Assembly: GCA_028714875.1 (NCBI GenBank)
Contig: JAQTLN010000002.1
Span: 1 to 64,000, forward strand
Reading direction: 5' to 3'
Length of the DNA: 64,000 bases
From: Gallionellaceae bacterium
GTDB lineage: Bacteria > Pseudomonadota > Gammaproteobacteria > Burkholderiales > Thiobacillaceae
How positions within the stretch are numbered: the stretch's first letter is position 1; every line of letters begins with the position of its first letter. Below are positions 1 to 64,000 of the stretch, in pieces. The notes beneath the pieces are model-generated. The model was not told the origin of the DNA and did no database searches. It saw only the letters and a list, made by a program, of their open reading frames with translations. Both the position numbers and the translations under genes were made by a program.

Positions 1-140
1 TCAAGTACATCAAGGAAGGCAGCGGTGTTTCCCCCATGGCCATGCCGGACAAGTCACCGGTGCCGGCGATCTATCGCAAGCTCGAAGCCGAGTACGCCGA
101 TGGCTGGCTGCGCAACGTGATGGCGGACGCCTTCGTCTGA
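1..140 (+). CDS. C-terminal end of an unidentified protein (partial)
   Basis: The window opens inside a plus-strand reading frame (codons start at base 3) that ends with TGA at 138-140. The visible 45 residues end in ...RKLEAEYADGWLRNVMADAFV. Nothing in them (no CxxCH, no membrane segment) lets me name a family. The sequence is soluble and mixed charged, with a Met/Pro-rich stretch (SPMAMPDKSPVP) before a helical tail. The next gene starts 90 bases downstream on the same strand. That this is a real coding end rests only on the open frame and normal codon use. Confidence 0.55.
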   Translation, partial: KYIKEGSGVSPMAMPDKSPVPAIYRKLEAEYADGWLRNVMADAFV

Positions 141-230
141 TCGACGCCAGGCTGCTCGCCGGGCAGTCCCGGCGGGCGTTTGTGCAAACCCGTAAGTAAC
201 GACTGTCCTCACACGGACCGGAGTAAGCCT

Positions 231-878
231 GTGCCTTCATTTTCGGATTTGATGTCGCGCTCGGTGGACGGCGTATTCACGCTGGACGCCCGCCAGACCG
301 TCACGTTCTGGAACCAGGCCTGCGAGAACATCACCGGCATACCCGCCACCCGCGCGCTGGGACGTTGTTGCCATGAAGTGATGAAAGGGCACGATCTGAA
401 AGGCAAGCCGCTGTGCAAAAGCGACTGCCCGGTCAGCGCCTTGACCAAGGGCGGGCCGCCTCCCTCCGCGTTGCCCATGCGTATCGAGCGCAGCGACGGG
501 CAAAAGGTCCAACTCAAGGTCAGCACCATGTTGGTGCCCTCGGCTAGCCAAGGCGAATGGTCCATCGTCCATATCATGCGTCACGGTCGCGACAGCCAGT
601 CAGCCGGGCTGCGGCAGGAACAGGCCAGGCCGATGGAAACGATCGAACCCGCGCACTGCCAGCATCAAGTGCCGCATGGCGCCTGCCTGCTGACCAGCCG
701 GGAGCGGGAAGTCCTGCGCCTGATCGCGCAAGGGATCAAGACCGAAATCATCTCCGAACAACTGCACCTGAGCCCTACCACGGTGCGCAACCACATCCAG
801 CGGCTGATGGCGAAACTCGGTGTGCATTCCCGCGTTGAAGCCGCGGCCTACGCCCACCGCCATCAACTGGCTGAGTAA
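231..878 (+). CDS. PAS domain LuxR-family transcriptional regulator
   Basis: One-component (or orphan output) regulator of about 215 residues. An N-terminal PAS domain (roughly residues 5-115, starting SDLMSRSVDGVFTLD) is joined by a short linker to a C-terminal LuxR/FixJ helix-turn-helix (about residues 145-210, LTSREREVLRLIAQG ... VRNHIQRLMAKLGVHSR). The frame could open at a TTG at 180, but a GGAG at 220-223 seven bases before GTG 231 makes GTG the better start. The PAS domain has an unusual cysteine set: a CC pair, then C-x3-C about twelve residues later followed by PV, which could bind a metal or Fe-S centre or act as a thiol switch (inference). It lies just upstream of the decaheme cytochrome gene on the same strand and may regulate it. 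Confidence 0.85.
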   Translation: MPSFSDLMSRSVDGVFTLDARQTVTFWNQACENITGIPATRALGRCCHEVMKGHDLKGKPLCKSDCPVSALTKGGPPPSALPMRIERSDGQKVQLKVSTMLVPSASQGEWSIVHIMRHGRDSQSAGLRQEQARPMETIEPAHCQHQVPHGACLLTSREREVLRLIAQGIKTEIISEQLHLSPTTVRNHIQRLMAKLGVHSRVEAAAYAHRHQLAE

Positions 879-879
879 T

Positions 880-939
880 GCGGTGAAGACGCCGGCGCGC
901 TGAACTCTCGCGCGAGCTGGGCGCTGGCACCTTCACCGC
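880..939. terminator. Inverted repeat after the LuxR gene, possible terminator
   Basis: GCGGTGAAG at 880-888 is the exact complement of CTTCACCGC at 931-939. The 42-base loop contains a second palindrome, CTCGCGCGAG, at about 906-915. The repeat starts at the stop codon of the regulator and is followed only by a short CCTTTAAT stretch, not a clean T-run, so intrinsic termination is plausible but unproven. Confidence 0.3.
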
Positions 940-1160
940 GCCTTTAATGTCTGGCCACTGAAAAGTTCCCGAAAAAGCCAGCAGCAAGCAAATCCGGCTA
1001 GCGATTGATGCAAACGCATCACTACGGCCGGGGCGTTCGTACTACATCCTTACAAACAAGTAATTCTGGGACAAAAGCCCCTGAATGAATTTGGCAAGGT
1101 TTGAAACGTATTCACGCATCCCGCCGGGGTGCGAGCCGAGATTCACCGAAGGAGACAGTA
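940..1160 (+). promoter_or_regulatory. Leader and probable promoter/operator region of the decaheme cytochrome gene
   Basis: A 220-base non-coding stretch ahead of mtrA. It holds a perfect palindrome TGATGC-AAAC-GCATCA at 1006-1021, a plausible operator for the neighbouring LuxR-type regulator or a small hairpin, and a hairpin CTGGC(951-955)/GCCAG(977-981) whose inner stem ACU/AGU is capped by a GAAA tetraloop. GGAG at 1151-1154 (GGAGACAGTA then ATG) is the ribosome-binding site of mtrA. I see no convincing sigma-70 or sigma-54 promoter. Confidence 0.4.
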
Positions 1161-2240
1161 ATGCTGAATAAAAGACGATGGACAGCCGCAGCAACCACCC
1201 TGCGCGCAATCTCGCGCTGGTTGCCTGGCCTGGCGCTGGTGGCCGGCCTTGGCGGCGGACTGTCCGCGAATGCGGGTGAACTGCTCGCCTCCCTGCAACT
1301 CGGCAAGGCCGACACCGTCCTGCGCGGCGACGCCAAGTGCACCGCCTGCCACGATGAAACCAACGATAACGGCCCGCGCGTCCTGTCGATCGGCAAGACC
1401 AAACACGGCACGGCCGCCGACGGCCGCACCCCGACCTGTACCAGTTGCCACGGCGAGAGCGCGGCGCACATGAAGAAACCCGAGGGCGCCGCAAAACGGC
1501 CGGCGCCCGATCGCGTATTTGGCAAGAATTCCGCAACTTTACCCAGCGAGCAGAACGAATCCTGTCTGGGCTGCCACAAGGGTGGCAATCAGTCGCACTG
1601 GAGCGGCAGCCAGCACGCCAGCCATGATGTTTCCTGCACGACTTGTCACCAGATGCACACTCAGCACGACAAGGTGCGTGATAAACGTACCCAGGCCGAG
1701 GTTTGCTACTCCTGCCACAAGACCGAGCGCGCGCTTTCGCACCGCATGTCCACCCACCCGCTTGACTCCGGCAAGATGAGTTGCTCGGACTGCCACAATC
1801 CGCATGGCTCGATTGGCCCGAAACTGATGATCAAGAGTTCGGTTACCGAGACTTGCTATACCTGCCACACAGAAAAACGTGGTCCTTTCCTTTGGGAACA
1901 CTCGCCGGTCGTTGAGGACTGCATGAATTGCCACACCCCACACGGCTCGACCAACGCCCCCTTGCTGAAGGCGCGCGCGCCCTGGCTGTGTGAGCAGTGC
2001 CACCAAGGGACAGGTACCGGACATTATGGTTATTACGACGCCAACTACCTCCCGAGCGGTGCGGCGGTGACGGCCTCCGGCGCAAATAACACCGCCGCTA
2101 CCAACCCGATCAATCCACTGACCGGACTTAGAGTCTCGCAGACATCGCCCAATGCGCGTCTCGCCTACCGCGGCTGCGTCAATTGCCACTCGCAAATACA
2201 CGGCTCGAATCATCCGGCCGGCAGCCGGTTCGTCCGCTGA
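1161..2240 (+). CDS. mtrA: MtrA/DmsE-family periplasmic decaheme c-type cytochrome
   Basis: A 359-residue exported multiheme cytochrome that carries electrons through an outer-membrane porin (MtrA/MtoA/PioA/DmsE family). An N-terminal signal peptide (RR, hydrophobic stretch, SANA cleavage) spans about residues 1-38. I count ten CxxCH haem motifs in order: CTACH, CTSCH, CLGCH, CTTCH, CYSCH, CSDCH, CYTCH, CMNCH, CEQCH, CVNCH, the number known for MtrA. The start at ATG 1161 is chosen for its GGAG site and signal peptide. The porin gene mtrB follows after 25 bases. No MtrC-like outer-surface cytochrome is present, so the pair resembles iron-oxidation systems (MtoAB, PioAB) or DmsEF. Direction of electron flow cannot be told from sequence. 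Confidence 0.93.
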   Translation: MLNKRRWTAAATTLRAISRWLPGLALVAGLGGGLSANAGELLASLQLGKADTVLRGDAKCTACHDETNDNGPRVLSIGKTKHGTAADGRTPTCTSCHGESAAHMKKPEGAAKRPAPDRVFGKNSATLPSEQNESCLGCHKGGNQSHWSGSQHASHDVSCTTCHQMHTQHDKVRDKRTQAEVCYSCHKTERALSHRMSTHPLDSGKMSCSDCHNPHGSIGPKLMIKSSVTETCYTCHTEKRGPFLWEHSPVVEDCMNCHTPHGSTNAPLLKARAPWLCEQCHQGTGTGHYGYYDANYLPSGAAVTASGANNTAATNPINPLTGLRVSQTSPNARLAYRGCVNCHSQIHGSNHPAGSRFVR

Positions 2241-2265
2241 TCTCGGAACGCATTCGGAGAAAATC

Positions 2266-4734
2266 ATGAAAAACCATCAAGCGCATTTCGCTCTGAGCAA
2301 AACCGTTGCTGCCATCCATGCCGCGCTGCTGGCCATGGCGGCCATTCCACTGGCCAATGCGGCACCCGATCCGGCAGTCGCGGAATTGACCACGCCGGAC
2401 AAGACCTTCGAGGTCGGCGTTGTCGACGTCAGCAAAAAATCCTACAAATTTGGTGAATACAACGGCCTCTACCGCGATGGCGCTCGGGTCAACGCAAACG
2501 TTGATATGGTCGGGAAAAGTGTCGACGAGAGCGCCACGCGCTGGTCGGTGCTGGCGACGGATCTCGGGCTCGACACCCGCAGGTTGGAAGCCGAAGGTGG
2601 GCAGCAGGGGCGCTTCAACATCCATTTCCTTTATGACGAGTTGCCGCACAAGCTCTCGGATTCCTTCCGAACCATATACAACGGTGCGGGCAGCACCGCG
2701 CTGACCCTGCCGGCCACTTATCCGGCGGCGGCGACGCGTCTTGGCGTAACAACCACGGGGCAACAGGTACTTTCCAACTGGAACAACTTGCAGTCGCCTA
2801 ATGCGGTCGCGCAGCCCCTGGTTACAGACAATGCCATGACCGGCCCCGCTTATCTGGTCCCTTCACTGATGCACAACGAGGACATCGGCTTCAAGCGCAC
2901 CAAGGTCGAAGGAGGCTTGAGCTACATCTTGCATCCAGGCTGGGAAATCAAATTCGCCGCTCGGCAGGACAAAAAAGATGGCACGAAATTGACTGGTTAT
3001 GCCTTCGCCAGTTCCTCGACAGCAGCCATGCTGATTGAGCCGATCAGTTTCAGGACCAACGGATTCGATGTTGCTCTTGGATATATCGGAGAGAAGGCGA
3101 ACATGAACCTGACTTACCTCTATTCGACGTTCCAGAACGACATCAACGCCTGGACTGCGGCCACGCCATTTGCCGGTGTGACCGGAACCGTCGGTGTGTA
3201 CAACAACCAGGCTCTGCTTTCGAGCGCACCGGAAAGCCAGATGCACCAAGTAAAGTTGGCGGGTGGCTATCGCTTCACGCCGACGACACGGCTTTCCTAT
3301 GAAGGCACCACGGCGCGGACGACCCAGAACAGCAATTTCAATTGCCAGGTGAATACTGGCGTGACCGGGTGCGTGAGTGGCGTGAATAGCTGGATCGTTC
3401 CGGTAGGCTCCGCCAATGCCAAAGTCGCGAGTGATACGTTTGCCATCAAGTTGACCTCTCATCCGATCAACAAGCTGAACCTCGCGGCGGCATACAAATA
3501 CGATCATCGTGACAACCAGACGCCGGTGAATACATTCAATGTGAGATTCGCGGATCAAACCGGCGCGGCGAACAGTTCCATTACCAACGACCCGATCAAT
3601 ACTACGAAGAACCTGTTCACTCTGGATGCCGACTATGCTTTGGCCCGCTCCCAAGCGGTCAAACTGGGGTATCAGCTGGAAGACATCAATCGCAGTACTG
3701 ATGGCAATGGATTTGCACCATCGCGCACCATCGCAACGGGAAACACCAACGACTTTTCCTTGCCGGTACATAAAACCAAGGAAGATACCTGGACTCTCGA
3801 ATACCGCAATTCGATGCTCTCTGATGTCACCGGGCGTCTCTCATATGCGCAATCTACTCGCCGCGCACTTGACTACTCGACCCCGACATTCGCGGCCACT
3901 ACCAATGACGCCACATTGATTCAATACGCGTATTACACGCAATTCCGAGATTATTTTGTCGCCGACCGTACACGCGACAAGATTCGGGGCGCGTTTAATT
4001 ACCAGGTTAATGATGCCTGGGCGCTTGGATTCAGCGCCGATTACAACCGCGACAAATACAAGGATGCCGCTTTCAAGCAATCTGATAGCACCATCCTGAA
4101 TGTTGACCTGAGCTATGCGGCAAGCGAAAAGATGAGCCTGAATACTTTCTACTCGCGTGAAGACCGAGATTCAAAATTGGCGGGAAAATACCTGGTTTCG
4201 TCCACCACGGCTGGAGCCAAAGTTAACGGTGTGGCCGCGACCAACCTTCTAGGAGGTGCCTGCAACGTGGCCAACCATCCCTGTATTCTGGCGAATTGGG
4301 ATTGGAATATGAGCCAGGCCGATAAGGTTGATACTTGGGGAGTCGGTGCGAAATACAAGGGCTTTATTTCCAGCAAACTAGACATGAATGCAGACTTGCT
4401 TTACATCCAGGCCAGCACTCCGGTGTCGGCAGGTGGTGGTGGGTCTTTGGTCAGCGATGGGGCTGCAGCGCCGGATTACACATGGTTCGCTCCCGGTAGT
4501 TACCCAAAAATAACCAGCAAAACAACTCAGTTGCGCCTTACTGGAAATTACATGATCGACAAGTCGCAAGCCGTGCGGGTCTCTTATATGTATCAGCATC
4601 TCAAGAGTTCCGATTGGCAATACGACGCTTATACCAATCCAGTCGCCATGCAGTCGTTTATTGGCACGGGCCAGACATCACCTAATCACACGGTTAATGC
4701 CATTGCCGTATCGTATTTGTACAGTTTCAAATAA
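2266..4734 (+). CDS. mtrB: MtrB/PioB-family outer-membrane beta-barrel porin
   Basis: An 822-residue outer-membrane protein that sheathes the decaheme cytochrome encoded just upstream. It starts at ATG 2266 with a signal peptide ending ANA-APD (about residue 33). The body is a long run of alternating amphipathic strands rich in Y, N, T and G (for example FDVALGYIGEKANMNLTYLY), typical of a 20-plus-strand barrel, and it ends in an aromatic C-terminal strand (IAVSYLYSFK) as BAM substrates do. The family's length is about 650-850. I do not see the N-terminal CxxC found in Shewanella MtrB. It forms a two-gene unit with mtrA and is closed by the terminator at 4758. A longer in-frame reading that starts inside mtrA is not needed. 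Confidence 0.9.
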   Translation: MKNHQAHFALSKTVAAIHAALLAMAAIPLANAAPDPAVAELTTPDKTFEVGVVDVSKKSYKFGEYNGLYRDGARVNANVDMVGKSVDESATRWSVLATDLGLDTRRLEAEGGQQGRFNIHFLYDELPHKLSDSFRTIYNGAGSTALTLPATYPAAATRLGVTTTGQQVLSNWNNLQSPNAVAQPLVTDNAMTGPAYLVPSLMHNEDIGFKRTKVEGGLSYILHPGWEIKFAARQDKKDGTKLTGYAFASSSTAAMLIEPISFRTNGFDVALGYIGEKANMNLTYLYSTFQNDINAWTAATPFAGVTGTVGVYNNQALLSSAPESQMHQVKLAGGYRFTPTTRLSYEGTTARTTQNSNFNCQVNTGVTGCVSGVNSWIVPVGSANAKVASDTFAIKLTSHPINKLNLAAAYKYDHRDNQTPVNTFNVRFADQTGAANSSITNDPINTTKNLFTLDADYALARSQAVKLGYQLEDINRSTDGNGFAPSRTIATGNTNDFSLPVHKTKEDTWTLEYRNSMLSDVTGRLSYAQSTRRALDYSTPTFAATTNDATLIQYAYYTQFRDYFVADRTRDKIRGAFNYQVNDAWALGFSADYNRDKYKDAAFKQSDSTILNVDLSYAASEKMSLNTFYSREDRDSKLAGKYLVSSTTAGAKVNGVAATNLLGGACNVANHPCILANWDWNMSQADKVDTWGVGAKYKGFISSKLDMNADLLYIQASTPVSAGGGGSLVSDGAAAPDYTWFAPGSYPKITSKTTQLRLTGNYMIDKSQAVRVSYMYQHLKSSDWQYDAYTNPVAMQSFIGTGQTSPNHTVNAIAVSYLYSFK

Positions 4735-4757
4735 TTTTCTCTCGCGCCGCGAGGTAG

Positions 4758-4788
4758 ATTGGGGGCGATTTTATCGCCCCCAATTTTT
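4758..4788 (+). terminator. Intrinsic terminator after mtrB
   Basis: A 12-bp perfect stem, ATTGGGGGCGAT at 4758-4769 and ATCGCCCCCAAT at 4773-4784, has a TTT loop and is followed by a T-run. It closes the mtrAB unit and faces the convergent gene that ends at 4857. Confidence 0.9.
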
Positions 4789-4856
4789 GGGTAGACCTGT
4801 TCCAGACTGTCTATCTATTACTTGCACATGTCTGTATTTTTCTTGATCACTAAAAC

Positions 4857-6149
4857 TTAGTCGTTGGCCTGTTTTATTCGCGCCGCGCCCCAGGTCACTC
4901 CCACCGCCACCCCCATCAGCGCAAAGGCAACCCCCACCTGGCTCAGCCATTCCGGCGCGAGCAGGAGTAGCAGACCCAGTTCCAGCATCATCATTCCAGA
5001 GAGTAGTTTCAGCAGGCGGCCTTCCCGTTCCGTCAGCTTGCGCGCGCCCATCGCGCGGACGAAGGCGAAGACGATCAGCGCCAGGGGCACGACGTAGATC
5101 AGGTTGTAGGCGGCGAGATAGCCGTAGCGCGCGGCGGGGGAGAGGTCGGCCAGGGTGAGCAGGCGGGTGTAGACCATGGGGAAACCGGCGGTGCACAACA
5201 ACTCGTAGAAGTTGGCGGCGATGGCCATGAATACGGTGGCGGCGAGCATGGCCGGCAGGCGTTCGGCGTTCAGGATGGCACGGGCGCGGCGGAAGATGTC
5301 GGGTTTTTTCGAGTCCGGAATCGACAGCGAGAGGCCTTGCTCGAAGCGGAAGAAATCCTTGACGTTGACTACCCCGACGAACAGCGCCACGGCGCCGGCG
5401 GCCAGCGTCACCCAGGCGAGGTGGCCGAACAATTGGAAGACGTTGAGCCAGGCCGCCATGAAGGCGAAATACATGAGCCCGGAAACCAGGACGAAGACGC
5501 CGCCGATGGCGAGCATGCGGGCGCGGCTTTTCTGGTGCGCCAGCATCGACAGCAGGAACAGCAGCACGAAGAAGGCGCAGGGGTTGAAGGCATCCAGCCC
5601 GGCCAGCACCAGGGTCAGCGCCGGCAGGGAGAGGCTGGCGGCGTCGAGGGCGCCGATCAAAGGGAGTTCGAGGCGTGGCTCAACGGTTGCCGGCTGCATC
5701 GTCGTCGCGCCGCTCTGCAAACGGGCATGGCAGGCGTCCAGCCGCTGGGCGATGAAGGCGGCCGCGCCTTCGCTCCAACCGACGTGCATTTCGCCGCAGA
5801 ACAGGAGGGCCGGCACCGAAGCCGCCGTTTCACCCAGTTCTTGCGCCATTGCTTGGTAGCGGCGGACGTTCTCGGGATGCTGCGTCAGTTCCTGGCTATG
5901 CAGCCTGAGCCAGGGCCGCGCGCGGGCGATGGCCTCGACCTCGGGGTGCGCGGCGAGGCAATGCGGGCAGGTGAGCGACCAGAAGAAATAGAGTTGCGGC
6001 TCGGGCTGGCCGTCGCCGCCACGTTCCGACCAGGGTGTCGCGGCGTGGCTGGCGAAGGCGCACAGGGCCAGCAGCAGGAGGGTGATGAATTGGCGGAACC
6101 AGGGGGGCATGCCTGTTTTATCCAGCGGTCCATTAGCCGAGGCAGTCAT
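4857..6149 (-). CDS. Thioredoxin-fold plus DsbD/CcdA-like membrane protein
   Basis: A 430-residue protein with a signal or anchor segment at about residues 19-37, then a periplasmic thioredoxin-like domain with a CPHC motif at 61-64 (LYFFWSLTCPHCLAAHPE), then a hydrophobic half with about six membrane helices (from about residue 180) that resembles the DsbD/CcdA electron-transfer transmembrane domain. Such proteins move reducing power across the inner membrane to periplasmic thiols. The start is uncertain: Met14 (base 6110) would put the signal peptide nearer the N-terminus, and neither start has a clear Shine-Dalgarno. It lies downstream of the small thioredoxin of the metalloid locus, separated by a palindromic repeat. 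A link to arsenic is inference only. Confidence 0.75.
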   Translation of the reverse strand: MTASANGPLDKTGMPPWFRQFITLLLLALCAFASHAATPWSERGGDGQPEPQLYFFWSLTCPHCLAAHPEVEAIARARPWLRLHSQELTQHPENVRRYQAMAQELGETAASVPALLFCGEMHVGWSEGAAAFIAQRLDACHARLQSGATTMQPATVEPRLELPLIGALDAASLSLPALTLVLAGLDAFNPCAFFVLLFLLSMLAHQKSRARMLAIGGVFVLVSGLMYFAFMAAWLNVFQLFGHLAWVTLAAGAVALFVGVVNVKDFFRFEQGLSLSIPDSKKPDIFRRARAILNAERLPAMLAATVFMAIAANFYELLCTAGFPMVYTRLLTLADLSPAARYGYLAAYNLIYVVPLALIVFAFVRAMGARKLTEREGRLLKLLSGMMMLELGLLLLLAPEWLSQVGVAFALMGVAVGVTWGAARIKQAND

Positions 6150-6250
6150 GTAGCGCCGGCGTTATGTCCCGCGGGGGACGCTATCCCTTGGGACTCGCCG
6201 GCTTCGTTCTTCTGATCAGGCCTACGATGCCGGCGAGACGCCGGCGCTAC
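6150..6250. repeat. GTAGCGCCGGC palindromic intergenic repeat, copy 1
   Basis: GTAGCGCCGGCG at 6150 is matched by its inverse CGCCGGCGCTAC ending at 6250, with further inner GC-rich inverted segments. The same ends occur at 14301, 14873 and (degenerate) 15393. It is a REP-like extragenic palindrome. This copy abuts the start codon of the gene at 6149. Confidence 0.8.
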
Positions 6251-6263
6251 ATGGATGCGTGGT

Positions 6264-6536
6264 TCAGCAGCAGCCGCCGCAACAACCGCCGCCGCCCGCC
6301 GCCGGGGCCAGCCAGCCGGCGACCTTGTCACGGTCGGGCACGCCGCCGGCATGGACGACCTTGCCGTCGATCACCACGCCGGGGGTGGTCATGACGCCAT
6401 AGCCAAGGATGGCGGCCATGTCGGTGACTTTTTCCAGCTCGATCTGGATGCCTTTGGCGTCGGCGATGTCGGCGATCAGTTTGGCGGTGGTTTCGCAGTT
6501 GGCGCAGCCGCTGCCGAGGACTTTTACATTTTTCAT
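6264..6536 (-). CDS. Small thioredoxin-family protein (TM0996/MTH895 type) with CCGGCC tail
   Basis: A 90-residue redox protein. The thioredoxin-like fold starts MKNVKVLGSGCANCETT, with the active-site CANC at residues 11-14, and has the cis-proline segment TTPGVVIDGKVV. Proteins of this type are regularly encoded beside DUF318/UPF0718 permeases, as here. The C-terminus, after a Gly run, is CCGGCC: four extra cysteines that could bind a soft metal or arsenite (inference). It is the last gene of the minus-strand metalloid locus, about 100 bases after the AhpD-like gene. Confidence 0.85.
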   Translation of the reverse strand: MKNVKVLGSGCANCETTAKLIADIADAKGIQIELEKVTDMAAILGYGVMTTPGVVIDGKVVHAGGVPDRDKVAGWLAPAAGGGGCCGGCC

Positions 6537-6639
6537 GGGGAATTACCGAGGGTTAATAAAGGGAACGGGAAGTGTAGTGCCGGCTTCTTTGTCGGCGCCT
6601 TGACATCAGTCGGGCGGGCGGCGCGCGGCGGATTCGGGG

Positions 6640-6966
6640 TCAACAGCAGGCTTGTCCGGATTTCGTCGGCGTGCAGCAGGCGCCACCGGTTTCCACCACG
6701 GCGATGTTGGCGAAGGGGTCGACCGGGATACGCGGTTTGGCCGGTTGGAAGCCTTCGGCATAGGCCGCGTCGAATTTGGCGTCCAAAGCCTGCGATGCCT
6801 CGTCGCGGATGTGGCGGGCAATCTCAATGACGCTGTCGATCTGTTCTTTCGCCACGCCGTATTCCTTGAGCCTGTCCACCTGGCAGAGGCCCTGTTTGGG
6901 GTGGTTGGAGGCGATGTTTGCGGCGAGCGAGACCAGGGCGACGATGGAAGGATGCAGAGCGGACAT
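6640..6966 (-). CDS. Small AhpD/carboxymuconolactone decarboxylase-like protein with Cys-rich tail
   Basis: A 108-residue protein beginning MSALHPSIVALVSLAANIASNHPKQ. The helical core resembles the AhpD/CMD-like fold (ALVSLAANIAS...C..VDRLKEYGVAKEQID..IEIA), but the usual CxxC is reduced to a single Cys near residue 30. The C-terminal 25 residues are unstructured and end ACCTPTKSGQACC, two vicinal cysteine pairs. The ATG at 6966 lies 10 bases after the permease stop, in the same transcription unit. I can only suggest the fold, not a reaction. The Cys tail parallels that of the adjacent thioredoxin. Confidence 0.65.
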   Translation of the reverse strand: MSALHPSIVALVSLAANIASNHPKQGLCQVDRLKEYGVAKEQIDSVIEIARHIRDEASQALDAKFDAAYAEGFQPAKPRIPVDPFANIAVVETGGACCTPTKSGQACC

Positions 6967-6976
6967 TTCTATTACC

Positions 6977-7933
6977 TCAGAGAACGGCGTTGAAGACGAA
7001 GCCGACCAGCATGATGCCGGCGGCGACCACGCCGGCAAACACGGCGATCAGGGTGGGTTTGAGCACTTTGCGGAGAATCACCATCTCCGGCGCGGACAGG
7101 GCGATGACGCTCATCATGAAAGCCAGCACCGTGCCCAGCGCGGCGCCCTTGCCGAGCAGGGCCTGGATCACCGGCAGGATGCCGGCGGCGTTGCTGTACA
7201 TGGGCACGCCCAGCAGCACGGCGGCGGGCACCGCCCACCATTGCTCCTTGCCCATGATGCCGGCCATCAGGTCTTGCGGCACATAGCCGTGGATGCCGGC
7301 GCCGATGGCGATGCCGGCGATCAGCCAGGGCCAGACGCGGCCGACGATTTCCTTGACGTGCGCCGTGCCGGAGCGAAAGCGGTCGCGCCAGGTCGGCGTG
7401 CCATTCCCCAGGTCGGGCGCTGCGCCCATCTGGATCTTGCGCACCCAATCTTCCAGGTGGTGTTCCATCCCCAACCGCCCGATTACCAAACCGGCGACGA
7501 TGGCCACCGCCAGCCCCAGCCCGAGGTAGAGCGCCGCCACTTTCCAGCCGAACAGGCCGAACAACAGGGCCAGCGCAACCTCGTTGACCATGGGCGCGGA
7601 AATCAGGAAGGAGAAGGTCACTCCCAGCGGCACCCCGGCGGAAAGAAAACCGATGAACAACGGCACCGCCGAACAGGAGCAAAACGGGGTGACGATGCCC
7701 AGTCCGGCCGCCATCACATTACCCAGGCCCAGCGGCTTGTTCGCCAGCCAGGCACGGGTGCGTTCCGGCGAGATATAGCTATGCACCACGCCCATGAGGA
7801 ACACCACCGAGACCAGCAGCAACAACACCTTGGGCACGTCGTAGAGGAAGAACCACACCGCCTCGCCCAGATGGGTGCCGGGGGTGAGGCCCATGAGGTC
7901 GAAGGTCAGCCAGGCGGAGAGCGCGTCGAGCAT
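6977..7933 (-). CDS. DUF318/UPF0718 (ArsP-like) membrane permease
   Basis: A 318-residue integral membrane protein with about eight helices in two halves. The N-terminal half has the family signature PFCSCSAVPLFIGF (about residues 79-92) and the second half has a matching helix pair. ArsP members export trivalent organoarsenicals, and the conserved cysteines fit thiol-reactive substrates. The neighbours (small thioredoxin, ars genes) support a metalloid role, though the exact substrate is inference. The first 21 codons (MLDALSAWLTFDLMGLTPGTH) reappear four times upstream, fused to a palindromic element (array at 7934-8674). The ribosome-binding site (AAAGGGGGG) lies inside that element. Confidence 0.85.
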   Translation of the reverse strand: MLDALSAWLTFDLMGLTPGTHLGEAVWFFLYDVPKVLLLLVSVVFLMGVVHSYISPERTRAWLANKPLGLGNVMAAGLGIVTPFCSCSAVPLFIGFLSAGVPLGVTFSFLISAPMVNEVALALLFGLFGWKVAALYLGLGLAVAIVAGLVIGRLGMEHHLEDWVRKIQMGAAPDLGNGTPTWRDRFRSGTAHVKEIVGRVWPWLIAGIAIGAGIHGYVPQDLMAGIMGKEQWWAVPAAVLLGVPMYSNAAGILPVIQALLGKGAALGTVLAFMMSVIALSAPEMVILRKVLKPTLIAVFAGVVAAGIMLVGFVFNAVL

Positions 7934-8674
7934 GCTTATCCCCCCCTTTGTAAAAGGGGGGGTAGGGGGGATTGGGCAACGCGCGCCAGATCAACCACCG
8001 TGGAAATCCCCCCCCGCCCCCCTTTGGGAAAGGGGGGAGTCCAAAGCCCATGCCGATGGGTACCTGGGGTGCGGCCCATGGGGTCAAAGGTGAGTCGGGC
8101 GGAGAGCGCGTCGAGCATGCTTATCCCCCCCCTTTGCAAAAGGGGGGTTAGGGGGGATTTGGCAACGCGCGCCAGATCAACCACTGTGGAAATCCCCCCC
8201 CGCCCCCCTTTGGGAAAGGGGGGAGTCCAAAGCCCATGCCGATGGGTACCTGGGGTGAGGCCCATGGGGTCAAAGGTGAGTCGGGCGGAGAGCGCGTCGA
8301 GCATGCTTATCCCCCTCTTTGCAAAATGGTGGTTAGGGGGGATTTGGCAACACGCGCCAGATCAACCACTGTGGAAATCCCCCCCGGCCCCCCTTTGGGA
8401 AAGGGGGGAGTCAAAAGCCCATGCCGATGGGTACCTGGGGTGCGGCCCATGGGGTCAAAGGTGAGTCGGGCGGAGAGCGCGTCGAGCATGCTTATCCCCC
8501 CCTTTGTAAAAGGGGGGGTAGGGGGGATTTGGCAACACGCGCCAGATCAACCACTGTGGAAATCCCCCCCGGTCCCCCTTTGGGAAAGGGGGGAGTCAAA
8601 AGCCCATGCCGATGGGTGCCTGGGGTGAGGCCCATGGGGTCAAAGGTGAATCGGGCGGAGAGCGCGTCGAGCAT
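7934..8674 (-). repeat. Tandem array of four 185-186 bp units: permease 5' fragment plus palindromic element
   Basis: The sequence GAGAGCGCGTCGAGCAT (antisense of ATGCTCGACGCGCTCTC) recurs with start codons at 7933, 8118, 8304, 8489 and 8674, giving periods of 185, 186, 185 and 185 bases. Read on the minus strand, each unit holds about 21-23 codons matching the permease N-terminus (MLDALSARLTFDPMG...TPGTHRHG) followed by a GC-rich element with two C-run/G-run hairpins that translates as ...PPFPKGGRGG... and ...SPLTPLLQRGG, then TAA-GC-ATG of the next unit. The element belongs to the PPFPKGG type of dispersed bacterial repeat; a related copy is at 12372-12467. The units are nearly identical to each other but differ at several positions from the true permease 5' end. 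The mini-ORFs are not independent genes. Confidence 0.9.
7940..7962 (-). promoter_or_regulatory. Hairpin that contains the permease ribosome-binding site
   Basis: On the minus strand a run of Cs plus TTTT, then AC, then AAA plus a G-run forms a strong hairpin directly before GATAAGC-ATG. The G-run (5-7 bases ahead of the start at 7933) is the only Shine-Dalgarno candidate for the permease and is fully paired with the C-run. Translation should therefore depend on opening of the hairpin or on coupling with the reading frame that ends two bases before the ATG (inference). Confidence 0.55.
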
Positions 8675-8676
8675 GG

Positions 8677-8904
8677 TTATGCCCCGCAACAGCCGGCACC
8701 CTGCCCCGCGCGTTGCAACTGGATGGGCGGGCAGGGCACGTCGCCGTAGGAACAGAACACGCAGCAGTCGCCCGGCTTGGGTGTCAGCAGGGCGCCGCAG
8801 CCGGGGCAGGGGAAAAACCACTGGCAGGCATCGGTGGGCATGGTCTCCGTGCTGGTATGGCCGCAGTGAGGGCAGATCAGGGTGGATTGCGCGATGGGGG
8901 TCAT
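8677..8904 (-). CDS. GDCCVxC-domain small cysteine-rich protein
   Basis: A 75-residue protein with a zinc-ribbon-like N-terminus (CPHC near residue 11, CPGC near residue 33) and the family signature GDCCVFCSYGDVPCPPIQ (about residues 45-62). Homologues are known as GDCCVxC-domain (seleno)proteins; here every position is Cys, with no in-frame TGA. The tail ends GAGCCGA, again a vicinal cysteine pair. Its ATG overlaps the stop of the MBL-fold gene (ATGA). Its TAA is followed two bases later by the ATG of the first array unit, so it was probably translationally coupled to the permease before the array formed. The biochemical role of the family is not established. Confidence 0.8.
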   Translation of the reverse strand: MTPIAQSTLICPHCGHTSTETMPTDACQWFFPCPGCGALLTPKPGDCCVFCSYGDVPCPPIQLQRAGQGAGCCGA

Positions 8905-9827
8905 GGCGCGGACTCGAATTCCACGAATGCCCGGTTCATGTTGCCCCGGTGCAGACCGTCGTAGTTTTCCAGGTGTTTGAACGCGGGCAGATCGGCGTGG
9001 CGGGCGAGCACGTCGCTCATGGATTCCATTTCCTTCGCGGCCGCACCCACCTTGTTCACCAGGAAGTCGTAGTAGTCGCCTGTTTCGCGCCTGGCCAGGG
9101 CCAGATCGCAGACGCGGCCGTGGCCGGGGACGATGTGAGCGGGTTGCAATGCTTCCAGGGCATGAAATGCTTTCTGGCTGTTTTTCACATTGGACCAAGG
9201 CAGCACGCCGAGCAGGCGGTCGATGAACACCAGGTCGCCGCTGAACAGCACACTGTGTTTCGGCAGCCAGACCCAGGCATCGCCGGGGAAGTGGGCGTCG
9301 GTGTAGGCCAGTTCCAGAATTTCGCCGCCCAGTTCCAGGGTGGCGGAGTTGCCCGGCAAGGTCTTGCCGGCGGGCAGCGGCTTCGTCCCTTTCAGGCGTT
9401 CTCCGAGGAAGCGGTTGAGGCCCGCCATATGCTGTTCCGCGTATTGCGCTTGGGTCGCGGCGGTCCGGGCAAGGGAGATGACTTCCGCCCCTTCGGCCGC
9501 GAAAAAGTCGTTGCCCAGCCAGCGGTGGTCCTGGCTGCCGCTGTTGATCACCCAGCGCACCGGTTGTTCGGTCACGGCGCGGATGGCCACGGCGATCTTC
9601 TCCGCGCCAAGACGGCTGGCCCCGGAGTCGATCAGGATCACGCCCGCTTGGGTGACGATGAAGCCGAAGTTGGCGTTGAGGCCGTCGTTCTCCGCGCCGC
9701 GCTGGCCGAGCGGGCCGATCAGGGCGTAGACGTTGTCGACCACCTTTTCGGCCTTCGGTTGGTAATCCGCGAAAGCGGAGAGACTGGCAAAGGCGGTTAA
9801 AAGGACAAAAACAAGACGTTGCAACAT
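8901..9827 (-). CDS. Exported MBL-fold (metallo-beta-lactamase superfamily) protein with an incomplete metal site
   Basis: A 308-residue protein with a signal peptide (cleavage near ASLSAFA-DYQ, residue 20) and a metallo-beta-lactamase fold: GVILIDSGAS, the DHRWLGN segment, YTDAHFPGDAWVWLP, SVLFSGDLVF and AHIVPGHG. Overall it resembles the SoxH/quinoprotein-relay hydrolases. The usual HxHxDH is replaced by NSGSQDH: the D-H pair is kept but the first two histidines are gone, so normal two-zinc hydrolysis is doubtful. It sits in the ars transcription unit, 9 bases after acr3 and overlapping the GDCCVxC gene. Function in the pathway is unknown. Confidence 0.8.
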   Translation of the reverse strand: MLQRLVFVLLTAFASLSAFADYQPKAEKVVDNVYALIGPLGQRGAENDGLNANFGFIVTQAGVILIDSGASRLGAEKIAVAIRAVTEQPVRWVINSGSQDHRWLGNDFFAAEGAEVISLARTAATQAQYAEQHMAGLNRFLGERLKGTKPLPAGKTLPGNSATLELGGEILELAYTDAHFPGDAWVWLPKHSVLFSGDLVFIDRLLGVLPWSNVKNSQKAFHALEALQPAHIVPGHGRVCDLALARRETGDYYDFLVNKVGAAAKEMESMSDVLARHADLPAFKHLENYDGLHRGNMNRAFVEFESAP

Positions 9828-9836
9828 GAGTATTCC

Positions 9837-10916
9837 TTAGCGAGACGACAAGCCGGCTTCGTACCAGCCCTTGCTCTGATTGACGACTTTTACCACCAGC
9901 AACATCACCGGCACCTCGATCAGCACGCCCACCACGGTGGCCAGCGCCGCGCCGGATTCGAAGCCGAACAGTGAGATTGCCGCCGCCACCGCCAGTTCAA
10001 AGAAGTTGGAGGCGCCGATCAGGGCCGAGGGGCAGGCCACGCTGTGTTTTTCGCCGACCTTGCGGTTGAGCCAGTAGGCCAGGGACGAGTTGAACAACAC
10101 CTGGATCAGGATCGGCACCGCCAGCAGGGCGATGATCAGCGGCGCTTTCAGGATGGCCTCGCCCTGGAAGGCGAACAGCAGCACCAGGGTGACCAGCAGG
10201 GCGAGGATGGAAGCGTGGCCCAGTGTGGCCAGGGTGGCGTCGAACTTTGCCTGGCCCTGTTTCAGCAGAATGCCGCGCCAGGCTTGCGCCAGGATCACCG
10301 GGATGACGATGTACAGCAACACCGAGATGAACAGGGTGTCCCACGGCACGACGATGGCCGACAGCCCCAGCAGCAGGCCGACGATGGGGGCGAAGGCGAA
10401 GATCATGATGGTGTCGTTGAGCGCCACCTGCGACAGAGTGAACAGCGGGTCGCCGCCGGTCAGCCGGCTCCACACGAACACCATCGCCGTGCACGGCGCG
10501 GCGGCCAGCAGGATCAGGCCGGCGACGTAGCTGTCGAGTTGTTCCGCCGGCAAATACGGGGCGAACAAATGGCGGATGAACAGCCAGGCCAGCAGCGCCA
10601 TGGAGAACGGTTTCACCGCCCAGTTGATGAACAGGGTGACGCCGATGCCGCGCCAGTGCGACTTCACCTGATGGAGTGCCGCGAAGTCGATCTTCATCAA
10701 CATCGGGATGATCATCACCCAGATCAGCAGGCCGACCGGGAGATTCACCTGGGCGACTTCCATATGCCCCAGCGCCTGGAACGGCGCCGGAAACAGCTGA
10801 CCCGCCAGAATGCCGACGACGATGCACAGCGCCACCCAGAGGGTAAGCCAGCGCTCGAAAACACTCATGGGCGCCCCGGTTGCGCGCTTGGCGGTGGTTT
10901 CACATTGGGCACTCAT
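9837..10916 (-). CDS. acr3: ACR3-family arsenite efflux transporter
   Basis: A 359-residue inner-membrane arsenite/H+ antiporter of the bile/arsenite/riboflavin transporter superfamily, with about ten hydrophobic helices. Family hallmarks include VNLPVGLLIWVMIIPMLMKIDF, the conserved Cys helix AAPCTAMVFVWS, and ALIGASNFFELAVAAAISLFG. The ATG at 10916 overlaps the stop of the upstream arsenate reductase (ATGA), which argues for this start; MSVFERW (10868) is an alternative. It exports As(III) made by the two reductases encoded just upstream. Confidence 0.95.
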   Translation of the reverse strand: MSAQCETTAKRATGAPMSVFERWLTLWVALCIVVGILAGQLFPAPFQALGHMEVAQVNLPVGLLIWVMIIPMLMKIDFAALHQVKSHWRGIGVTLFINWAVKPFSMALLAWLFIRHLFAPYLPAEQLDSYVAGLILLAAAPCTAMVFVWSRLTGGDPLFTLSQVALNDTIMIFAFAPIVGLLLGLSAIVVPWDTLFISVLLYIVIPVILAQAWRGILLKQGQAKFDATLATLGHASILALLVTLVLLFAFQGEAILKAPLIIALLAVPILIQVLFNSSLAYWLNRKVGEKHSVACPSALIGASNFFELAVAAAISLFGFESGAALATVVGVLIEVPVMLLVVKVVNQSKGWYEAGLSSR

Positions 10917-11422
10917 GCTGATGTTTCCCGGCCGATGTCGCTCAGTGCCTTTTGCAGCTTGATCCGGTCCAATTTGTCGAAGGGTAGATGGGCGAACAGG
11001 CCGATACGATTCGACAATTGATTGAAGGCTAGAAAGAAGGCGCGCCGTCGGGTGTCGTCGTTGCCCGCCACGGCGGCGGGGTCGGGCACGCCCCAGTGCG
11101 CGGTCATGGGCTGGCCGGGCCACACCGGGCAGACCTCGCCGGCGGCGTCGTCGCAGACGGTGAACACGAAATCCAGTTCGGGCGCGCCCGCTTGCGCGAA
11201 CTCATCCCAAGACTTGCTGCGCAATCCCTGTGTCGGCAGGTGGTTTTTCTCCAGCAGTTCGAGGGCGAAAGGATGTACCTGGCCGGTCGGGTGGCTGCCG
11301 GCGCTATAGGCCTGGAAGCGTCCCTGGCTCAAAGCCATGTTGTTCAGCACCGATTCCGCGAGGATGGAACGCGCGGAATTGCCGGTGCACAGGAACAGGA
11401 CATTGAATATTTTCTCGGACAT
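10913..11422 (-). CDS. arsC: LMW phosphatase-type arsenate reductase (second copy)
   Basis: A 169-residue cytoplasmic protein of the low-molecular-weight tyrosine phosphatase fold. The P-loop is LCTGNSARS (Cys12), and the redox pair C90 and C98 (VFTVCDDAAGEVCPVW) matches thioredoxin-coupled ArsC. It is longer than the 135-residue paralogue next door by a C-terminal helical extension (FFLAFNQLSNRIGLFAHLPFDKLDRIKLQKAL), as in the ArsC-like proteins often found with acr3. GAGGAGG sits ahead of ATG 11422. It reduces arsenate to arsenite for Acr3 export (family knowledge). Confidence 0.9.
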   Translation of the reverse strand: MSEKIFNVLFLCTGNSARSILAESVLNNMALSQGRFQAYSAGSHPTGQVHPFALELLEKNHLPTQGLRSKSWDEFAQAGAPELDFVFTVCDDAAGEVCPVWPGQPMTAHWGVPDPAAVAGNDDTRRRAFFLAFNQLSNRIGLFAHLPFDKLDRIKLQKALSDIGRETSA

Positions 11423-11448
11423 CGTGGCCTCCTCGGGCGGAAGGGGGC

Positions 11449-11856
11449 TTAAAGGCCCAGATGCTCGCGCACAGCCGGAATCAGCCGGGCACGGATGTCT
11501 TCGCGCACCTGGATGAAGCTTTCCAGCGGCTCGCCATGCGGGTCGTGGAAAGGCAGGTGGATGGATTTCACCGGGCGGGGAAAGATCGGGCAGGTCTCCT
11601 TCGCGTTGTCGCAGACGGTCACCACCAGGTCGATGGACTCGTTCATCACCGCGTCCACGTCCTTCGGGTAGAGGCCATCGGCGGGCAGGCCGGCATCCTT
11701 GAGCGCGGCGATGGCGCCATCGGCGACCTTGGGCTGGGGTTTGGTGCCGGCGGACAGGGCACGCACTTTCCCGGCCAGTTCGTGATTGAGCAGCACTTCG
11801 GCCATCTGGGAACGGCAGGAGTTGCCGGTGCAAAGAACGAGAACGGTAGCGGTCAT
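11449..11856 (-). CDS. arsC: Thioredoxin-dependent arsenate reductase
   Basis: A 135-residue cytoplasmic arsenate reductase. Cys9 in the P-loop LCTGNSCRSQ with Cys82 and Cys89 (VVTVCDNAKETCPIF) reproduces the three-cysteine relay known from the Staphylococcus/Bacillus ArsC family, in which the disulfide is recycled by thioredoxin. It is the first structural gene after arsR and is followed 26 bases later by a diverged paralogue. Confidence 0.94.
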   Translation of the reverse strand: MTATVLVLCTGNSCRSQMAEVLLNHELAGKVRALSAGTKPQPKVADGAIAALKDAGLPADGLYPKDVDAVMNESIDLVVTVCDNAKETCPIFPRPVKSIHLPFHDPHGEPLESFIQVREDIRARLIPAVREHLGL

Positions 11857-11881
11857 GAGGCTTCCTTTGGGTGCGGTGGGT

Positions 11882-12202
11882 TCAGTTGGAACAAGCTGGC
11901 GCGCAGGTTTGCGATTCAGTGGTCGGCAGCGGCGGCATGCCGTCCTTCATGTGCAGCAACACGCGATACGCCCAGGCGGGAAGATCAGGATGGATGCGGT
12001 AATGCATCCACACCCCCTCACGTCTCGCCAGCACCAGGCCGGCTTCGCGCAGCACCGCGAGATGGCGCGACACCTTGGGCTGCGAGGCATCCAGCGCGCC
12101 GTGCATCTCGCATACGCAACATTCGTCGGTGTCGAGCAGCAGGGTCAGGATGCGGCGCCGGATGGGGTCGCCAAGCGCGTCGAAGAATATTTGTTGTTCC
12201 AT
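11882..12202 (-). CDS. arsR: ArsR-family metalloid-responsive repressor
   Basis: A 106-residue ArsR/SmtB winged-helix repressor. The As(III) site ECCVCEMH (about residues 27-34) matches the ELCVCDL motif of classical ArsR, followed by recognition helix residues SQPKVSRHLAVLREAGLV. A second cysteine pair lies in the tail (CAPACSN), reminiscent of ArsR types that bind arsenite with C-terminal cysteines. The start at Met10 of the longest frame (12202) fits the family length; an ATG at 12229 is the alternative. It should repress its own operon through the upstream region at 12203-12300. Confidence 0.93.
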   Translation of the reverse strand: MEQQIFFDALGDPIRRRILTLLLDTDECCVCEMHGALDASQPKVSRHLAVLREAGLVLARREGVWMHYRIHPDLPAWAYRVLLHMKDGMPPLPTTESQTCAPACSN

Positions 12203-12300
12203 ATTTATGTCTTGTTTCGTGAGCGGCATATTAGGCGACGTCGCGGACTATACATCCGTTACGGCATATATGCGAAGCTTGTTATAAGGGTGATGGACAG
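12203..12300 (-). promoter_or_regulatory. arsR promoter/operator region (candidate)
   Basis: AT-richer than its surroundings and directly upstream of arsR. It contains the palindrome GCATATATGC at 12264-12273 and, nearer the gene, TATAGT-like and ATATTTATG segments that could serve as -10 elements. ArsR operators are short imperfect AT-rich inverted repeats, so this is the expected place, but I cannot fix the promoter. Confidence 0.4.
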
Positions 12301-12371
12301 TCCCAACCATTGGGGAATGAGCTGCTCGCGTGGGCCATTGATATGCGCGGAAGCGGGTGGGAACTTGGCCT

Positions 12372-12467
12372 CCCCCTTTTTCAAAGGGGGAGTGAGGATT
12401 TCTCCAAGGCTTGTGCCTGTGCGAGCGTCCGAAAATCCCCCCCCCGCCCCCCTTTGGGAAAGGGGGG
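12372..12467. repeat. PPFPKGG-type palindromic element, dispersed copy
   Basis: Two hairpins, CCCCCTTT/AAAGGGGG at 12372-12390 and CCCCCCTTT-GGG-AAAGGGGGG at 12447-12467, flank about 55 unrelated bases. The second hairpin and its GGGGGGAGT flank match those in the 7934-8674 array. The element ends about four bases beyond the stop codon of the minus-strand gene that ends at 12472, so it lies just outside that gene's 3' end. No gene is visible in 12300-12471. Confidence 0.8.
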
Positions 12468-12471
12468 AGTA

Positions 12472-14289
12472 CTACTGCGCCGGCGCGAAGCGTGCGCGCA
12501 ACACCGCGAGGGTGCCGGGATAGCCGAGCGGGTCGGCCAATGCGCTACGGCTGGCGTGGGCGAGGGCGCGATCAAGGGCTTCCGCTGGCGTGCTGCCGGG
12601 CAGGCTCAGGCTGGCGCGGATCAGGGAGGCGCTAGGGGAGGGTGTGGCTTCGTCGGGCAGGGCGGCGTGGGTGGCCGCCGTGGCGAGCAGCGGGTGGCTT
12701 TCGCGGCGCCAGCCTTCCAGCGTAAAGAAGCGATCCCAGGCTTGACGCAGCAGTGTGCTCGCCAGAACGCGGCTGCTGGCGTCTTCGAAGGCATCGGCAT
12801 GGTCGAGCAGGCCTTGCGCGAGATAGGCGTAATCGTCCAGTTCGGCATCGGCGAACACGTCCTGACCGACGCGACTTTTCAGCAACTGGCCGTCGCGCAG
12901 CAGTTCATTTTCGATGAAGCCGCGCAGCCGCCGCGCGGCCTGTTCGAATCGGGGCACGCCGTGCCCGGCCCGGCTGAATGCCGACAGAGCCAGGCCATTC
13001 AGGCCGGCGTTGAGCTTGCCGTCGCGCGGCAGGTCACGCATCCGACCGGCACTTTTCAGGCGCGCATAGGCGGCGGCGAGGTTGGCTCTTTCGCTGCTTG
13101 TGGGCGGCGCTTTTTCCATCGGCAAATCACCCAGATCGAAGCGGCTGTTCGCTCCCAAGTCCCACACCCGCCGCAGCAGACGGACTTGTTCGGGCGTGAG
13201 CCGTTTACGCAGTTCTTCCGGACGCCAGAGATAGGCGCCACCTTCGCGGCCCTGGCTGTCGAGGGCGGAAACGCTGGTGCGAAAGCCGCCTTCGGGGGTG
13301 CCCAGCACGTCGAGCAGGAAATCCAGGGTGTCATGGGCGAGGTCGCGATAGTCCGGCCGCTTCAGCACTTCCGCCGCGCGCGCGTAGAGCTGCGCCAGTT
13401 GCGCGTTGTCGTAGAGCATTTTCTCGAAATGCGGCGTCGCCCAGTCCGGGTCCGTGGTGTAGCGGAAGAAGCCGCCATTGATCGGGTCATGCAGGCCGAG
13501 GCGGGCCATGTTGTCCAGGGTCAGCAGCAGGAATTCGCGCAGGCGCGGTTCCGGCGCGCGCGCCTGGAGGTCGAGCAAGGCGCGCAGTTTCGCCACGTTG
13601 GGGAACTTGCTCACCGTGCCGAAGCCGCCTTGCATGAGGTCGGCCTCGCGCCTGGTGGCTTCCAGGAAACGCTGCTCCAGATTGCGCAGGTCTTGCGCGT
13701 CGGCGGGAATCGGGTTGGCGGCCACGCCCATGATCGGCGCCGCCGCCCGCGCGGCGGCGCGAACGCCGGTGCTGTCCAGGCGCCAGTGGCGGCCCAGTTT
13801 CTCCGCCACGATTCTGAATTTTTCCGGCGGCTGGTAGAGCGTGGCGTAGAAGGGATAGCCCTCCGGCGTGATGAACACGTTGACCGGCCAGCCGGCGACC
13901 CCGTGCAGCTGGCGGGTGAATTCGAGCAGGTCGGCGTCGAGCGCGAGGTTGAGTTCGCGATCCACTTTCACCGGGATGAACCGGCTGTTGAGCAGCGCCG
14001 CGATGGCGGGGTCGCTCCAGCTTTCCCGCTGCATGACATGGCACCAGTGGCAGGCGAAGTAACCCAGGGAAACCAGCAGCGGCTTGTTCTCGCGTTTTGC
14101 CCGCGCCAGGGTATCCGCGTTCCATTCCTGCCAGGCCACCGGGTCGCGGCCGTGCAGGGCGAGATAGGGCGAGGGGTGGCCGGCGAGTTGGTTGACCAGG
14201 GGCGGTTCGCTGGCGGGGTTGGTCACCAGATCGGTCGCCAGGGCCGGAGCCAGGCAAAGTAGAAGCAGGATGAAGATTTTGTTGAGCAT
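12472..14289 (-). CDS. Exported DUF255 thioredoxin-domain protein (YyaL/SSP411-like)
   Basis: A 605-residue protein with a signal peptide (LLLLCLAPALA, about residues 1-18). The N-terminal DUF255 thioredoxin-like domain carries NQLAGHPSPYLALHG and the redox motif CHWC at 80-83 (LGYFACHWCHVM). The rest is an (alpha/alpha)6-type glycosidase-like barrel (ALDSQGREGGAYLWRPEEL, HPLLATAATHAA). Most family members are 650-700 residues and cytoplasmic; a signal peptide and a somewhat shorter C-terminus are notable here. Its reaction is not established. The stop codon lies about four bases from a palindromic element. Confidence 0.85.
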   Translation of the reverse strand: MLNKIFILLLLCLAPALATDLVTNPASEPPLVNQLAGHPSPYLALHGRDPVAWQEWNADTLARAKRENKPLLVSLGYFACHWCHVMQRESWSDPAIAALLNSRFIPVKVDRELNLALDADLLEFTRQLHGVAGWPVNVFITPEGYPFYATLYQPPEKFRIVAEKLGRHWRLDSTGVRAAARAAAPIMGVAANPIPADAQDLRNLEQRFLEATRREADLMQGGFGTVSKFPNVAKLRALLDLQARAPEPRLREFLLLTLDNMARLGLHDPINGGFFRYTTDPDWATPHFEKMLYDNAQLAQLYARAAEVLKRPDYRDLAHDTLDFLLDVLGTPEGGFRTSVSALDSQGREGGAYLWRPEELRKRLTPEQVRLLRRVWDLGANSRFDLGDLPMEKAPPTSSERANLAAAYARLKSAGRMRDLPRDGKLNAGLNGLALSAFSRAGHGVPRFEQAARRLRGFIENELLRDGQLLKSRVGQDVFADAELDDYAYLAQGLLDHADAFEDASSRVLASTLLRQAWDRFFTLEGWRRESHPLLATAATHAALPDEATPSPSASLIRASLSLPGSTPAEALDRALAHASRSALADPLGYPGTLAVLRARFAPAQ

Positions 14290-14300
14290 GTTGGCCTCGG

Positions 14301-14357
14301 GTAGCGCCGGCTACCCGCCGGCGTCTTGTAAAACAGCCGGCTGGAAGCCGGCGCTAC
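14301..14357. repeat. GTAGCGCCGGC palindromic repeat, copy 2
   Basis: GTAGCGCCGGC at the left end is inverted as GCCGGCGCTAC at the right end. Inner GCCGGC segments (CCGCCGGCG, AGCCGGCTGGAAGCCGGC) allow nested hairpins. It fills the gap between two minus-strand genes. Confidence 0.85.
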
Positions 14358-14368
14358 AGGGGAGAGCC

Positions 14369-14863
14369 TCAGCGCGTCCGCAGCGTCATCTCCCCGGCGC
14401 GGATGCTGATGTCGAATCGAGAGAGAAAACTCATGCCCAGCAGCACTTCGTCGGCGCCCTCGTTGGCGATGAGGGTGCCGGCCACGTCGTGGGCTTGCAG
14501 CCCCCCAAGCGAGACGCTGTCGAGGCGGGTGGCATAGGCGAGGGTGACGCCGCTGGCGGTTTGTGCCTGGAACGCCTGGCCGCCGCGCAGCGCCATGGTC
14601 CGAGCCAGGCCCAGGGGAATGGCGACCTGGGTGGCGCCGGTATCGACCAGGAAATCGACCGGATAGCCGTTGATGCGGCCGGGCGCGCGGTAATGACCGT
14701 CGCGCCCGCGTTGCAAAACGACTTCATCCCGAGTGTCGACAACGTTGGCGAGATTGGCGTTGGGGTTGTCCCGGTGTTCCAGTTGCCCGTCCATCACCCA
14801 CCAGATCAACCCGGCCAGCAACAGCCAGCCGGCGACGATCATCAAGAGGCCGGTTCGGCGCAT
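14369..14863 (-). CDS. Retropepsin-like aspartic protease, TIGR02281 type
   Basis: A 164-residue membrane-anchored protein. One N-terminal helix (residues 5-24) is followed by a periplasmic clan AA single-lobe aspartic protease domain with the active-site motif FLVDTGATQVAIP (Asp74) and the second conserved stretch EVLLGMSFLSRFDI. Members act as homodimers; substrates are unknown. Length and layout match the TIGR02281 family common in proteobacteria. It is flanked on both sides by GTAGCGCCGGC repeats. Confidence 0.88.
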   Translation of the reverse strand: MRRTGLLMIVAGWLLLAGLIWWVMDGQLEHRDNPNANLANVVDTRDEVVLQRGRDGHYRAPGRINGYPVDFLVDTGATQVAIPLGLARTMALRGGQAFQAQTASGVTLAYATRLDSVSLGGLQAHDVAGTLIANEGADEVLLGMSFLSRFDISIRAGEMTLRTR

Positions 14864-14872
14864 GGTTTATCT

Positions 14873-14928
14873 GTAGCGCCGGCATCCTTGCCGGCGTTTT
14901 GAGAAAGCCGGCTGGAAGCCGGCGCTAC
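14873..14928. repeat. GTAGCGCCGGC palindromic repeat, copy 3
   Basis: GTAGCGCCGGC at 14873 pairs with GCCGGCGCTAC ending at 14928. The interior (CCGGCGTTTTGAGAAAGCCGGCTGGAAG) is close to that of copy 2. It lies between dut and the protease gene. Confidence 0.85.
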
Positions 14929-14936
14929 AGGTGCGC

Positions 14937-15383
14937 TCAATGCTTGCCGGTGCTGCCGAAGCCGCTCTCGCCGCGATGGCTGGCGTCGAAGTCGTCAACC
15001 AGATTGAAGCTGGCCTGTAGCACCGGGACGATGACCATCTGGGCGATACGCTCGAACGGCTGGATGGTGAAAGACTCCTGGCCGCGGTTCCACAGCGAGA
15101 CCATGAGCTGGCCCTGGTAATCCGAGTCGATCAGGCCGACCAGATTGCCGAGGACCACCCCATGTTTATGGCCCAGCCCGGAACGCGGCAGGATCATCGC
15201 GGCATAGCCGGGGTCGGCCAGGTGGATGGCCAGGCCGGTGGGGATCAATTTCGTCTCGCCGGGATTGAGGCTGACGGCGCCATCCAGGCAGGCGCGCAGA
15301 TCAAGGCCGGCGCTGCCGGAGGTGGCGTAGTGGGGGAGTTGCTCGCGGACGCGTTCGTCCAGGATTTTCAGATCGACTTGCAT
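14937..15383 (-). CDS. dut: Deoxyuridine 5'-triphosphate nucleotidohydrolase (dUTPase)
   Basis: A 148-residue trimeric dUTPase that hydrolyses dUTP to dUMP and PPi, keeping uracil out of DNA and feeding dTMP synthesis. All five motifs are visible: [32 protein letters not shown], and the C-terminal GFGSTGKH that closes the active site. It follows coaBC on the same strand, the usual proteobacterial order coaBC-dut. Confidence 0.97.
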
Positions 15384-15392
15384 GGGGTCTCC

Positions 15393-15447
15393 GCAGCGTC
15401 GGCATCCATGCCGACAATCGAAAAGCCGGCGGGGACGCCGGCGCTAC
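15393..15447. repeat. GTAGCGCCGGC palindromic repeat, degenerate copy 4
   Basis: The left end reads GCAGCGTCGGC and the right end GCCGGCGCTAC, so the left arm has drifted by two bases. It fills the gap between coaBC and dut. Confidence 0.75.
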
Positions 15448-15448
15448 A

Positions 15449-16636
15449 TTACTGATTCCGCGTGTTGTACAGCTCGGCGATATGCGCCACCAGGAGACGC
15501 GCCTGGGTCTGCTTGTCGGCCTTTTCCAGGACATGGCGGCCGGCTTCGTCGAGCAGGACGAGTCGCACGTCATCGCTGCCTACCGCTTCCTTCACGTCGT
15601 TGGCGACGATCAAAGGCAGATGCTTGCGGCGGCGTTTCAGTTCCGCGTATTCCTCGATGTTCTCGCTCTCGGCGGCGAAACCGACGCAGAACGGCGGCTT
15701 GGGCCGGCTGCTGATGCTGGCGAGGATGTCCGGGTTGGGCGCCAGTTCCAGGGTGAGGATGTGGGCGTCCTTCTTGATCTTCTGCTCGCTTGGATTGAGC
15801 ACGTAATAGTCGGCCACGGCCGCCACGCTGATGAAGATGTCGGCTGTGTCGATCACCGCTTCCACCGCCACCAGCATGTCCTGGGCGCTCATCACCGGCA
15901 TGAAGCGGGCGTCGCGCGGCGGTGGCAGACAGGTGCGGCCGGAGATCAAGGTGACTTCGGCGCCGGCTTCGAGGGCCGCGCGCGCCACGGCGTAACCCAT
16001 CTTGCCGGAACTGGGGTTGGTGATGCCGCGTACCGCGTCGATGGTTTCGAAGGTGGGGCCGGCGGTAATCACTACCTTGAGGCCGGAGAAACGCTTCGGC
16101 TGGAAACGCGCATCCAGGGCATCGAGCAGGGCTTCCGGTTCCAGCATGCGGCCGAAGCCGACTTCGCCGCAGGCCTGTTCGCCACTGTCCGGCCCCAGCA
16201 CGGTGACACCGTCGCTACTGAGTTGGGCGACATTGCGCTGGGTGGCCGGCGCTTCCCACATCTGCCGGTTCATCGCCGGCGCCACCAGCAGGGGGCAATC
16301 GCGCGCCAGGCAGAGCGTGGAGAGGAGATCGTCGGCACGCCCCTGCGCCAGTTTGGCGAGAAAGTCGGCGGAGGCCGGCGCCACCAGGATGGCATCGGCG
16401 CCTCGGGTGAGGTCGATATGGGCCATGCCGTTGTCCACTCGGTCGTCCCACAGGTCGCTGAATACCGGGTGGCCGGTGAGGGCCTGGAAGGTGGCGGCGC
16501 CGACGAAATGCCGCGCCGCCGCGCTCATCACCACCTGCACGTCGATGCCGTCCTTCACCAGCAGCCGCGCCAGTTCCGCCGCCTTGTAGGCCGCGACACC
16601 GCCGGTCACGCCCAATACGATGCGTTTCAGTTTCAT
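15449..16636 (-). CDS. coaBC: Bifunctional phosphopantothenoylcysteine decarboxylase/synthetase
   Basis: A 395-residue coenzyme A biosynthesis enzyme (Dfp). The N-terminal CoaC flavoprotein half (about 1-185) has VTGGVAAYKAAELAR, the catalytic region and APAMNRQMW, with the Cys of SGEQACGEVGFGRM in the substrate flap. The C-terminal CoaB half (about 186-395) has TAGPTFETIDAVRGITNPSSGKMGYA and KIKK near the CTP site. It joins cysteine to 4'-phosphopantothenate and then decarboxylates it. It precedes dut, with a repeat between them. Confidence 0.96.
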   Translation of the reverse strand: MKLKRIVLGVTGGVAAYKAAELARLLVKDGIDVQVVMSAAARHFVGAATFQALTGHPVFSDLWDDRVDNGMAHIDLTRGADAILVAPASADFLAKLAQGRADDLLSTLCLARDCPLLVAPAMNRQMWEAPATQRNVAQLSSDGVTVLGPDSGEQACGEVGFGRMLEPEALLDALDARFQPKRFSGLKVVITAGPTFETIDAVRGITNPSSGKMGYAVARAALEAGAEVTLISGRTCLPPPRDARFMPVMSAQDMLVAVEAVIDTADIFISVAAVADYYVLNPSEQKIKKDAHILTLELAPNPDILASISSRPKPPFCVGFAAESENIEEYAELKRRRKHLPLIVANDVKEAVGSDDVRLVLLDEAGRHVLEKADKQTQARLLVAHIAELYNTRNQ

Positions 16637-16681
16637 GTCATTCCCTGTCGAGCCGCTAGCCGGTGGAGCCCCGATATTGGT

Positions 16682-17749
16682 TCAGCGCGGCCGTAATAGC
16701 GCCGCAAGCGGCAATCGGGTGGATCGGGCATGGGCGGGTTTGCCGGCGCCCGTTCTACCCAGGAAAACCACGTTTTTTGCCTGCTCCTGGCCGCAATACG
16801 GGTCGAAGCGAGCGGCCAGGTTCCGCGCCAGTTCACGCGGCTTGGGCGAGTCGGTGAAGTCGCGCCCTTCGCGGATGTAGCGGGAAAAGATGACCGGTGT
16901 CATTTCCGGTTGCAATTGCAGGCCAAGTTGCGTGGCCGTCAGCCAGAAACGTTGTACCGCGCGGCCTCCGGCAATGTAGTCATCCGGCGTGCTGGGCGGC
17001 TGCTTGGCCACGATGGCGAAATGGGCCGCGCAGGCCAGACCGGGGATCAGGTCCAACTGTAGACGCGGCGCCAGCGTGCCCATGAAATAGCGGTTGAGGA
17101 TGTCGACGCGGTTCCAGCTTTGCATCGCCCAGCGCATCAATTTCAGCGTGGGGGTGTCCAGGCCGACTGCCTGGTCAGGCACCCTGCTTTCGCTGTATTG
17201 GGCATTCCATTCGATGATGGAGCGATGGACCAGATAAGCCTCCGGCATGGTGAGCCGGATTTCGGCATTGGCGAACATGAGGCGGGCTGATTGCCATTTA
17301 TCCCGCCGGCTTTCTTTCCAGATCACGCTGTATTGCCCCGCGACAGCCTGTTCCAAAGCGCGTTTCTCGGCCTGGCTCAAGGGGCGCGTTTGCATCGGGC
17401 GACGTTGAACGCTTCGCTTGGTGATAAAAGGCAGCAGAGGCGCGGGTGTAAGCGAAGGGTCGGCCTGGAGGCGCACATCAAAGGTGGGCGTGGTTTCCGG
17501 CAAGGCGTCGCGGCGCAGTATTTCCACCCTGAGTCCATGGGCGCTTGCCGCTAATTCGATTGTTTCCAGCAGGCAACCGAGGGCGAGTTGGCTGGCATGT
17601 CCATCCAGGTCATAGACGCAGTGGTCGCGCGTATCGAAGCCATGCACGACCAGATGTGCGTCATTGATGATTTCGAAACGCCAGGGCTGGGTGTTGTCGC
17701 CACTCGGCGCCCAGCGAGCCAATTCCAGGATCTGCTCAATCACACGCAT
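16682..17749 (-). CDS. Nitroreductase-family protein
   Basis: A 355-residue protein whose N-terminus, VIEQILELARWAPSGDNTQPWRFEI, is the FMN-binding signature of the nitroreductase superfamily. Residues up to about 320 continue that fold (AGGRAVQRFWLTATQLGLQLQPEMTPVIF). It is longer than simple nitroreductases (about 200) and matches longer members found near polysaccharide/exosortase gene sets. The basic C-terminal tail (HARSTRLPLAALLRPR) looks unstructured. It lies 47 bases downstream of prsT. Substrate unknown. Confidence 0.75.
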   Translation of the reverse strand: MRVIEQILELARWAPSGDNTQPWRFEIINDAHLVVHGFDTRDHCVYDLDGHASQLALGCLLETIELAASAHGLRVEILRRDALPETTPTFDVRLQADPSLTPAPLLPFITKRSVQRRPMQTRPLSQAEKRALEQAVAGQYSVIWKESRRDKWQSARLMFANAEIRLTMPEAYLVHRSIIEWNAQYSESRVPDQAVGLDTPTLKLMRWAMQSWNRVDILNRYFMGTLAPRLQLDLIPGLACAAHFAIVAKQPPSTPDDYIAGGRAVQRFWLTATQLGLQLQPEMTPVIFSRYIREGRDFTDSPKPRELARNLAARFDPYCGQEQAKNVVFLGRTGAGKPAHARSTRLPLAALLRPR

Positions 17750-17796
17750 CGCATGGACTCCGTCAACAACACCATTTCGAACGCGCTACGCCGCCA

Positions 17797-20646
17797 TCAG
17801 TGATTGCTGGAGCGCAATTGCTGAAGGAGGGCGCGTGCCTCTGCCTCCTGTGGGAAGGGTTTGCCACTGGTCAGCAATCTATCCAGTTCCGTCGTGGCCT
17901 CGCGCTTTTCCCCCGCTTTTTCCAGGGTGGCGGCCAGATGCCAACGCAGTTCAGGGTTATCGGGGGCGATGCCGAGCGCTTCACGCATATACGGCAGGCC
18001 GCGTTTCGCTTGCCCCGCCATGGTGAGTTGCCAACCGTAGGTGTCCAGTACAGCGGCATTCTTCGGCGCGAGTTTGTAGGTTTGCTCGGCGGCGGCCAGG
18101 GCGCCGGGATCTTTCAGTTCGCCGAGCAGCCAGGCCAGATTGTTGTTGGCGATCAGGTCGCTTGGGTTCGCTTTCACCAGAATACGGTAGTGATCGGCGG
18201 CTTCCTTCAAATGCTTCCCATCAAGCAGGCTTTGCGCGAGTGCATGGCGTACAGGGATGTCTTCCGGATGCGCCTTGATCCACTGATTCAGTTGTTTCTC
18301 ACCTTCGGCTGCCTGCCCGGCGGCTTTGTAGGCCTGGTTGGCGCGGACCAGGAACTGGCCCTGTCCAGTCATCTGTGTGGCCTTGACGTAGAGTTTTCCG
18401 GCATCGGCATATTTCTTGGTTCCCGCCAGGATGTCCGCTTCGGCCAGAGTTCCCGCCACGGCTTTGGGGTACTTGGCCTGAAGGGCTCTAGCGATCTTGA
18501 GGCCTTCATCGGGTTTGCCGCTTTGCGCCAGCAAGATGGCCTTGCTTATGCTCGCTTCGGCAAAATCCGGGCGGATCGTCAGCGCTTTATCCAGGGATTT
18601 GAGGGCAGAGGCCGTGTCCTTTTCATGTTGTTGCAATTGCGCCAACCGGAAATAAGGCAATGGGCTGTTGGGACTGGCTTCGGTCCACTGCCCGTAGGTC
18701 GAAAGGGCGCTCGCCGGATCTCCCTGGAGCAGTTGCGCGGCGCCGATCTGTTCAAGAAATTCCGGGCTGCCGGTCGCTTCCTTCGCGGCGCGGGCCGCCA
18801 CCAGCGCTTTGCCGGCATCACGCTTCAGCAACCAATAGCGCACGATCATGCGGCGAGCCTGGACATTCTTTGGGTCGGCCTTGATGGCTTGTTCGACATA
18901 TTTCAGGTGCTCCGGCTCGTTGTTATCGAGCGCGGCAAGCTCCGCCAGCGCCGTCATCGCGCGCGCATTGTCGGGGCTTTGCTTGAGAACGCCGGCAAAG
19001 CGCGAACGGGCTGATTTGATGTCTTTTTTCGACAGGTCGATACGCGCCAGGTTGCTGGCGGCGGGTAGATAGCCAGGGTCGTATTCCAATGCCTTGAGGA
19101 AACTCTGTTGCGCCAGGGGGATTTCATTGCGCGCGATATGAACCGCGCCACGCAGGTTTTCCGCCAGGGCCAGGCGGGGATTCTTGCCACTGAGCTTGTC
19201 GATGACTTTCAATGCTTCGTCATAGCGTTTGGCTTTGACATGCGTCAGAACGAGGAGCACATCCGCCTGATGCGACTTGCCATCTTTTTCAGACAACTGG
19301 GTCAAGGCCGCGATGGCCCCGACTTCGTCACCGCTGGCCATGCGGCTGGCCGCGACACCACGGATCAGGTTCTGGTTGTCCGGAGACAACGCGGCGGCTT
19401 TTTCAAGTGAGCGGCGTGCTTCCTGATAGGCGCCCGCCTGCAAGGCAAGATTGCCGCGGAGCGACAACAACAGCGCATCGTTGTCATCGTTTTCCAGATT
19501 GGCGATGAGTTCCTTGGCGCGCCCGAATTGGCCGGTTTCCATCATGGTGCTGGCAAGCAGTTTGCGAGCGAGGGGGTGATTGGGTATTTGCTCCAGCACC
19601 CGGTTGAGGTAGGTAATGGCGTTTTCCTGTTTGCCCAGTCTGATATTGATGATGCCCGCGAGCAGGTTGGCGGGTGTGAAATCGGGCGCGCTCCGCAGTA
19701 CTTCCTGCAATTTGTTATTGGCGGAGTCGTATTGTTTGCGGCGGAAATCGATCAGCGCGCCGAAATAACGCCCCATCAGGTTGTTGGGGGTGACAGCCTG
19801 CAGCGCTTTGAGTTCGGCTTCAGCTTTATCCAGCGCCGCGGTGGATACATAGTATTGCGTGCTGGCCAGCCGCGCCGGCAGGTTGCCCGGGTCGATGCTG
19901 GTGGCTTTGGCATAGGTTGCCATCGCCTCGGGAAACTTGCCTTCCGTGCGCAACAGATCGCCTTTCATGACCCATAGATCGGCGCGTTGAGGCGCCTTGG
20001 CAAGTGCTTTGTCGACCAGGGCCAGGGCTTCCGCTGTTTGCCCCTGTGTGTGAGCCAACCCGGCGCGCACGACCAGTGTGTCGGGCTGCTCCGGCAGCAA
20101 CGCGTCAGCCTGGTTGAGGGCTTTTTCCATGCCCGCCTTGTCACCAAGAAGCAGCTGGGCATGGGCGCGCAGGGCGAGAATCGCGGCGTTGTCAGCGGGG
20201 GAGGCGCCAGGAATTTCATGGATTTCTTCCATGATTTTCTCGGGCTGTCTGAGCATTAGCAGGGTTCGCCCGAGCATATAAGCCAATTCCGGCTGTTTGT
20301 TGCCCGCGCTCTGCGCTTTGCGGAATTCCTTTTCAGCGTTGATGAAATCGTTATTGGCGAAATGCACCCGACCCAGGAGAAATCGTGCTTCCGCATTCGT
20401 GGGTGCAACTTGCAATACATTTTTCAGCTCAATGGCCGCGCCCTTGAAATTGCCGGCTTGCTCAAGTTTATGTGCGGCGACCAGATGGGCTTCCGGACTG
20501 ACATCCGGTTTGATCAAGTAGTAAGCGCCACCGCCCAGGCCGGCGAGGATGGCGACCGCGGCGGGTATGAGCAAACGCTTGTGTGTGGACAGGCGTTGCG
20601 AAATGGAGGGTTTGGCATGAGTAGATCGGCGACGCGAGGTGTTCAT
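17797..20646 (-). CDS. prsT: XrtA/PEP-CTERM system TPR-repeat protein PrsT
   Basis: A 949-residue protein with a basic N-terminus, one membrane anchor (about residues 29-47, LLIPAAVAILAGLGGGAYYL) and then some 20 tetratricopeptide repeats to the end (for example AHLVAAHKLEQAGNFKGAAIELKNVL). Length, anchor and position beside prsR and prsK match the TIGR02917 PrsT family tied to exosortase A and exopolysaccharide export; it is probably a periplasmic scaffold. It is transcribed in the same direction as prsR/prsK but lies beyond a 137-base gap, so it may have its own promoter. Confidence 0.93.
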   Translation of the reverse strand: MNTSRRRSTHAKPSISQRLSTHKRLLIPAAVAILAGLGGGAYYLIKPDVSPEAHLVAAHKLEQAGNFKGAAIELKNVLQVAPTNAEARFLLGRVHFANNDFINAEKEFRKAQSAGNKQPELAYMLGRTLLMLRQPEKIMEEIHEIPGASPADNAAILALRAHAQLLLGDKAGMEKALNQADALLPEQPDTLVVRAGLAHTQGQTAEALALVDKALAKAPQRADLWVMKGDLLRTEGKFPEAMATYAKATSIDPGNLPARLASTQYYVSTAALDKAEAELKALQAVTPNNLMGRYFGALIDFRRKQYDSANNKLQEVLRSAPDFTPANLLAGIINIRLGKQENAITYLNRVLEQIPNHPLARKLLASTMMETGQFGRAKELIANLENDDNDALLLSLRGNLALQAGAYQEARRSLEKAAALSPDNQNLIRGVAASRMASGDEVGAIAALTQLSEKDGKSHQADVLLVLTHVKAKRYDEALKVIDKLSGKNPRLALAENLRGAVHIARNEIPLAQQSFLKALEYDPGYLPAASNLARIDLSKKDIKSARSRFAGVLKQSPDNARAMTALAELAALDNNEPEHLKYVEQAIKADPKNVQARRMIVRYWLLKRDAGKALVAARAAKEATGSPEFLEQIGAAQLLQGDPASALSTYGQWTEASPNSPLPYFRLAQLQQHEKDTASALKSLDKALTIRPDFAEASISKAILLAQSGKPDEGLKIARALQAKYPKAVAGTLAEADILAGTKKYADAGKLYVKATQMTGQGQFLVRANQAYKAAGQAAEGEKQLNQWIKAHPEDIPVRHALAQSLLDGKHLKEAADHYRILVKANPSDLIANNNLAWLLGELKDPGALAAAEQTYKLAPKNAAVLDTYGWQLTMAGQAKRGLPYMREALGIAPDNPELRWHLAATLEKAGEKREATTELDRLLTSGKPFPQEAEARALLQQLRSSNH

Positions 20647-20783
20647 GGTGGCGAGTCTTCCTGTGTCTAATTAATCGTTCTGCTTGAATCGTATTGCGGT
20701 AACGCGGGTGGCGGCTTGGCAATGATAGCTAGCGGGTCAGGCGCGAATGCTCGCTGGTGAGCCCGATGATATTGGCGCCATGG

Positions 20784-22142
20784 TTATTTCAGGCCGAATC
20801 GGTTCATCAAGTCATAGAGCGTGGGCCGGCTTATGCCCAACATTTCCGCCGCATGAGCGACGTTACCGTTGCTGCGGCCCATGGCCTTGAGCACGGCGCG
20901 GCGCTCGGCCTCGTCACGGACCTGGCGCAGGTTGAGGGGTTCGTTTTCCTTCTCCAGGGAGGAGGGGGCAAGTCCCAGGTCTTCCTGCGAAATATGCGGC
21001 CCATCGGACATGATCACGGCCCGTTTGATGGTGTTCTCCATTTCACGCACATTGCCCGGCCAGGTATGGGCCTCGATGGACTGGATGGCTTCCGCCGCAA
21101 AACCGCGCAGGGCGCGGCCCTGGGTCTGGGCAAAACGCTCGAGAAACGCATGGGCGAGGAGGGAAAGATCGCCTTGCCGCTCGCGCAGGGGGGGGATGCG
21201 TATGGCGATTTCAGAGAGGCGGTAAAACAAGTCCTCGCGGAAGCGTCCGTCCTTGATCAGTTCTTCAAGGTTTTGATGGGTGGCGGCGACGACCCGGACA
21301 TCCACCGGGATCTCGCCACGTCCACCCAGGCGTTCGATCACGCGCTCTTGCAGAAAACGCAGCAATTTGGCCTGGAGCGACATGGGCAGGTCGCCGATTT
21401 CGTCGAGGAATAGCGTGCCGTGGTGGGCGTACTCGATCTTGCCTATGGTCTGTTTGGCCGCGCCGGTAAAGGCACCTTTCTCATAGCCAAACAACTCCGA
21501 CTCAAGCAGGTTTTCCGGAATGGCGGCGCAGTTGATGGCGACAAAGCGCTCTTTTACGCGCGGCGAAAGTTCGTGCAGACCGCGAGCAAGCACTTCCTTG
21601 CCGGTGCCGGACTCGCCTAGCAACAATACTGAGGCGTCGCTCGGGGCCACCTTTTCCAGGGTCCGGCAAATTTTCAGCATGGCCGGGTCGCCGGTCAGCA
21701 ATCCTTGCAGTGGTTCGGCGCGCGAGCGCGCCGAGAGCTGGCGATTTTCCTGTTCCAGGGCGAATACGCTGAAGGCGCGGGCGATGACGATCTTGAGGAT
21801 CTGTTCGTCAAACGGCTTGTTGTAGAAATCGAACGCTCCCAGGCTGATGGCCTTCACGGCATTGGCGCGATCCTGGTTGCCGGTGACGACGATGATTTTT
21901 GTGGTGGGGCACAGTTGCAGAATTTGCTGCAGCGCGGCCAGTCCCTCGGTCGCGCCATCCGGGTCTGGCGGCAGCCCCAGATCCAGCAGCACCACGGCGG
22001 GTTCAAAACGGCGGATCTGCGCCAGCGCCGACTCCCGGTCAGCCGCGGCCAGGACTTCGTAATTGTCGAGACTCCATTTGATCTGCTTCTGCAGGCCGAC
22101 ATCGTCTTCGACCAGCAATATCTTCGCGGGCTTTTCGCTCAT
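20784..22142 (-). CDS. prsR: PEP-CTERM-box response regulator PrsR (sigma-54 activator)
   Basis: A 452-residue NtrC-type response regulator. The receiver domain has phosphoacceptor Asp54 ([11 protein letters not shown]). The AAA+ domain has Walker A GESGTGKE and the sigma-54 contact loop GAFTGA. A C-terminal Fis-type helix-turn-helix ([24 protein letters not shown]) binds DNA. It is the partner of PrsK, encoded 13 bases upstream. In XrtA bacteria PrsR with RpoN switches on PEP-CTERM protein genes; a matching sigma-54 promoter is present at 48579 ahead of the PEP-CTERM gene in this window. Confidence 0.95.
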
Positions 22143-22155
22143 GGTTCAATGTTCG

Positions 22156-24198
22156 TCAGTTGATAGCAGAGGGAGGAAGCAACGGAAATCGCAAGGTAAA
22201 GCGGCTGCCCAGGCCAGGCGTGCTCTCGACCATGATGTCGCCGCCCAACTCCTGGATGTAGGACTTGCACTCATAAGCGCCGATACCCATGCCGGTCCCC
22301 TTGGTGGAGTCGAAAGGTCGGAAGAGCCGTTCACGGATAAACGTGTCATCCATGCCGGCGCCAGTATCCACCACAACGATTTCCGCCCAGTTGTCGCCGC
22401 GTTTCAGTGTAACACCCACTTTTCCCGTGTAAGGCGTGGCCTCGATGGCGTTCTGGACGATGTGCCCGACCACACGCGTGAGCTTTTCCCGTTCGGCGCG
22501 CACCCGTAATTCCGGAGCGAGAATATTCAAGGTGGGTTTGAGGCTGAATGCGCTCTTGGAGAGTATGACTTCGTCCAGCAGTTCGACCAGGACGACTTCG
22601 CCGCTGCCGGCGGCCTCGGGTTTGTCGCGTAGTTTGATCAGCATGCGGTTCATGCGGGCCACTGAACTTTCGATCGTCGCCAGCATGTCTTCCTGGAACT
22701 CGGGTTTATGCTTGTGGCGTTGCGCATTGGCCAGGAGCAGTGAGAGTTGCGCCACCAGATTCTTGATGTCATGCACCACAAAGGCGGCCGCGCGGTTGAA
22801 GGATTCAAACTGGCGCGCCACGGTCAGCGCTTCCGCGGCTCGTGCCTGGGCGAGATGGGCGGCCGCCTGGCCCGCCGCGGTTTTCAACAGGTCGCTGACT
22901 TCCCAGTCGAACGCCACCATGCCGAGCGAGTCGGCCAGCACCATGATCCCCAGCAGGCTGTCATGCCAGAACAGGGGAATGACCAGCCATGCCCTCGGGT
23001 CACCGGATAGCCAGGCGGGGGGAGGGGCGCCTCCGAGCAGTTCCGGCTGATCCTCGCATTCATGCAGGTCGAGAACCCAATGACTGGTTTCCAGAAAGCG
23101 GGCGAAAGGATGGTCGCTGGCGAATTGGCCATTTAGTTCCGACCAGTTCCAGTGGGCGGCGCGGCGAAAGTGGCCGTCATCCTGCTTCATCCAGAGCGCG
23201 GCGGCCGGACTTTCGACCAGTCCCGCCATCGCTTCCAGGCTGCGTTCGTGTACTCGCGCGCCGGGGTCGCCGGCGGTTAGCAAAGCGGTGAAGCGCAACC
23301 ACTCCTCTCGGTAATCGTAGCGGTAGTGAAAAAAGTGCTTGGACAGAAATACACGCAGCCGCGCGCGCGCGACCCCGGAAAATACGGTGGCCAGCAACAA
23401 GGCGATGGCGCCGAACAGGAAGACGGTTTGCAGCACGGAGCCCCAGTCGCCGCCGACAATGCGGAGGTAGTAGCCCGCCGCCGCCATGAGCATGAGGTAG
23501 ATGCCCGCGCCAACCAGGGCCACGGAATGGAACGCCATGCGATGGGAGATGGCCAGTGGCTGGCTGGTTGGGCGACGCTTTAGCGAGATCCATAACAACG
23601 GTACCAACAGGGTATTGATGGCGCCGCGCGCGGCCCAGGTGTCCGGCGACACCCCGGTGAACAACATGGCCTCGGAATAAAGATAGAAGTCGTAGGCGAA
23701 CATGCCGCCCAGGGCGAGGCAGAGGAATTTGATGCCCCAGCGTTCCTGCGGACGTGTGTTGCGATAGAACTGCTCCACCAGAACCATGCCGAAAACGGCC
23801 ATCAAGTTCGGAATCAGGACATGGGCCAGGAGGCTGGTCAGGCGCGCCGGCCAGAGCAGCGCGACGCCCTGAGCGGCCAACGCGACAGTGCCCAGCAGCA
23901 CCAACCCCTGTCCCAGGCCGGTGAGGCCCGGCGACTCGACGGTGTCGGCGCCACGCAGCCGCTTCACGCCAAGCCAGAGAAACCAGAGCCAGGCCAGGTC
24001 GCGGCCCATCTCCAGGAGCGCCACCAATTCCTGGCCGGTATCCAGCCAGGCCTGGCCGGCGGCAAACAAGGCCCAGACGCTGGTGACGGCGGCCGGATGC
24101 TGCAAGCGCAGTTCCGTATTGCCGGAACGTTGGCAGGCGAAAGCCAGCACCGCGAAAGCCACGGCACACAGGCCGTAACTCGCGCTGGCGACCAGCAT
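22156..24198 (-). CDS. prsK: XrtA/PEP-CTERM system histidine kinase PrsK
   Basis: A 680-residue membrane sensor kinase. The first about 290 residues hold eight or more hydrophobic helices, followed by a GAF-like domain (about 320-460), a phosphoacceptor region FVVHDIKNLVAQLSLLL and a HATPase domain (VVDTGAGMDDTFIRERLFRPFDSTKGTGMGIG). It phosphorylates PrsR. Its ATG overlaps the stop of the sugar-transferase gene (TGATG), so the three genes form an operon: transferase, prsK, prsR. The signal it senses is not known. Confidence 0.95.
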   Translation of the reverse strand: MLVASASYGLCAVAFAVLAFACQRSGNTELRLQHPAAVTSVWALFAAGQAWLDTGQELVALLEMGRDLAWLWFLWLGVKRLRGADTVESPGLTGLGQGLVLLGTVALAAQGVALLWPARLTSLLAHVLIPNLMAVFGMVLVEQFYRNTRPQERWGIKFLCLALGGMFAYDFYLYSEAMLFTGVSPDTWAARGAINTLLVPLLWISLKRRPTSQPLAISHRMAFHSVALVGAGIYLMLMAAAGYYLRIVGGDWGSVLQTVFLFGAIALLLATVFSGVARARLRVFLSKHFFHYRYDYREEWLRFTALLTAGDPGARVHERSLEAMAGLVESPAAALWMKQDDGHFRRAAHWNWSELNGQFASDHPFARFLETSHWVLDLHECEDQPELLGGAPPPAWLSGDPRAWLVIPLFWHDSLLGIMVLADSLGMVAFDWEVSDLLKTAAGQAAAHLAQARAAEALTVARQFESFNRAAAFVVHDIKNLVAQLSLLLANAQRHKHKPEFQEDMLATIESSVARMNRMLIKLRDKPEAAGSGEVVLVELLDEVILSKSAFSLKPTLNILAPELRVRAEREKLTRVVGHIVQNAIEATPYTGKVGVTLKRGDNWAEIVVVDTGAGMDDTFIRERLFRPFDSTKGTGMGIGAYECKSYIQELGGDIMVESTPGLGSRFTLRFPLLPPSAIN

Positions 24199-25583
24199 CA
24201 GCGCACTCCTTTGCCCAGAACCACGACCTGAGCTGTCTGGAGCAGGATCATGAGATCGAGAAAAAGGCTGTGGTTCTTGACGTAGTACAGATCGTACTGG
24301 AGCTTGGACATGGCATCTTCCACACTCGCCCCATAGGGAAACCGCACCTGCGCCCAGCCGGTGATGCCCGGCTTCACGCTGTGGCGGGCGTGGAAAAAGG
24401 GGATCTGCTCGGCGAGTTCGTTGACGAAATAGGGACGCTCCGGGCGGGGTCCCACGAAGCTCATATGTCCCAGAAACACGTTGATGGTTTGCGGTAATTC
24501 GTCGATGCGCAAGCGACGGATCAGGCGTCCGATGTGGGTGGTGCGGTCATCGTTCCGTGCCGCCCAGACCGGCCGGCCATCCTTCTCGGCATCGGTATAC
24601 ATGCTGCGGAATTTGTAGATGGTGAAGGACTTGCCGTACTGACCCACTCGCTCCTGTGTGTAGAAGATCGGCCCCCGGCTTTCCATACGGATCAGCACAC
24701 CGGCCAGCAACATCAGCGGCAGGGTGAGCAGAAGCAGGACGCCACTGACCAGCATGTCGAACAAGCGCTTGATTACGTCGCGAGTAGGCCCCTTGCTGAA
24801 GCCGTCGGAAAAAATCATCCAACTGGCATTGATTGCCTCCAGGGGCAGGATGCCGGTCTGGCGTTCGAAAAAGGCGGGCAGGTCGAGCACGCTTACGCCG
24901 CGCAGTTTGCATTCCAGTAATTCGGATACCGGCAGGCCGCCACCACGCCGTTCTCGTATGGCCACCACAATTTCGTCTATGCGCCAGGTTTCGACCAGCT
25001 CGCTGATGCTGCTGGATTCGGACAACACCCGTTCGCGTGGCACATAGTTATGCACCGACCCCATAGGCAGGTAGCCGATGATGTTGAGGCCCTGTGCCTC
25101 CCCCTGGCTGGCCAGTTCCTCGATCTTGGCCGCGCGGCTTCCCGTTCCAAGGACCAGCACTCGTTTCTTGAACAGATCGACTTTGTCCCATTCGATGAAC
25201 AACAGCCGGATCAGGATGATGGAGAGACAGGAGATGGTCATGGCGGAGAGGAGTTCTCCGCCGCTGGCGAATACCTCGGGCAAGACCTGAGAGCCTGAAT
25301 AGAGCAGGATGCCGCTGATGGCGAAGCAGCCGGCCACTCGGAAAAACAGGCTGCGCAGACCCGTGGTCCAGGCCCAGCCATAAAGGTCGAACATGGAACT
25401 GAGCAGGGCGAGCACGGAGGCGAATAACCAGGGCTTGTAAACAGCCGTCGCCGTTTGCGACTCGGGGGACACCAGGCCATGCCGTCCGGCGGAGAAGTCG
25501 CTGGCGAAATAGAACACCAGGAATTCCACCAGCATGAGGATCAGCATGCTCGCGGAGATGTAGTGGCGAAAGAAACGGATCAT
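24198..25583 (-). CDS. XrtA/PEP-CTERM-associated polyprenyl-phosphate sugar transferase (TIGR03013 type)
   Basis: A 461-residue membrane glycosyl-1-phosphate transferase that would start exopolysaccharide repeat-unit synthesis by loading a sugar phosphate on undecaprenyl phosphate. Four N-terminal helices are followed by a CoA-binding-like nucleotide domain (VLVLGTGSRAAKIEEL). The C-terminal bacterial sugar transferase domain (about 275-461) begins KRLFDMLVSGVLLLLTLPLML and has KFRSMYTDAE, RRLRIDELPQ, SFVGPRPERP and KPGITGWAQV. It is the first gene of the operon with prsK and prsR, typical of PEP-CTERM EPS clusters. Exosortase and the rest of the EPS cluster are not in the window. Confidence 0.92.
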   Translation of the reverse strand: MIRFFRHYISASMLILMLVEFLVFYFASDFSAGRHGLVSPESQTATAVYKPWLFASVLALLSSMFDLYGWAWTTGLRSLFFRVAGCFAISGILLYSGSQVLPEVFASGGELLSAMTISCLSIILIRLLFIEWDKVDLFKKRVLVLGTGSRAAKIEELASQGEAQGLNIIGYLPMGSVHNYVPRERVLSESSSISELVETWRIDEIVVAIRERRGGGLPVSELLECKLRGVSVLDLPAFFERQTGILPLEAINASWMIFSDGFSKGPTRDVIKRLFDMLVSGVLLLLTLPLMLLAGVLIRMESRGPIFYTQERVGQYGKSFTIYKFRSMYTDAEKDGRPVWAARNDDRTTHIGRLIRRLRIDELPQTINVFLGHMSFVGPRPERPYFVNELAEQIPFFHARHSVKPGITGWAQVRFPYGASVEDAMSKLQYDLYYVKNHSLFLDLMILLQTAQVVVLGKGVR

Positions 25584-25690
25584 GGACTAGGCGGAAACGC
25601 GTCCTTTAGCAGAGGGCCAAACGGCGCGCCATGTTCCGTACGATGGCGCAACGCCTGCAACGTGGCGGATTGTAGCCGCTGGCGGTGAAA

Positions 25691-26254
25691 TCACGGGTCG
25701 GTTTCGGCGAGCAGTTTTTCAAGTCGCTCCAGGGAAAGGCGTGGCGTGTGACCATGCCGAGTCCCCCGCGTCACCAGGCGCACCAGAATATCCGCCGGCT
25801 CGGAGTAGAGCAGGTACGCCATCTGGCCGGCACGATCCTGGACCCTGTGGGCGATCTCCCGGTTGACCAGGAATTGCTCGAAATCCTTGCTCGCATCCTC
25901 GGCGATTTCCAGTTCGATCAGGCTGTGTTCGGAAACGACTCCGGAAGCCGCGCCACCAGTCAAGGCGGGTTCGAAGCGAGAGAACACGCGCATCACTTCT
26001 CGCGCCTGCTCGCGCAGGCCGGCCAGCAGGCTCGCCTGCTCCTCCGGCTCGAACAGCGCCTGCCGTTCAGCCAGCGCGGCGTCGACCTCTTCGTTGCTGG
26101 GCATGCCATGTCCCTCCGGCACGCCCAGTTGTCGCGCCGCCTTGCGCTTGGCTACCGCATAGTCGCTCAGACCATGTTCCGCCATGAGACGCGCCGTCAG
26201 TTCGGCGACCTGGGCACGCGTCCGCGACGCGCGTCCTTCTCGGGTAGCGGCCAT
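25691..26254 (-). CDS. Conserved betaproteobacterial hypothetical protein
   Basis: A 187-residue soluble, Ala/Arg/Glu-rich helical protein (MAATREGRASRTRAQVAELTARLMAEHGLSDYAVAKRKAARQLGV). I recognise it as a conserved protein found next to other housekeeping genes in betaproteobacteria, sometimes misnamed a Mur ligase or nucleotidyltransferase. It has none of the ligase P-loop or nucleotidyltransferase GSxxxD motifs. Its start codon overlaps the stop of the PBP1A gene, so they are co-transcribed. Function unknown. Confidence 0.7.
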   Translation of the reverse strand: MAATREGRASRTRAQVAELTARLMAEHGLSDYAVAKRKAARQLGVPEGHGMPSNEEVDAALAERQALFEPEEQASLLAGLREQAREVMRVFSRFEPALTGGAASGVVSEHSLIELEIAEDASKDFEQFLVNREIAHRVQDRAGQMAYLLYSEPADILVRLVTRGTRHGHTPRLSLERLEKLLAETDP

Positions 26255-28632
26255 CAGTTCTTGGGTGTCGCGGGATGGGGCAGGATGTCGAACGGATTCT
26301 GCGGTGTCGCCGGGGCTGATCGGCTGAAGCGCGTATCGGGCTTCTGCGCCAGAGCATCGAGCGGGGCCTGGGGCGGCACCGAGTCGGCGGCGCCCGGGGC
26401 ATATTCCTGGAAGAAGTATTCCGGTACCCCCTGGCCTTCCGGGACGGAAATGCCGGTCTGTGGATTCACCGCATGGATGACGATCCCATCGGGGGGCGTG
26501 TACGGCATTTCCGGCACATTCTTCAGGGCTTCACCCATGTAACGGACCCAGATCGGCAACGCTGTGCCACCGCCGGTTTCACCCGTTCCCAGCGAGCGTG
26601 GTTGGTCATAGCCCATCCAGGCCACCGCCACGAGCGTCCGCTGGAATCCCGCGAACCAGGCATCACGGCTGTCATTGGTGGTTCCGGTTTTGCCGGCCAG
26701 GTCGCCACGTCCCAGTTTGAGGGCGCCGGTGGCCGTGCCGCGCCGGACCACGTCCTGCAAAAGGTTGGTCATGAGGAAGGCATTGCGTGGGTCTATCGCC
26801 GGCGTGGGCGCGACCGGAGCGAAGGTTTCGAGGACATGGTTGTCCTTGTCCATGACCTTGAGCAGATGCCAGGGGGTCACGCGACCCCCGCCATTGGCGA
26901 ACACCGCGTAGCCGGCCGCCAGCGACAGAGGCGTGACTTCGCCGGCGCCAAGCGCCATGGTCAGGTAGGGCGGAATGCGGCTCATGTCGAAGCCGAATTT
27001 GGCCGCATGCTCATGCACAAACTGAACGCCAGCGGCCTGTAGCACGCGTATGGAAATCAGGTTCTTGGATTTCGCCAGGGCCATGCGCAAGGTCAGCGGG
27101 CCTTCCATGGTGCCGTCGTAATTTTTCGGTTCCCAGGCGATGCCTCCCGTCTCCGCCGGGTCCACTGTAATCGGCGCGTCATCGAACACGCTCGCCGGGG
27201 TGATTCCGTGTTCCAGCGCGGCGGAGTATATGAAGGGCTTGAAGCTTGAGCCGGGTTGGCGCCACGCCTGGGTCACATGATTGAACTGGCTGTGGGAAAA
27301 GTCGAAGCCACCCACCATGGCGCGAATGGCGCCGGTGTCTGGTGACAGGGCAATAAAGGCGGCTTCCACTTGCGGCAAATAGGTCAGTTGCCAGGGCGTT
27401 TCCGGCGACAGACGCACTACCCGGACCACGCTGCCGCGAGCCAGACGCTTCTCGGCGGCCAGTTTGTCGGACAGAAAACGCTGCGCATATTTGATTTCGC
27501 TCGGTCCCAGGTCGACGGTGTCGCCACTACGCATGCGTACCCGGATGCGGGATTTCTCGACCGCCAGCACCACGCCCGGCAGAAAGCCATTGGACTCCTC
27601 GCGATCCAGCAGGTCGCCCTCGATGACTTTCTCGGCCTCTGCGGCGTCGGCGGGCAGGTTCAGGCGCGCCTCTGGTCCCGCGTAACCACGCCGGCGATGA
27701 AACTCCACAATGCCCTGACGCACGCCCGCCACCGCCGCGCGCTGGTCGGCCAGCCTCAGGGTGGTGTAGACCTTCATGCCGCTGACATAAATCGCATCCC
27801 CATATTTCTGGTGCATGCGCTGCCGCACCAGTTCGGCCAGGTGGGGCGCCTCGGCTTCGAAATTCTGGGGGGAATATTTGACCGGCAAGCGTTGCTCCTT
27901 GGCGCGCTCATATTCATCCGGGCTGATATACCCCAGCGTCTTCATGCGCCCCAGAACATAGAGTTGGCGGGTTCTTGCGCGCGTCGGGTTCACCACCGGG
28001 TTGTAGGCGGATGGCGCCTTGGGCAGGCCGGCCAACATGGCCGCCTCGGCCAGGTTGATCTTGGCCAGCGGCTTGCCGAAATATATCTGGGCCGCCGCGG
28101 CAAAACCATAGGAACGCTGCCCCAGATAGATGTGGTTGAGGTAGAGCTCAAGAATCTCGTCTTTGCTCAGGGCGTGCTCGATCTTGATGGCCAGCAGGGC
28201 TTCGTTGAGCTTGCGCCGCAGGGTTTTTTCCGAAGTCAGGAAGAAGTTGCGCGCCACCTGCATGGTGATGGTGGAGGCGCCTTCCTTGGCGCCTCTGGAA
28301 ACCAGATTGGACAGCGCCGCGCGCAGCACGCCGATGGTGTCCACCCCGCCATGTTGATAAAAGCGCTCGTCTTCCGCCGCCAGTATGGCCTGGCGCATGA
28401 ACTTGGGGGTGTCCTTGAGGCGCACCACGGCGCGTCTTTCCTCACCGAACTCACCGATCAGCGAGCCATCCTCGGTGAATATGCGCAACGGTTGCTTGGG
28501 GCGGTAATCGGTCAGGCTATCCAGGCTGGGTAAATTGGGGTAAACCAGCGCGGCGGAAAGACCGGCTACGGCGGTAGCCACGACGATCAGGCCGGCGGCC
28601 CCCGCCAGGAGAAAGTGCCACCAACGGGTCAT
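26254..28632 (-). CDS. mrcA: Penicillin-binding protein 1A
   Basis: A 792-residue class A PBP that polymerises and cross-links peptidoglycan in the periplasm. N-terminal anchor (residues 7-27); glycosyltransferase domain (about 50-230) with AAEDERFYQHGGVD and EGASTITMQVARN; OB-like insert; transpeptidase domain with SSFK (RQPGSSFKPFIYS), SKN (LAKSKNLIS) and KTGT (AGKTGTTNDSRDAWF). The low-complexity tail is Pro/Ala-rich. It is divergent from pilM, the conserved arrangement in many beta- and gammaproteobacteria. Confidence 0.96.
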   Translation of the reverse strand: MTRWWHFLLAGAAGLIVVATAVAGLSAALVYPNLPSLDSLTDYRPKQPLRIFTEDGSLIGEFGEERRAVVRLKDTPKFMRQAILAAEDERFYQHGGVDTIGVLRAALSNLVSRGAKEGASTITMQVARNFFLTSEKTLRRKLNEALLAIKIEHALSKDEILELYLNHIYLGQRSYGFAAAAQIYFGKPLAKINLAEAAMLAGLPKAPSAYNPVVNPTRARTRQLYVLGRMKTLGYISPDEYERAKEQRLPVKYSPQNFEAEAPHLAELVRQRMHQKYGDAIYVSGMKVYTTLRLADQRAAVAGVRQGIVEFHRRRGYAGPEARLNLPADAAEAEKVIEGDLLDREESNGFLPGVVLAVEKSRIRVRMRSGDTVDLGPSEIKYAQRFLSDKLAAEKRLARGSVVRVVRLSPETPWQLTYLPQVEAAFIALSPDTGAIRAMVGGFDFSHSQFNHVTQAWRQPGSSFKPFIYSAALEHGITPASVFDDAPITVDPAETGGIAWEPKNYDGTMEGPLTLRMALAKSKNLISIRVLQAAGVQFVHEHAAKFGFDMSRIPPYLTMALGAGEVTPLSLAAGYAVFANGGGRVTPWHLLKVMDKDNHVLETFAPVAPTPAIDPRNAFLMTNLLQDVVRRGTATGALKLGRGDLAGKTGTTNDSRDAWFAGFQRTLVAVAWMGYDQPRSLGTGETGGGTALPIWVRYMGEALKNVPEMPYTPPDGIVIHAVNPQTGISVPEGQGVPEYFFQEYAPGAADSVPPQAPLDALAQKPDTRFSRSAPATPQNPFDILPHPATPKN

Positions 28633-28763
28633 GTCGAACTCGGTGAATTAAGGGTCAATGCGGCGTGTGGGGAAAATTACTTGTGCGAAATAATGCAGTT
28701 GTTGCTAGGATTTAGCGCAGCTTATTAAAGAAGCGCTCGAACCGAGTGTATGCAAAGGGGAAT

Positions 28764-29843
28764 TTGTTGAGATTCGCGTTTCCAGGTCAAGGCTATCGAC
28801 CGCTGATCGGCGTCGATATTAGCTCATCGGCCGTGAAAATGCTTGAGCTCGGCCGCAGCGGCAAGGATATGCGCCGGGTCGAGCGATATGCCATCGTGCC
28901 CTTGTCTAAGGAGGCGGTGGCGGATGGCGCCATCGCCAAACCCGATCTGGTCGAGGCCGCCCTGCGCGAATGCTGGAAGGCGCTCGACACCCATACCCGC
29001 GAGGTGGCTTTGGCGCTACCCGCATCGGCGGTCATCACCAAAAAGATACTGTTGCCCGCAACCGCCAGCGAGGCGGAAATCGACACCCAGGTGACCGCGG
29101 AGGCCAACCAGATGGCCGCTTTTTCGCTCGACGAGGTCAGCCTGGATTACCAGGTGCTCGGACCGAGCACACGCAATCCAGGTGAAAACGATGCGCTGGT
29201 CGTGGTTTCCCGGCGCGATCGTGTGGAAGAGCGGGTGGCGCTTGCCGAAGCGGTCGGATTGAAGACCGTGATCATGGATGTGGACGCCTTCGCCACGCTG
29301 ACTGCTTACGGGCAGATGGCCTTTCATCTACCCGATAACGGCAAGGGCCAGACCGTCGCCATCATCGACATCGGTGCCAACACCACTCACGTCAATGTGC
29401 TGCACGACAACCAGCCGGTCTATCAGCGCGAACACGCCTTGGGCGGCAATATGCTGACCAATGAAATTGCCCGCCGCTTCGATCTGCCCACGGAAGAGGC
29501 TGAAGACGCCAAGCGCAAGAGCCTGTTGCCGGACAGCTATGAGTCCGAAGTGCTGCAACCCTTTCTGGATACCGTCGCGCTGGAAATCGGGCGCGCGCTG
29601 CAATTGTTCTTTTCCGCCACGTCACACCAGGCCGTGGACCACATCCTGCTAGCGGGCGGATGCGCCGCCATTCCCGGTCTTGATGATGTGGTGCACAGCA
29701 AGATGCAAACCAGCACCCTGATCGCCAATCCATTCGCCAAGATGGCGGTATCCAGCCAGGTCAAGGCTCGCCAACTCGCCACTGAAGCGCCGGCCCTGTT
29801 CGTCGCCTGTGGCCTGGCGTTACGCAAGTTCGATCCAGCATGA
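28764..29843 (+). CDS. pilM: Type IV pilus assembly protein PilM
   Basis: An actin-like cytoplasmic ATPase-fold protein of about 359 residues that links PilN at the inner membrane to the pilus motor. Signatures: PLIGVDISSSAVKMLEL at the N-terminus, TVAIIDIGANTTHVNV mid-protein and ILLAGGCAAIPGLD near the end. AAGGGG at 28755-28760 points to TTG 28764 or 28767 as start; GTG 28746 would add six residues and has no site. It opens pilMNOPQ and its stop overlaps pilN (ATGA). Confidence 0.95.
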   Translation: MLRFAFPGQGYRPLIGVDISSSAVKMLELGRSGKDMRRVERYAIVPLSKEAVADGAIAKPDLVEAALRECWKALDTHTREVALALPASAVITKKILLPATASEAEIDTQVTAEANQMAAFSLDEVSLDYQVLGPSTRNPGENDALVVVSRRDRVEERVALAEAVGLKTVIMDVDAFATLTAYGQMAFHLPDNGKGQTVAIIDIGANTTHVNVLHDNQPVYQREHALGGNMLTNEIARRFDLPTEEAEDAKRKSLLPDSYESEVLQPFLDTVALEIGRALQLFFSATSHQAVDHILLAGGCAAIPGLDDVVHSKMQTSTLIANPFAKMAVSSQVKARQLATEAPALFVACGLALRKFDPA

Positions 29844-30421
29844 CGCCTATCCGCATCAACCTTCTGCCTCACCGCCAGTTGCGTCGCGCGCAGCGGCAGC
29901 GTTTGTTCGTGGTGCTGGCGGTGATCGTGGCCGGCCTGGGCCTGGCGGCGATTGCCGTAGGCCAGATTCAACTCATCAACGCAAAGAATGCCCAGGATCG
30001 CCGCAACACCTTTTTGCGGACGGAAATAACCAAACTCGACAAGCAAATTGCCGAGATCAAGCAACTCCGGGACAAGACCCAGGATCTGCTGTCGCGCAAG
30101 AACGTGGTGGAGGCGCTGCAAGGCAACCGCGCCGAAGCCGTGCGTCTGTTCGATGAACTGGCGCGGCGTCTACCCGATGGGCTCTATCTGAAAAGTATCA
30201 AACAGAGTGGCGACAGCATCGCCCTGAGTGGTTATGCCCAATCCAGCGCGCGCGTCTCCACCTATATGCGAGCCCTGGACGAGACACCGTTATTCCAGGA
30301 TCCGGTCCTGGTGGAAGTGAAGGCCGCCCAGGTCGGCAATCTGCGCGTCAATGAATTTTCCATGAACGTGAAAATAACCCACCTCGCCTTGCAGGCGGCG
30401 ACGAAGGGGGGCAAGCCATGA
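29840..30421 (+). CDS. pilN: Type IV pilus assembly protein PilN
   Basis: A 193-residue single-pass inner-membrane protein. The conserved cytoplasmic INLLPHR peptide (residues 4-10), which docks into PilM, is followed by a membrane helix (about 22-43) and a periplasmic coiled-coil plus ferredoxin-like domain that pairs with PilO. It overlaps pilM upstream and pilO downstream by 4 bases each, implying coupled translation. Confidence 0.95.
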   Translation: MTPIRINLLPHRQLRRAQRQRLFVVLAVIVAGLGLAAIAVGQIQLINAKNAQDRRNTFLRTEITKLDKQIAEIKQLRDKTQDLLSRKNVVEALQGNRAEAVRLFDELARRLPDGLYLKSIKQSGDSIALSGYAQSSARVSTYMRALDETPLFQDPVLVEVKAAQVGNLRVNEFSMNVKITHLALQAATKGGKP

Positions 30422-31035
30422 ACTTGTCCGATCTCAATAATCTTGATCTCAAAGACATTGCCAATGCGCCTTTGGCGGCGCGGGCTTTGGTGCTTGCCGC
30501 TCTCTTTGTGTCCCTGCTCGCCGGGGGCTGGTATCTGTTCTGGGCGGACAGCCTCAAACAACTCAATGTATCGAGGCAGGAAGAGCAAAGTTTGCGCGAT
30601 GCCTACGCCGCCAAAAAAACCCAGGCCTACCATTACGCCGCCTACAAGCAGCGGCTCACGGATGTGGAGCAGTCGCTTGCCTCGCTCCTGCGGCAACTGC
30701 CCAATCGTTCCGAAATGGACGCCCTGCTGACCGACATCAACCAGGCCGGCGTCGGGCATGGACTTGATTTCGAACTGTTCCGCCCTGGCAATGAAAGCAT
30801 GGCCGAGTTTTATGCCACCCTGCCGGTGTCGATCAAGGTCACTGGCCGTTATCACGATATCGCCAGTTTCGTCAGCGACCTGGCCAAACTACCGCGCATT
30901 GTGACCCTGCACGATATTTCCCTGGTGCCGGCCAAGGATGGCGCTCTGAACATGGATGCCCGCATCCAGACCTATCGTTATCTTGACGAGAACGAGCTTG
31001 CCGCCTCGAAGAAACAGCAGGGAGGCAAGAAATAA
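30418..31035 (+). CDS. pilO: Type IV pilus assembly protein PilO
   Basis: A 205-residue inner-membrane protein. A short cytoplasmic N-terminus (MNLSDLNNLDLKDIANAP), one helix (about 20-40), a coiled coil and a periplasmic domain (FYATLPVSIKVTGRYHDIASFVSDLAKLPRIV) give the usual PilO layout. It forms the PilN/PilO heterodimer in the alignment subcomplex. Its stop overlaps the pilP start by one base. Confidence 0.95.
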   Translation: MNLSDLNNLDLKDIANAPLAARALVLAALFVSLLAGGWYLFWADSLKQLNVSRQEEQSLRDAYAAKKTQAYHYAAYKQRLTDVEQSLASLLRQLPNRSEMDALLTDINQAGVGHGLDFELFRPGNESMAEFYATLPVSIKVTGRYHDIASFVSDLAKLPRIVTLHDISLVPAKDGALNMDARIQTYRYLDENELAASKKQQGGKK

Positions 31036-31532
31036 TGATATATCTTTGGCTGTTCGCGCTGGCGCTGCTGGCGGGCTGTGCTCAGGATGAATTCGCGGAC
31101 TTGCGCGCCTATCTGGCCCAGGCCGGCCAGGGTGTCCAGCAGAAACTTGAGCCCTTGCCTCCGGTCAAGACGCAGGAAGAGTTCAGTTACGATCCGGGCG
31201 AATTGCCCGATCCATTCCGGCCGCGCAGCATGAAGGCAGCCAAGAGCGGTGGCGGTGTGCAACCCGACCTGACTCGCCCGAAAGGTCCATTGGAACAGGA
31301 TCCGCTCGATGGCCTGCGCATGGTTGGCACGATCGAGAAAGGTGGGCGGTTGTTTGCCTTGGTGCGCCGTCCGGACAATACCTTGTACCGGGTTGCCAAA
31401 GGAGATCACATCGGCCAGAACTTCGGCGTCATCCTCTCCATCAGCGAATCCAGCATTGAAATCAAGGAAATTGTCCAGGACGGTGGCGGCGACTGGACGG
31501 AATCGAAGGCCAGCATGGCCCTTCAGGAGTAA
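31035..31532 (+). CDS. pilP: Type IV pilus lipoprotein PilP
   Basis: A 165-residue lipoprotein with lipobox LLAGC (Cys15). The disordered linker after it (PPVKTQEEFSYDPGELPDPFRPR) is typical of PilP, and the C-terminal beta domain (LRMVGTIEKGGRLFALVRRPDNTLYRVAKGDHIGQNFG) binds the PilQ secretin. It is fourth in pilMNOPQ. Confidence 0.95.
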   Translation: MIYLWLFALALLAGCAQDEFADLRAYLAQAGQGVQQKLEPLPPVKTQEEFSYDPGELPDPFRPRSMKAAKSGGGVQPDLTRPKGPLEQDPLDGLRMVGTIEKGGRLFALVRRPDNTLYRVAKGDHIGQNFGVILSISESSIEIKEIVQDGGGDWTESKASMALQE

Positions 31533-31537
31533 TCGGT

Positions 31538-33793
31538 ATGAAAGCGACGTTCCCCCCCATGCACCTGGCCGGTCTGCGCTGGCTCGCCACAGCTTGTGTC
31601 CTGCTGCTGGCCCTGCCGGCTTATTCGCAAACCCCGGCACAAACGCAACAGGAAGATTCGCGGCAGAACACGCTGAGCGCCGTTTCGCTGGCACGCGGCA
31701 ACAATGACAGCCAGGTCGTCAAGCTGGTATTCAAGAACCCGGTGGGAGAACTCCCCATCGCCTTCACGACCAGCAACCCGCATCGCCTGGTGCTCGATTT
31801 TCCCGCCACCGGCAGCGCCCTGCCACGTAGTACGGAAGCCGCCGAAGGTGGCAGCATAAAAAACTGGCAGGTCGCCCAGGCTGGACAGCGTACCCGCGTC
31901 GTCCTCAATCTGAACGGCCCCGCCAACTATGAACTGCGCATGGATCGCAATCTGGTGCTCGCCGTTTTGCGCGCTATTCCCGTTTCTCCCGACACCCCCG
32001 CTCCCGCTCGCTTCGCCGAAGCCGGGCCGGCACGCGCGCACGGCATTCGCGACCTCGAATTCCGCCGCGGCAAGGATGGCGAATCGCGTATCACGGTCAG
32101 CTTGTCCGATCCTGGGGTCGGTGTCGACATCAAGAAGCAGGGTGGCGCCATCCAGGTCGAGTTCCTCAATACCTCTCTCCCCACGCCATTGCAGCGCCGC
32201 CTCGATGTCACCGACTTCGCTACCCCGGCGCAATTGGTGGAAACCTTTGAACAAGGCAAGAACACCCGCATGCTGGTTACGCCCAAGGGCAAGTGGGATT
32301 ACTCCGCCTATCAGACCGGTACCCTGTTTACGCTTGAAGTTCGCTCGCTGGAGGGGCCACAGGCGGACAGCCGCGATAAGCCTCAGTACAGCGGCGAGAA
32401 ACTCTCACTCAATTTCCAGAATGTGGAAGTTCGCTCGGTGCTCCAGGTCATCGCCGACTTCACCGGACTCAACATCATCACCAGCGATACCGTCTCCGGC
32501 AACGTTACCCTGCGCCTGAAAGACGTGCCCTGGGACCAGGCGCTCGACATCATTCTCAGAGCCAAGGGGCTGGATCAACGCGCCACCGGCAACGTCATCT
32601 GGATCGCGCCGCGTGATGAATTGACAGCCAAGGAGAAGTTGGAAAAGGAATCGCGCCAGCAGATCGCCGAACTGGAAGACGTCACCACTGAATTCATTCG
32701 ACTCAACTACCTGCGCGCCAGCGATGCCCAGGCCATCATCAAGGGCCAGTCATTGAATGCGGCGGGTGCCAGCGAAAAAGCGACCTGCGCGACCAAGGCC
32801 GGGGGTATCGGGGGCGCCGCATCGCAGCCGGCGGCCGCCACGGGTGCTGGCGCCGGCCAGAGCATTTTGTCGAAGCGCGGCAACACTTCCTATGATTCCA
32901 AGACCAACACCCTGTTCGTCCAGGACACCCCGAGCAAGATCAAAGAAATCAAGGCAATGATCGCCAGCGTCGACGTACCTTCGAAGCAGGTGATGATCGA
33001 GGCGCGTATCGTCGTGGCGGACGACGCCTTCGGCCGCACTTTGGGCGCGCGTCTCGGCTTCCAGGGGAGCGCTTCCGGCCGAGGGGGTGGCGCGGGCACT
33101 CGTGTTGGCCTATCGAATACGTTGGGGGGGTCCAATACGGCCGCCGCGGGAACGGGGCTGACGACTACGCCCACAAACGTCAATCTACCCGCCACTCTGG
33201 CAGTCGGAACATTGAATCTCAGTTCAGCCTCGACGCTAGGCTTCACAGTCATCAATGCGGCCAGCACGGCCATCCTGGGACTGGAGCTGCAAGCGCTGGA
33301 GGCGGATAAACGCGGCAAGATCGTTTCCAACCCGCGCGTGATTACGCAGAACCAGAAACCCGCCGTGATCCTGCAAGGCCAACAGATACCCTATCAATCC
33401 TCGGCTGGCGGCACGGCCGGGGCTACCACGACCAGTTTCGTGGACGCGCTGCTCTGCTTGCTGGTGGACCCGCAGGTACTCAACAACGACACCATCATTC
33501 TGGATGTCGAAGTCCAGAAGGATGCGGCGGGTGCCGCGCCTGTGGCGGGAGGCGCGCCACCTATCAATGTGAAAAGGGTCAAGACCCAGGTGCGGGTCAA
33601 GAATGGTGAGACCGCCGTACTGGGGGGCATCTTCGAGCAGGAATTGCGCAATGACACGGAAAAGGTTCCCTTCCTTGGCGACATACCGATACTGGGGCAC
33701 CTGTTCAAGTCCAACATCAAAGGCGATATCAAGACTGAACTGTTGATCTTCCTGACGCCGCGCATCCTGGATGACGCTGTGGCATTACAGTAG
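31538..33793 (+). CDS. pilQ: Type IV pilus secretin PilQ
   Basis: A 751-residue outer-membrane secretin through which the pilus leaves the cell. A signal peptide (LLALPAYSQ, to about residue 30) is followed by two AMIN domains (about 45-260), a secretin/STN domain (LSLNFQNVEVRSVLQVIADFTGLNIITSD), an N1 domain and the secretin core (VMIEARIVVADDAFGRTLGARLGF, and the signature region ETAVLGGIFEQELRNDTEKVPFLGDIPILGHLFK). A Gly/Ala-rich insert with a lone Cys (about residues 405-440) interrupts the N1 domain. Gene order and spacing are normal; the aroK/aroB genes that often follow are absent here. Confidence 0.96.
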   Translation: MKATFPPMHLAGLRWLATACVLLLALPAYSQTPAQTQQEDSRQNTLSAVSLARGNNDSQVVKLVFKNPVGELPIAFTTSNPHRLVLDFPATGSALPRSTEAAEGGSIKNWQVAQAGQRTRVVLNLNGPANYELRMDRNLVLAVLRAIPVSPDTPAPARFAEAGPARAHGIRDLEFRRGKDGESRITVSLSDPGVGVDIKKQGGAIQVEFLNTSLPTPLQRRLDVTDFATPAQLVETFEQGKNTRMLVTPKGKWDYSAYQTGTLFTLEVRSLEGPQADSRDKPQYSGEKLSLNFQNVEVRSVLQVIADFTGLNIITSDTVSGNVTLRLKDVPWDQALDIILRAKGLDQRATGNVIWIAPRDELTAKEKLEKESRQQIAELEDVTTEFIRLNYLRASDAQAIIKGQSLNAAGASEKATCATKAGGIGGAASQPAAATGAGAGQSILSKRGNTSYDSKTNTLFVQDTPSKIKEIKAMIASVDVPSKQVMIEARIVVADDAFGRTLGARLGFQGSASGRGGGAGTRVGLSNTLGGSNTAAAGTGLTTTPTNVNLPATLAVGTLNLSSASTLGFTVINAASTAILGLELQALEADKRGKIVSNPRVITQNQKPAVILQGQQIPYQSSAGGTAGATTTSFVDALLCLLVDPQVLNNDTIILDVEVQKDAAGAAPVAGGAPPINVKRVKTQVRVKNGETAVLGGIFEQELRNDTEKVPFLGDIPILGHLFKSNIKGDIKTELLIFLTPRILDDAVALQ

Positions 33794-33815
33794 ACAATTT
33801 GTCTCACCCTTGAAC

Positions 33816-33845
33816 ACGGCGGCCTTGGGCCGCCGTTCTTGTTTG
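33816..33845 (+). terminator. Intrinsic terminator after pilQ
   Basis: A 9-bp stem ACGGCGGCC (33816-33824)/GGCCGCCGT (33828-33836) with TTG loop, followed by TCTTGTTTG. It ends the pil operon. Confidence 0.8.
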
Positions 33846-34296
33846 TGTGCATGTGTTGCGGGAGAGGAAGGTCGTGCCGCAATTTGATCACCGCGAACGA
33901 AGTGAAGCGCAAGTGCGGGAAGGGCGACTGATTGAGGGAAGAGGGCGCGGAATGATGTCGCAGGCCGATGAACAGTAAGCCCTGAGTGCGCGCGGCCATC
34001 GAACTGGCGGACGGTGCTGGGTAGACCACGCCGGCGCCTTGTCGGAAGGCATCTTGTCGTTTACATTCAGGCCCATGCGTAATTCATTTCATCCCGTCCC
34101 ATCCTCCTTCCTCATGCGGCATGCCACTCGGCTGCTGCTGCCCCCGCAAGGGGGACGCCGGATTTGTAAGCCGCTAAAGACGGCAACGACTCCGCTGCCC
34201 CGGCGCGGGCACTGATCTCTCTCCTCCCCCTGCTGTATCCGTATTCGTTATCCGTTGACGCCCAGGACTTGGGCGGGTGAACCATTGGAGTACGTC
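33846..34296. other. Intergenic region between pilQ and leuA, no gene seen
   Basis: About 450 bases with short open frames on the minus strand that have no recognisable product or start site. It must hold the leuA promoter; I could not assign one. A GCCCCCGCAAGGGGG hairpin-like segment lies near 34140. GGAG at 34287-34290 is the leuA ribosome-binding site. Confidence 0.5.
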
Positions 34297-35832
34297 ATGA
34301 ACGACAAATTAGTCATATTCGACACCACCTTGCGCGATGGCGAGCAGAGCCCCGGCGCCGCCATGACCAAGGACGAGAAAATCCGCATCGCGCGGCAACT
34401 GGAACGCCTGGGTGTGGATGTCATCGAGGCGGGTTTTGCCGCCGCCAGCCCGGGCGACGCCGAGGCGATCAAGAGCATCGCCTCCATCATCAAGGGTTCC
34501 ACGGTGTGTTCGCTGGCGCGCGCCAACGAGCGCGATGTGCGCGCGGCCGGTGAGGCGATTCGTCCCGCCGCCTCTGGTCGTATCCACACCTTCATCGCCA
34601 CCAGCCCCATCCACATGGAAAAGAAGCTGCGCATGACGCCTGACCAGGTGGTGGAGGCGGCGGTGAAGGCGGTGAAGATGGCCCTGGAATACACCGATGA
34701 CGTCGAATTCTCCGCCGAGGACGCGGTGCGCTCCGAAATGGACTTCCTCTGTCGCGTGTTCGATGAGGTGATCAAGGCCGGCGCCAAGACCCTCAATGTG
34801 CCGGATACCGTCGGCTACAGCATTCCCGTCTTGTGGGGCGAACGCATGCGCCAGTTGATCGAGCGGGTGCCGAGTTCCGACCAGGTGATCTGGTCCACCC
34901 ACTGCCATAACGACCTCGGCATGGCCGTGGCGAATTCGCTGGCGGCGGTGATGAATGGCGCCCGCCAGGTGGAGTGCACCATTAACGGCCTAGGGGAGCG
35001 GGCGGGCAACGCTTCGCTGGAGGAAGTCGTGATGGCGGTGAAGACACGACGTGACGTATTCACCTGCGATTCGCGTATCGACACCACCCAGATCGTGCCG
35101 AGTTCACGCCTGGTCTCGCAGATCACCGGCTACCCGGTACAGCCGAACAAGGCCATCGTCGGCGCCAACGCCTTTTCGCACGAGTCCGGCATCCACCAGG
35201 ACGGCGTGCTCAAGCACCGCGAAACCTACGAAATCATGCGCGCCGAGGACGTGGGCTGGAGCCACAACAAGCTCACCCTGGGCAAGTTGTCCGGCCGCAA
35301 CGCCTTCCGCACGCGTTTGCATGAACTCGGCATCATCATGGAGAGCGAGGAAGCCCTCAATGTGACCTTCGCCCGCTTCAAGGAACTGGCCGACAAGAAG
35401 CGGGAAATATTCGACGAAGACCTGCACGCGCTGGTCGCCGTGGAAGGCGGTGTCGATACCTGCGACCGTTTGAAACTGGTTTCCCTCAAGGTCTGTTCCG
35501 AGACCGGCGAGACACCGCATGCCTTCGTGGTGCTTTCCGACGGCGGTACGGAAATCAGCGCCGATGAATTCGGTGGTGGCCCGGTGGATGCCTCGTTCCG
35601 CGCCATCGAAAAGCGGGTGGAAAGCGGCGCCACCCTGTTGCTCTACTCGGTGAACAACATCACCACCGGCACCGATGCCCAGGGCGAGGTGACGGTGCGG
35701 CTATCGCGCAATGGCCGCATCGTCAATGGCCAGGGCGCGGATACCGACATCGTCATCGCCTCGGCCAAGGCCTATCTGAACGCGCTGAACAAGCTGTTCG
35801 GGGCTGAAGAGCGGGCGCATCCGCAGGTGTGA
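34297..35832 (+). CDS. leuA: 2-isopropylmalate synthase
   Basis: A 511-residue leucine biosynthesis enzyme that condenses acetyl-CoA with 2-ketoisovalerate. The TIM barrel has [15 protein letters not shown] at the start, [17 protein letters not shown] (metal ligands) and [19 protein letters not shown]; the C-terminal LeuA dimer/allosteric domain (about 390-511) senses leucine. ATG 34297 is chosen over an upstream in-frame ATG because GGAG lies six bases before it and it gives the family length. It is transcribed alone and closed by the terminator at 35851. Confidence 0.96.
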
Positions 35833-35850
35833 GTTTCACGGCCACAAAAC

Positions 35851-35880
35851 AAAACGGGCGACCAGATGGTCGCCCGTTTT
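35851..35880. terminator. Bidirectional intrinsic terminator between leuA and the membrane cytochrome gene
   Basis: A 14-bp stem AAAACGGGCGACCA (35851-35864)/TGGTCGCCCGTTTT (35867-35880) with a two-base gap. Its A-run on one side and T-run on the other can stop transcription from both strands. Confidence 0.9.
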
Positions 35881-35896
35881 GCGTTCAGGAGCCGCG

Positions 35897-36664
35897 TTAG
35901 CGAATGCAGGGAACCTTGCCGTCCTCATCCACGCTTGCCGGCACTTTGCCGATCCACATCTGATACATGGAGGTGAACCACATGATGGTGAAGGCGGTGC
36001 CCATGAATGCGCCGGAGATGATCACCATCCAGGCGAAGCCATCCCACACCTTGGTCAGATACCAGGATGCCACGTCGGTAATCAGGGACAGGAAGGGCGT
36101 GGCGAGCACGACGCATTTCAGCCAGGTGGGGCGCACCACCGCATGGGTGAAGATGAAGCCGACGATGAAGAAGATGAAGGTGATCGAGAACAGGTGAATG
36201 TGGGAAACGCGCACCAGGGTGGGGATGGTCATGCCCTCATCTTTGGCGGCCACGGACTTGAGGCCGTCGGGTGAGGTGAAGTTGGGCAGGTGCGGGTTTG
36301 CTTCCGGGTTGTGGCAGGCCACGCAGTGCTCTTGCAGGATCGGGGTGATCTTGGCTTCGATCTCGTCCGCTTTCGCGCCGTTGTGCAGCCAATCGAAGAT
36401 CACCTGGCGTTTTTCCTTGGGCAACATGTCCTGCATCGGCCCGCGCAGCGCGGTTTCCAGTTTGGTGCCATTCGGGTTGCCGCCGTAGGCGATCATCAAG
36501 TCCTTGCCGGACAACATCGGGTCGCCATCCTTGCCGGCGTGCGATTCCCAAACCTGAACCATGGCCATGCAATAGGCCAGGCCGAAGACCAGCAGCACAC
36601 TGGAAAACAGTACCCGCATCGACATCGGCAGGAATTTGAAGTGCACGTTATTCAAGTTGGACAT
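35897..36664 (-). CDS. Membrane-bound monohaem c-type cytochrome
   Basis: A 255-residue protein with one N-terminal helix (about 16-38), a periplasmic section with one CxxCH haem site (CVACH at 114-118) and then three or four membrane helices (from about residue 150). ATG 36664 follows GAGGAAC at the right spacing; an ATG seven codons earlier is less likely. The layout suggests a quinone- or terminal-oxidase-linked electron carrier. I recognise no named family with certainty, and the gene stands alone. The predicted position of the haem outside the inner membrane would allow contact with soluble cytochromes (inference). Confidence 0.75.
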   Translation of the reverse strand: MSNLNNVHFKFLPMSMRVLFSSVLLVFGLAYCMAMVQVWESHAGKDGDPMLSGKDLMIAYGGNPNGTKLETALRGPMQDMLPKEKRQVIFDWLHNGAKADEIEAKITPILQEHCVACHNPEANPHLPNFTSPDGLKSVAAKDEGMTIPTLVRVSHIHLFSITFIFFIVGFIFTHAVVRPTWLKCVVLATPFLSLITDVASWYLTKVWDGFAWMVIISGAFMGTAFTIMWFTSMYQMWIGKVPASVDEDGKVPCIR

Positions 36665-36760
36665 GATGGCGTTCCTCTTTAGCAATGGCGGCGGAGTGTA
36701 TAAGTGGACACTAATGTCGTCAATTTGACGCGGTGTCGCAAGGATGTTGCTTGATGATGG

Positions 36761-37098
36761 TCAACTTCGTGGATTCATGCGGGCGTACCAGGCCGCGGCG
36801 ACGAAAAAAAGCAAAGACAGCGCCACTTCGAATATTGCCAATGTTGCGGAATTGCCACGGTCAGACCAGGCCCGCACGGTGCCTTCCGTGAAATAGAGCC
36901 AGATCAGCAGGGTGGACCAGCGGTAGGTATAGACGCGGCCACGCAGAATACCGAACAGCGGCAGCAGCAGTGGCAACACTTTCAACACCAGCCAGGAGCC
37001 GCCCGGGTGCAGGGGGGCCAGCCAAAGCTCCCAGGCCACACTCAACCCGATCAACGCGATCAGGCTCGCGGAAGCCAGGTGGCGCAGCAGGGCGGGAC

Positions 37099-37102
<4 letters not shown>
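36761..37102 (-). CDS. DUF2069 small membrane protein
   Basis: A 113-residue protein of three or four hydrophobic helices (LIALIGLSVAWELWLAPLHPGGSWLVLKVLPLLLPLFG, then LLIWLYFTEGTVRAWSD), the signature of DUF2069. The GTG start at 37102 overlaps the stop of the HugZ-like gene (GTGA); a longer frame upstream runs inside that gene and is not real. Many proteobacteria carry wrbA followed by DUF2069, matching this three-gene unit. Function unknown. Confidence 0.85.
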
Positions 37103-38501
<1,399 letters not shown>

Positions 38502-38568
38502 CTAACGCAGGGCCTGCCAGCCCCCGCAAACAGGCACTGTATTTCGCGAAAAACATTTCCTGGCCGGA

Positions 38569-39195
38569 TCACGCCAGCAGGCCTTTCTCTTCCAGATAGG
38601 CGATGACCTGGGCCGCGGCTTCCTGTGGCGTGATCTGATCGTTGTGCAACACGAGTTCAGGGGCCAGAGGCGGCTCGTAGGGGTCGTCGATGCCGGTGAA
38701 GCCCATGCCCTTTCCGGCCGCCAGAGCGGCGCGCGCTTTCACGTAGAGGCCCTTGGGATCGCGGCTTTCACAGACAGCGATGGGAACTTCCACCATGATC
38801 TCGATGAACGGCAGGCCACTTTCCTGATGGATCTGGCGCGCCAGATCACGGTCCTTGCGATAGGGGCTGATGAAACTGGTCAGGGCAATGACGCCGGTGT
38901 CGGCGAACAGCCGCGCCACTTCGCCGATGCGGCGGATGTTCTCTTCCCGGTCGGCGGCGCTGAAGCCCAGATTTTTGTTGAGGCCGTGGCGCACGTTGTC
39001 ACCGTCCAGCACATAGGCCAGATGGCCGCGTTCGACCAGGGCATGTTCCAGAGTGAAGGCGATGGTGCTTTTCCCGGAACCACTGAGGCCGGTGAACCAG
39101 AGGGTGACGCCTTGCTGACGCAGCAGCTTTTCCCGGTCCGGCCGGGTGACGTGGCCTTCGTGCCAGGTGATGTTGGTTGCGTGGATTTCGGTCAT
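38569..39195 (-). CDS. cysC: Adenylylsulfate (APS) kinase
   Basis: A 208-residue kinase that phosphorylates APS to PAPS. Walker A GLSGSGKST (about residues 37-45), DGDNVRHGLNKNLGFSAADREENIRRIGEV, the FISPYRKDRD motif and KGLYVKAR all match CysC. The ATG at 39195 begins MTEIHATNITWHEG. A longer reading frame continuing to 40149 is the antisense of cysE and not part of this gene. The gene stands alone, divergent from cysE. Confidence 0.95.
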   Translation of the reverse strand: MTEIHATNITWHEGHVTRPDREKLLRQQGVTLWFTGLSGSGKSTIAFTLEHALVERGHLAYVLDGDNVRHGLNKNLGFSAADREENIRRIGEVARLFADTGVIALTSFISPYRKDRDLARQIHQESGLPFIEIMVEVPIAVCESRDPKGLYVKARAALAAGKGMGFTGIDDPYEPPLAPELVLHNDQITPQEAAAQVIAYLEEKGLLA

Positions 39196-39365
39196 GACTG
39201 TTGCTCCGGGTGAGGCTGGGTGAGATAGATCCCGCTTCTGAAAAACGCGGTCATGGGTGAATGCTACCGTTTCGGCCACGCGGCGTTTCGCCAACGTGCC
39301 GCGAAACCACGCCGGCGGTGGCGATGAATTGTGTTGATTTTGGCCACATTCGGAAGCGCTCAAGT

Positions 39366-39394
39366 TTGACCTGATTACTCGGGTATTGCATACT
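39366..39394 (+). promoter_or_regulatory. cysE promoter with an IscR type-1-like site
   Basis: TTGACC (39366-39371), 17 bases, then CATACT (39389-39394) make a good sigma-70 promoter about 30 bases before cysE. The stretch TTGACC-N7-TCGGGTAT resembles the promoter-overlapping IscR site at iscR (40200), with the same TTGACC and TCGGG halves seven bases apart. Confidence 0.6.
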
Positions 39395-39423
39395 TTCAAG
39401 ACTTTTTCATCCTGAATCACTTC

Positions 39424-40185
39424 ATGTTCAAACACCTGCGGGAAGACATCAGCGTCGTTTTCGACCGGGATCCGGCGGCACGCACCTTTTTCGAGGTGCT
39501 CACCACCTATCCAGGCCTGCACGCGATTCTCTGGCACCGCATGTCGCATGGGCTGTGGAACGCCGGGTTCAAGTGGCTGGCGCGTCTGTCCAGCGCGTTC
39601 GCCCGCTGGTTCACCGGGATCGAGATCCATCCGGGAGCGAGTATCGGCCGTCGCGTGTTCATCGACCATGGCATGGGCGTGGTGGTGGGCGAGACGGCCA
39701 TCGTCGGCGACGACTGCACGCTGTATCACGGCGTCACCCTCGGCGGCACGTCGTGGAACAAGGGAAAACGCCACCCGACACTGGAAGCCGGCGTGATCAT
39801 CGGCGCCGGCGCCAAGATACTCGGTCCCATCACCCTGGGACCGGGCGCCAAAGTGGGCTCCAACGCGGTGGTGGTGAAGGATGTGCCGGCGGGTGCCACC
39901 GCCATCGGCATCCCGGCCCGGATCCTTGATCCCGAACTGGACAAGGTGCGCGAGGAAGCAGCCAAGAAGCTGGGTTTTTCGGCTTACGCGGTGTCCAGCG
40001 ACATGAACGACCCGGTGGTGAAAGCCATCCACGGTCTGGTGGACCACTCCGCCATGACCGACCAGCGCATCGAATGGATCATCGCCGAATTGAAGCGTCT
40101 GGGTGGCGATGCCGAGGAAGACAAAGTAGGCGGCAAGCCCGACGATCACTTCGATCCGGCTTACCTGAATAAAATAGTCGACTAA
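39424..40185 (+). CDS. cysE: Serine O-acetyltransferase
   Basis: A 253-residue enzyme that acetylates serine for cysteine synthesis. The N-terminal helical domain ([34 protein letters not shown]) is followed by a left-handed beta-helix of hexapeptide repeats ([51 protein letters not shown]). It heads the isc gene run, consistent with supplying cysteine, the sulfur donor for IscS; cysE next to iscR is common in beta- and gammaproteobacteria. Confidence 0.95.
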
Positions 40186-40195
40186 AGCCTGAGTA

Positions 40196-40228
40196 ATAGT
40201 TGACCAAAATGATCGGGATTAGTAGAGT
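40196..40228 (+). promoter_or_regulatory. iscR promoter with IscR type-1 binding site
   Basis: TTGACC at 40200-40205, 17 bases, TAGAGT at 40223-40228. AATAGTTGACC-N7-TCGGGATTA overlapping the -35 matches the consensus for [2Fe-2S]-IscR type-1 sites (ATA-SYYGAC...), so autorepression as in E. coli is expected. Confidence 0.75.
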
Positions 40229-40261
40229 GTCGATATCTTCCATCAAACACCGAGGTTCACC

Positions 40262-40747
40262 ATGCGCTTGACCACCAAAGGACGTTTCGCGGTAACCGCG
40301 ATGATCGATCTGGGCATGCGCCATCAGCGCGGCCCCATTACCCTGGCCGGCATCAGCGAGCGTCAGCGCATTTCCCTGTCCTATCTGGAACAGTTGTTCG
40401 GTCGTCTGCGCCGTCAGGGCATCGTCGACAGTGTGCGTGGTCCCGGCGGCGGCTATACCCTGGCCAGACCGCTGGAGGAAATCTCGGTGGCGGCGATCAT
40501 CCGCGCCGTGGATGAGCCGATCGATGCCACTCAGTGTGGTGGCCTGGGCAATTGCCACGACGAACGCGAGTGCATGACCCACGATCTGTGGACGAATCTG
40601 AACAAGCGCATCTACGATTACCTGGAATCGGTGACGCTGGGTGAGCTAGTCGCCAAGCAACTGGTAAAACAGGCGCAGGAAGAAGAATCCCCGCGCAAGG
40701 AAACGCGCCGCGTGATCGGTTCGGCGGAACTCAAAGCCGCGTACTGA
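40262..40747 (+). CDS. iscR: Fe-S cluster regulator IscR
   Basis: A 161-residue Rrf2-family regulator. A winged helix at the N-terminus ([17 protein letters not shown] ... [25 protein letters not shown]) is followed by cluster ligands Cys92, Cys98, Cys104 and His107 at the same positions as in E. coli IscR. With a [2Fe-2S] cluster it represses the isc operon. The first gene of iscRSUA-hscBA-fdx-iscX. Confidence 0.97.
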
Positions 40748-40764
40748 TACGCAGCCGACGGAGC

Positions 40765-41985
40765 ATGATGAATATGGTCAAAACCCCCATTTACCTCGAC
40801 TACTCGGCCACCACACCGGTGGACCCGCGCGTGGCCGCGAAGATGATTCCCTACCTCACCGAGATGTTCGGCAACCCCGCTTCGCGTTCCCATGTGTTCG
40901 GCTGGGACGCGGACCGCGCGGTGGAAGAAGCGCGCGGCCATGTCGCGGCGCTGGTCAACGCCGATCCACGGGAAATCGTCTGGACCTCCGGCGCCACCGA
41001 ATCCAACAACCTCGCCATCAAGGGCGCGGCGCACTTCTATCACGGCAAGGGCAAGCACCTGATCACGGTGAAGACCGAGCACAAGGCGGTGCTGGATACC
41101 TGCCGTGAACTGGAGCGCGAAGGCTATGAAGTCACCTATCTGGGCGTGCGGCCCGACGGCCTGATCGATCTGGAAGAACTCAAGGCGGCGATTCGCCCCG
41201 ACACCATCCTGGTGTCCGTGATGTTCGTGAACAACGAGATCGGCGTGATCCAGGACATCCCGGCCATCGGTGAGCTGTGTCGTTCCAAAGGCATTATTTT
41301 CCATGTCGACGCCGCGCAGGCGGCCGGCAAGGTGGAAATCGATCTGGGCACACTCAAGGTCGATCTGATGTCCTTCTCCGCGCACAAAACTTACGGTCCG
41401 AAAGGCATCGGCGCCCTCTACGTGCGGCGCAAGCCGCGCGTGCGCCTGGAAGCGCAGATGCACGGTGGTGGCCATGAGCGCGGCATGCGTTCCGGCACCC
41501 TGCCGACTCACCAGATCGTCGGCATGGGCGAAGCCTTCCGCCTCGCCAAGCTGGAAATGGGCGCCGAGACCGAGCGCATCCGCAGCCTGCGCGACAAGCT
41601 CTATAAAGGCTTCCAGGACATGGAAGAAGTGCACCTCAACGGCGATTTCGAACGTCGCATCGCCGGCAACCTCAATGTCAGCTTCAATTTCGTCGAGGGT
41701 GAAAGCCTGATCATGGCGATCAAGGATCTGGCCGTCTCGTCCGGTTCCGCCTGCACCTCGGCCAGCCTGGAGCCGTCCTACGTGCTCAAGGCGCTGGGCC
41801 GCAATGACGAACTCGCGCACAGTTCCATCCGTTTCACCATCGGCCGCTTCACCACCGAGGAAGAAATCGACTACACCATCAAGCTGCTGCACGAAAAGAT
41901 CGGCAAGCTGCGCGAAATGTCGCCGTTGTGGGAGATGTTCAAGGATGGTGTCGACCTCGACACGGTGCAGTGGGCCGCACACTGA
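40765..41985 (+). CDS. iscS: Cysteine desulfurase IscS
   Basis: A 406-residue PLP enzyme that takes sulfur from cysteine for Fe-S cluster and tRNA thiolation. PLP lysine Lys208 ([11 protein letters not shown]), catalytic loop Cys330 ([16 protein letters not shown]) and the group I length are all normal. GGAG precedes two consecutive ATGs (40765, 40768), either of which may be used. It follows iscR by 17 bases. Confidence 0.97.
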
Positions 41986-42004
41986 TATTGGTTAGGAGAA
42001 AAAC

Positions 42005-42436
42005 ATGGCATATAGCGAACAAGTACTCGACCATTACGAAAATCCGCGCAACGTGGGCGCCTTTGAAAAGGATGCCGGCGACGTCGGCACCGGCATGGTC
42101 GGTGCGCCGGCCTGCGGCGACGTCATGAAATTGCAGATTCGGGTCAACGACCAGGGCATCATCGAAGATGCCAAGTTCAAGACCTACGGCTGTGGTTCCG
42201 CCATCGCCTCGTCTTCCCTGGTGACCGAATGGGTCAAGGGCAAGACCCTGGATGAGGCGATGAACCTCAAGAACACCCAGATCGCCGAAGAACTGGCGCT
42301 GCCGCCGGTGAAGATCCATTGCTCCATCCTGGCGGAAGACGCCATCAAGGCAGCGGTGGCCGATTACAAACAGAAGCACGGCAACAAAGCGGGCAGCACG
42401 GAATACACCGCCTGCAATCCGCCGGTTGCCGCTTAA
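42005..42436 (+). CDS. iscU: Fe-S scaffold protein IscU
   Basis: A 143-residue scaffold on which IscS builds clusters. The three cluster cysteines lie in APACGDVMK, TYGCGSAIAS and KIHCSILAEDA, with the HscA recognition motif LPPVK just before the last. The C-terminus is some 15 residues longer than E. coli IscU (NKAGSTEYTACNPPVAA) with an extra Cys. AGGAG precedes the ATG. Confidence 0.97.
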   Translation: MAYSEQVLDHYENPRNVGAFEKDAGDVGTGMVGAPACGDVMKLQIRVNDQGIIEDAKFKTYGCGSAIASSSLVTEWVKGKTLDEAMNLKNTQIAEELALPPVKIHCSILAEDAIKAAVADYKQKHGNKAGSTEYTACNPPVAA

Positions 42437-42448
42437 GAGGGCTTAGTC

Positions 42449-42772
42449 ATGGCTGTCACCCTGTCCGAACGCGCCGCCACCCACGTCAAGAACTTCCTCG
42501 CCAAACGGGGCTCGGGGCTGGGTCTCAAGCTCGGTGTACGCACCTCCGGTTGTTCCGGCATGGCCTACAAGCTGGAATTCGTCGATGTCGAAGACCCGGA
42601 AGACACCAAGCTCGAATGCCACGGCGTCACCGTCTACGTCGACCCCAAGAGCCTGGCCTACCTCGACGGCACGGAACTGGATTACACCCGCGAAGGCCTC
42701 AACGAAGGTTTCAAGTTCAACAACCCCAACGTCAAGTCCGCCTGCGGCTGCGGCGAGTCGTTCAACGTCTGA
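42449..42772 (+). CDS. iscA: Iron-sulfur assembly protein IscA
   Basis: A 107-residue A-type carrier. The conserved cysteines are in [10 protein letters not shown] and SACGCGESF. It accepts clusters from IscU and delivers them, especially [4Fe-4S], to targets. The ATG follows the iscU stop by 12 bases. A palindromic repeat begins five bases after the stop. Confidence 0.96.
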
Positions 42773-42777
42773 AAGCT

Positions 42778-42850
42778 GTAGGTTGGGCAAAGCGAAGCGT
42801 GCCCAACGAACCGTTGCAATGTTGGGCACGCTTCGCTTTGCCCAATCTAC
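42778..42850. repeat. Long palindromic repeat (GTTGGGCA...TGCCCAAC type) between iscA and hscB
   Basis: Two 30-base arms, 42778-42807 and 42821-42850, are inverted copies with one mismatch, and each arm is itself near-palindromic (GTTGGGCA ... TGCCCAAC). The loop is 13 bases. It translates as VGWAKRSVPN and is of the type found dispersed in many proteobacteria. It lies inside the isc operon, so its RNA would form a very stable hairpin there. Confidence 0.9.
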
Positions 42851-42876
42851 GCCTCTGCCCACCGCCAATTAAATAA

Positions 42877-43404
42877 ATGCTCGATTTCTCCCGCGATCAC
42901 TTCGCCCTGTTCGGCCTGCCCACCAGCTACGCGCTGGACTCGGCGCGCCTGGATCAGGCTTATCGCGACATCCAGTCGGAAATTCATCCGGACAAGTTCG
43001 CCCATGCGGGAGAGGCCGAGCAGCGACTATCCATGCAGTGGACCACGCGGGTGAACGAGGCTTACCAGACCCTGCGGCGGCCGTTCGATCGCGCCAACTA
43101 TCTGTTGCGGTTGCGGGGCATCCACGCGATGGACGCCAACAACACCTCGATGCCGATGGATTTCCTCATGCAACACATGGAGTGGAGCGAGGAATTGGCC
43201 GACGCGAAAGAAGCCCAGGATATGGCGGTGCTGGATCGCTTGGAAAAAACTTTGCGCGACGAAGCGCGCGAACTCCAGGCGCAACTGGCCGAACAGATCG
43301 ATCAACGCCACGATTACCCCGCCGCCGGCGAAACCCTGCGCAAACTGCGTTTCACCGACAAATTGCTTGCCGATGTCGGCAATGCCTACGAGGAAATTGC
43401 GTAA
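42877..43404 (+). CDS. hscB: Co-chaperone HscB
   Basis: A 175-residue J-type co-chaperone that brings IscU to HscA. The J domain at the N-terminus has the HPD motif (EIHPDKFAHAG), and a C-terminal helical bundle (about 95-175) binds IscU. The gap from iscA (104 bases) is filled mostly by the repeat at 42778. Confidence 0.95.
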   Translation: MLDFSRDHFALFGLPTSYALDSARLDQAYRDIQSEIHPDKFAHAGEAEQRLSMQWTTRVNEAYQTLRRPFDRANYLLRLRGIHAMDANNTSMPMDFLMQHMEWSEELADAKEAQDMAVLDRLEKTLRDEARELQAQLAEQIDQRHDYPAAGETLRKLRFTDKLLADVGNAYEEIA

Positions 43405-43465
43405 GGCGTAAGGCGTGAGGCGTGAGGCAACGGCCTCGCGCCTCACGCTTAGCGCCTCACGCCTG
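43405..43465. repeat. GCGTGAGGC inverted/direct repeat between hscB and hscA
   Basis: GGCGTAAGGCGTGAGGCGTGAGGC is inverted as GCCTCACGCTTAGCGCCTCACGCC after a short loop. It starts at the hscB stop codon and ends eight bases before hscA, leaving hscA without a recognisable Shine-Dalgarno sequence. Confidence 0.8.
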
Positions 43466-43472
43466 ATGAACT

Positions 43473-45341
43473 ATGGCTCTCCTGCAAATTTCCGAACCTG
43501 GTCTATCCACCGCGCCGCACCAGCATCGACTGGCGGTCGGCATCGATCTGGGCACCACCAATTCCCTGGTTGCCACGGTGCGCAACGGCGTTTCCGTGGT
43601 GCTCAACGATGCCTATGGTCACGGTCTGCTGCCTTCGGTGGTGCGCTACCTGGCGGACGGCGGCACCAGTGTCGGTCAGGCCGCCCAGCGCCAAGCGGCG
43701 GAGGACCCGCACAACACGATCATCTCGGCCAAGCGCTTCATGGGGCGCGGCATCAAGGACATCCCCGATTTGTCCACCATGCCCTACAAGTTTGTCGACG
43801 CGCCCGGCATGTTGCAGATCAGGACGGTCGCCGGGGTGAAAAGCCCGGTCGAGATTTCCAGTGAAATCCTCAAGGTCCTGAAGACGCGCGCCGAAGCCAG
43901 TCTGGGTGGCGAACTGGTGGGCGCGGTCATCACCGTGCCGGCCTATTTCGACGACGCGCAGCGCCAGGCCACCAAGGATGCCGCGCGCCTGGCCGGCCTC
44001 AACGTGCTGCGCCTGCTCAACGAACCCACCGCCGCCGCCATTGCCTACGGCCTCGATAACGCCGCCGAAGGCATCTACGCGGTCTACGACCTGGGGGGCG
44101 GCACCTTCGATATTTCCATCCTCAAGCTCACTCGGGGTGTCTTCGAAGTGCTCGCCACCAACGGCGACTCCGCCCTGGGCGGTGATGATTTCGACCGCCG
44201 TATCTACTGCTGGATACTGGAACAGGCCAAGGTCCACACGCTCGATGACCGCGACAAGACCCTGCTGATGGCGCGCGCCCGCGAGGCCAAGGAAACCCTC
44301 TCCGAGCACGCCTCGGCACACATCACCGTGGTGCTTTCCACCGGCGAAGTGGTCGACCTCAACCTGAGCGAGGAAATCTTCAACGAAATGACCGCCAGCC
44401 TGGTCAACAAGACCTTGCTGCCCTGCCGCAAGGCTTTACGCGATGCCGGCCTGGCGGCGGAGGAAGTGAAGGGCGTGGTGATGGTCGGCGGTTCCACCCG
44501 CATCCCGCGTGTCCAGGCGGCGGTGGGCAACTTCTTTGGCCAGACGCCACTGACCAACCTCGACCCGGACAAGGTCGTCGCCCTCGGCGCGTCAATCCAG
44601 GCCAACGTCCTGGCCGGTAACAAGAGCGGCGACGAGTGGCTGCTGCTCGACGTGGTGCCGCTCTCCCTCGGCCTGGAAACAATGGGTGGCCTGACGGAAA
44701 AGATCATCCCGCGCAACGCCACCATCCCCACCGCGCGCGCCCAGGAATTCACCACCTACAAGGACGGCCAGACCGCCATGAGCATCCATGTGGTGCAGGG
44801 CGAACGCGAACTGGTCGCCGATTGTCGCTCGCTGGCGCGCTTCGAGCTGCGCGGCATTCCGCCGATGGTGGCCGGCGCCGCCCGCATCCGCGTCACCTTC
44901 CAGGTCGATGCCGACGGCCTGCTCTCGGTCAGCGCCCGCGAACTCGGCACCGGGGTCGAATCGCACATCGCCGTGAAGCCCTCGTATGGCCTCGGTGACG
45001 ACGAAGTCGCGCGCATGCTGCAAGACTCTTACGCCCACGCCCAGGACGACATGACCGCGCGCAACCTGGCCGAAGCCAAGGTCGATGGACGCCGCCTGGT
45101 CGATGCGACCGAGGCCGCGCTCAAGGAAAACGGCGCCGCGTTGCTCGGTGGGAGCGAGCGCGCCCAGGTTGAAAAACTGCTGGCCAGCCTCCAGCTTGCG
45201 CTCGACGGCAACGATCTTTCCGCCGTCAAACGCGCCACCGAAGCGCTTAACCAGGGCACGGTAGAATTCGCCGCCCGGCGCATGGATATGAGCGTGAAAC
45301 AAGCGCTCACCGGGCAGCGCCTGGATGCGCTGGAACTCTGA
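43473..45341 (+). CDS. hscA: Fe-S chaperone HscA
   Basis: A 622-residue Hsp70-type ATPase. Nucleotide-binding domain motifs: [46 protein letters not shown] and [11 protein letters not shown]; substrate domain from about 390. It drives cluster release from IscU. Length and divergence from DnaK (no long Gly-rich tail) identify HscA. The ATG at 43473 is used because the conserved N-terminus begins within it, though the site upstream is repeat sequence. Confidence 0.96.
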
Positions 45342-45359
45342 ACACTAACGAGCCTTGTC

Positions 45360-45698
45360 ATGCCCCAACTGATAGTCCTGCCCCACGTCGAACTCTGCCC
45401 TGACGGCGCCGTCATCGACGCCCAGAAAGGTGTTTCCCTCTGTGACCTCCTGTTGCAAAACGGTATCGAGATCGAACACGCCTGCGAGAAATCCTGCGCC
45501 TGCACCACCTGCCACGTGGTTGTGCGCGAAGGCTTCAACAGCCTTTCCGAAGCCACCGAACTGGAAGATGATTTGCTCGACAAGGCCTGGGGCCTGGAAC
45601 CCACCTCGCGTCTGTCCTGCCAGGCGTTGATGGGCAAGGAAGACTTGGTGGTGGAAATCCCGAAATACACCATCAACATGGTCAAAGAGGGGCATTGA
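45360..45698 (+). CDS. fdx: ISC-type [2Fe-2S] ferredoxin
   Basis: A 112-residue adrenodoxin-type ferredoxin that supplies electrons for cluster assembly. Cluster ligands Cys42, Cys48, Cys51 and Cys87 are in ACEKSCACTTCHVV and RLSCQAL. It lies 18 bases after hscA and 1 base before iscX. Confidence 0.96.
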   Translation: MPQLIVLPHVELCPDGAVIDAQKGVSLCDLLLQNGIEIEHACEKSCACTTCHVVVREGFNSLSEATELEDDLLDKAWGLEPTSRLSCQALMGKEDLVVEIPKYTINMVKEGH

Positions 45699-45699
45699 A

Positions 45700-45894
45700 A
45701 TGAAATGGACCGACACCCTGGATATCGCCATCGCCCTGGCTGAACATCACCCGGACGTGGACCCGCGCTATGTGCGCTTCACCGACCTGCACCGTTGGGT
45801 GATGGAACTGGAAACGTTCTCTGACGACCCCAATCATTCCGGGGAAAAGATCCTGGAAGCCATCCAGGCCGCCTGGATCGAGGAAATGGATTGA
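45700..45894 (+). CDS. iscX: Fe-S assembly protein IscX
   Basis: A 64-residue acidic protein (MKWTDTLDIAIALAEHHPDVDPRYVRFTDLHRWV) matching IscX/YfhJ, which binds IscS and iron and tunes cluster assembly. The last canonical gene of the isc operon; its stop overlaps the next start. Confidence 0.95.
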   Translation: MKWTDTLDIAIALAEHHPDVDPRYVRFTDLHRWVMELETFSDDPNHSGEKILEAIQAAWIEEMD

Positions 45895-46442
45895 AAGTCT
45901 TAGGATTAAAAGTCTTATTGACTGCTCTGGCGCTCACGCTACTGCCTCTGGCGGCTCAGGCTGAAGGCCTCGGCTTCAAGGGCGTCGATCTTGGTTCACC
46001 CCTGTCCCGTGTCGCCAGCAACCCGCGTTATGCCTGCCGCGCCGTCAACACGCCGATCGGCGACACCATCTGCAGTCTGCGCCCGAGCGAAGCGGAAACC
46101 ATCGCCGGCGCGGCCGTGGCCTCACTGTTCTATTTCTACGACGCCAGCAGTCTTAGCGGCATCCAGATCACCATCGCGGAAACGGATTTCCAGCGGGTGG
46201 TCGATGCCCTCGCCACCAAATATGGTGCCGGCAAGCTCAACAGTGAAATGGTGAAGAACCTCAAGGGCGCGGTGCATGAAAACCGTATCTGGCTCTGGCA
46301 ATACCCGGAAGCCAGTCTGCAAGCACAACGCTATGCCGGTCGCCTGGATAAATCAGTCATCCGTTATAACGACGACAACGCGGCCAGTCGGGTGAAGCAA
46401 CGCCGCGCCGCCGCCGCCAAGGACCCGAAGCGGGACTTGTAG
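45891..46442 (+). CDS. Exported hypothetical protein
   Basis: A 183-residue protein with a signal peptide (LLTALALTLLPLAAQA, to about residue 23). The mature part has two Cys (RYACRA, TICSL) that could form a disulfide, then a conserved-looking beta/alpha region (FQRVVDALATKYGAGKLNSEMVKNLKGAVHENRIWLW). The TTG start overlaps the iscX stop codon, so it is translationally coupled to the isc operon. I do not recognise the family. The stop TAG is formed by the repeat at 46439. Confidence 0.7.
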   Translation: MKVLGLKVLLTALALTLLPLAAQAEGLGFKGVDLGSPLSRVASNPRYACRAVNTPIGDTICSLRPSEAETIAGAAVASLFYFYDASSLSGIQITIAETDFQRVVDALATKYGAGKLNSEMVKNLKGAVHENRIWLWQYPEASLQAQRYAGRLDKSVIRYNDDNAASRVKQRRAAAAKDPKRDL

Positions 46443-46473
46443 GATGGGGTGAGCGATAGCTCAACCCATCTAC
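46439..46473. repeat. GTAGGATGGG palindromic repeat supplying two stop codons
   Basis: GTAGGATGGG (46439-46448) faces CCCATCTAC (46465-46473) over a GC-poor loop. The TAG in the left arm ends the plus-strand gene at 46440-46442 and the TAG on the opposite strand of the right arm ends the V-ATPase subunit I gene at 46470-46472. It may also act as a bidirectional terminator. Confidence 0.8.
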
Positions 46474-48275
46474 GGGGGCGGCCGCAGCGGCAGGAACAGA
46501 TTCCCTTCCTCGCGCAGGAAGCGGGTAAAAAACTCGAACAACACCAATCGCGTGGTCTGCACGTAAACCACCAGGCCTTCCAGCACCAGGCTGAACAGAT
46601 TGCCCAGGATCAGTACCAGCGCCACCGCCACGGGATGCTCGACTCCGGCCGCCAGGGTCATGATCGCCAGTGACAAGGCCGCATGGCCCAGCGCGAAGGC
46701 GCCCACGCGTATGAACGACAGCGTATTCATCGCCAGTTCGAAGGAAGAGAGCAACAACTGCCCCAGGGCGCCAGGCAGGGCGCGGAGATTGCGTTCGATC
46801 AGCAGTGTTCCCACGAGGTACTGAGTCAACCCCAGCGCCATCAGCCAGAACGCCGCCGGCACGAACAGCCCCAGGAGCGCGCCGGTATAGAGCAGCAACA
46901 GCGCGCCATCCAGCCACAACCAGGCGCGCAACTCGCCACGCCAGGCCGCCGCCACGCTGGAGAAGGCCAGGCCGATCAACATCAGCGCCACGCCGAACAA
47001 CAGGGGCGCGGCCAGCACCGGCAACGGGTGGTGCAGCGGTTTCAGCCAAAGGGCCGGGATCAGATCGTCGATGCCGAAGACGTCGCCGAAAACCAGACCG
47101 AAGACCATGGCCGAAATGCCGCAGGGAATGAGAAAGCGAATCTGCGGCCAGCGCTTCCAGAAGATCGCCGCGAACAGCGCCAGGATCAGGCCATGGCCGA
47201 CATCCGGAAACATGTAGCCGAACAGCAAAGGCACCACCACCGCCAGCAAGCCGCTCGGGTCCACCTCGCTACCGCCGGGCGTGCCCCACATGCGCAACAA
47301 AGGTTGGAAGGGACGCGCCCACCAGGCATTGAGCAGGGCCACCGGCACGTCAGCATCGGCCGGCGGGTCGGGAAAACGCACCAGCGCCTGGATGCCCGCG
47401 TCATGCAAGGCCTGCCGCAGATGTTGCGGCTCGGCGCAGGTGGTCCAGCCGGTGACGTGGCAGAGCTTGTGTTCGCCCAGCGTGTGCGCGACGTTTTCCA
47501 GATACCAACGCAGGGTTTCCACGTTGGCGCGTGCCTCGGCTACCCCGGCATCCTTTTTCAGCGCGCGCAGACGCGTGTCGAGTTTGCCGATCTCGTGCGT
47601 TTTTACGGCCAGTTGCGCCAGCAATATGTGCTTTTGTTGCGCATGATCGCCTGTCAGCCAGGCCGGAATGCCCACCTGTTCACACTCGGTTTCCACGACC
47701 AGGCGATTGACCAACTCGCGCTGTTCCGGGGCGCCGACGAAGAAGAGAAAAACATGCTGCGGGCCGCGCGCCACCCGTTCCACCACACCGCTCAATTCCG
47801 GCGCGATCTCGCGGCCATGCGGGCAGGCAAAGAGACATTTGCAGAGAAAGCGCGTCTCCCGGAACACGCCGTCGAGGTCGATTCCCGCCGGGTGCATGGC
47901 TTTCAGGCACTCCGCCAGCAGCAGCAGATGGTCGTGTTCGGCGCGCTGCTGCGCCAGATGTTCGCGCAGGTAATCCACCTGCGCGCTCCACACCCGCAGC
48001 CGGTGCAGGGCGAGGTTGGCGATATGGGCCGAATCGCCGATCAGCGCGGTGGGATGCGACACCCCGGCGGGCAGATACTCCTCATGTTCCAGCGCCAGCG
48101 CCGCGAAGTGGTCCAGGAAGAAACGCAACCGATCAATGTGCGGCGTTTCCTCCATGCGCGGCGCCAACTCCAGTTGCACCACGCCGGTCGCGGCCAATAC
48201 TTCGGTGGCGCGCACGGCCTGATCGTGCGCTACATAGGTCTCGAACCATCTCGCCCGGGCGGGTCTCAGCGCCAT
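46470..48275 (-). CDS. V-type ATPase subunit I-like protein, orphan
   Basis: A 601-residue homologue of the V/A-ATPase membrane subunit I (a/NtpI), which in the complex provides the proton half-channels. The N-terminal half is soluble and helical, with a long coiled coil. The C-terminal half (about 320-601) has seven or eight helices, including the proton-path helix NTLSFIRVGAFALGHAALS with its essential Arg, and the closing VQTTRLVLFEFFTRFLREEG. Met at 48275 follows GAGGACTGCGAG; an earlier frame to 48455 is possible but lacks a site. No A, B, D, E or K subunit gene is next to it on either side, so the complex must be encoded elsewhere or this subunit works alone. Confidence 0.85.
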   Translation of the reverse strand: MALRPARARWFETYVAHDQAVRATEVLAATGVVQLELAPRMEETPHIDRLRFFLDHFAALALEHEEYLPAGVSHPTALIGDSAHIANLALHRLRVWSAQVDYLREHLAQQRAEHDHLLLLAECLKAMHPAGIDLDGVFRETRFLCKCLFACPHGREIAPELSGVVERVARGPQHVFLFFVGAPEQRELVNRLVVETECEQVGIPAWLTGDHAQQKHILLAQLAVKTHEIGKLDTRLRALKKDAGVAEARANVETLRWYLENVAHTLGEHKLCHVTGWTTCAEPQHLRQALHDAGIQALVRFPDPPADADVPVALLNAWWARPFQPLLRMWGTPGGSEVDPSGLLAVVVPLLFGYMFPDVGHGLILALFAAIFWKRWPQIRFLIPCGISAMVFGLVFGDVFGIDDLIPALWLKPLHHPLPVLAAPLLFGVALMLIGLAFSSVAAAWRGELRAWLWLDGALLLLYTGALLGLFVPAAFWLMALGLTQYLVGTLLIERNLRALPGALGQLLLSSFELAMNTLSFIRVGAFALGHAALSLAIMTLAAGVEHPVAVALVLILGNLFSLVLEGLVVYVQTTRLVLFEFFTRFLREEGNLFLPLRPPP

Positions 48276-48506
48276 CTCGCAGTCCTCGAACATCCCGTCG
48301 CCAAGCCGGAGACAAACCCCGTCCGGGACTTGCGGGAGGCATGCATCATAAAACGCATTGGGGTGTCGACTCGCTTGACATCGGGTTTTCCAATTGCCTG
48401 CTGAAGCGGTACTGGCCGGGCGGCCCGCGCCACTGTGGCGTAAGCGTAAGAACATACGATGCCAGTACGGAATAGCCCTAGGATATTCCTTGTCTGATCT
48501 GTCGAA
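48276..48506. other. Intergenic region upstream of the V-ATPase I gene
   Basis: About 230 bases between divergent genes. The frame of the V-ATPase I gene stays open to 48455, but codon use there is poorer and no start site is evident. I see no other gene; it should contain the promoter of the minus-strand gene. Confidence 0.4.
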
Positions 48507-48540
48507 ATACTTTACGCATTACCTGTGCCGTATAAAGTAT
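48507..48540 (+). promoter_or_regulatory. Candidate upstream activator site for PrsR
   Basis: ATACTTTA (48507-48514) and TAAAGTAT (48533-48540) form a perfect 8-bp inverted repeat with 18 bases between, centred about 55 bases before the sigma-54 promoter at 48579. Activators of sigma-54 bind such dyads upstream. Assignment to PrsR is inference. Confidence 0.45.
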
Positions 48541-48578
48541 TGAGCTTTAACTAATTGTTTCTTATGAAAATGTGTATA

Positions 48579-48594
48579 TGGCACGAGAAGTGCT
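48579..48594 (+). promoter_or_regulatory. Sigma-54 (-24/-12) promoter of the PEP-CTERM gene
   Basis: TGGCACGAGAAGTGCT matches the RpoN consensus TGGCACG-N4-TTGCW at all but the first T of the -12 box. The invariant GG and GC are ten bases apart. The start of transcription would be near 48606, some 30 bases before the ATG. This fits control by PrsR, a sigma-54 activator encoded at 20784. Confidence 0.8.
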
Positions 48595-48636
48595 GTAGTT
48601 AACACGAGTTTCTGCCCAACAACCGAAGGAGTAATC

Positions 48637-49317
48637 ATGAACTCCCGTCTTACCCCTCTCTTCGCGGCGCTTGCTTTGGCTGCCGTCCTCCAGGCTCCCG
48701 CCGCATATGCGACCGCTATCGTGAGCGCCACCCAGGTCACGGCCAATCCTGGCGACACGGTAACGGTTTCGATGACCGTAAGCGACGACGGTTTGAGCGG
48801 CTTCAATATGAATGGGATCTTCAGCTGGGATTTCCGCCTGCGCTGGGATTACGCCGCGCTGGGTGCCCTGTCGGGCTCCTCGACCATGACCATTAATGGT
48901 GTTACCCGCGATATGGCGAGCTTGGCGAGCTATTTGGGCGGTGAAGGCAGCATTATTAACGATGGTCTGGAAAGCGGTACAAATGGTACGTACTACTTGC
49001 AATGGCTGGCCAATACGAGTGTGGATTTCGGTAGCGGCTATACCTTTGACGCGAAATTCACCATTCCTGGCGGTGCCGCTGCTGGGCCGCATGAAATCGA
49101 CTTTGTCTCCAGTGATGGTTTTGCTGACTCAGCATTGGCGGATGATACGTTCACAAACGAGGACCACTACGGCTTGACCATCTTGGCTAATCCTCCCATG
49201 AAAGTGACCGTGAACGTCCCCGCCCCCGCCCCCGCTCCCGAGCCCGGTGTCCTCGGCCTCCTGATCGGTGGCCTTGGCGTCCTGGGTGCCGCGCGTCTGC
49301 GTCGTAGAGCGTCGTAA
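48637..49317 (+). CDS. PEP-CTERM sorted exported protein
   Basis: A 226-residue secreted protein with a signal peptide (LFAALALAAVLQAPAAYA, to about residue 26), a cohesin-like beta-sandwich (AIVSATQVTANPGDTVTVSMTV ... FSWDFRLRWD) and a canonical PEP-CTERM tail: PAPAPAPEPG, hydrophobic VLGLLIGGLGVLGAA, then RLRRRAS. The tail is the recognition and cleavage signal for exosortase A. GAAGGAG lies six bases before the ATG. It has its own sigma-54 promoter. It is probably anchored in or released to the exopolysaccharide layer; its binding partner is unknown. Confidence 0.93.
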   Translation: MNSRLTPLFAALALAAVLQAPAAYATAIVSATQVTANPGDTVTVSMTVSDDGLSGFNMNGIFSWDFRLRWDYAALGALSGSSTMTINGVTRDMASLASYLGGEGSIINDGLESGTNGTYYLQWLANTSVDFGSGYTFDAKFTIPGGAAAGPHEIDFVSSDGFADSALADDTFTNEDHYGLTILANPPMKVTVNVPAPAPAPEPGVLGLLIGGLGVLGAARLRRRAS

Positions 49318-49360
49318 AGCTTCGTAGTTAACCGGCCTCCTGTCCCGGCTGTTGCGAGGG

Positions 49361-49387
49361 CGCCTTCGGTTCAAAAAACTGAAGGCG
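49361..49387 (+). terminator. Hairpin after the PEP-CTERM gene
   Basis: CGCCTTCGGTT (49361-49371) and AACTGAAGGCG (49377-49387) pair with one G-T. No T-run follows, so it may protect the 3' end of the mRNA rather than terminate. Confidence 0.35.
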
Positions 49388-49519
49388 ACTTCCCAACTCT
49401 CAGACAGGCCGAAAGCACCTTTTCCCACGCCGAAAAGGAAACCGCTTTCATTGGTGTCAGTAGAGATATGACGGGCCTCGCGTCCGTTTTTCTGCGTTTT
49501 GCGTATTCATTGCGTTGCT

Positions 49520-49611
49520 GTTACCAACCAACAAAGCTACACCCGTCGCGAGGCGGGGTCGGAAAGCCGCGGGTCTCCCAGTAAGCGTGGAGACAGCCGG
49601 GTTGCCATGAC
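49520..49611 (+). promoter_or_regulatory. GEMM-like (c-di-GMP-I class) riboswitch
   Basis: The leader folds as the c-di-GMP-I aptamer does. P1: AACC (49526-49529) with GGTT (49600-49603), extended by GTTA/TGAC. P2: GCT (49536-49538)/AGC (49565-49567) enclosing CCCGTC (49542-49547)/GGCGGG (49552-49557) with a GCGA tetraloop of GNRA type. P3: GTCTCC (49573-49578)/GGAGAC (49589-49594). The conserved elements GGAAAGCC (consensus CGCAAAGCC), GGGTCT and AGCCGGGTTGCC are present in order. It sits 180 bases before the giant surface-protein gene, with a terminator between. The ligand (c-di-GMP or a related dinucleotide) is inferred from the class. Confidence 0.75.
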
Positions 49612-49628
49612 GGATGTAAGGAGACGTT

Positions 49629-49658
49629 ATGGCTTTTTCTTGCTATGGCCACTACTGA
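49629..49658 (+). CDS. Nine-residue leader ORF between riboswitch and terminator
   Basis: ATG at 49629 opens MAFSCYGHY followed by TGA. GGAG at 49620-49623 gives a better ribosome-binding site than most genes here. It lies between the aptamer and the terminator stem, so its translation could influence which structure forms. It is too short to judge by composition. Confidence 0.45.
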   Translation: MAFSCYGHY

Positions 49659-49691
49659 GCCGTTGCTCGGCGTGTTCCGCCTGTTCGATTT

Positions 49692-49734
49692 GCAGCCCCT
49701 CTCCGCCGCGAGAGGCTTCTGGCTGCGCGTTTTT
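49692..49734 (+). terminator. Intrinsic terminator in the riboswitch expression platform
   Basis: GCAGCC (49692-49697) pairs with GGCTGC (49721-49726), and inside it CCTCTC (49698-49703) pairs with GAGAGG (49710-49715). GCGTTTTTC follows. Being upstream of the giant ORF, it would make read-through conditional, as in a transcriptional riboswitch. Confidence 0.7.
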
Positions 49735-49793
49735 CATTCCCCCATCCCGTTTGACTCTCTAGCTTCGCCCGCGTGGGCGAGGAGGTTATTGCC

Positions 49794-52700
49794 ATGATCG
49801 CCATGCCCAAATTCTTCGCCGGTAACAAGGTCAATCCCAATGTTTTCCAGGCGGCCATTTCGCGATTTTTCAAGCGGGCCTGGACCGATAAAGGCGTGGG
49901 CGGGAAGGCGGAAATGCCGCCGCAGCGACGCAAGATTCTGTTCGAGAGCCTGGAACCCAGGCTGTTGATGTCGGCCGACTTCAATCCGGTCGCGCCGCTG
50001 GGGTCGCTGATACACCAGTCCAGCTTTAGCGGTAATTTCGCGGCGGCGGGGTCCGATGTTTCCTACACGCTGGCACTGGATGCCAGCCAGAAAATCTCCG
50101 TGCTGTTCGGGCCACAGGATGGCGGTATCGACGCCAGCATCCTGCTCTACGCGCCAGGCGCCGTGCCCGGGGTCGACGCGCCGCTGAACTCCGCTCTGGC
50201 GAGTGGTCCGGGAAGCATGGTGCTGCTCGATTCCGAAGTGGGCGCCGCCGCCGGCGACTACACCCTGGTGCTGCACGATAACGCCGGCAGCGGCAACTTC
50301 AACGCCGACATCTTCCTCAACGCCACGGTGGAATCCGAGGCGGTGGGCGGCGCCAGCAACGATCTGGTCGCCGCCGCGCAGAGCCTCGCTCCCTCGGAAC
50401 TGGCGCTGGCCGGAGGCGGCCAGCGCTATGGCCTGGTGGGCGAGCTCCAGGCGGGTAATGACGATTATTTCAAGTTGCACCTGCAAGCCGGCGACATTCT
50501 GGACTTCGCGCTGAATTCCCCGGCCGCCGGCATCTCGCTGGAGTTGCTCAGTTCGGGCGGCACGCCCATCGCGCTGGGTGAAGCCGCTGGTGGCGATACC
50601 GTGGCGATCCGCAATTACCTGGCCGTCGCCGACGGGGACATCGCCTTGCGCGTGAGCGGACCCAACGCCGGGCAATACGCGCTGGTCGCCACCCGCAACA
50701 TCAGCCTGGCCCTAAGCGGAGCGCAGGGGGGTGGGGGGCAAGACATCAGCCAGACTCGCGCCGTGCTGGGCAATAGCACCCTGGGTGTCAGCGCCAGCCG
50801 CGGCGCCTTCCTGCGTTCCGCCGTCGCCGGCGCGCCGTGGGGGAATACGACCGACGAAACCGCGATGGATGTCGCATTCGGCGGCGGCAACTGGGATGCC
50901 TTGCGCTTCGAGACAGTGAACGTGGCCGATCTGCTGGCGCGGCATTCCTTCCTGTTCCTGGAAGGCAGCGACAGCAACGCCAATGAACTGGAAGCTTTCC
51001 TGAACAGCAACATGACCTTGTTGCAGGACTGGGTCGCGCGGGGCAACACCTTGTTCATCAATGCCGGGCCCAACGAGGGCGATGGCATGAGCTACGGCTT
51101 CGGCGGGGTCAACCTGCGCTATGCCGACTACGGCGGCACGGCCACCATCGTCGCCCCGGCGCATCCCATCTTCCAGGGGCCCAACCTGCCGGTTGTCGCC
51201 ACCTACACCGGTGGTTCGTTCAGTCATGCTTCCGTCAATGGCGGCGGCATTACCCCGCTCTTGATCGACAACAGCGGCGGCGACGCCGTGCTCGCCGAAA
51301 AGCAATGGGGCCAGGGCAGGGTGATGTTCGGCGGCATGACGACCATCAATTTCCATGGGCCGCAACCGCAGGCGACCAATCTGCTCGACAACATCCTGGT
51401 CTATATGCAGAGCCAGGTCGTCAAGGGCGGCAATTACAGTTTCTCCGCCGATGCCGGCGTCGAGCTGACCCTCAGCACAGCCACTCCGGGTGACGCGGCT
51501 GGCGACCCCGCCAACACGCTCGATCCCAGGATCGAGGTCTACGGCCCCAGCGGCGGCCTGGTGGCTTCCGATCTGAGCAGTGCCCTGGACGGGCATAACG
51601 CCCTGCTGACGTTTACCACGACCGATGCCGGCGTCTACAGCGTGCGCGTGCTGAGCGAGTCGGGCATGGGCGACTATGTGCTGCGGGTCGGCGGCGGCAT
51701 TACCGGCACGACTACACCGCCGCGGGTCATGGCGGCTTCCATCGCCGACGGCGCGGCCTTGAATGCCTTCCCCGCGTCGCTCGTGCTCACCTTCTCGGAA
51801 GCGTTGGATCTGTCCACCGTGCAGGCGACTGACCTGACGGTCAACGGCCAGGCCGCCGCCGGTTTCACCGTGCTCGACGCGCGCCGCGTCAGTTTCGACC
51901 TCAGCGGCCTGGATACGGGCGATGGTGTCTATGACGTGGCCGTCGCCAGCGCCGCGTTCGCCGATCTCCAGGGAGAGGGCAATGTCGCCTTCAATCTGAC
52001 TTTCAGCTTCGATACCACCGGCCCCAGCGTGATCGGCGGCACGCCCACAGAGGGGGGAATTCTGGCGTTCGGCAACAACAGCCTCAGCTTCAGCTTCGAT
52101 GAAGCCCTCGATCCCCTCAATCTGGGCATGGAAGATGTCCAGCTCTATTCGGTCATGACGAATAGCGGCATCGATGCGCAGAACTTCTATTACGACAGCG
52201 GCAGCCACACCGTGACGGTGGATTATCCCGCGCTGGCCGAGGGCAACTATATCGTCACCCTGTTCTCCAACAGCACTGCCTTCCGCGATTCGCTCGGCAA
52301 TCTTCTCAATAACGGCGCTGACCAGATCATCCATTTCAGCGTCGATTCAGACAGCCAGGCCTATCCCACTCCCCTGGACGCCCAGCGGCCCCTCGGCTCC
52401 CTGATCTACGACCCGAGCGGCACGGGCGCTTTCCATGCGACCGGCGATGTCGACGACTTCACCCTGGAACTGGATGGCGGCCAGACTCTCAGCACCGCGT
52501 TGTTCCCGCAAGATCCGACCTTCCGGGGCCGCATCGAGGTGCTCGACCCTTATGGCAACAACCTGACCGATGCCTATGGCAACAGCGAGTTCGACGCCGC
52601 GGGATTGGGGGCGACCGCCGTGCTCAATCTTCTGCCGGTGCTGGATACGGGCACTTACACCATCCGCGTCACCAGCCTGGAGGGCGCCGGCCGCTATGAA

Positions 52701-55700
52701 CTGGGCGTGCTGCTCAACGCGGCGGCGGAAGCCGAAATGCTCGGCTTCGGCGGCAACAACGACCTCGGCTCGGCGCAGGCGATCGACGCCGCCTTCATCG
52801 ACCTGGGCAACGGCGCGCGGCGCGCCGCCGCCTTTGGCAACCTGGCGGCCGGTTCCGGCATGCCGGCGACCGTCATCAGCGAGGATTTCAACAACGGCCT
52901 GGGGAACTGGACCACCTTCAGCGACAACCCCGACGCCAGCATCTACCAGGATGGCTGGGGCCATAACGGCGGCAGCAACAGCCTCTACATGCAGGGCGAC
53001 TACAACAACTACCAGCCGGCGCTCACCGAGGCGGTCTGGAACGTGGACTTGTCCGGCCTCGACAATGCCACCCTGAGCTACTGGATCGAACAGCACAACG
53101 AACAGGTCCAGCCCTTCGCCGGCGCCTATGTCGATCACGCCAACGCGGACGGCGTTTCCGTCAGCATGGATGGCAGCACCTGGATTCCGGTGTACGACCA
53201 GCCTTCCGACGCCAGCGGCAACTGGAATCAGCACCAGATCGACCTGGGCGCGGCCCTGGCCGGCAGCGGCCTCGCCGTGGGTGATATCCGCTTCATCAAA
53301 TTCCAGCAATACAGCGATGCCGGCTTCAACCCCGATTGGGCCTATTTGGACGACCTGGCGATTACCACCTGGGTTCCGAACATGTGGCTGCCCACGGACA
53401 TCAGCGCCAGCGGTGTCGACTACAGCGGCGGCCTCAACCTACTGGCGAACGGCCAGGTTCCCGCGCTGGAGAGTGACTTCAATGGTCCCGGCAGCGTGTA
53501 CTGGTTCGGCCACGAGAATGGCGGCGGCGATCCGCTCTACTTCCAGTACGACCTGGGCGGCCTGGTCAGGGTGCAGGACTTGTTGTTGTCGCTGGACAAC
53601 AACGACAACTACGTCGTCGACTATTCCGTCGATGGCGTGAACTGGCAGACCCTGGTGGTGGTTCCCGAGTGGGCGGGCAATTCCGCTTACGGCATGGATA
53701 CCTTCAGCACCCGCGCGGGCAATGCCCAGTACGACAGCAACGTCGATTTCACCCCGGTACAGGCGCGTTACCTGCGCATCTCCGCGGAAAGTGGCGATGG
53801 CGCCTATGCCGTGGCCGAGATGCGGGTGCTTGGGGAAAACCAGGATTGGTACAGCGTCGACCTGAGCGCGGGCGATCATGCCAGCTTCGTGGTCGCGGGC
53901 CAGACGGGTGATCTCCGGGTCGACCTGTTCGACGCGCTCGGCAACCCGCTGGCCACGGGCAGCGCTGACGCGAGCAACAGCGATGCCGCCATTCGCGACT
54001 TCCTGGCCACTGCCGACGCGACCTATTTCGTGCGTGTCAGCGGCGCCCGGCCGGGGGACTACAACCTGGTGGTGAGCAACAACAGCGCCTTCGAGCGCGA
54101 GGCCAACGACAGCATCGGCCAGGCCCAGGATATTGGTGTCACCGGGCGGGTATTGGGCCATGCCAGCGGCATCATCAGGGTCGCGATACTCGATAGCTCG
54201 AACAACGCCTGGCAGTTGCGCGACCAGTTGAACGACTCGCGGTGGGACGGCAACGCGGACATCAACTTCCCCATCCACGCCGAGATCGTCAATCTGAGCC
54301 AGATCGACACCCTGGCCGAACTGAATGCCTACAACGTGGTGTTCATCGGCAACTACAACTCGCATGGCGATTTGGTTACCCTGGCTCCGTTGCTGCGGCA
54401 GTGGGTGGAAGCCGGCGGTGGCCTGATTGCCTCGGCGCCGCTGATCGAGCAGGCCGGCGCGAATTACGGCGCGCCCATCGCCGATATTGATGCCATCGTC
54501 CCGGTGGATACCACGGGCTATGCCTCGACCTCCTGGCACTACACCGACCTGACGATCACCGATGGCGGCCACCCGATCACCCAGGGAGTCGCCAATTTTT
54601 ATGTCTACGGCACCGAACCGGCCACACCCGACGCCGGGGCCAGCGTGCTTGCGACCTATGTCGGCACGCCCGCCGTGGTGGTGGGTACGCCGGGGCATGG
54701 CCGCGGTGTCTATCTGGCGCCGTTCTATATCAGCTCGTCGAGCGAGCTTTCCTACGGAGATGCCGACCGCCTGGTCGAACAGGCCGTCATGTGGGCGGCC
54801 GGGCCGCAACAGGACAGCTACAGCATCCACGCCAGAGCGGGCGACATCCTGAGCATCCATACCCAGACTCCGGGCGATGGCCCGGGGGAGCCGGTCAACG
54901 ACCTGGACCCGTTCATCAGCGTCTATGCGCCCGACGGCAGCCTCATCGCCAGCGATGACAACAGCCTGGACGGACGCAACGCCATGCTGCTGGTCCCGGT
55001 GGCCAGCGACGGCACCTACACCATCGTCGTCAGCGCCCTCAATGGCCGCGGCGACTACACCCTCACAGTGGACGGCGCGAGCGGCGCGCAAGCGGATTTC
55101 GTCGTCAGCGCCACGCAACCGGCGCTGGATTCCGATCTGGCGACCTTCCCGGCCAGCTATCGCGTCACCCTGTCCGCCCAGGTATTGCTGGGCAGCGTCG
55201 ACGCCGGCGACCTCACCGTCAACGGCATTCCCGCCGACAGCGTCACCGTGCTCGACGGCAACACCTTGCTGTTCGGCATCGCCGGCGCCAATGTGGGTGA
55301 AAGCCTGTATCAGGTGCACATCGATGCGGGCGCCCTGCAAAGCGTTTCCGGCGCCGCCATTCAGGCTTTCGACGGCAGCTTCAACACCGACGCCACCCCG
55401 CCACAGGTCGCTTCCACCTCGCAGCCGGACTGGGCGCTGGTCAGCACCGATCCGCTCACCATCGGCGTCACCTTCAGCGAAGCGATGGACAGCGCCGGCC
55501 TCGGCGCGGAAGACGTCACCCTGGTGGACAGCCACGGCATCAGCCACGCCGTCGCCAATTTCACCTACGACAGCCTCGGCCATAGCGCCGAGATCAGCTT
55601 TGCCAGCCTCCCCGAGGGCGACTACACCCTCACGCTGCGAAGCAACGCCAGCGGCTTCCGCGATCGCGCCGGCCTGTTGCTGGACGGTGACGCCGACGGC

Positions 55701-58700
55701 AACGCGGGCGGCAATTACCAGCTCCATTTCATCGTCGACGTGGCCAGAGACAGCTACCCCGTGCCGCTCACCCCCGTGCAGCCGACCGGCTCGCTGATCT
55801 ACGACCCGGCTCAGAACGGCGTCTTCCATGTCGCGGGCGACGAGGACGACTACACCTTGGAAGTCGAAGGCGGCCAGGTGCTGACACTGGTTCTTTCCAC
55901 TGACGCTACCGTCCTCGGCAAAGTCAGTCTGTGGCGCGACGACGGCGCGGGCAATCTCGTGCTCCTCGACGAAGCCTGGGCGCCTGGCCAAGGCCAGGAT
56001 GCCGTTTTGCAGACAGTGGCCATCGATACCACCGCCACCTATGTGCTGCGCGCGCGCGCCGATGTCGGCGCGGGTGGCTACCAATTGCAGGCGCTGCTCA
56101 ACGCCGCTCGTGAAATGGAAATGCCGGGGACGTCCGGCGGCAACGACATACAAGCCGACGCCGAGAACTTCAATGGCGGCTTCATCAGCCTGGTCGGCGC
56201 GGCCAGCCGCGGCGCGGTGCGCGGCGAACTCGCGGCGGCCGACGAAGACTGGTACAGCTTCACCCTGCAAGCCGGCGAAAGCAGCACGCTCACCCTGTCG
56301 CGCGACAACCGCGCGGCGCCCGGCAACGTGCAACTGGAGTTGTACGACGCCGGCGGCAACCTGATCGCCAGTGGCGCCGGCGATTCCCTCACCCTCGATC
56401 GCTACATCAAGGACTTCAAGGCGTCCACGACCGCCACCTTCTATGCCCGCGTCACCGGGGAAGCGACCGGCTACAGCCTGCTGGTCATGCGCAATACCGA
56501 GTTCAACCTGGGTATTTCCGGCCAGGCTCAGGATATTTCGGCCAGCAACAGCGTCCTCGGCGGCTTCACGGCCACTTCCGGCGGTGCCGTCGTTGTCGGC
56601 GGCGCCGGCATCCGTGTGGCCGTGCTCAATGGTTCTTACTCCAGTGGCGTGGTCACGCAGCTCAACGACGACAGCTATTTCAATTTCAGCGCCAGCCTGG
56701 TGGGCGCGGCCGACATCGACACCCTGGCCGAGCTGTCTCAATACGACGTGGTGGTGATCGGCGACCAGTCCTCTCATGCCGCGCTGGCAAGCGTCGCGCC
56801 GGCATTGCGCCAGTGGGTGGAAGGCGGCGGCGCGGTGGTCGGCACCGGCTGGCTGACTTTTGCCGCCGGCAGCGCCACCGGCACGCCGGTGGCCGACATC
56901 GACGCCATCATTCCGGTCGATACCTCGAGTTACTACCAGTATCAGTACTACCCCCTCATCAACATCACGGTCAGCGACCATCCGGTGACCGCCGGAATCA
57001 GCGATTTCTACCCGGACTACTACACCAATGACACCGCCGGCGCGGATGCCTGGGGCACCGTGCTCGGCTACGCGAACGGCAGGCCCGCCATCGTGGTGGG
57101 GCAGGTCGGCGCTGGGCGCAGCGTCTATCTCAGCCCGTCCTACACCGATTCCCCGGGTTCGCTGCAAAGCGGCTTTGCCGACCGCCTGCTGGAACAGGCC
57201 GTGGCCTGGGCCGCCGCCCGAGGCGACAGCTACACCTTCGTCGCCAATCTGGGCGACCCCCTGGTGATCGATACCCGCACGCCGGGCGACGGCGCGGGTG
57301 AGCCCGGCAACACGCTGGATGTCGCGGTCACGCTGTACGACCCGAACGGCAATATCGTGCCGGCGGGCAGTTACAGCGAAACCTCGCCGGATACCCGCAA
57401 CGTCCATATCGAATACAGCGCCGCCTTGGGCGGCATCTACCGCGTCGAAGTGCGCGCGCGGAACCAGACCAGCGGCGCCTATCTGCTCACGGTTTCCGGC
57501 AGCACCGCCCATCTCGACCACACCCCGCCGATCGTGGCGACCAGCAGCATCAGCGAGGGCGACATCATTCCGCCCGGCGCTTTCACCTACAGCGCCACCT
57601 TCAATGAAGAACTCGCCAGCCTGGGCCTGGGCGCCGACGATGTGGTGCTGACCAACAGCGACACCGGCGCGACCATTCCGTTGGCGACCGACGGCTTCAA
57701 CTATGACCCGGTCGGCGGCACGCTGACGCTGAACTACAGCCATCTGGCGGAAGGCAATTACCGCCTCGCGCTGGTGTCCGGCGACAGCGGTTTCCGCGAC
57801 ACCCAGGGCAATCCGCTCGACGGCAATGGCGACGGTTTCGGCGGCGACGACTACGTGGTCAACTTCCGCGTCGACACGGTCGGCGCGACGCCGCTGCAAG
57901 CCATGCGGGCCATCGCCCCGGCCGGTTCCCTGGTGTTCGACCCGCCCGCCGCCGGCAATCTGTACGGTGTCGGCGATGTCGACGATTTCACCATCACTCT
58001 CGACGCCGGCCAGAAGGCCACTGTGCGCGTCACACCCGTGGCCGGGCTGCAAGCCCAGGTTGAACTGATCGGCTCCGATGGCGTCACCGTGCTGGGCAGC
58101 GCCAGCGCCGCCGCCGGTGAAACCGTGTTGTTGCAGAACGTGGCCATCGCCACCGCCGGTCAGTACACGGTGCGTATCAACAGCCTGGCCGGTGCCGGCA
58201 CTTACGAAACCCAGCTCGTGCTCAACGCGCAACTGGAAAACGAGTCCTGGAGCAGCAGCGACAACAGCGTCCGCGCCAACGCGGAAAACATCGACGCTTC
58301 CGCCATCGCCCTGGCCGGCAGCGCCGACCGTCTCGCCGTGCTCGGCCGCGTCTCCGCCGGCGGCAACGACTGGTATGGCTTCACCCTGGCCGCCGGCCAG
58401 TCGGTGAGTCTGGCCGCCACTCGCACCGACTTGCCCTCCGGCAGCGGCCTCAACCTGCGGTTCTATGATCCGGCCGGCGTCAAAATGGCCAACGGCATCC
58501 CCGATGCCGGCAATGTCGGCCAGTCGATCACGGGCTTCATCGCCCCGACGGCGGGCACCTACTATGCCCGGATCTCGTCCGCCAGCGATCTGCCCTACAG
58601 CTTGGTGGTTACCCGCTCCGCCGATTTCGGTCTGGAAACCCGCGTCGGAATTCAGGACATCTCGGCCACCGGCCAGGTGCTCGGCGCACTGGGCGGCGCC

Positions 58701-61700
58701 GGCGCCGGGTTCGGCACCAGCGGCGACATCCGCGTGGCGGTGCTCAATAGCGGCAATGCCGGCCAGGTGGTGAGCCAGCTCAACGACGACAGCTATTTCA
58801 ACTTCACCGCCACTTCGGTGGGCGCCGCCGACATCGACACGCTCGCCGAACTCTACAACTACGACGTCGTGGTGATCGGCGACCAGTCCAGCCGCGCGGC
58901 CCTGACGACCATCGCCCCGGTCCTGCGGCAATGGGTGGAAGGCGGCGGCGGCGTCGTCGGCGCCGGCTGGATCGCCTACGCGGCGGGTGTCGAAACCGGC
59001 GCGCCCCTCGCCGACATCAACGCCATCCTGCCGGTGGACAGCGGCAGCCGCACCTACAACTACGGCGCGACACTGAGCATCACCAATTCAACGCACCCGG
59101 TCACCCGGGGCGTGGTCGATTTCGCCGTGCCCTATTACACGGAACTGCCTCCGGGCGGCGTCGACATGATCGGCGCCCAGACGCTGGCCACGTCCGGCGG
59201 CTATGCGGCGGTGGTCGTGGGCGAGCCGGGCGCGGGGCGCAGCGTCTACCTCGGCCCGGTCTATACCGATTCCCCCGGCGGCTTTGCCACTGGCAACGCC
59301 GACCGTCTCCTGGAACAGGCGGTTGCCTGGGCGGCGGGCGACCGCTCCGACCGCTACACCTTCCAGGCCACCGCCGGCCAGGAACTCAGCATCAGCACCA
59401 CCACTCCCGGTGATGGCGCCGGTGAGCCGGTGAATCTGCTCGATGCGCGCATCGAGGTCTATGACGAGAGCGGCGCCCTGGTCGCCGGCGACGACAACGG
59501 CGCGGCCGACGGCCGCAACGCCCACCTCGTCTTCACGCCCGCGACTTCGGGCCTTTACGAGGTTCGTGTCATCGCCGCCGGCACCACGCCGGAGACGGCG
59601 CGCGGCGATTACCTCCTGCAAATCGTGGGCGCCAATAGCGATGTCGCCCTGAATGCCAGGCCGCTGGTGGTCGCGTCCAATCCGGTCGCGGGCACGAACT
59701 TCATCGCCCCGCCCACGAGCGTCATCCTGACCTTCTCGGAAGCCATCCTGGCTTCGTCGCTGTCGGGCTCCGACCTGGTGCTGGACAACGGCGCCAGCGC
59801 CACCGACTACACCATACTCGATGGCCGCGCCATCGAGTTCCACGTCAACCTCGCCAACACCGAGGGCACCTTCAATTTCAGCCTCGCGGATGGCGCGGTT
59901 AGTGACCTGCAAGGCCGGCCCAACGTCGCCTTCAGCAGCTTCTTCACGGTGGATCACAGCGGCCCGCGAGTGGTGGCCGAGTCTCCGGACAGCGACGCCG
60001 CGTTCAACCATATCGACCTCACCTTCAACGAAGCCATCGACCCGGCCACGGTCAGCGTGGCCGACATCGCCAGCTTCACCGGCCCGAGCGGCGCCAGCCT
60101 GCTCGATCAGAACGTCGCCGTCAGCGTGGTCAGCGGCAACATCCTGCGGGTGACGTTCACCAACCAATATGCGGAAGGCGACTACACCCTGGTGCTCAGC
60201 CCGACCCTGAACGATCTGGTCGGCAACGCCATGAATCAGGACGGCAACGGCGTCAATGGCGAAACCGCCACGGATGGCTACACAGCCGTGGTTCACGTCA
60301 ATTCCGTCGACCTGATCGCGCCCGTGGTCACCGCGCCCGCCAGCGCCAACTTCGGCCAAAGCATCACGGTGAGCTGGGTCGGCCACAACGACCTGTCCGC
60401 GCCGGCCACCGCCAACTGGTATGACTACGTCGTCCTGTCCCAGAACGCCGTGTTTGGCGATGGCGACGACAGCTACATCGCCTACCGTTATCCCGGCGCG
60501 CAGCCGCTCGCGGGGCACACTGATTACAACGCCAGCGTCAGTTTCACCCTGCCGCAGACCCAGACCTTGACCGAAGGCACCTGGTATCTGTTCGTGCATT
60601 CCGACCAGGGCAACTCCCAGGCCGAGGCAAACAACGGCAACAACGTCAGCGCGGCCATGCCGATCGAACTGACCTACGGCAATCGGCCCGACCTGATCGT
60701 CTCCGCGCTGGACGTGATCGCCACGCCGCAAATGGAATCCGGCGCCAGCGTCACGCTGACCTGGACCGACACGAACGCTGGCAATGGGGTCATGAACGGT
60801 TACTTCTACGACCGCGTCAATGTCTACAACACTTCCACCAATACCAACCTTGGCGACTACGACTACTGGTACGACGGCCGTAACCTGGCCGACAACATCG
60901 CCGCCGGCGGCGGCATCGACCGGAGTGCCACCATTACTCTGCCGGATGGCCTCAGCGCGGTCGGCGATCTGCGTTTCACCGTCACCACGGATGTCTACAA
61001 CCATGTCTTCGAGCGCACCGCGGCGGGCGCGAACGGCGAGAACAACAACTCGACCAACGTGGTCAGGAACGCCACGCTGGCGGCCTACGCCGACCTGCGT
61101 GTGGATAGCCTGACGGCGACGCCGAGCAATCCGGAAACCGGCTCGACCCTGCACATCGCCTGGACCGATGGCAACCACGGCACCAACGCCACCGAGGCCA
61201 ACTTCTACGACCGCGTGCGTGTGGTGAACACCAGCACCGGCACCACCCTGCTGGACAACTGGCAGCATTACACCGGCGCCGTCATCGCGGCGGGCGGCAG
61301 CATCGATCGTAGCTACGATTTCCGCATTCCCGACGGCCCGAGCGGCGTCGGCGTGCTGCAAGTCAGCATCACGTCCGACGTCAACGGCAACGTCTATGAA
61401 TACCTGGTGGGCATCGACGCCGAGGCCAACAACGACGCCACCACCTCGGTGACTTCCACCCTGGCCATGTACCCCGACCTCCAGGTGCAGAACCTGGCGA
61501 TCAACCCGTCCAGCCCGCATTCGAGCGAGCAGGTGACGATTACCTGGGATGACGTCAACAGCGGCAATCTGGACAGCGCCGGCTACAGCAACCTGATCCA
61601 GGTCTACAACAACACGACCGGCACCTACCACGTCTCCAGCGCCATCGCGGTGGCGGGTGTGGCGGCCGGCGGCAGCGCGGCGCGCAGCTTCAGTTTCACC

Positions 61701-64000
61701 CTGCCGGACGGCAATGCCGGGGTCGGCAATCTGAGCATCAGCATCAGCAACGACTACTACACCCAGGTTTACGAATACAACCCGAGCGGCACCGCCGAAA
61801 CCAACAACGGCGCCAGCATCAGCGCCAGTTCCAGCATCGCGCCCTATCCCGACCTGGTCGTCAGCGGCCTTGCGGTGACCCCGGACAGCGGCTTGCAGTC
61901 CGGCGGCGTCATGCACATCGTCTGGAACGACAACAACGTCGGCACCCTGGCGGCGGATTCTTCCTGGTACGACCTGGTGCAGGTGGTGAACACCCGTACC
62001 GGCCAGACCCTGCTGTCCACCACCGTCTACCACGACGCCGCCATCCAGGGCGGCGTGGCCGCCGCCGGCAGCCTGGCGCGTTCCTATGACTACACCCTGC
62101 CCGATGGCGATTCCGGCGTCGGCGACATGCGGGTCAGCATCACCACCGACTACTACAACCACCAGTACGAGTACAACGCGGGCGGCACCGGCAACAGCAA
62201 CAACAGCGCCAGCGCCACCGTGGCCGCGAGCCTCGCGCCCTACGCCGACCTGCAAGTGCGGAACCTCGCGGCCACGCCTTCCACCCTGCTGACCGGCGAG
62301 GTCATGCACATCACCTGGAATGACGCCAATAGCGGCAATCTGGCGGCGAGCGCCAATTGGTATGACCGCGTCGTGGTACTCAACACCACGACCGGCGCGA
62401 CGCTGCTCGACACCACCGTCTATCACAACGCCGGCAGCGAACTGTCCGTGGCGGCCGGCGCCAGCCTGGCGCGCGCCTACGATTTCACACTGCCCAACGG
62501 CACCGCCAGTGTCGGCAATCTGCAAATCACCGTTACCGCCGACACTTACAACTACCAGTACGAACACGACGGCGTCATTCCCAATGGCGGCGAGAGCAAC
62601 AACAGCGCCAGCACCACGGCCAGCGCGAGCATCGCGCCCTACGCCGACCTGCAAGTACAGAACCTGGTGGCGACCCCCTCCAGCCTGCTCACCGGCGGCG
62701 TCATGGCGATCACCTGGAATGACGTCAATAGCGGCAACCTGGCGGCGGGCGCCAACTGGTACGACCGCATCGTCGTGCTCAACACCAGCACCGGCGCGAC
62801 CCTGCTCGACACCACCCTGTACCACAATGCCGCCAGTGAAGGCGGTGTGGCGGCCGGCGCCAGCCTGGCGCGGGCCTGGAACTTCACCTTGCCGAACGGC
62901 GATGCCGCTGTCGGCAATCTGCAAATCACGGTGACCACCGACGCCTACAACTACCAATACGAGTACAACCCGGGCGGCACCGGCGAGAGCAACAACAGCG
63001 CCGTCACCAGCGCCAGCGCGACCCTGGCGCCCTATGCCGACCTGCAAGTCACGGGCCTGTTGATCGGCCCGGCCACACCGCATTCCGGCGACGTGGTGAC
63101 GATCTCCTGGAACGACAGCAATACCGGCAATGGCGCCGCGAGCGCCTCCTTCTACGACTACCTGCGGGTACGCAATACCGATACCGGCGAGTGGCTGTAC
63201 TCCACCACCCTCTATTACGACGCCAACACCCAGGGCAGCATCGCCGTCGGCGGCGCGCTCGCCCGTAGCGCCAGCTTCACCCTGCCGCAGGGCACGCGCG
63301 GCGTCGGCAACCTGGAAGTGACGGTCAGCAGTGACTGGTACAACCAGGTGTACGAACGCAACAACCTCGGCACGGGCGAGAGCAACAACACCACGGTGGC
63401 CAACGCCGCTTCCAGCATCGCGGACTACGCCGACCTGCGCGCGCGCAACCTCGCGCTGACACCGACCAGCTTCACCTCCGGCGCCAGCGTCACCCTGAAC
63501 TGGGAAACCTACAACGATGGCTTGGCGGCCAGCGCCGCCTCGTTCTACGACCGCGTCATGGTGGTGAACCAGACGACCGGCGAGACCCTGGTCAACACCT
63601 GGGTCTACTACGACCAGGCCAGCGGCGGTTCCCTCAACGCCGGGGAAGCCCGTGCCCGTTCCTACAGTTTCAACCTGCCGCAAGGCACGCGCGGCGCCGG
63701 TAATCTGCTGATCACGGTGGATGCCGACATCGGCAACTACGTGTTCGAGTACAACGCCGGCGGCACCGGCGAGAGCAACAACAGCGCCAGCCTCGCCGCG
63801 ACTTCCGGGCTGGCTCCGTACCCCGACCTGACCGTGAGCGACATCCAGGCACCCGGCAGCGCGTTGGCCGGACGTTCGACGCAGGTGTCCTGGACGGTCG
63901 CCAACCTGGGCGACCTGGCCGCCACCGGCGCCTGGTCGGAACAGGTCTGGCTGTCGAACGACGCGGTCATCGGCGGCGATCAGTTGCTCGGCACCTTCTA
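49794..64000 (+). CDS. Giant LEPR-XLL repeat surface protein (partial, runs off the window)
   Basis: The ATG at 49794, after GAGGAGG, opens a frame with no stop to the end: at least 4,735 residues. LEPRLLMSAD (residues 53-62) is the LEPR-XLL signature of very large exported proteins. Modules by base: PPC/beta domains to 50700; GATase-like domain 1 (50850-51410); PPC and Ig-like pair with DxDxDG-type calcium loops (51410-52360); PPC (to 52750); a jelly-roll-like domain (52880-53370); discoidin-like F5/8C (53400-53840); GATase-like domains 2, 3 and 4 near 54170, 56600 and 58720, each followed by PPC-Ig-Ig-PPC; then about ten CARDB-like repeats of some 130 residues from 60300 to the end. No Cys is seen. 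The GATase-like copies lack the nucleophile Cys, so they are probably structural. Likely a secreted adhesin or sheath protein; the secretion signal should be at the C-terminus outside the window. Confidence 0.92.
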   Translation, partial: MIAMPKFFAGNKVNPNVFQAAISRFFKRAWTDKGVGGKAEMPPQRRKILFESLEPRLLMSADFNPVAPLGSLIHQSSFSGNFAAAGSDVSYTLALDASQKISVLFGPQDGGIDASILLYAPGAVPGVDAPLNSALASGPGSMVLLDSEVGAAAGDYTLVLHDNAGSGNFNADIFLNATVESEAVGGASNDLVAAAQSLAPSELALAGGGQRYGLVGELQAGNDDYFKLHLQAGDILDFALNSPAAGISLELLSSGGTPIALGEAAGGDTVAIRNYLAVADGDIALRVSGPNAGQYALVATRNISLALSGAQGGGGQDISQTRAVLGNSTLGVSASRGAFLRSAVAGAPWGNTTDETAMDVAFGGGNWDALRFETVNVADLLARHSFLFLEGSDSNANELEAFLNSNMTLLQDWVARGNTLFINAGPNEGDGMSYGFGGVNLRYADYGGTATIVAPAHPIFQGPNLPVVATYTGGSFSHASVNGGGITPLLIDNSGGDAVLAEKQWGQGRVMFGGMTTINFHGPQPQATNLLDNILVYMQSQVVKGGNYSFSADAGVELTLSTATPGDAAGDPANTLDPRIEVYGPSGGLVASDLSSALDGHNALLTFTTTDAGVYSVRVLSESGMGDYVLRVGGGITGTTTPPRVMAASIADGAALNAFPASLVLTFSEALDLSTVQATDLTVNGQAAAGFTVLDARRVSFDLSGLDTGDGVYDVAVASAAFADLQGEGNVAFNLTFSFDTTGPSVIGGTPTEGGILAFGNNSLSFSFDEALDPLNLGMEDVQLYSVMTNSGIDAQNFYYDSGSHTVTVDYPALAEGNYIVTLFSNSTAFRDSLGNLLNNGADQIIHFSVDSDSQAYPTPLDAQRPLGSLIYDPSGTGAFHATGDVDDFTLELDGGQTLSTALFPQDPTFRGRIEVLDPYGNNLTDAYGNSEFDAAGLGATAVLNLLPVLDTGTYTIRVTSLEGAGRYELGVLLNAAAEAEMLGFGGNNDLGSAQAIDAAFIDLGNGARRAAAFGNLAAGSGMPATVISEDFNNGLGNWTTFSDNPDASIYQDGWGHNGGSNSLYMQGDYNNYQPALTEAVWNVDLSGLDNATLSYWIEQHNEQVQPFAGAYVDHANADGVSVSMDGSTWIPVYDQPSDASGNWNQHQIDLGAALAGSGLAVGDIRFIKFQQYSDAGFNPDWAYLDDLAITTWVPNMWLPTDISASGVDYSGGLNLLANGQVPALESDFNGPGSVYWFGHENGGGDPLYFQYDLGGLVRVQDLLLSLDNNDNYVVDYSVDGVNWQTLVVVPEWAGNSAYGMDTFSTRAGNAQYDSNVDFTPVQARYLRISAESGDGAYAVAEMRVLGENQDWYSVDLSAGDHASFVVAGQTGDLRVDLFDALGNPLATGSADASNSDAAIRDFLATADATYFVRVSGARPGDYNLVVSNNSAFEREANDSIGQAQDIGVTGRVLGHASGIIRVAILDSSNNAWQLRDQLNDSRWDGNADINFPIHAEIVNLSQIDTLAELNAYNVVFIGNYNSHGDLVTLAPLLRQWVEAGGGLIASAPLIEQAGANYGAPIADIDAIVPVDTTGYASTSWHYTDLTITDGGHPITQGVANFYVYGTEPATPDAGASVLATYVGTPAVVVGTPGHGRGVYLAPFYISSSSELSYGDADRLVEQAVMWAAGPQQDSYSIHARAGDILSIHTQTPGDGPGEPVNDLDPFISVYAPDGSLIASDDNSLDGRNAMLLVPVASDGTYTIVVSALNGRGDYTLTVDGASGAQADFVVSATQPALDSDLATFPASYRVTLSAQVLLGSVDAGDLTVNGIPADSVTVLDGNTLLFGIAGANVGESLYQVHIDAGALQSVSGAAIQAFDGSFNTDATPPQVASTSQPDWALVSTDPLTIGVTFSEAMDSAGLGAEDVTLVDSHGISHAVANFTYDSLGHSAEISFASLPEGDYTLTLRSNASGFRDRAGLLLDGDADGNAGGNYQLHFIVDVARDSYPVPLTPVQPTGSLIYDPAQNGVFHVAGDEDDYTLEVEGGQVLTLVLSTDATVLGKVSLWRDDGAGNLVLLDEAWAPGQGQDAVLQTVAIDTTATYVLRARADVGAGGYQLQALLNAAREMEMPGTSGGNDIQADAENFNGGFISLVGAASRGAVRGELAAADEDWYSFTLQAGESSTLTLSRDNRAAPGNVQLELYDAGGNLIASGAGDSLTLDRYIKDFKASTTATFYARVTGEATGYSLLVMRNTEFNLGISGQAQDISASNSVLGGFTATSGGAVVVGGAGIRVAVLNGSYSSGVVTQLNDDSYFNFSASLVGAADIDTLAELSQYDVVVIGDQSSHAALASVAPALRQWVEGGGAVVGTGWLTFAAGSATGTPVADIDAIIPVDTSSYYQYQYYPLINITVSDHPVTAGISDFYPDYYTNDTAGADAWGTVLGYANGRPAIVVGQVGAGRSVYLSPSYTDSPGSLQSGFADRLLEQAVAWAAARGDSYTFVANLGDPLVIDTRTPGDGAGEPGNTLDVAVTLYDPNGNIVPAGSYSETSPDTRNVHIEYSAALGGIYRVEVRARNQTSGAYLLTVSGSTAHLDHTPPIVATSSISEGDIIPPGAFTYSATFNEELASLGLGADDVVLTNSDTGATIPLATDGFNYDPVGGTLTLNYSHLAEGNYRLALVSGDSGFRDTQGNPLDGNGDGFGGDDYVVNFRVDTVGATPLQAMRAIAPAGSLVFDPPAAGNLYGVGDVDDFTITLDAGQKATVRVTPVAGLQAQVELIGSDGVTVLGSASAAAGETVLLQNVAIATAGQYTVRINSLAGAGTYETQLVLNAQLENESWSSSDNSVRANAENIDASAIALAGSADRLAVLGRVSAGGNDWYGFTLAAGQSVSLAATRTDLPSGSGLNLRFYDPAGVKMANGIPDAGNVGQSITGFIAPTAGTYYARISSASDLPYSLVVTRSADFGLETRVGIQDISATGQVLGALGGAGAGFGTSGDIRVAVLNSGNAGQVVSQLNDDSYFNFTATSVGAADIDTLAELYNYDVVVIGDQSSRAALTTIAPVLRQWVEGGGGVVGAGWIAYAAGVETGAPLADINAILPVDSGSRTYNYGATLSITNSTHPVTRGVVDFAVPYYTELPPGGVDMIGAQTLATSGGYAAVVVGEPGAGRSVYLGPVYTDSPGGFATGNADRLLEQAVAWAAGDRSDRYTFQATAGQELSISTTTPGDGAGEPVNLLDARIEVYDESGALVAGDDNGAADGRNAHLVFTPATSGLYEVRVIAAGTTPETARGDYLLQIVGANSDVALNARPLVVASNPVAGTNFIAPPTSVILTFSEAILASSLSGSDLVLDNGASATDYTILDGRAIEFHVNLANTEGTFNFSLADGAVSDLQGRPNVAFSSFFTVDHSGPRVVAESPDSDAAFNHIDLTFNEAIDPATVSVADIASFTGPSGASLLDQNVAVSVVSGNILRVTFTNQYAEGDYTLVLSPTLNDLVGNAMNQDGNGVNGETATDGYTAVVHVNSVDLIAPVVTAPASANFGQSITVSWVGHNDLSAPATANWYDYVVLSQNAVFGDGDDSYIAYRYPGAQPLAGHTDYNASVSFTLPQTQTLTEGTWYLFVHSDQGNSQAEANNGNNVSAAMPIELTYGNRPDLIVSALDVIATPQMESGASVTLTWTDTNAGNGVMNGYFYDRVNVYNTSTNTNLGDYDYWYDGRNLADNIAAGGGIDRSATITLPDGLSAVGDLRFTVTTDVYNHVFERTAAGANGENNNSTNVVRNATLAAYADLRVDSLTATPSNPETGSTLHIAWTDGNHGTNATEANFYDRVRVVNTSTGTTLLDNWQHYTGAVIAAGGSIDRSYDFRIPDGPSGVGVLQVSITSDVNGNVYEYLVGIDAEANNDATTSVTSTLAMYPDLQVQNLAINPSSPHSSEQVTITWDDVNSGNLDSAGYSNLIQVYNNTTGTYHVSSAIAVAGVAAGGSAARSFSFTLPDGNAGVGNLSISISNDYYTQVYEYNPSGTAETNNGASISASSSIAPYPDLVVSGLAVTPDSGLQSGGVMHIVWNDNNVGTLAADSSWYDLVQVVNTRTGQTLLSTTVYHDAAIQGGVAAAGSLARSYDYTLPDGDSGVGDMRVSITTDYYNHQYEYNAGGTGNSNNSASATVAASLAPYADLQVRNLAATPSTLLTGEVMHITWNDANSGNLAASANWYDRVVVLNTTTGATLLDTTVYHNAGSELSVAAGASLARAYDFTLPNGTASVGNLQITVTADTYNYQYEHDGVIPNGGESNNSASTTASASIAPYADLQVQNLVATPSSLLTGGVMAITWNDVNSGNLAAGANWYDRIVVLNTSTGATLLDTTLYHNAASEGGVAAGASLARAWNFTLPNGDAAVGNLQITVTTDAYNYQYEYNPGGTGESNNSAVTSASATLAPYADLQVTGLLIGPATPHSGDVVTISWNDSNTGNGAASASFYDYLRVRNTDTGEWLYSTTLYYDANTQGSIAVGGALARSASFTLPQGTRGVGNLEVTVSSDWYNQVYERNNLGTGESNNTTVANAASSIADYADLRARNLALTPTSFTSGASVTLNWETYNDGLAASAASFYDRVMVVNQTTGETLVNTWVYYDQASGGSLNAGEARARSYSFNLPQGTRGAGNLLITVDADIGNYVFEYNAGGTGESNNSASLAATSGLAPYPDLTVSDIQAPGSALAGRSTQVSWTVANLGDLAATGAWSEQVWLSNDAVIGGDQLLGTF

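Follow-up and report, generated by a model that had tools for sequence, protein, structure and literature searches.

How an array of hairpin-bearing repeats came to lie between two adjoining genes of an ars cluster, and whether ribosomes make use of it, is the question raised by this locus in a Gallionellaceae bacterium. The whole stretch of DNA that was analysed (64,000 nucleotides of contig JAQTLN010000002.1, positions 1 to 64,000) is referred to as the window. On its minus strand, the cluster encodes an ACR3 arsenite transporter (TIGR00832), a metallo-hydrolase (Lactamase_B), a GDCCVxC domain protein, an ArsP_1-family permease and a thioredoxin-like protein, with the array located between the GDCCVxC gene and the permease gene. 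The upstream partner (8677..8904, minus strand, 75 aa) was identified as a GDCCVxC domain protein gene by NCBIfam NF041374 (E 2.5e-30, 104.5 bits against a cut-off of 40) and an ORF check, and the downstream partner (6977..7933, minus strand, 318 aa) as an ArsP_1-family permease gene by PF03773 (E 1e-75, 255.1 bits against a cut-off of 32.3). No tRNA genes were found in the window, and no Rfam family came near its gathering score in 7800-12600, where 7 matches were listed up to E = 1.

The array (7934-8674, minus strand) consists of four head-to-tail units of 185, 185, 186 and 185 bp, and Tandem Repeats Finder reported it at 7870-8685 with a period of 185, 4.4 copies, 94% matches and a score of 1420. 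Every unit is ordered as a copy of the permease 5' end (64 nt, which is 21 codons plus one base), a short linker, a two-hairpin element and TAA-GC, and the 64-nt unit starts each differ from the permease 5' end at 7-8 positions. Minus-strand ATGs are present at 8674, 8489, 8304 and 8118 for the units and at 7933 for the permease. Unit 1 (8490..8674, 185 nt) and unit 2 (8305..8489, 185 nt) each contain a 60-aa mini-ORF ending in TAA. Unit 3 (8119..8304, 186 nt) has one extra G in its terminal run, and its mini-ORF continues into unit 4 to a total of 122 aa, while unit 4 (7934..8118, 185 nt) also opens a 60-aa frame from its own ATG, with a TAA 2 nt before the permease ATG. In the element of unit 4, 33-nt arms (8005..8037, pairing with 7941-7973) are 82% complementary and 31 nt apart, and this arm layout is repeated in the other three units. 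There are two core hairpins per unit and eight in total, one of which, in unit 2, is degenerate.

Read in the direction of transcription, the GDCCVxC stop (TAA, minus strand) is followed after 2 nt by the unit 1 ATG and 60 codons, then by a stop, 2 nt, an ATG and another 60 codons, then by a stop, 2 nt, an ATG and 122 codons, and finally by a stop, 2 nt and the permease ATG. The first of these junctions is TAA-CC-ATG and the later ones are TAA-GC-ATG. The original prediction of four head-to-tail units of 185-186 bp with eight hairpins, each ending TAA-GC-ATG, of a GDCCVxC stop two bases before the first ATG, of a 186-nt unit fusing two mini-ORFs and of coupled starts overall was confirmed by these data, and its figure of 21-23 copied permease codons was nearly right.

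Repeats of this size are difficult to assemble with short reads, and an array of the same element on contig C16 of this genome begins about 110 bases from a contig end, so the array could be an assembly artefact or could have been assembled with a wrong copy number. However, the four units are distinguished by single-base differences, which argues against a simple assembly duplication; the contig extends about 7.9 kb on one side of the array and 250 kb on the other; and a related genome, G006, has a related unit at the same place. An assembly error is considered highly improbable.

The history of the array was addressed by comparison with relatives. In G011 and G022, the gap between the GDCCVxC and permease genes is TGA-ACC-ATG without any insert, in G006 a single related unit of 255 nt occupies the site and its one mini-ORF of 83 aa ends TAA-GCC-ATG, and in the window genome four units are present. 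Two further predicted steps, an ancestral permease start directly after the GDCCVxC stop and a later multiplication of the unit, were thus borne out by the two insert-free relatives and by the series of 0, 1 and 4 units among species, respectively. The junction CACCCATC|GGCATGGG is exact in both the G006 and the window units, and both carry TTT at codon 11; the corresponding codon of the permease genes is TTC in five of six and TAC in G012. The common junction and the TTT codon point to one event before the split of the window genome and G006. Over 64 nt, the G006 unit is separated by 5 differences from the window permease gene, by 7 from the permease gene of G006 and by 6-8 from the four window units, and such pairwise distances alone do not settle the insertion history. 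The changes W8R and L13P are common to the four window units and absent from both the permease gene and the G006 unit, indicating that the units multiplied after those changes. The interior of the G006 insert matches another element of the cluster together with some of its flank (window 12340-12470 against L031:6458-6590, 85% over 134 nt), which suggests that elements may have exchanged sequence; a single copy of the array's element lies there, at 12372..12467, towards the opposite end of the ars cluster.

According to these comparisons, an abundant two-hairpin element would have entered the stop-start junction of the GDCCVxC and permease genes, and its entry would have left, on the element's other side, a duplication of about 70 bp in which the GDCCVxC stop region is joined to the initial 64 nt of the permease gene. 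Because this duplication would include the stop codon, both genes would have stayed intact. The common junction suggests that the insertion was a single event that preceded the divergence of the window genome and G006, and the unit of 5' copy plus element would later have increased to four in the window lineage by recombination or slippage between repeats. Insertion with duplication, followed by expansion, is very probably the correct history. The predicted landing of an element with duplication of the permease 5' end is upheld by the single unit of G006 and the common junction, but the extent of the duplicated piece had to be revised, as it most likely includes the stop and left both genes whole. 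The arrangement was then looked for at other permease loci, of which 80 were fetched and 3 were too short. In the 77 with enough upstream DNA, neither a copy of the element in the 700 bases before the permease nor a duplicated 5' end (local alignment score of at least 60) was found, and the GDCCVxC gene was upstream of the permease in 2 of these 77.

The element itself is abundant in its own genome. The core CCCCCTTTNNNAAAGGGGG has 494 exact copies in 4,083,417 bases compared with 0 for a reversed-pattern control, and a stricter two-hairpin pattern gave 26 forward and 28 reverse matches. Within the genus, the two-hairpin pattern is distributed very unevenly and was present in 9 of 23 genomes; the core hairpin was present in 14 of 150 genomes drawn from the whole order. 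In a sample of 598,780 bases of the own genome (the whole of contig C2 and 340 kb of C1, hairpins with up to 2 mismatches accepted), 38 element loci were found, with two hairpins at 26, one at 7, three at 2, four at 2 and seven at 1. The seven-hairpin locus is the ars array, and one of the four-hairpin loci is a double element on C2 near 253,648. According to rough ORF calls, 19 loci have co-directional genes on either side, 6 have convergent and 2 divergent ones; another 9 fall within an ORF, and the remaining 2 are at edges. At 8 of the 38 loci, the hairpins are accompanied by an extra outer arm like GTTGGTGCGGTGG (up to 3 mismatches).

A long near-identical direct repeat flanks the element at only one of the 38 sampled loci, namely the ars array; a duplication accordingly does not regularly accompany the element. 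Three other loci reached a shuffle p = 0.005, by a gapped 43-column match, a 35-nt match with 27 identities and a 14-nt match, and these were judged to be coding-like chance. Tandem repeats near elements were found at 3 of the 38 loci and in 245 of 4000 random windows, with no clear excess. A short target-site duplication of the MITE kind was not established as a regular feature of the element; at the two orthologous sites compared, the gap in the relatives holds other sequence, partly from other repeat families. At the element sites near C2:91883 and C2:94068 (L055), G011 and G022 hold other sequence, partly other palindromic repeats, and these spots look as if they might have been replaced wholesale.

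Five further arrays and one double of the same element were found in the own genome, each array with its own period, indicating that there is nothing ars-specific about the ars array. They are located on C5 (174 bp), again on C5 (204 bp), C16 (180 bp), C17 (123 bp, 13.9 copies) and C22 (128 bp, 2.5 copies); the stretches were picked off a match list, from which no frequency can be derived. In the unselected 340 kb of C1, none of 22 element loci forms such an array. A three-hairpin pattern with a long linker gave 37 matches in the own genome compared with 0 to 6 in each of eight other genomes. In the window genome, linkers vary from locus to locus. When one linker copy from each of six loci was compared with the flanks (C17 array excluded, left flank of the C16 array beyond the contig end), a 64-bp linker match to the end of a neighbouring gene was found at two, the ars array and the 204-bp array of C5. 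At the other four, no flank match exceeded all 200 shuffles, the linker match at the 174-bp array of C5 and at the C2 double being equal to the best shuffle on one side.

The 204-bp array of C5 (L064:16288-17877) has about eight units, each made of a copy of the neighbouring gene's 3' end and an element. In the copied stretch, about 52 nt of coding sequence are followed by the stop codon and a further 9 nt; the gene's own end forms the last partial unit, and five relatives have the gene end without the array. From its translation, we take this gene to encode an FtsX-type ABC transporter component. In the C17 array (L066:6720-8437, 13.9 units of 123 bp), a neighbouring minus-strand ORF (8370-10745), presumably encoding a GGDEF/EAL protein, ends inside the array, and its C-terminus is supplied by the element. 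In G012, contig C16 (L200:1515-1580) carries an exact 33-bp tandem duplication of a gene 5' end with its ribosome site immediately beside a two-unit element array, and the gene, which we assume to be hypC from its reading, has a corresponding junction without an element in G001 and G004 and with elements at other positions in G016 and G017. In six stretches of G012, the arrays have one common linker in either orientation, and the array beside the hypC-like gene has another. The copied arsP 5' end, the copied 3' end of the C5 gene and the gene start duplicated beside an element pair in G012 suggest that arrays of hairpin elements can take up copies of gene ends, which would be a small route for remodelling gene borders.

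As for function, the layout suggests a stop-start relay. A ribosome leaving the GDCCVxC gene would restart at the first ATG, pass through the hairpins as it reads the mini-ORF, terminate 2 nt short of the following ATG, restart there, and so on until the permease. The end of the element would bring a near-consensus Shine-Dalgarno sequence to each following start, paired inside a hairpin, since the Shine-Dalgarno-like AAAGGGGG forms the 3' half of the last stem. Calculated pairing with the 16S tail was -10.9 to -11.1 kcal/mol at window units 2-4 and the window permease and -10.9 kcal/mol at the G006 permease, compared with -1.3 to -5.2 kcal/mol at six starts without a preceding element; the strongest 5% of 1000 random window 20-mers began at -6.6. 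From the predicted folding, arriving ribosomes would be needed to expose this paired sequence, and a ribosome on one mini-ORF would open the stem hiding the next start, that is, coupling by unfolding.

The mean unpaired probability from -18 to -4 was 0.26-0.37 at units 2-4 and the window permease and 0.19 at the G006 permease, and it was higher at the G006 unit (0.61) and at the G005, G011, G012 and G022 starts (0.44-0.51). With no element ahead of it, the first ATG of the array nevertheless had a value of 0.33 and is as paired as the later starts, so masking is not clear-cut. That the relay is used in the cell is possible, with a likelihood placed somewhat below even. The mini-ORF peptides probably do nothing, as their sequence appears unconstrained: the substitutions in the 5' copies (W8R, L13P, L16R) are mainly amino-acid-changing and hence support no peptide function. 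The number of units could raise, lower or leave unchanged the output of permease, and the hairpins could equally stall ribosomes.

The array may instead be neutral debris, an element multiplied by slippage or unequal crossing-over without benefit, with frames that are open by chance and a permease that is tolerated behind the array. This has close to an even chance of being correct and is nearly as good as a used relay as an account of function. In its favour are the lack of constraint on the peptides and the fact that the element also forms arrays at loci without a link to arsenic, and so is the position of the hairpins, which show no preference for ATGs (17, 13, 12, 8, 15 and 10 ATGs per 10-nt bin following 160 hairpin strands of the 598,780-base sample). 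The open frames can be read either way. In favour of the relay, every mini-ORF of the array is open, as is that of the G006 insert, and a stop was found in the array in seven of the eight off-frame combinations of unit and frame, one off-frame of unit 4 being open. Through 31 sampled elements, however, 98 of 186 frames are open, and random genomic 97-mers gave 7028 open frames out of 12000; with open frames this common, the unbroken chain may have arisen by luck. As the four units have a common ancestry, the chain amounts to about two independent cases, too few to demonstrate selection on open frames. Against neutral debris, units in two genomes have kept their frame up to a stop immediately ahead of a start codon, even though one of these genomes has another interior in its unit, and the later starts gained a much stronger Shine-Dalgarno match than element-free starts have.

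REP and BIME sequences have reported roles in mRNA stabilisation, transcription attenuation and the marking of gene boundaries, and the element could likewise work at the level of the RNA instead of at initiation, with stems that stabilise the mRNA, attenuate transcription or mark a gene boundary. The predicted structures are very stable, with -334 kcal/mol for the 741-nt array RNA (a value without shuffle control), and the unit 1 element, folded as single-stranded DNA into three stems (two outer core hairpins and a central one), was better than 200 of 200 shuffles (z -3.7). The whole unit as RNA, on the other hand, was unexceptional for its composition (z -1.56, with 12 of 200 shuffles equally good), and terminator-like sites were few: the scanned region has 6 compared with 4.8 +- 1.9 in shuffles, and just two of them, both weak, fall within the array (units 1 and 2). 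Action at the RNA level is regarded as unlikely. Both this and the neutral alternative contest only the use of the relay, and the history of insertion and expansion is common ground. That history together with the stop-start relay, taken as the whole explanation, is judged somewhat probable.

A bolder form of the relay can be imagined, in which the element is mobile and brings along a masked ribosome site. Through duplication of the adjoining gene's 5' end, it would assemble start cassettes into a chain. The gain of the relay would then depend on unit number, and one-base slippage in the G-run (185 or 186 nt) would shift the chain between stop-restart and fused forms, giving a heritable and reversible dial on an efflux permease. 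This is considered very unlikely.

MIRUs are repeats of variable tandem copy number, with the senX3-regX3 example in mycobacteria. The array, which is not classed as a MIRU, resembles them in layout, being placed at a start codon with a mini-ORF chain that ends in TAA 2 nt before the permease ATG, and differs in that about one third of its unit is a copy of the downstream gene's own 5' end and the remainder is mostly G/C hairpins. A 2025 review (PMC12548453) describes MIRUs as apparently mobile, inserting at start codons with an internal ORF coupled to the gene of the site by an overlap of -4 nt that likely keeps the impact small; in the array the stop-start spacing is +2 nt, and in G006 it is +3 nt.

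The element also shares with REP/BIME sequences its abundance of palindromes, single and clustered, and arrays with a locus-specific period and linker that include flanking DNA, and differs in its build, a central stem flanked by a hairpin on each side within about 100 nt. According to a 2013 study (PMC3733652), most large REP clusters include tandem reiterations of units together with variable lengths of flanking DNA, and a GTAG or CGTC tetranucleotide at one end is a REP feature. No regular tag of this kind was found within 12 nt of the outer hairpins of the 38 loci, GTAG being present at 2 and CGTC at 3 of 76 sides. Another REP feature is association with a RAYT gene (IS200/IS605-type Y1 transposase). 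The own genome (G000) has five Y1_Tnp matches above the family cut-off (C16, C22, C3, C11 and C7); in the four of these loci that were inspected, no core hairpin was found exactly or with up to 2 mismatches, and one match was found with 3.

High copy number, an inverted-repeat build and no own gene seen are points of likeness to MITEs. A head-to-tail array whose unit number differs between related species is a point of likeness to VNTRs, whereas the start and stop codon carried in register by each unit, and variation that is known here between species, are points of difference. Word searches of the literature gave mostly off-topic results and no description of the element or of the layout. The original claim that no such system had been described is nevertheless too strong in view of PMC12548453 and PMC3733652, where an inserted ORF is coupled to a start codon and REP clusters are reiterated with flanking DNA, respectively. 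Both ideas are united in the array, where the spacing is +2 nt and the start of a gene has been copied. Its components are known, and their arrangement is an unusual, real and instructive variant, which is best read as a MIRU-like, coupling-preserving insertion multiplied by ordinary repeat recombination.

The locus is a natural case of a repeat that lies between closely spaced operon genes and leaves the stop-start layout unbroken by way of a duplicated start region. If the relay is used, changes in repeat number would act through translation on the amount of protein, and the 0/1/4-unit series would be a natural one for models of re-initiation. Other repeats were seen in the same DNA. About three diverged tandem copies of 393-399 bp lie at window 62018-63146, a second repeat family of about 75 bp at window 42775-42859 has several matches in the ars regions of G006 and G011, and a perfect 7-bp tandem repeat of 13.4 copies is present at C2:210268-210361 of the own genome.
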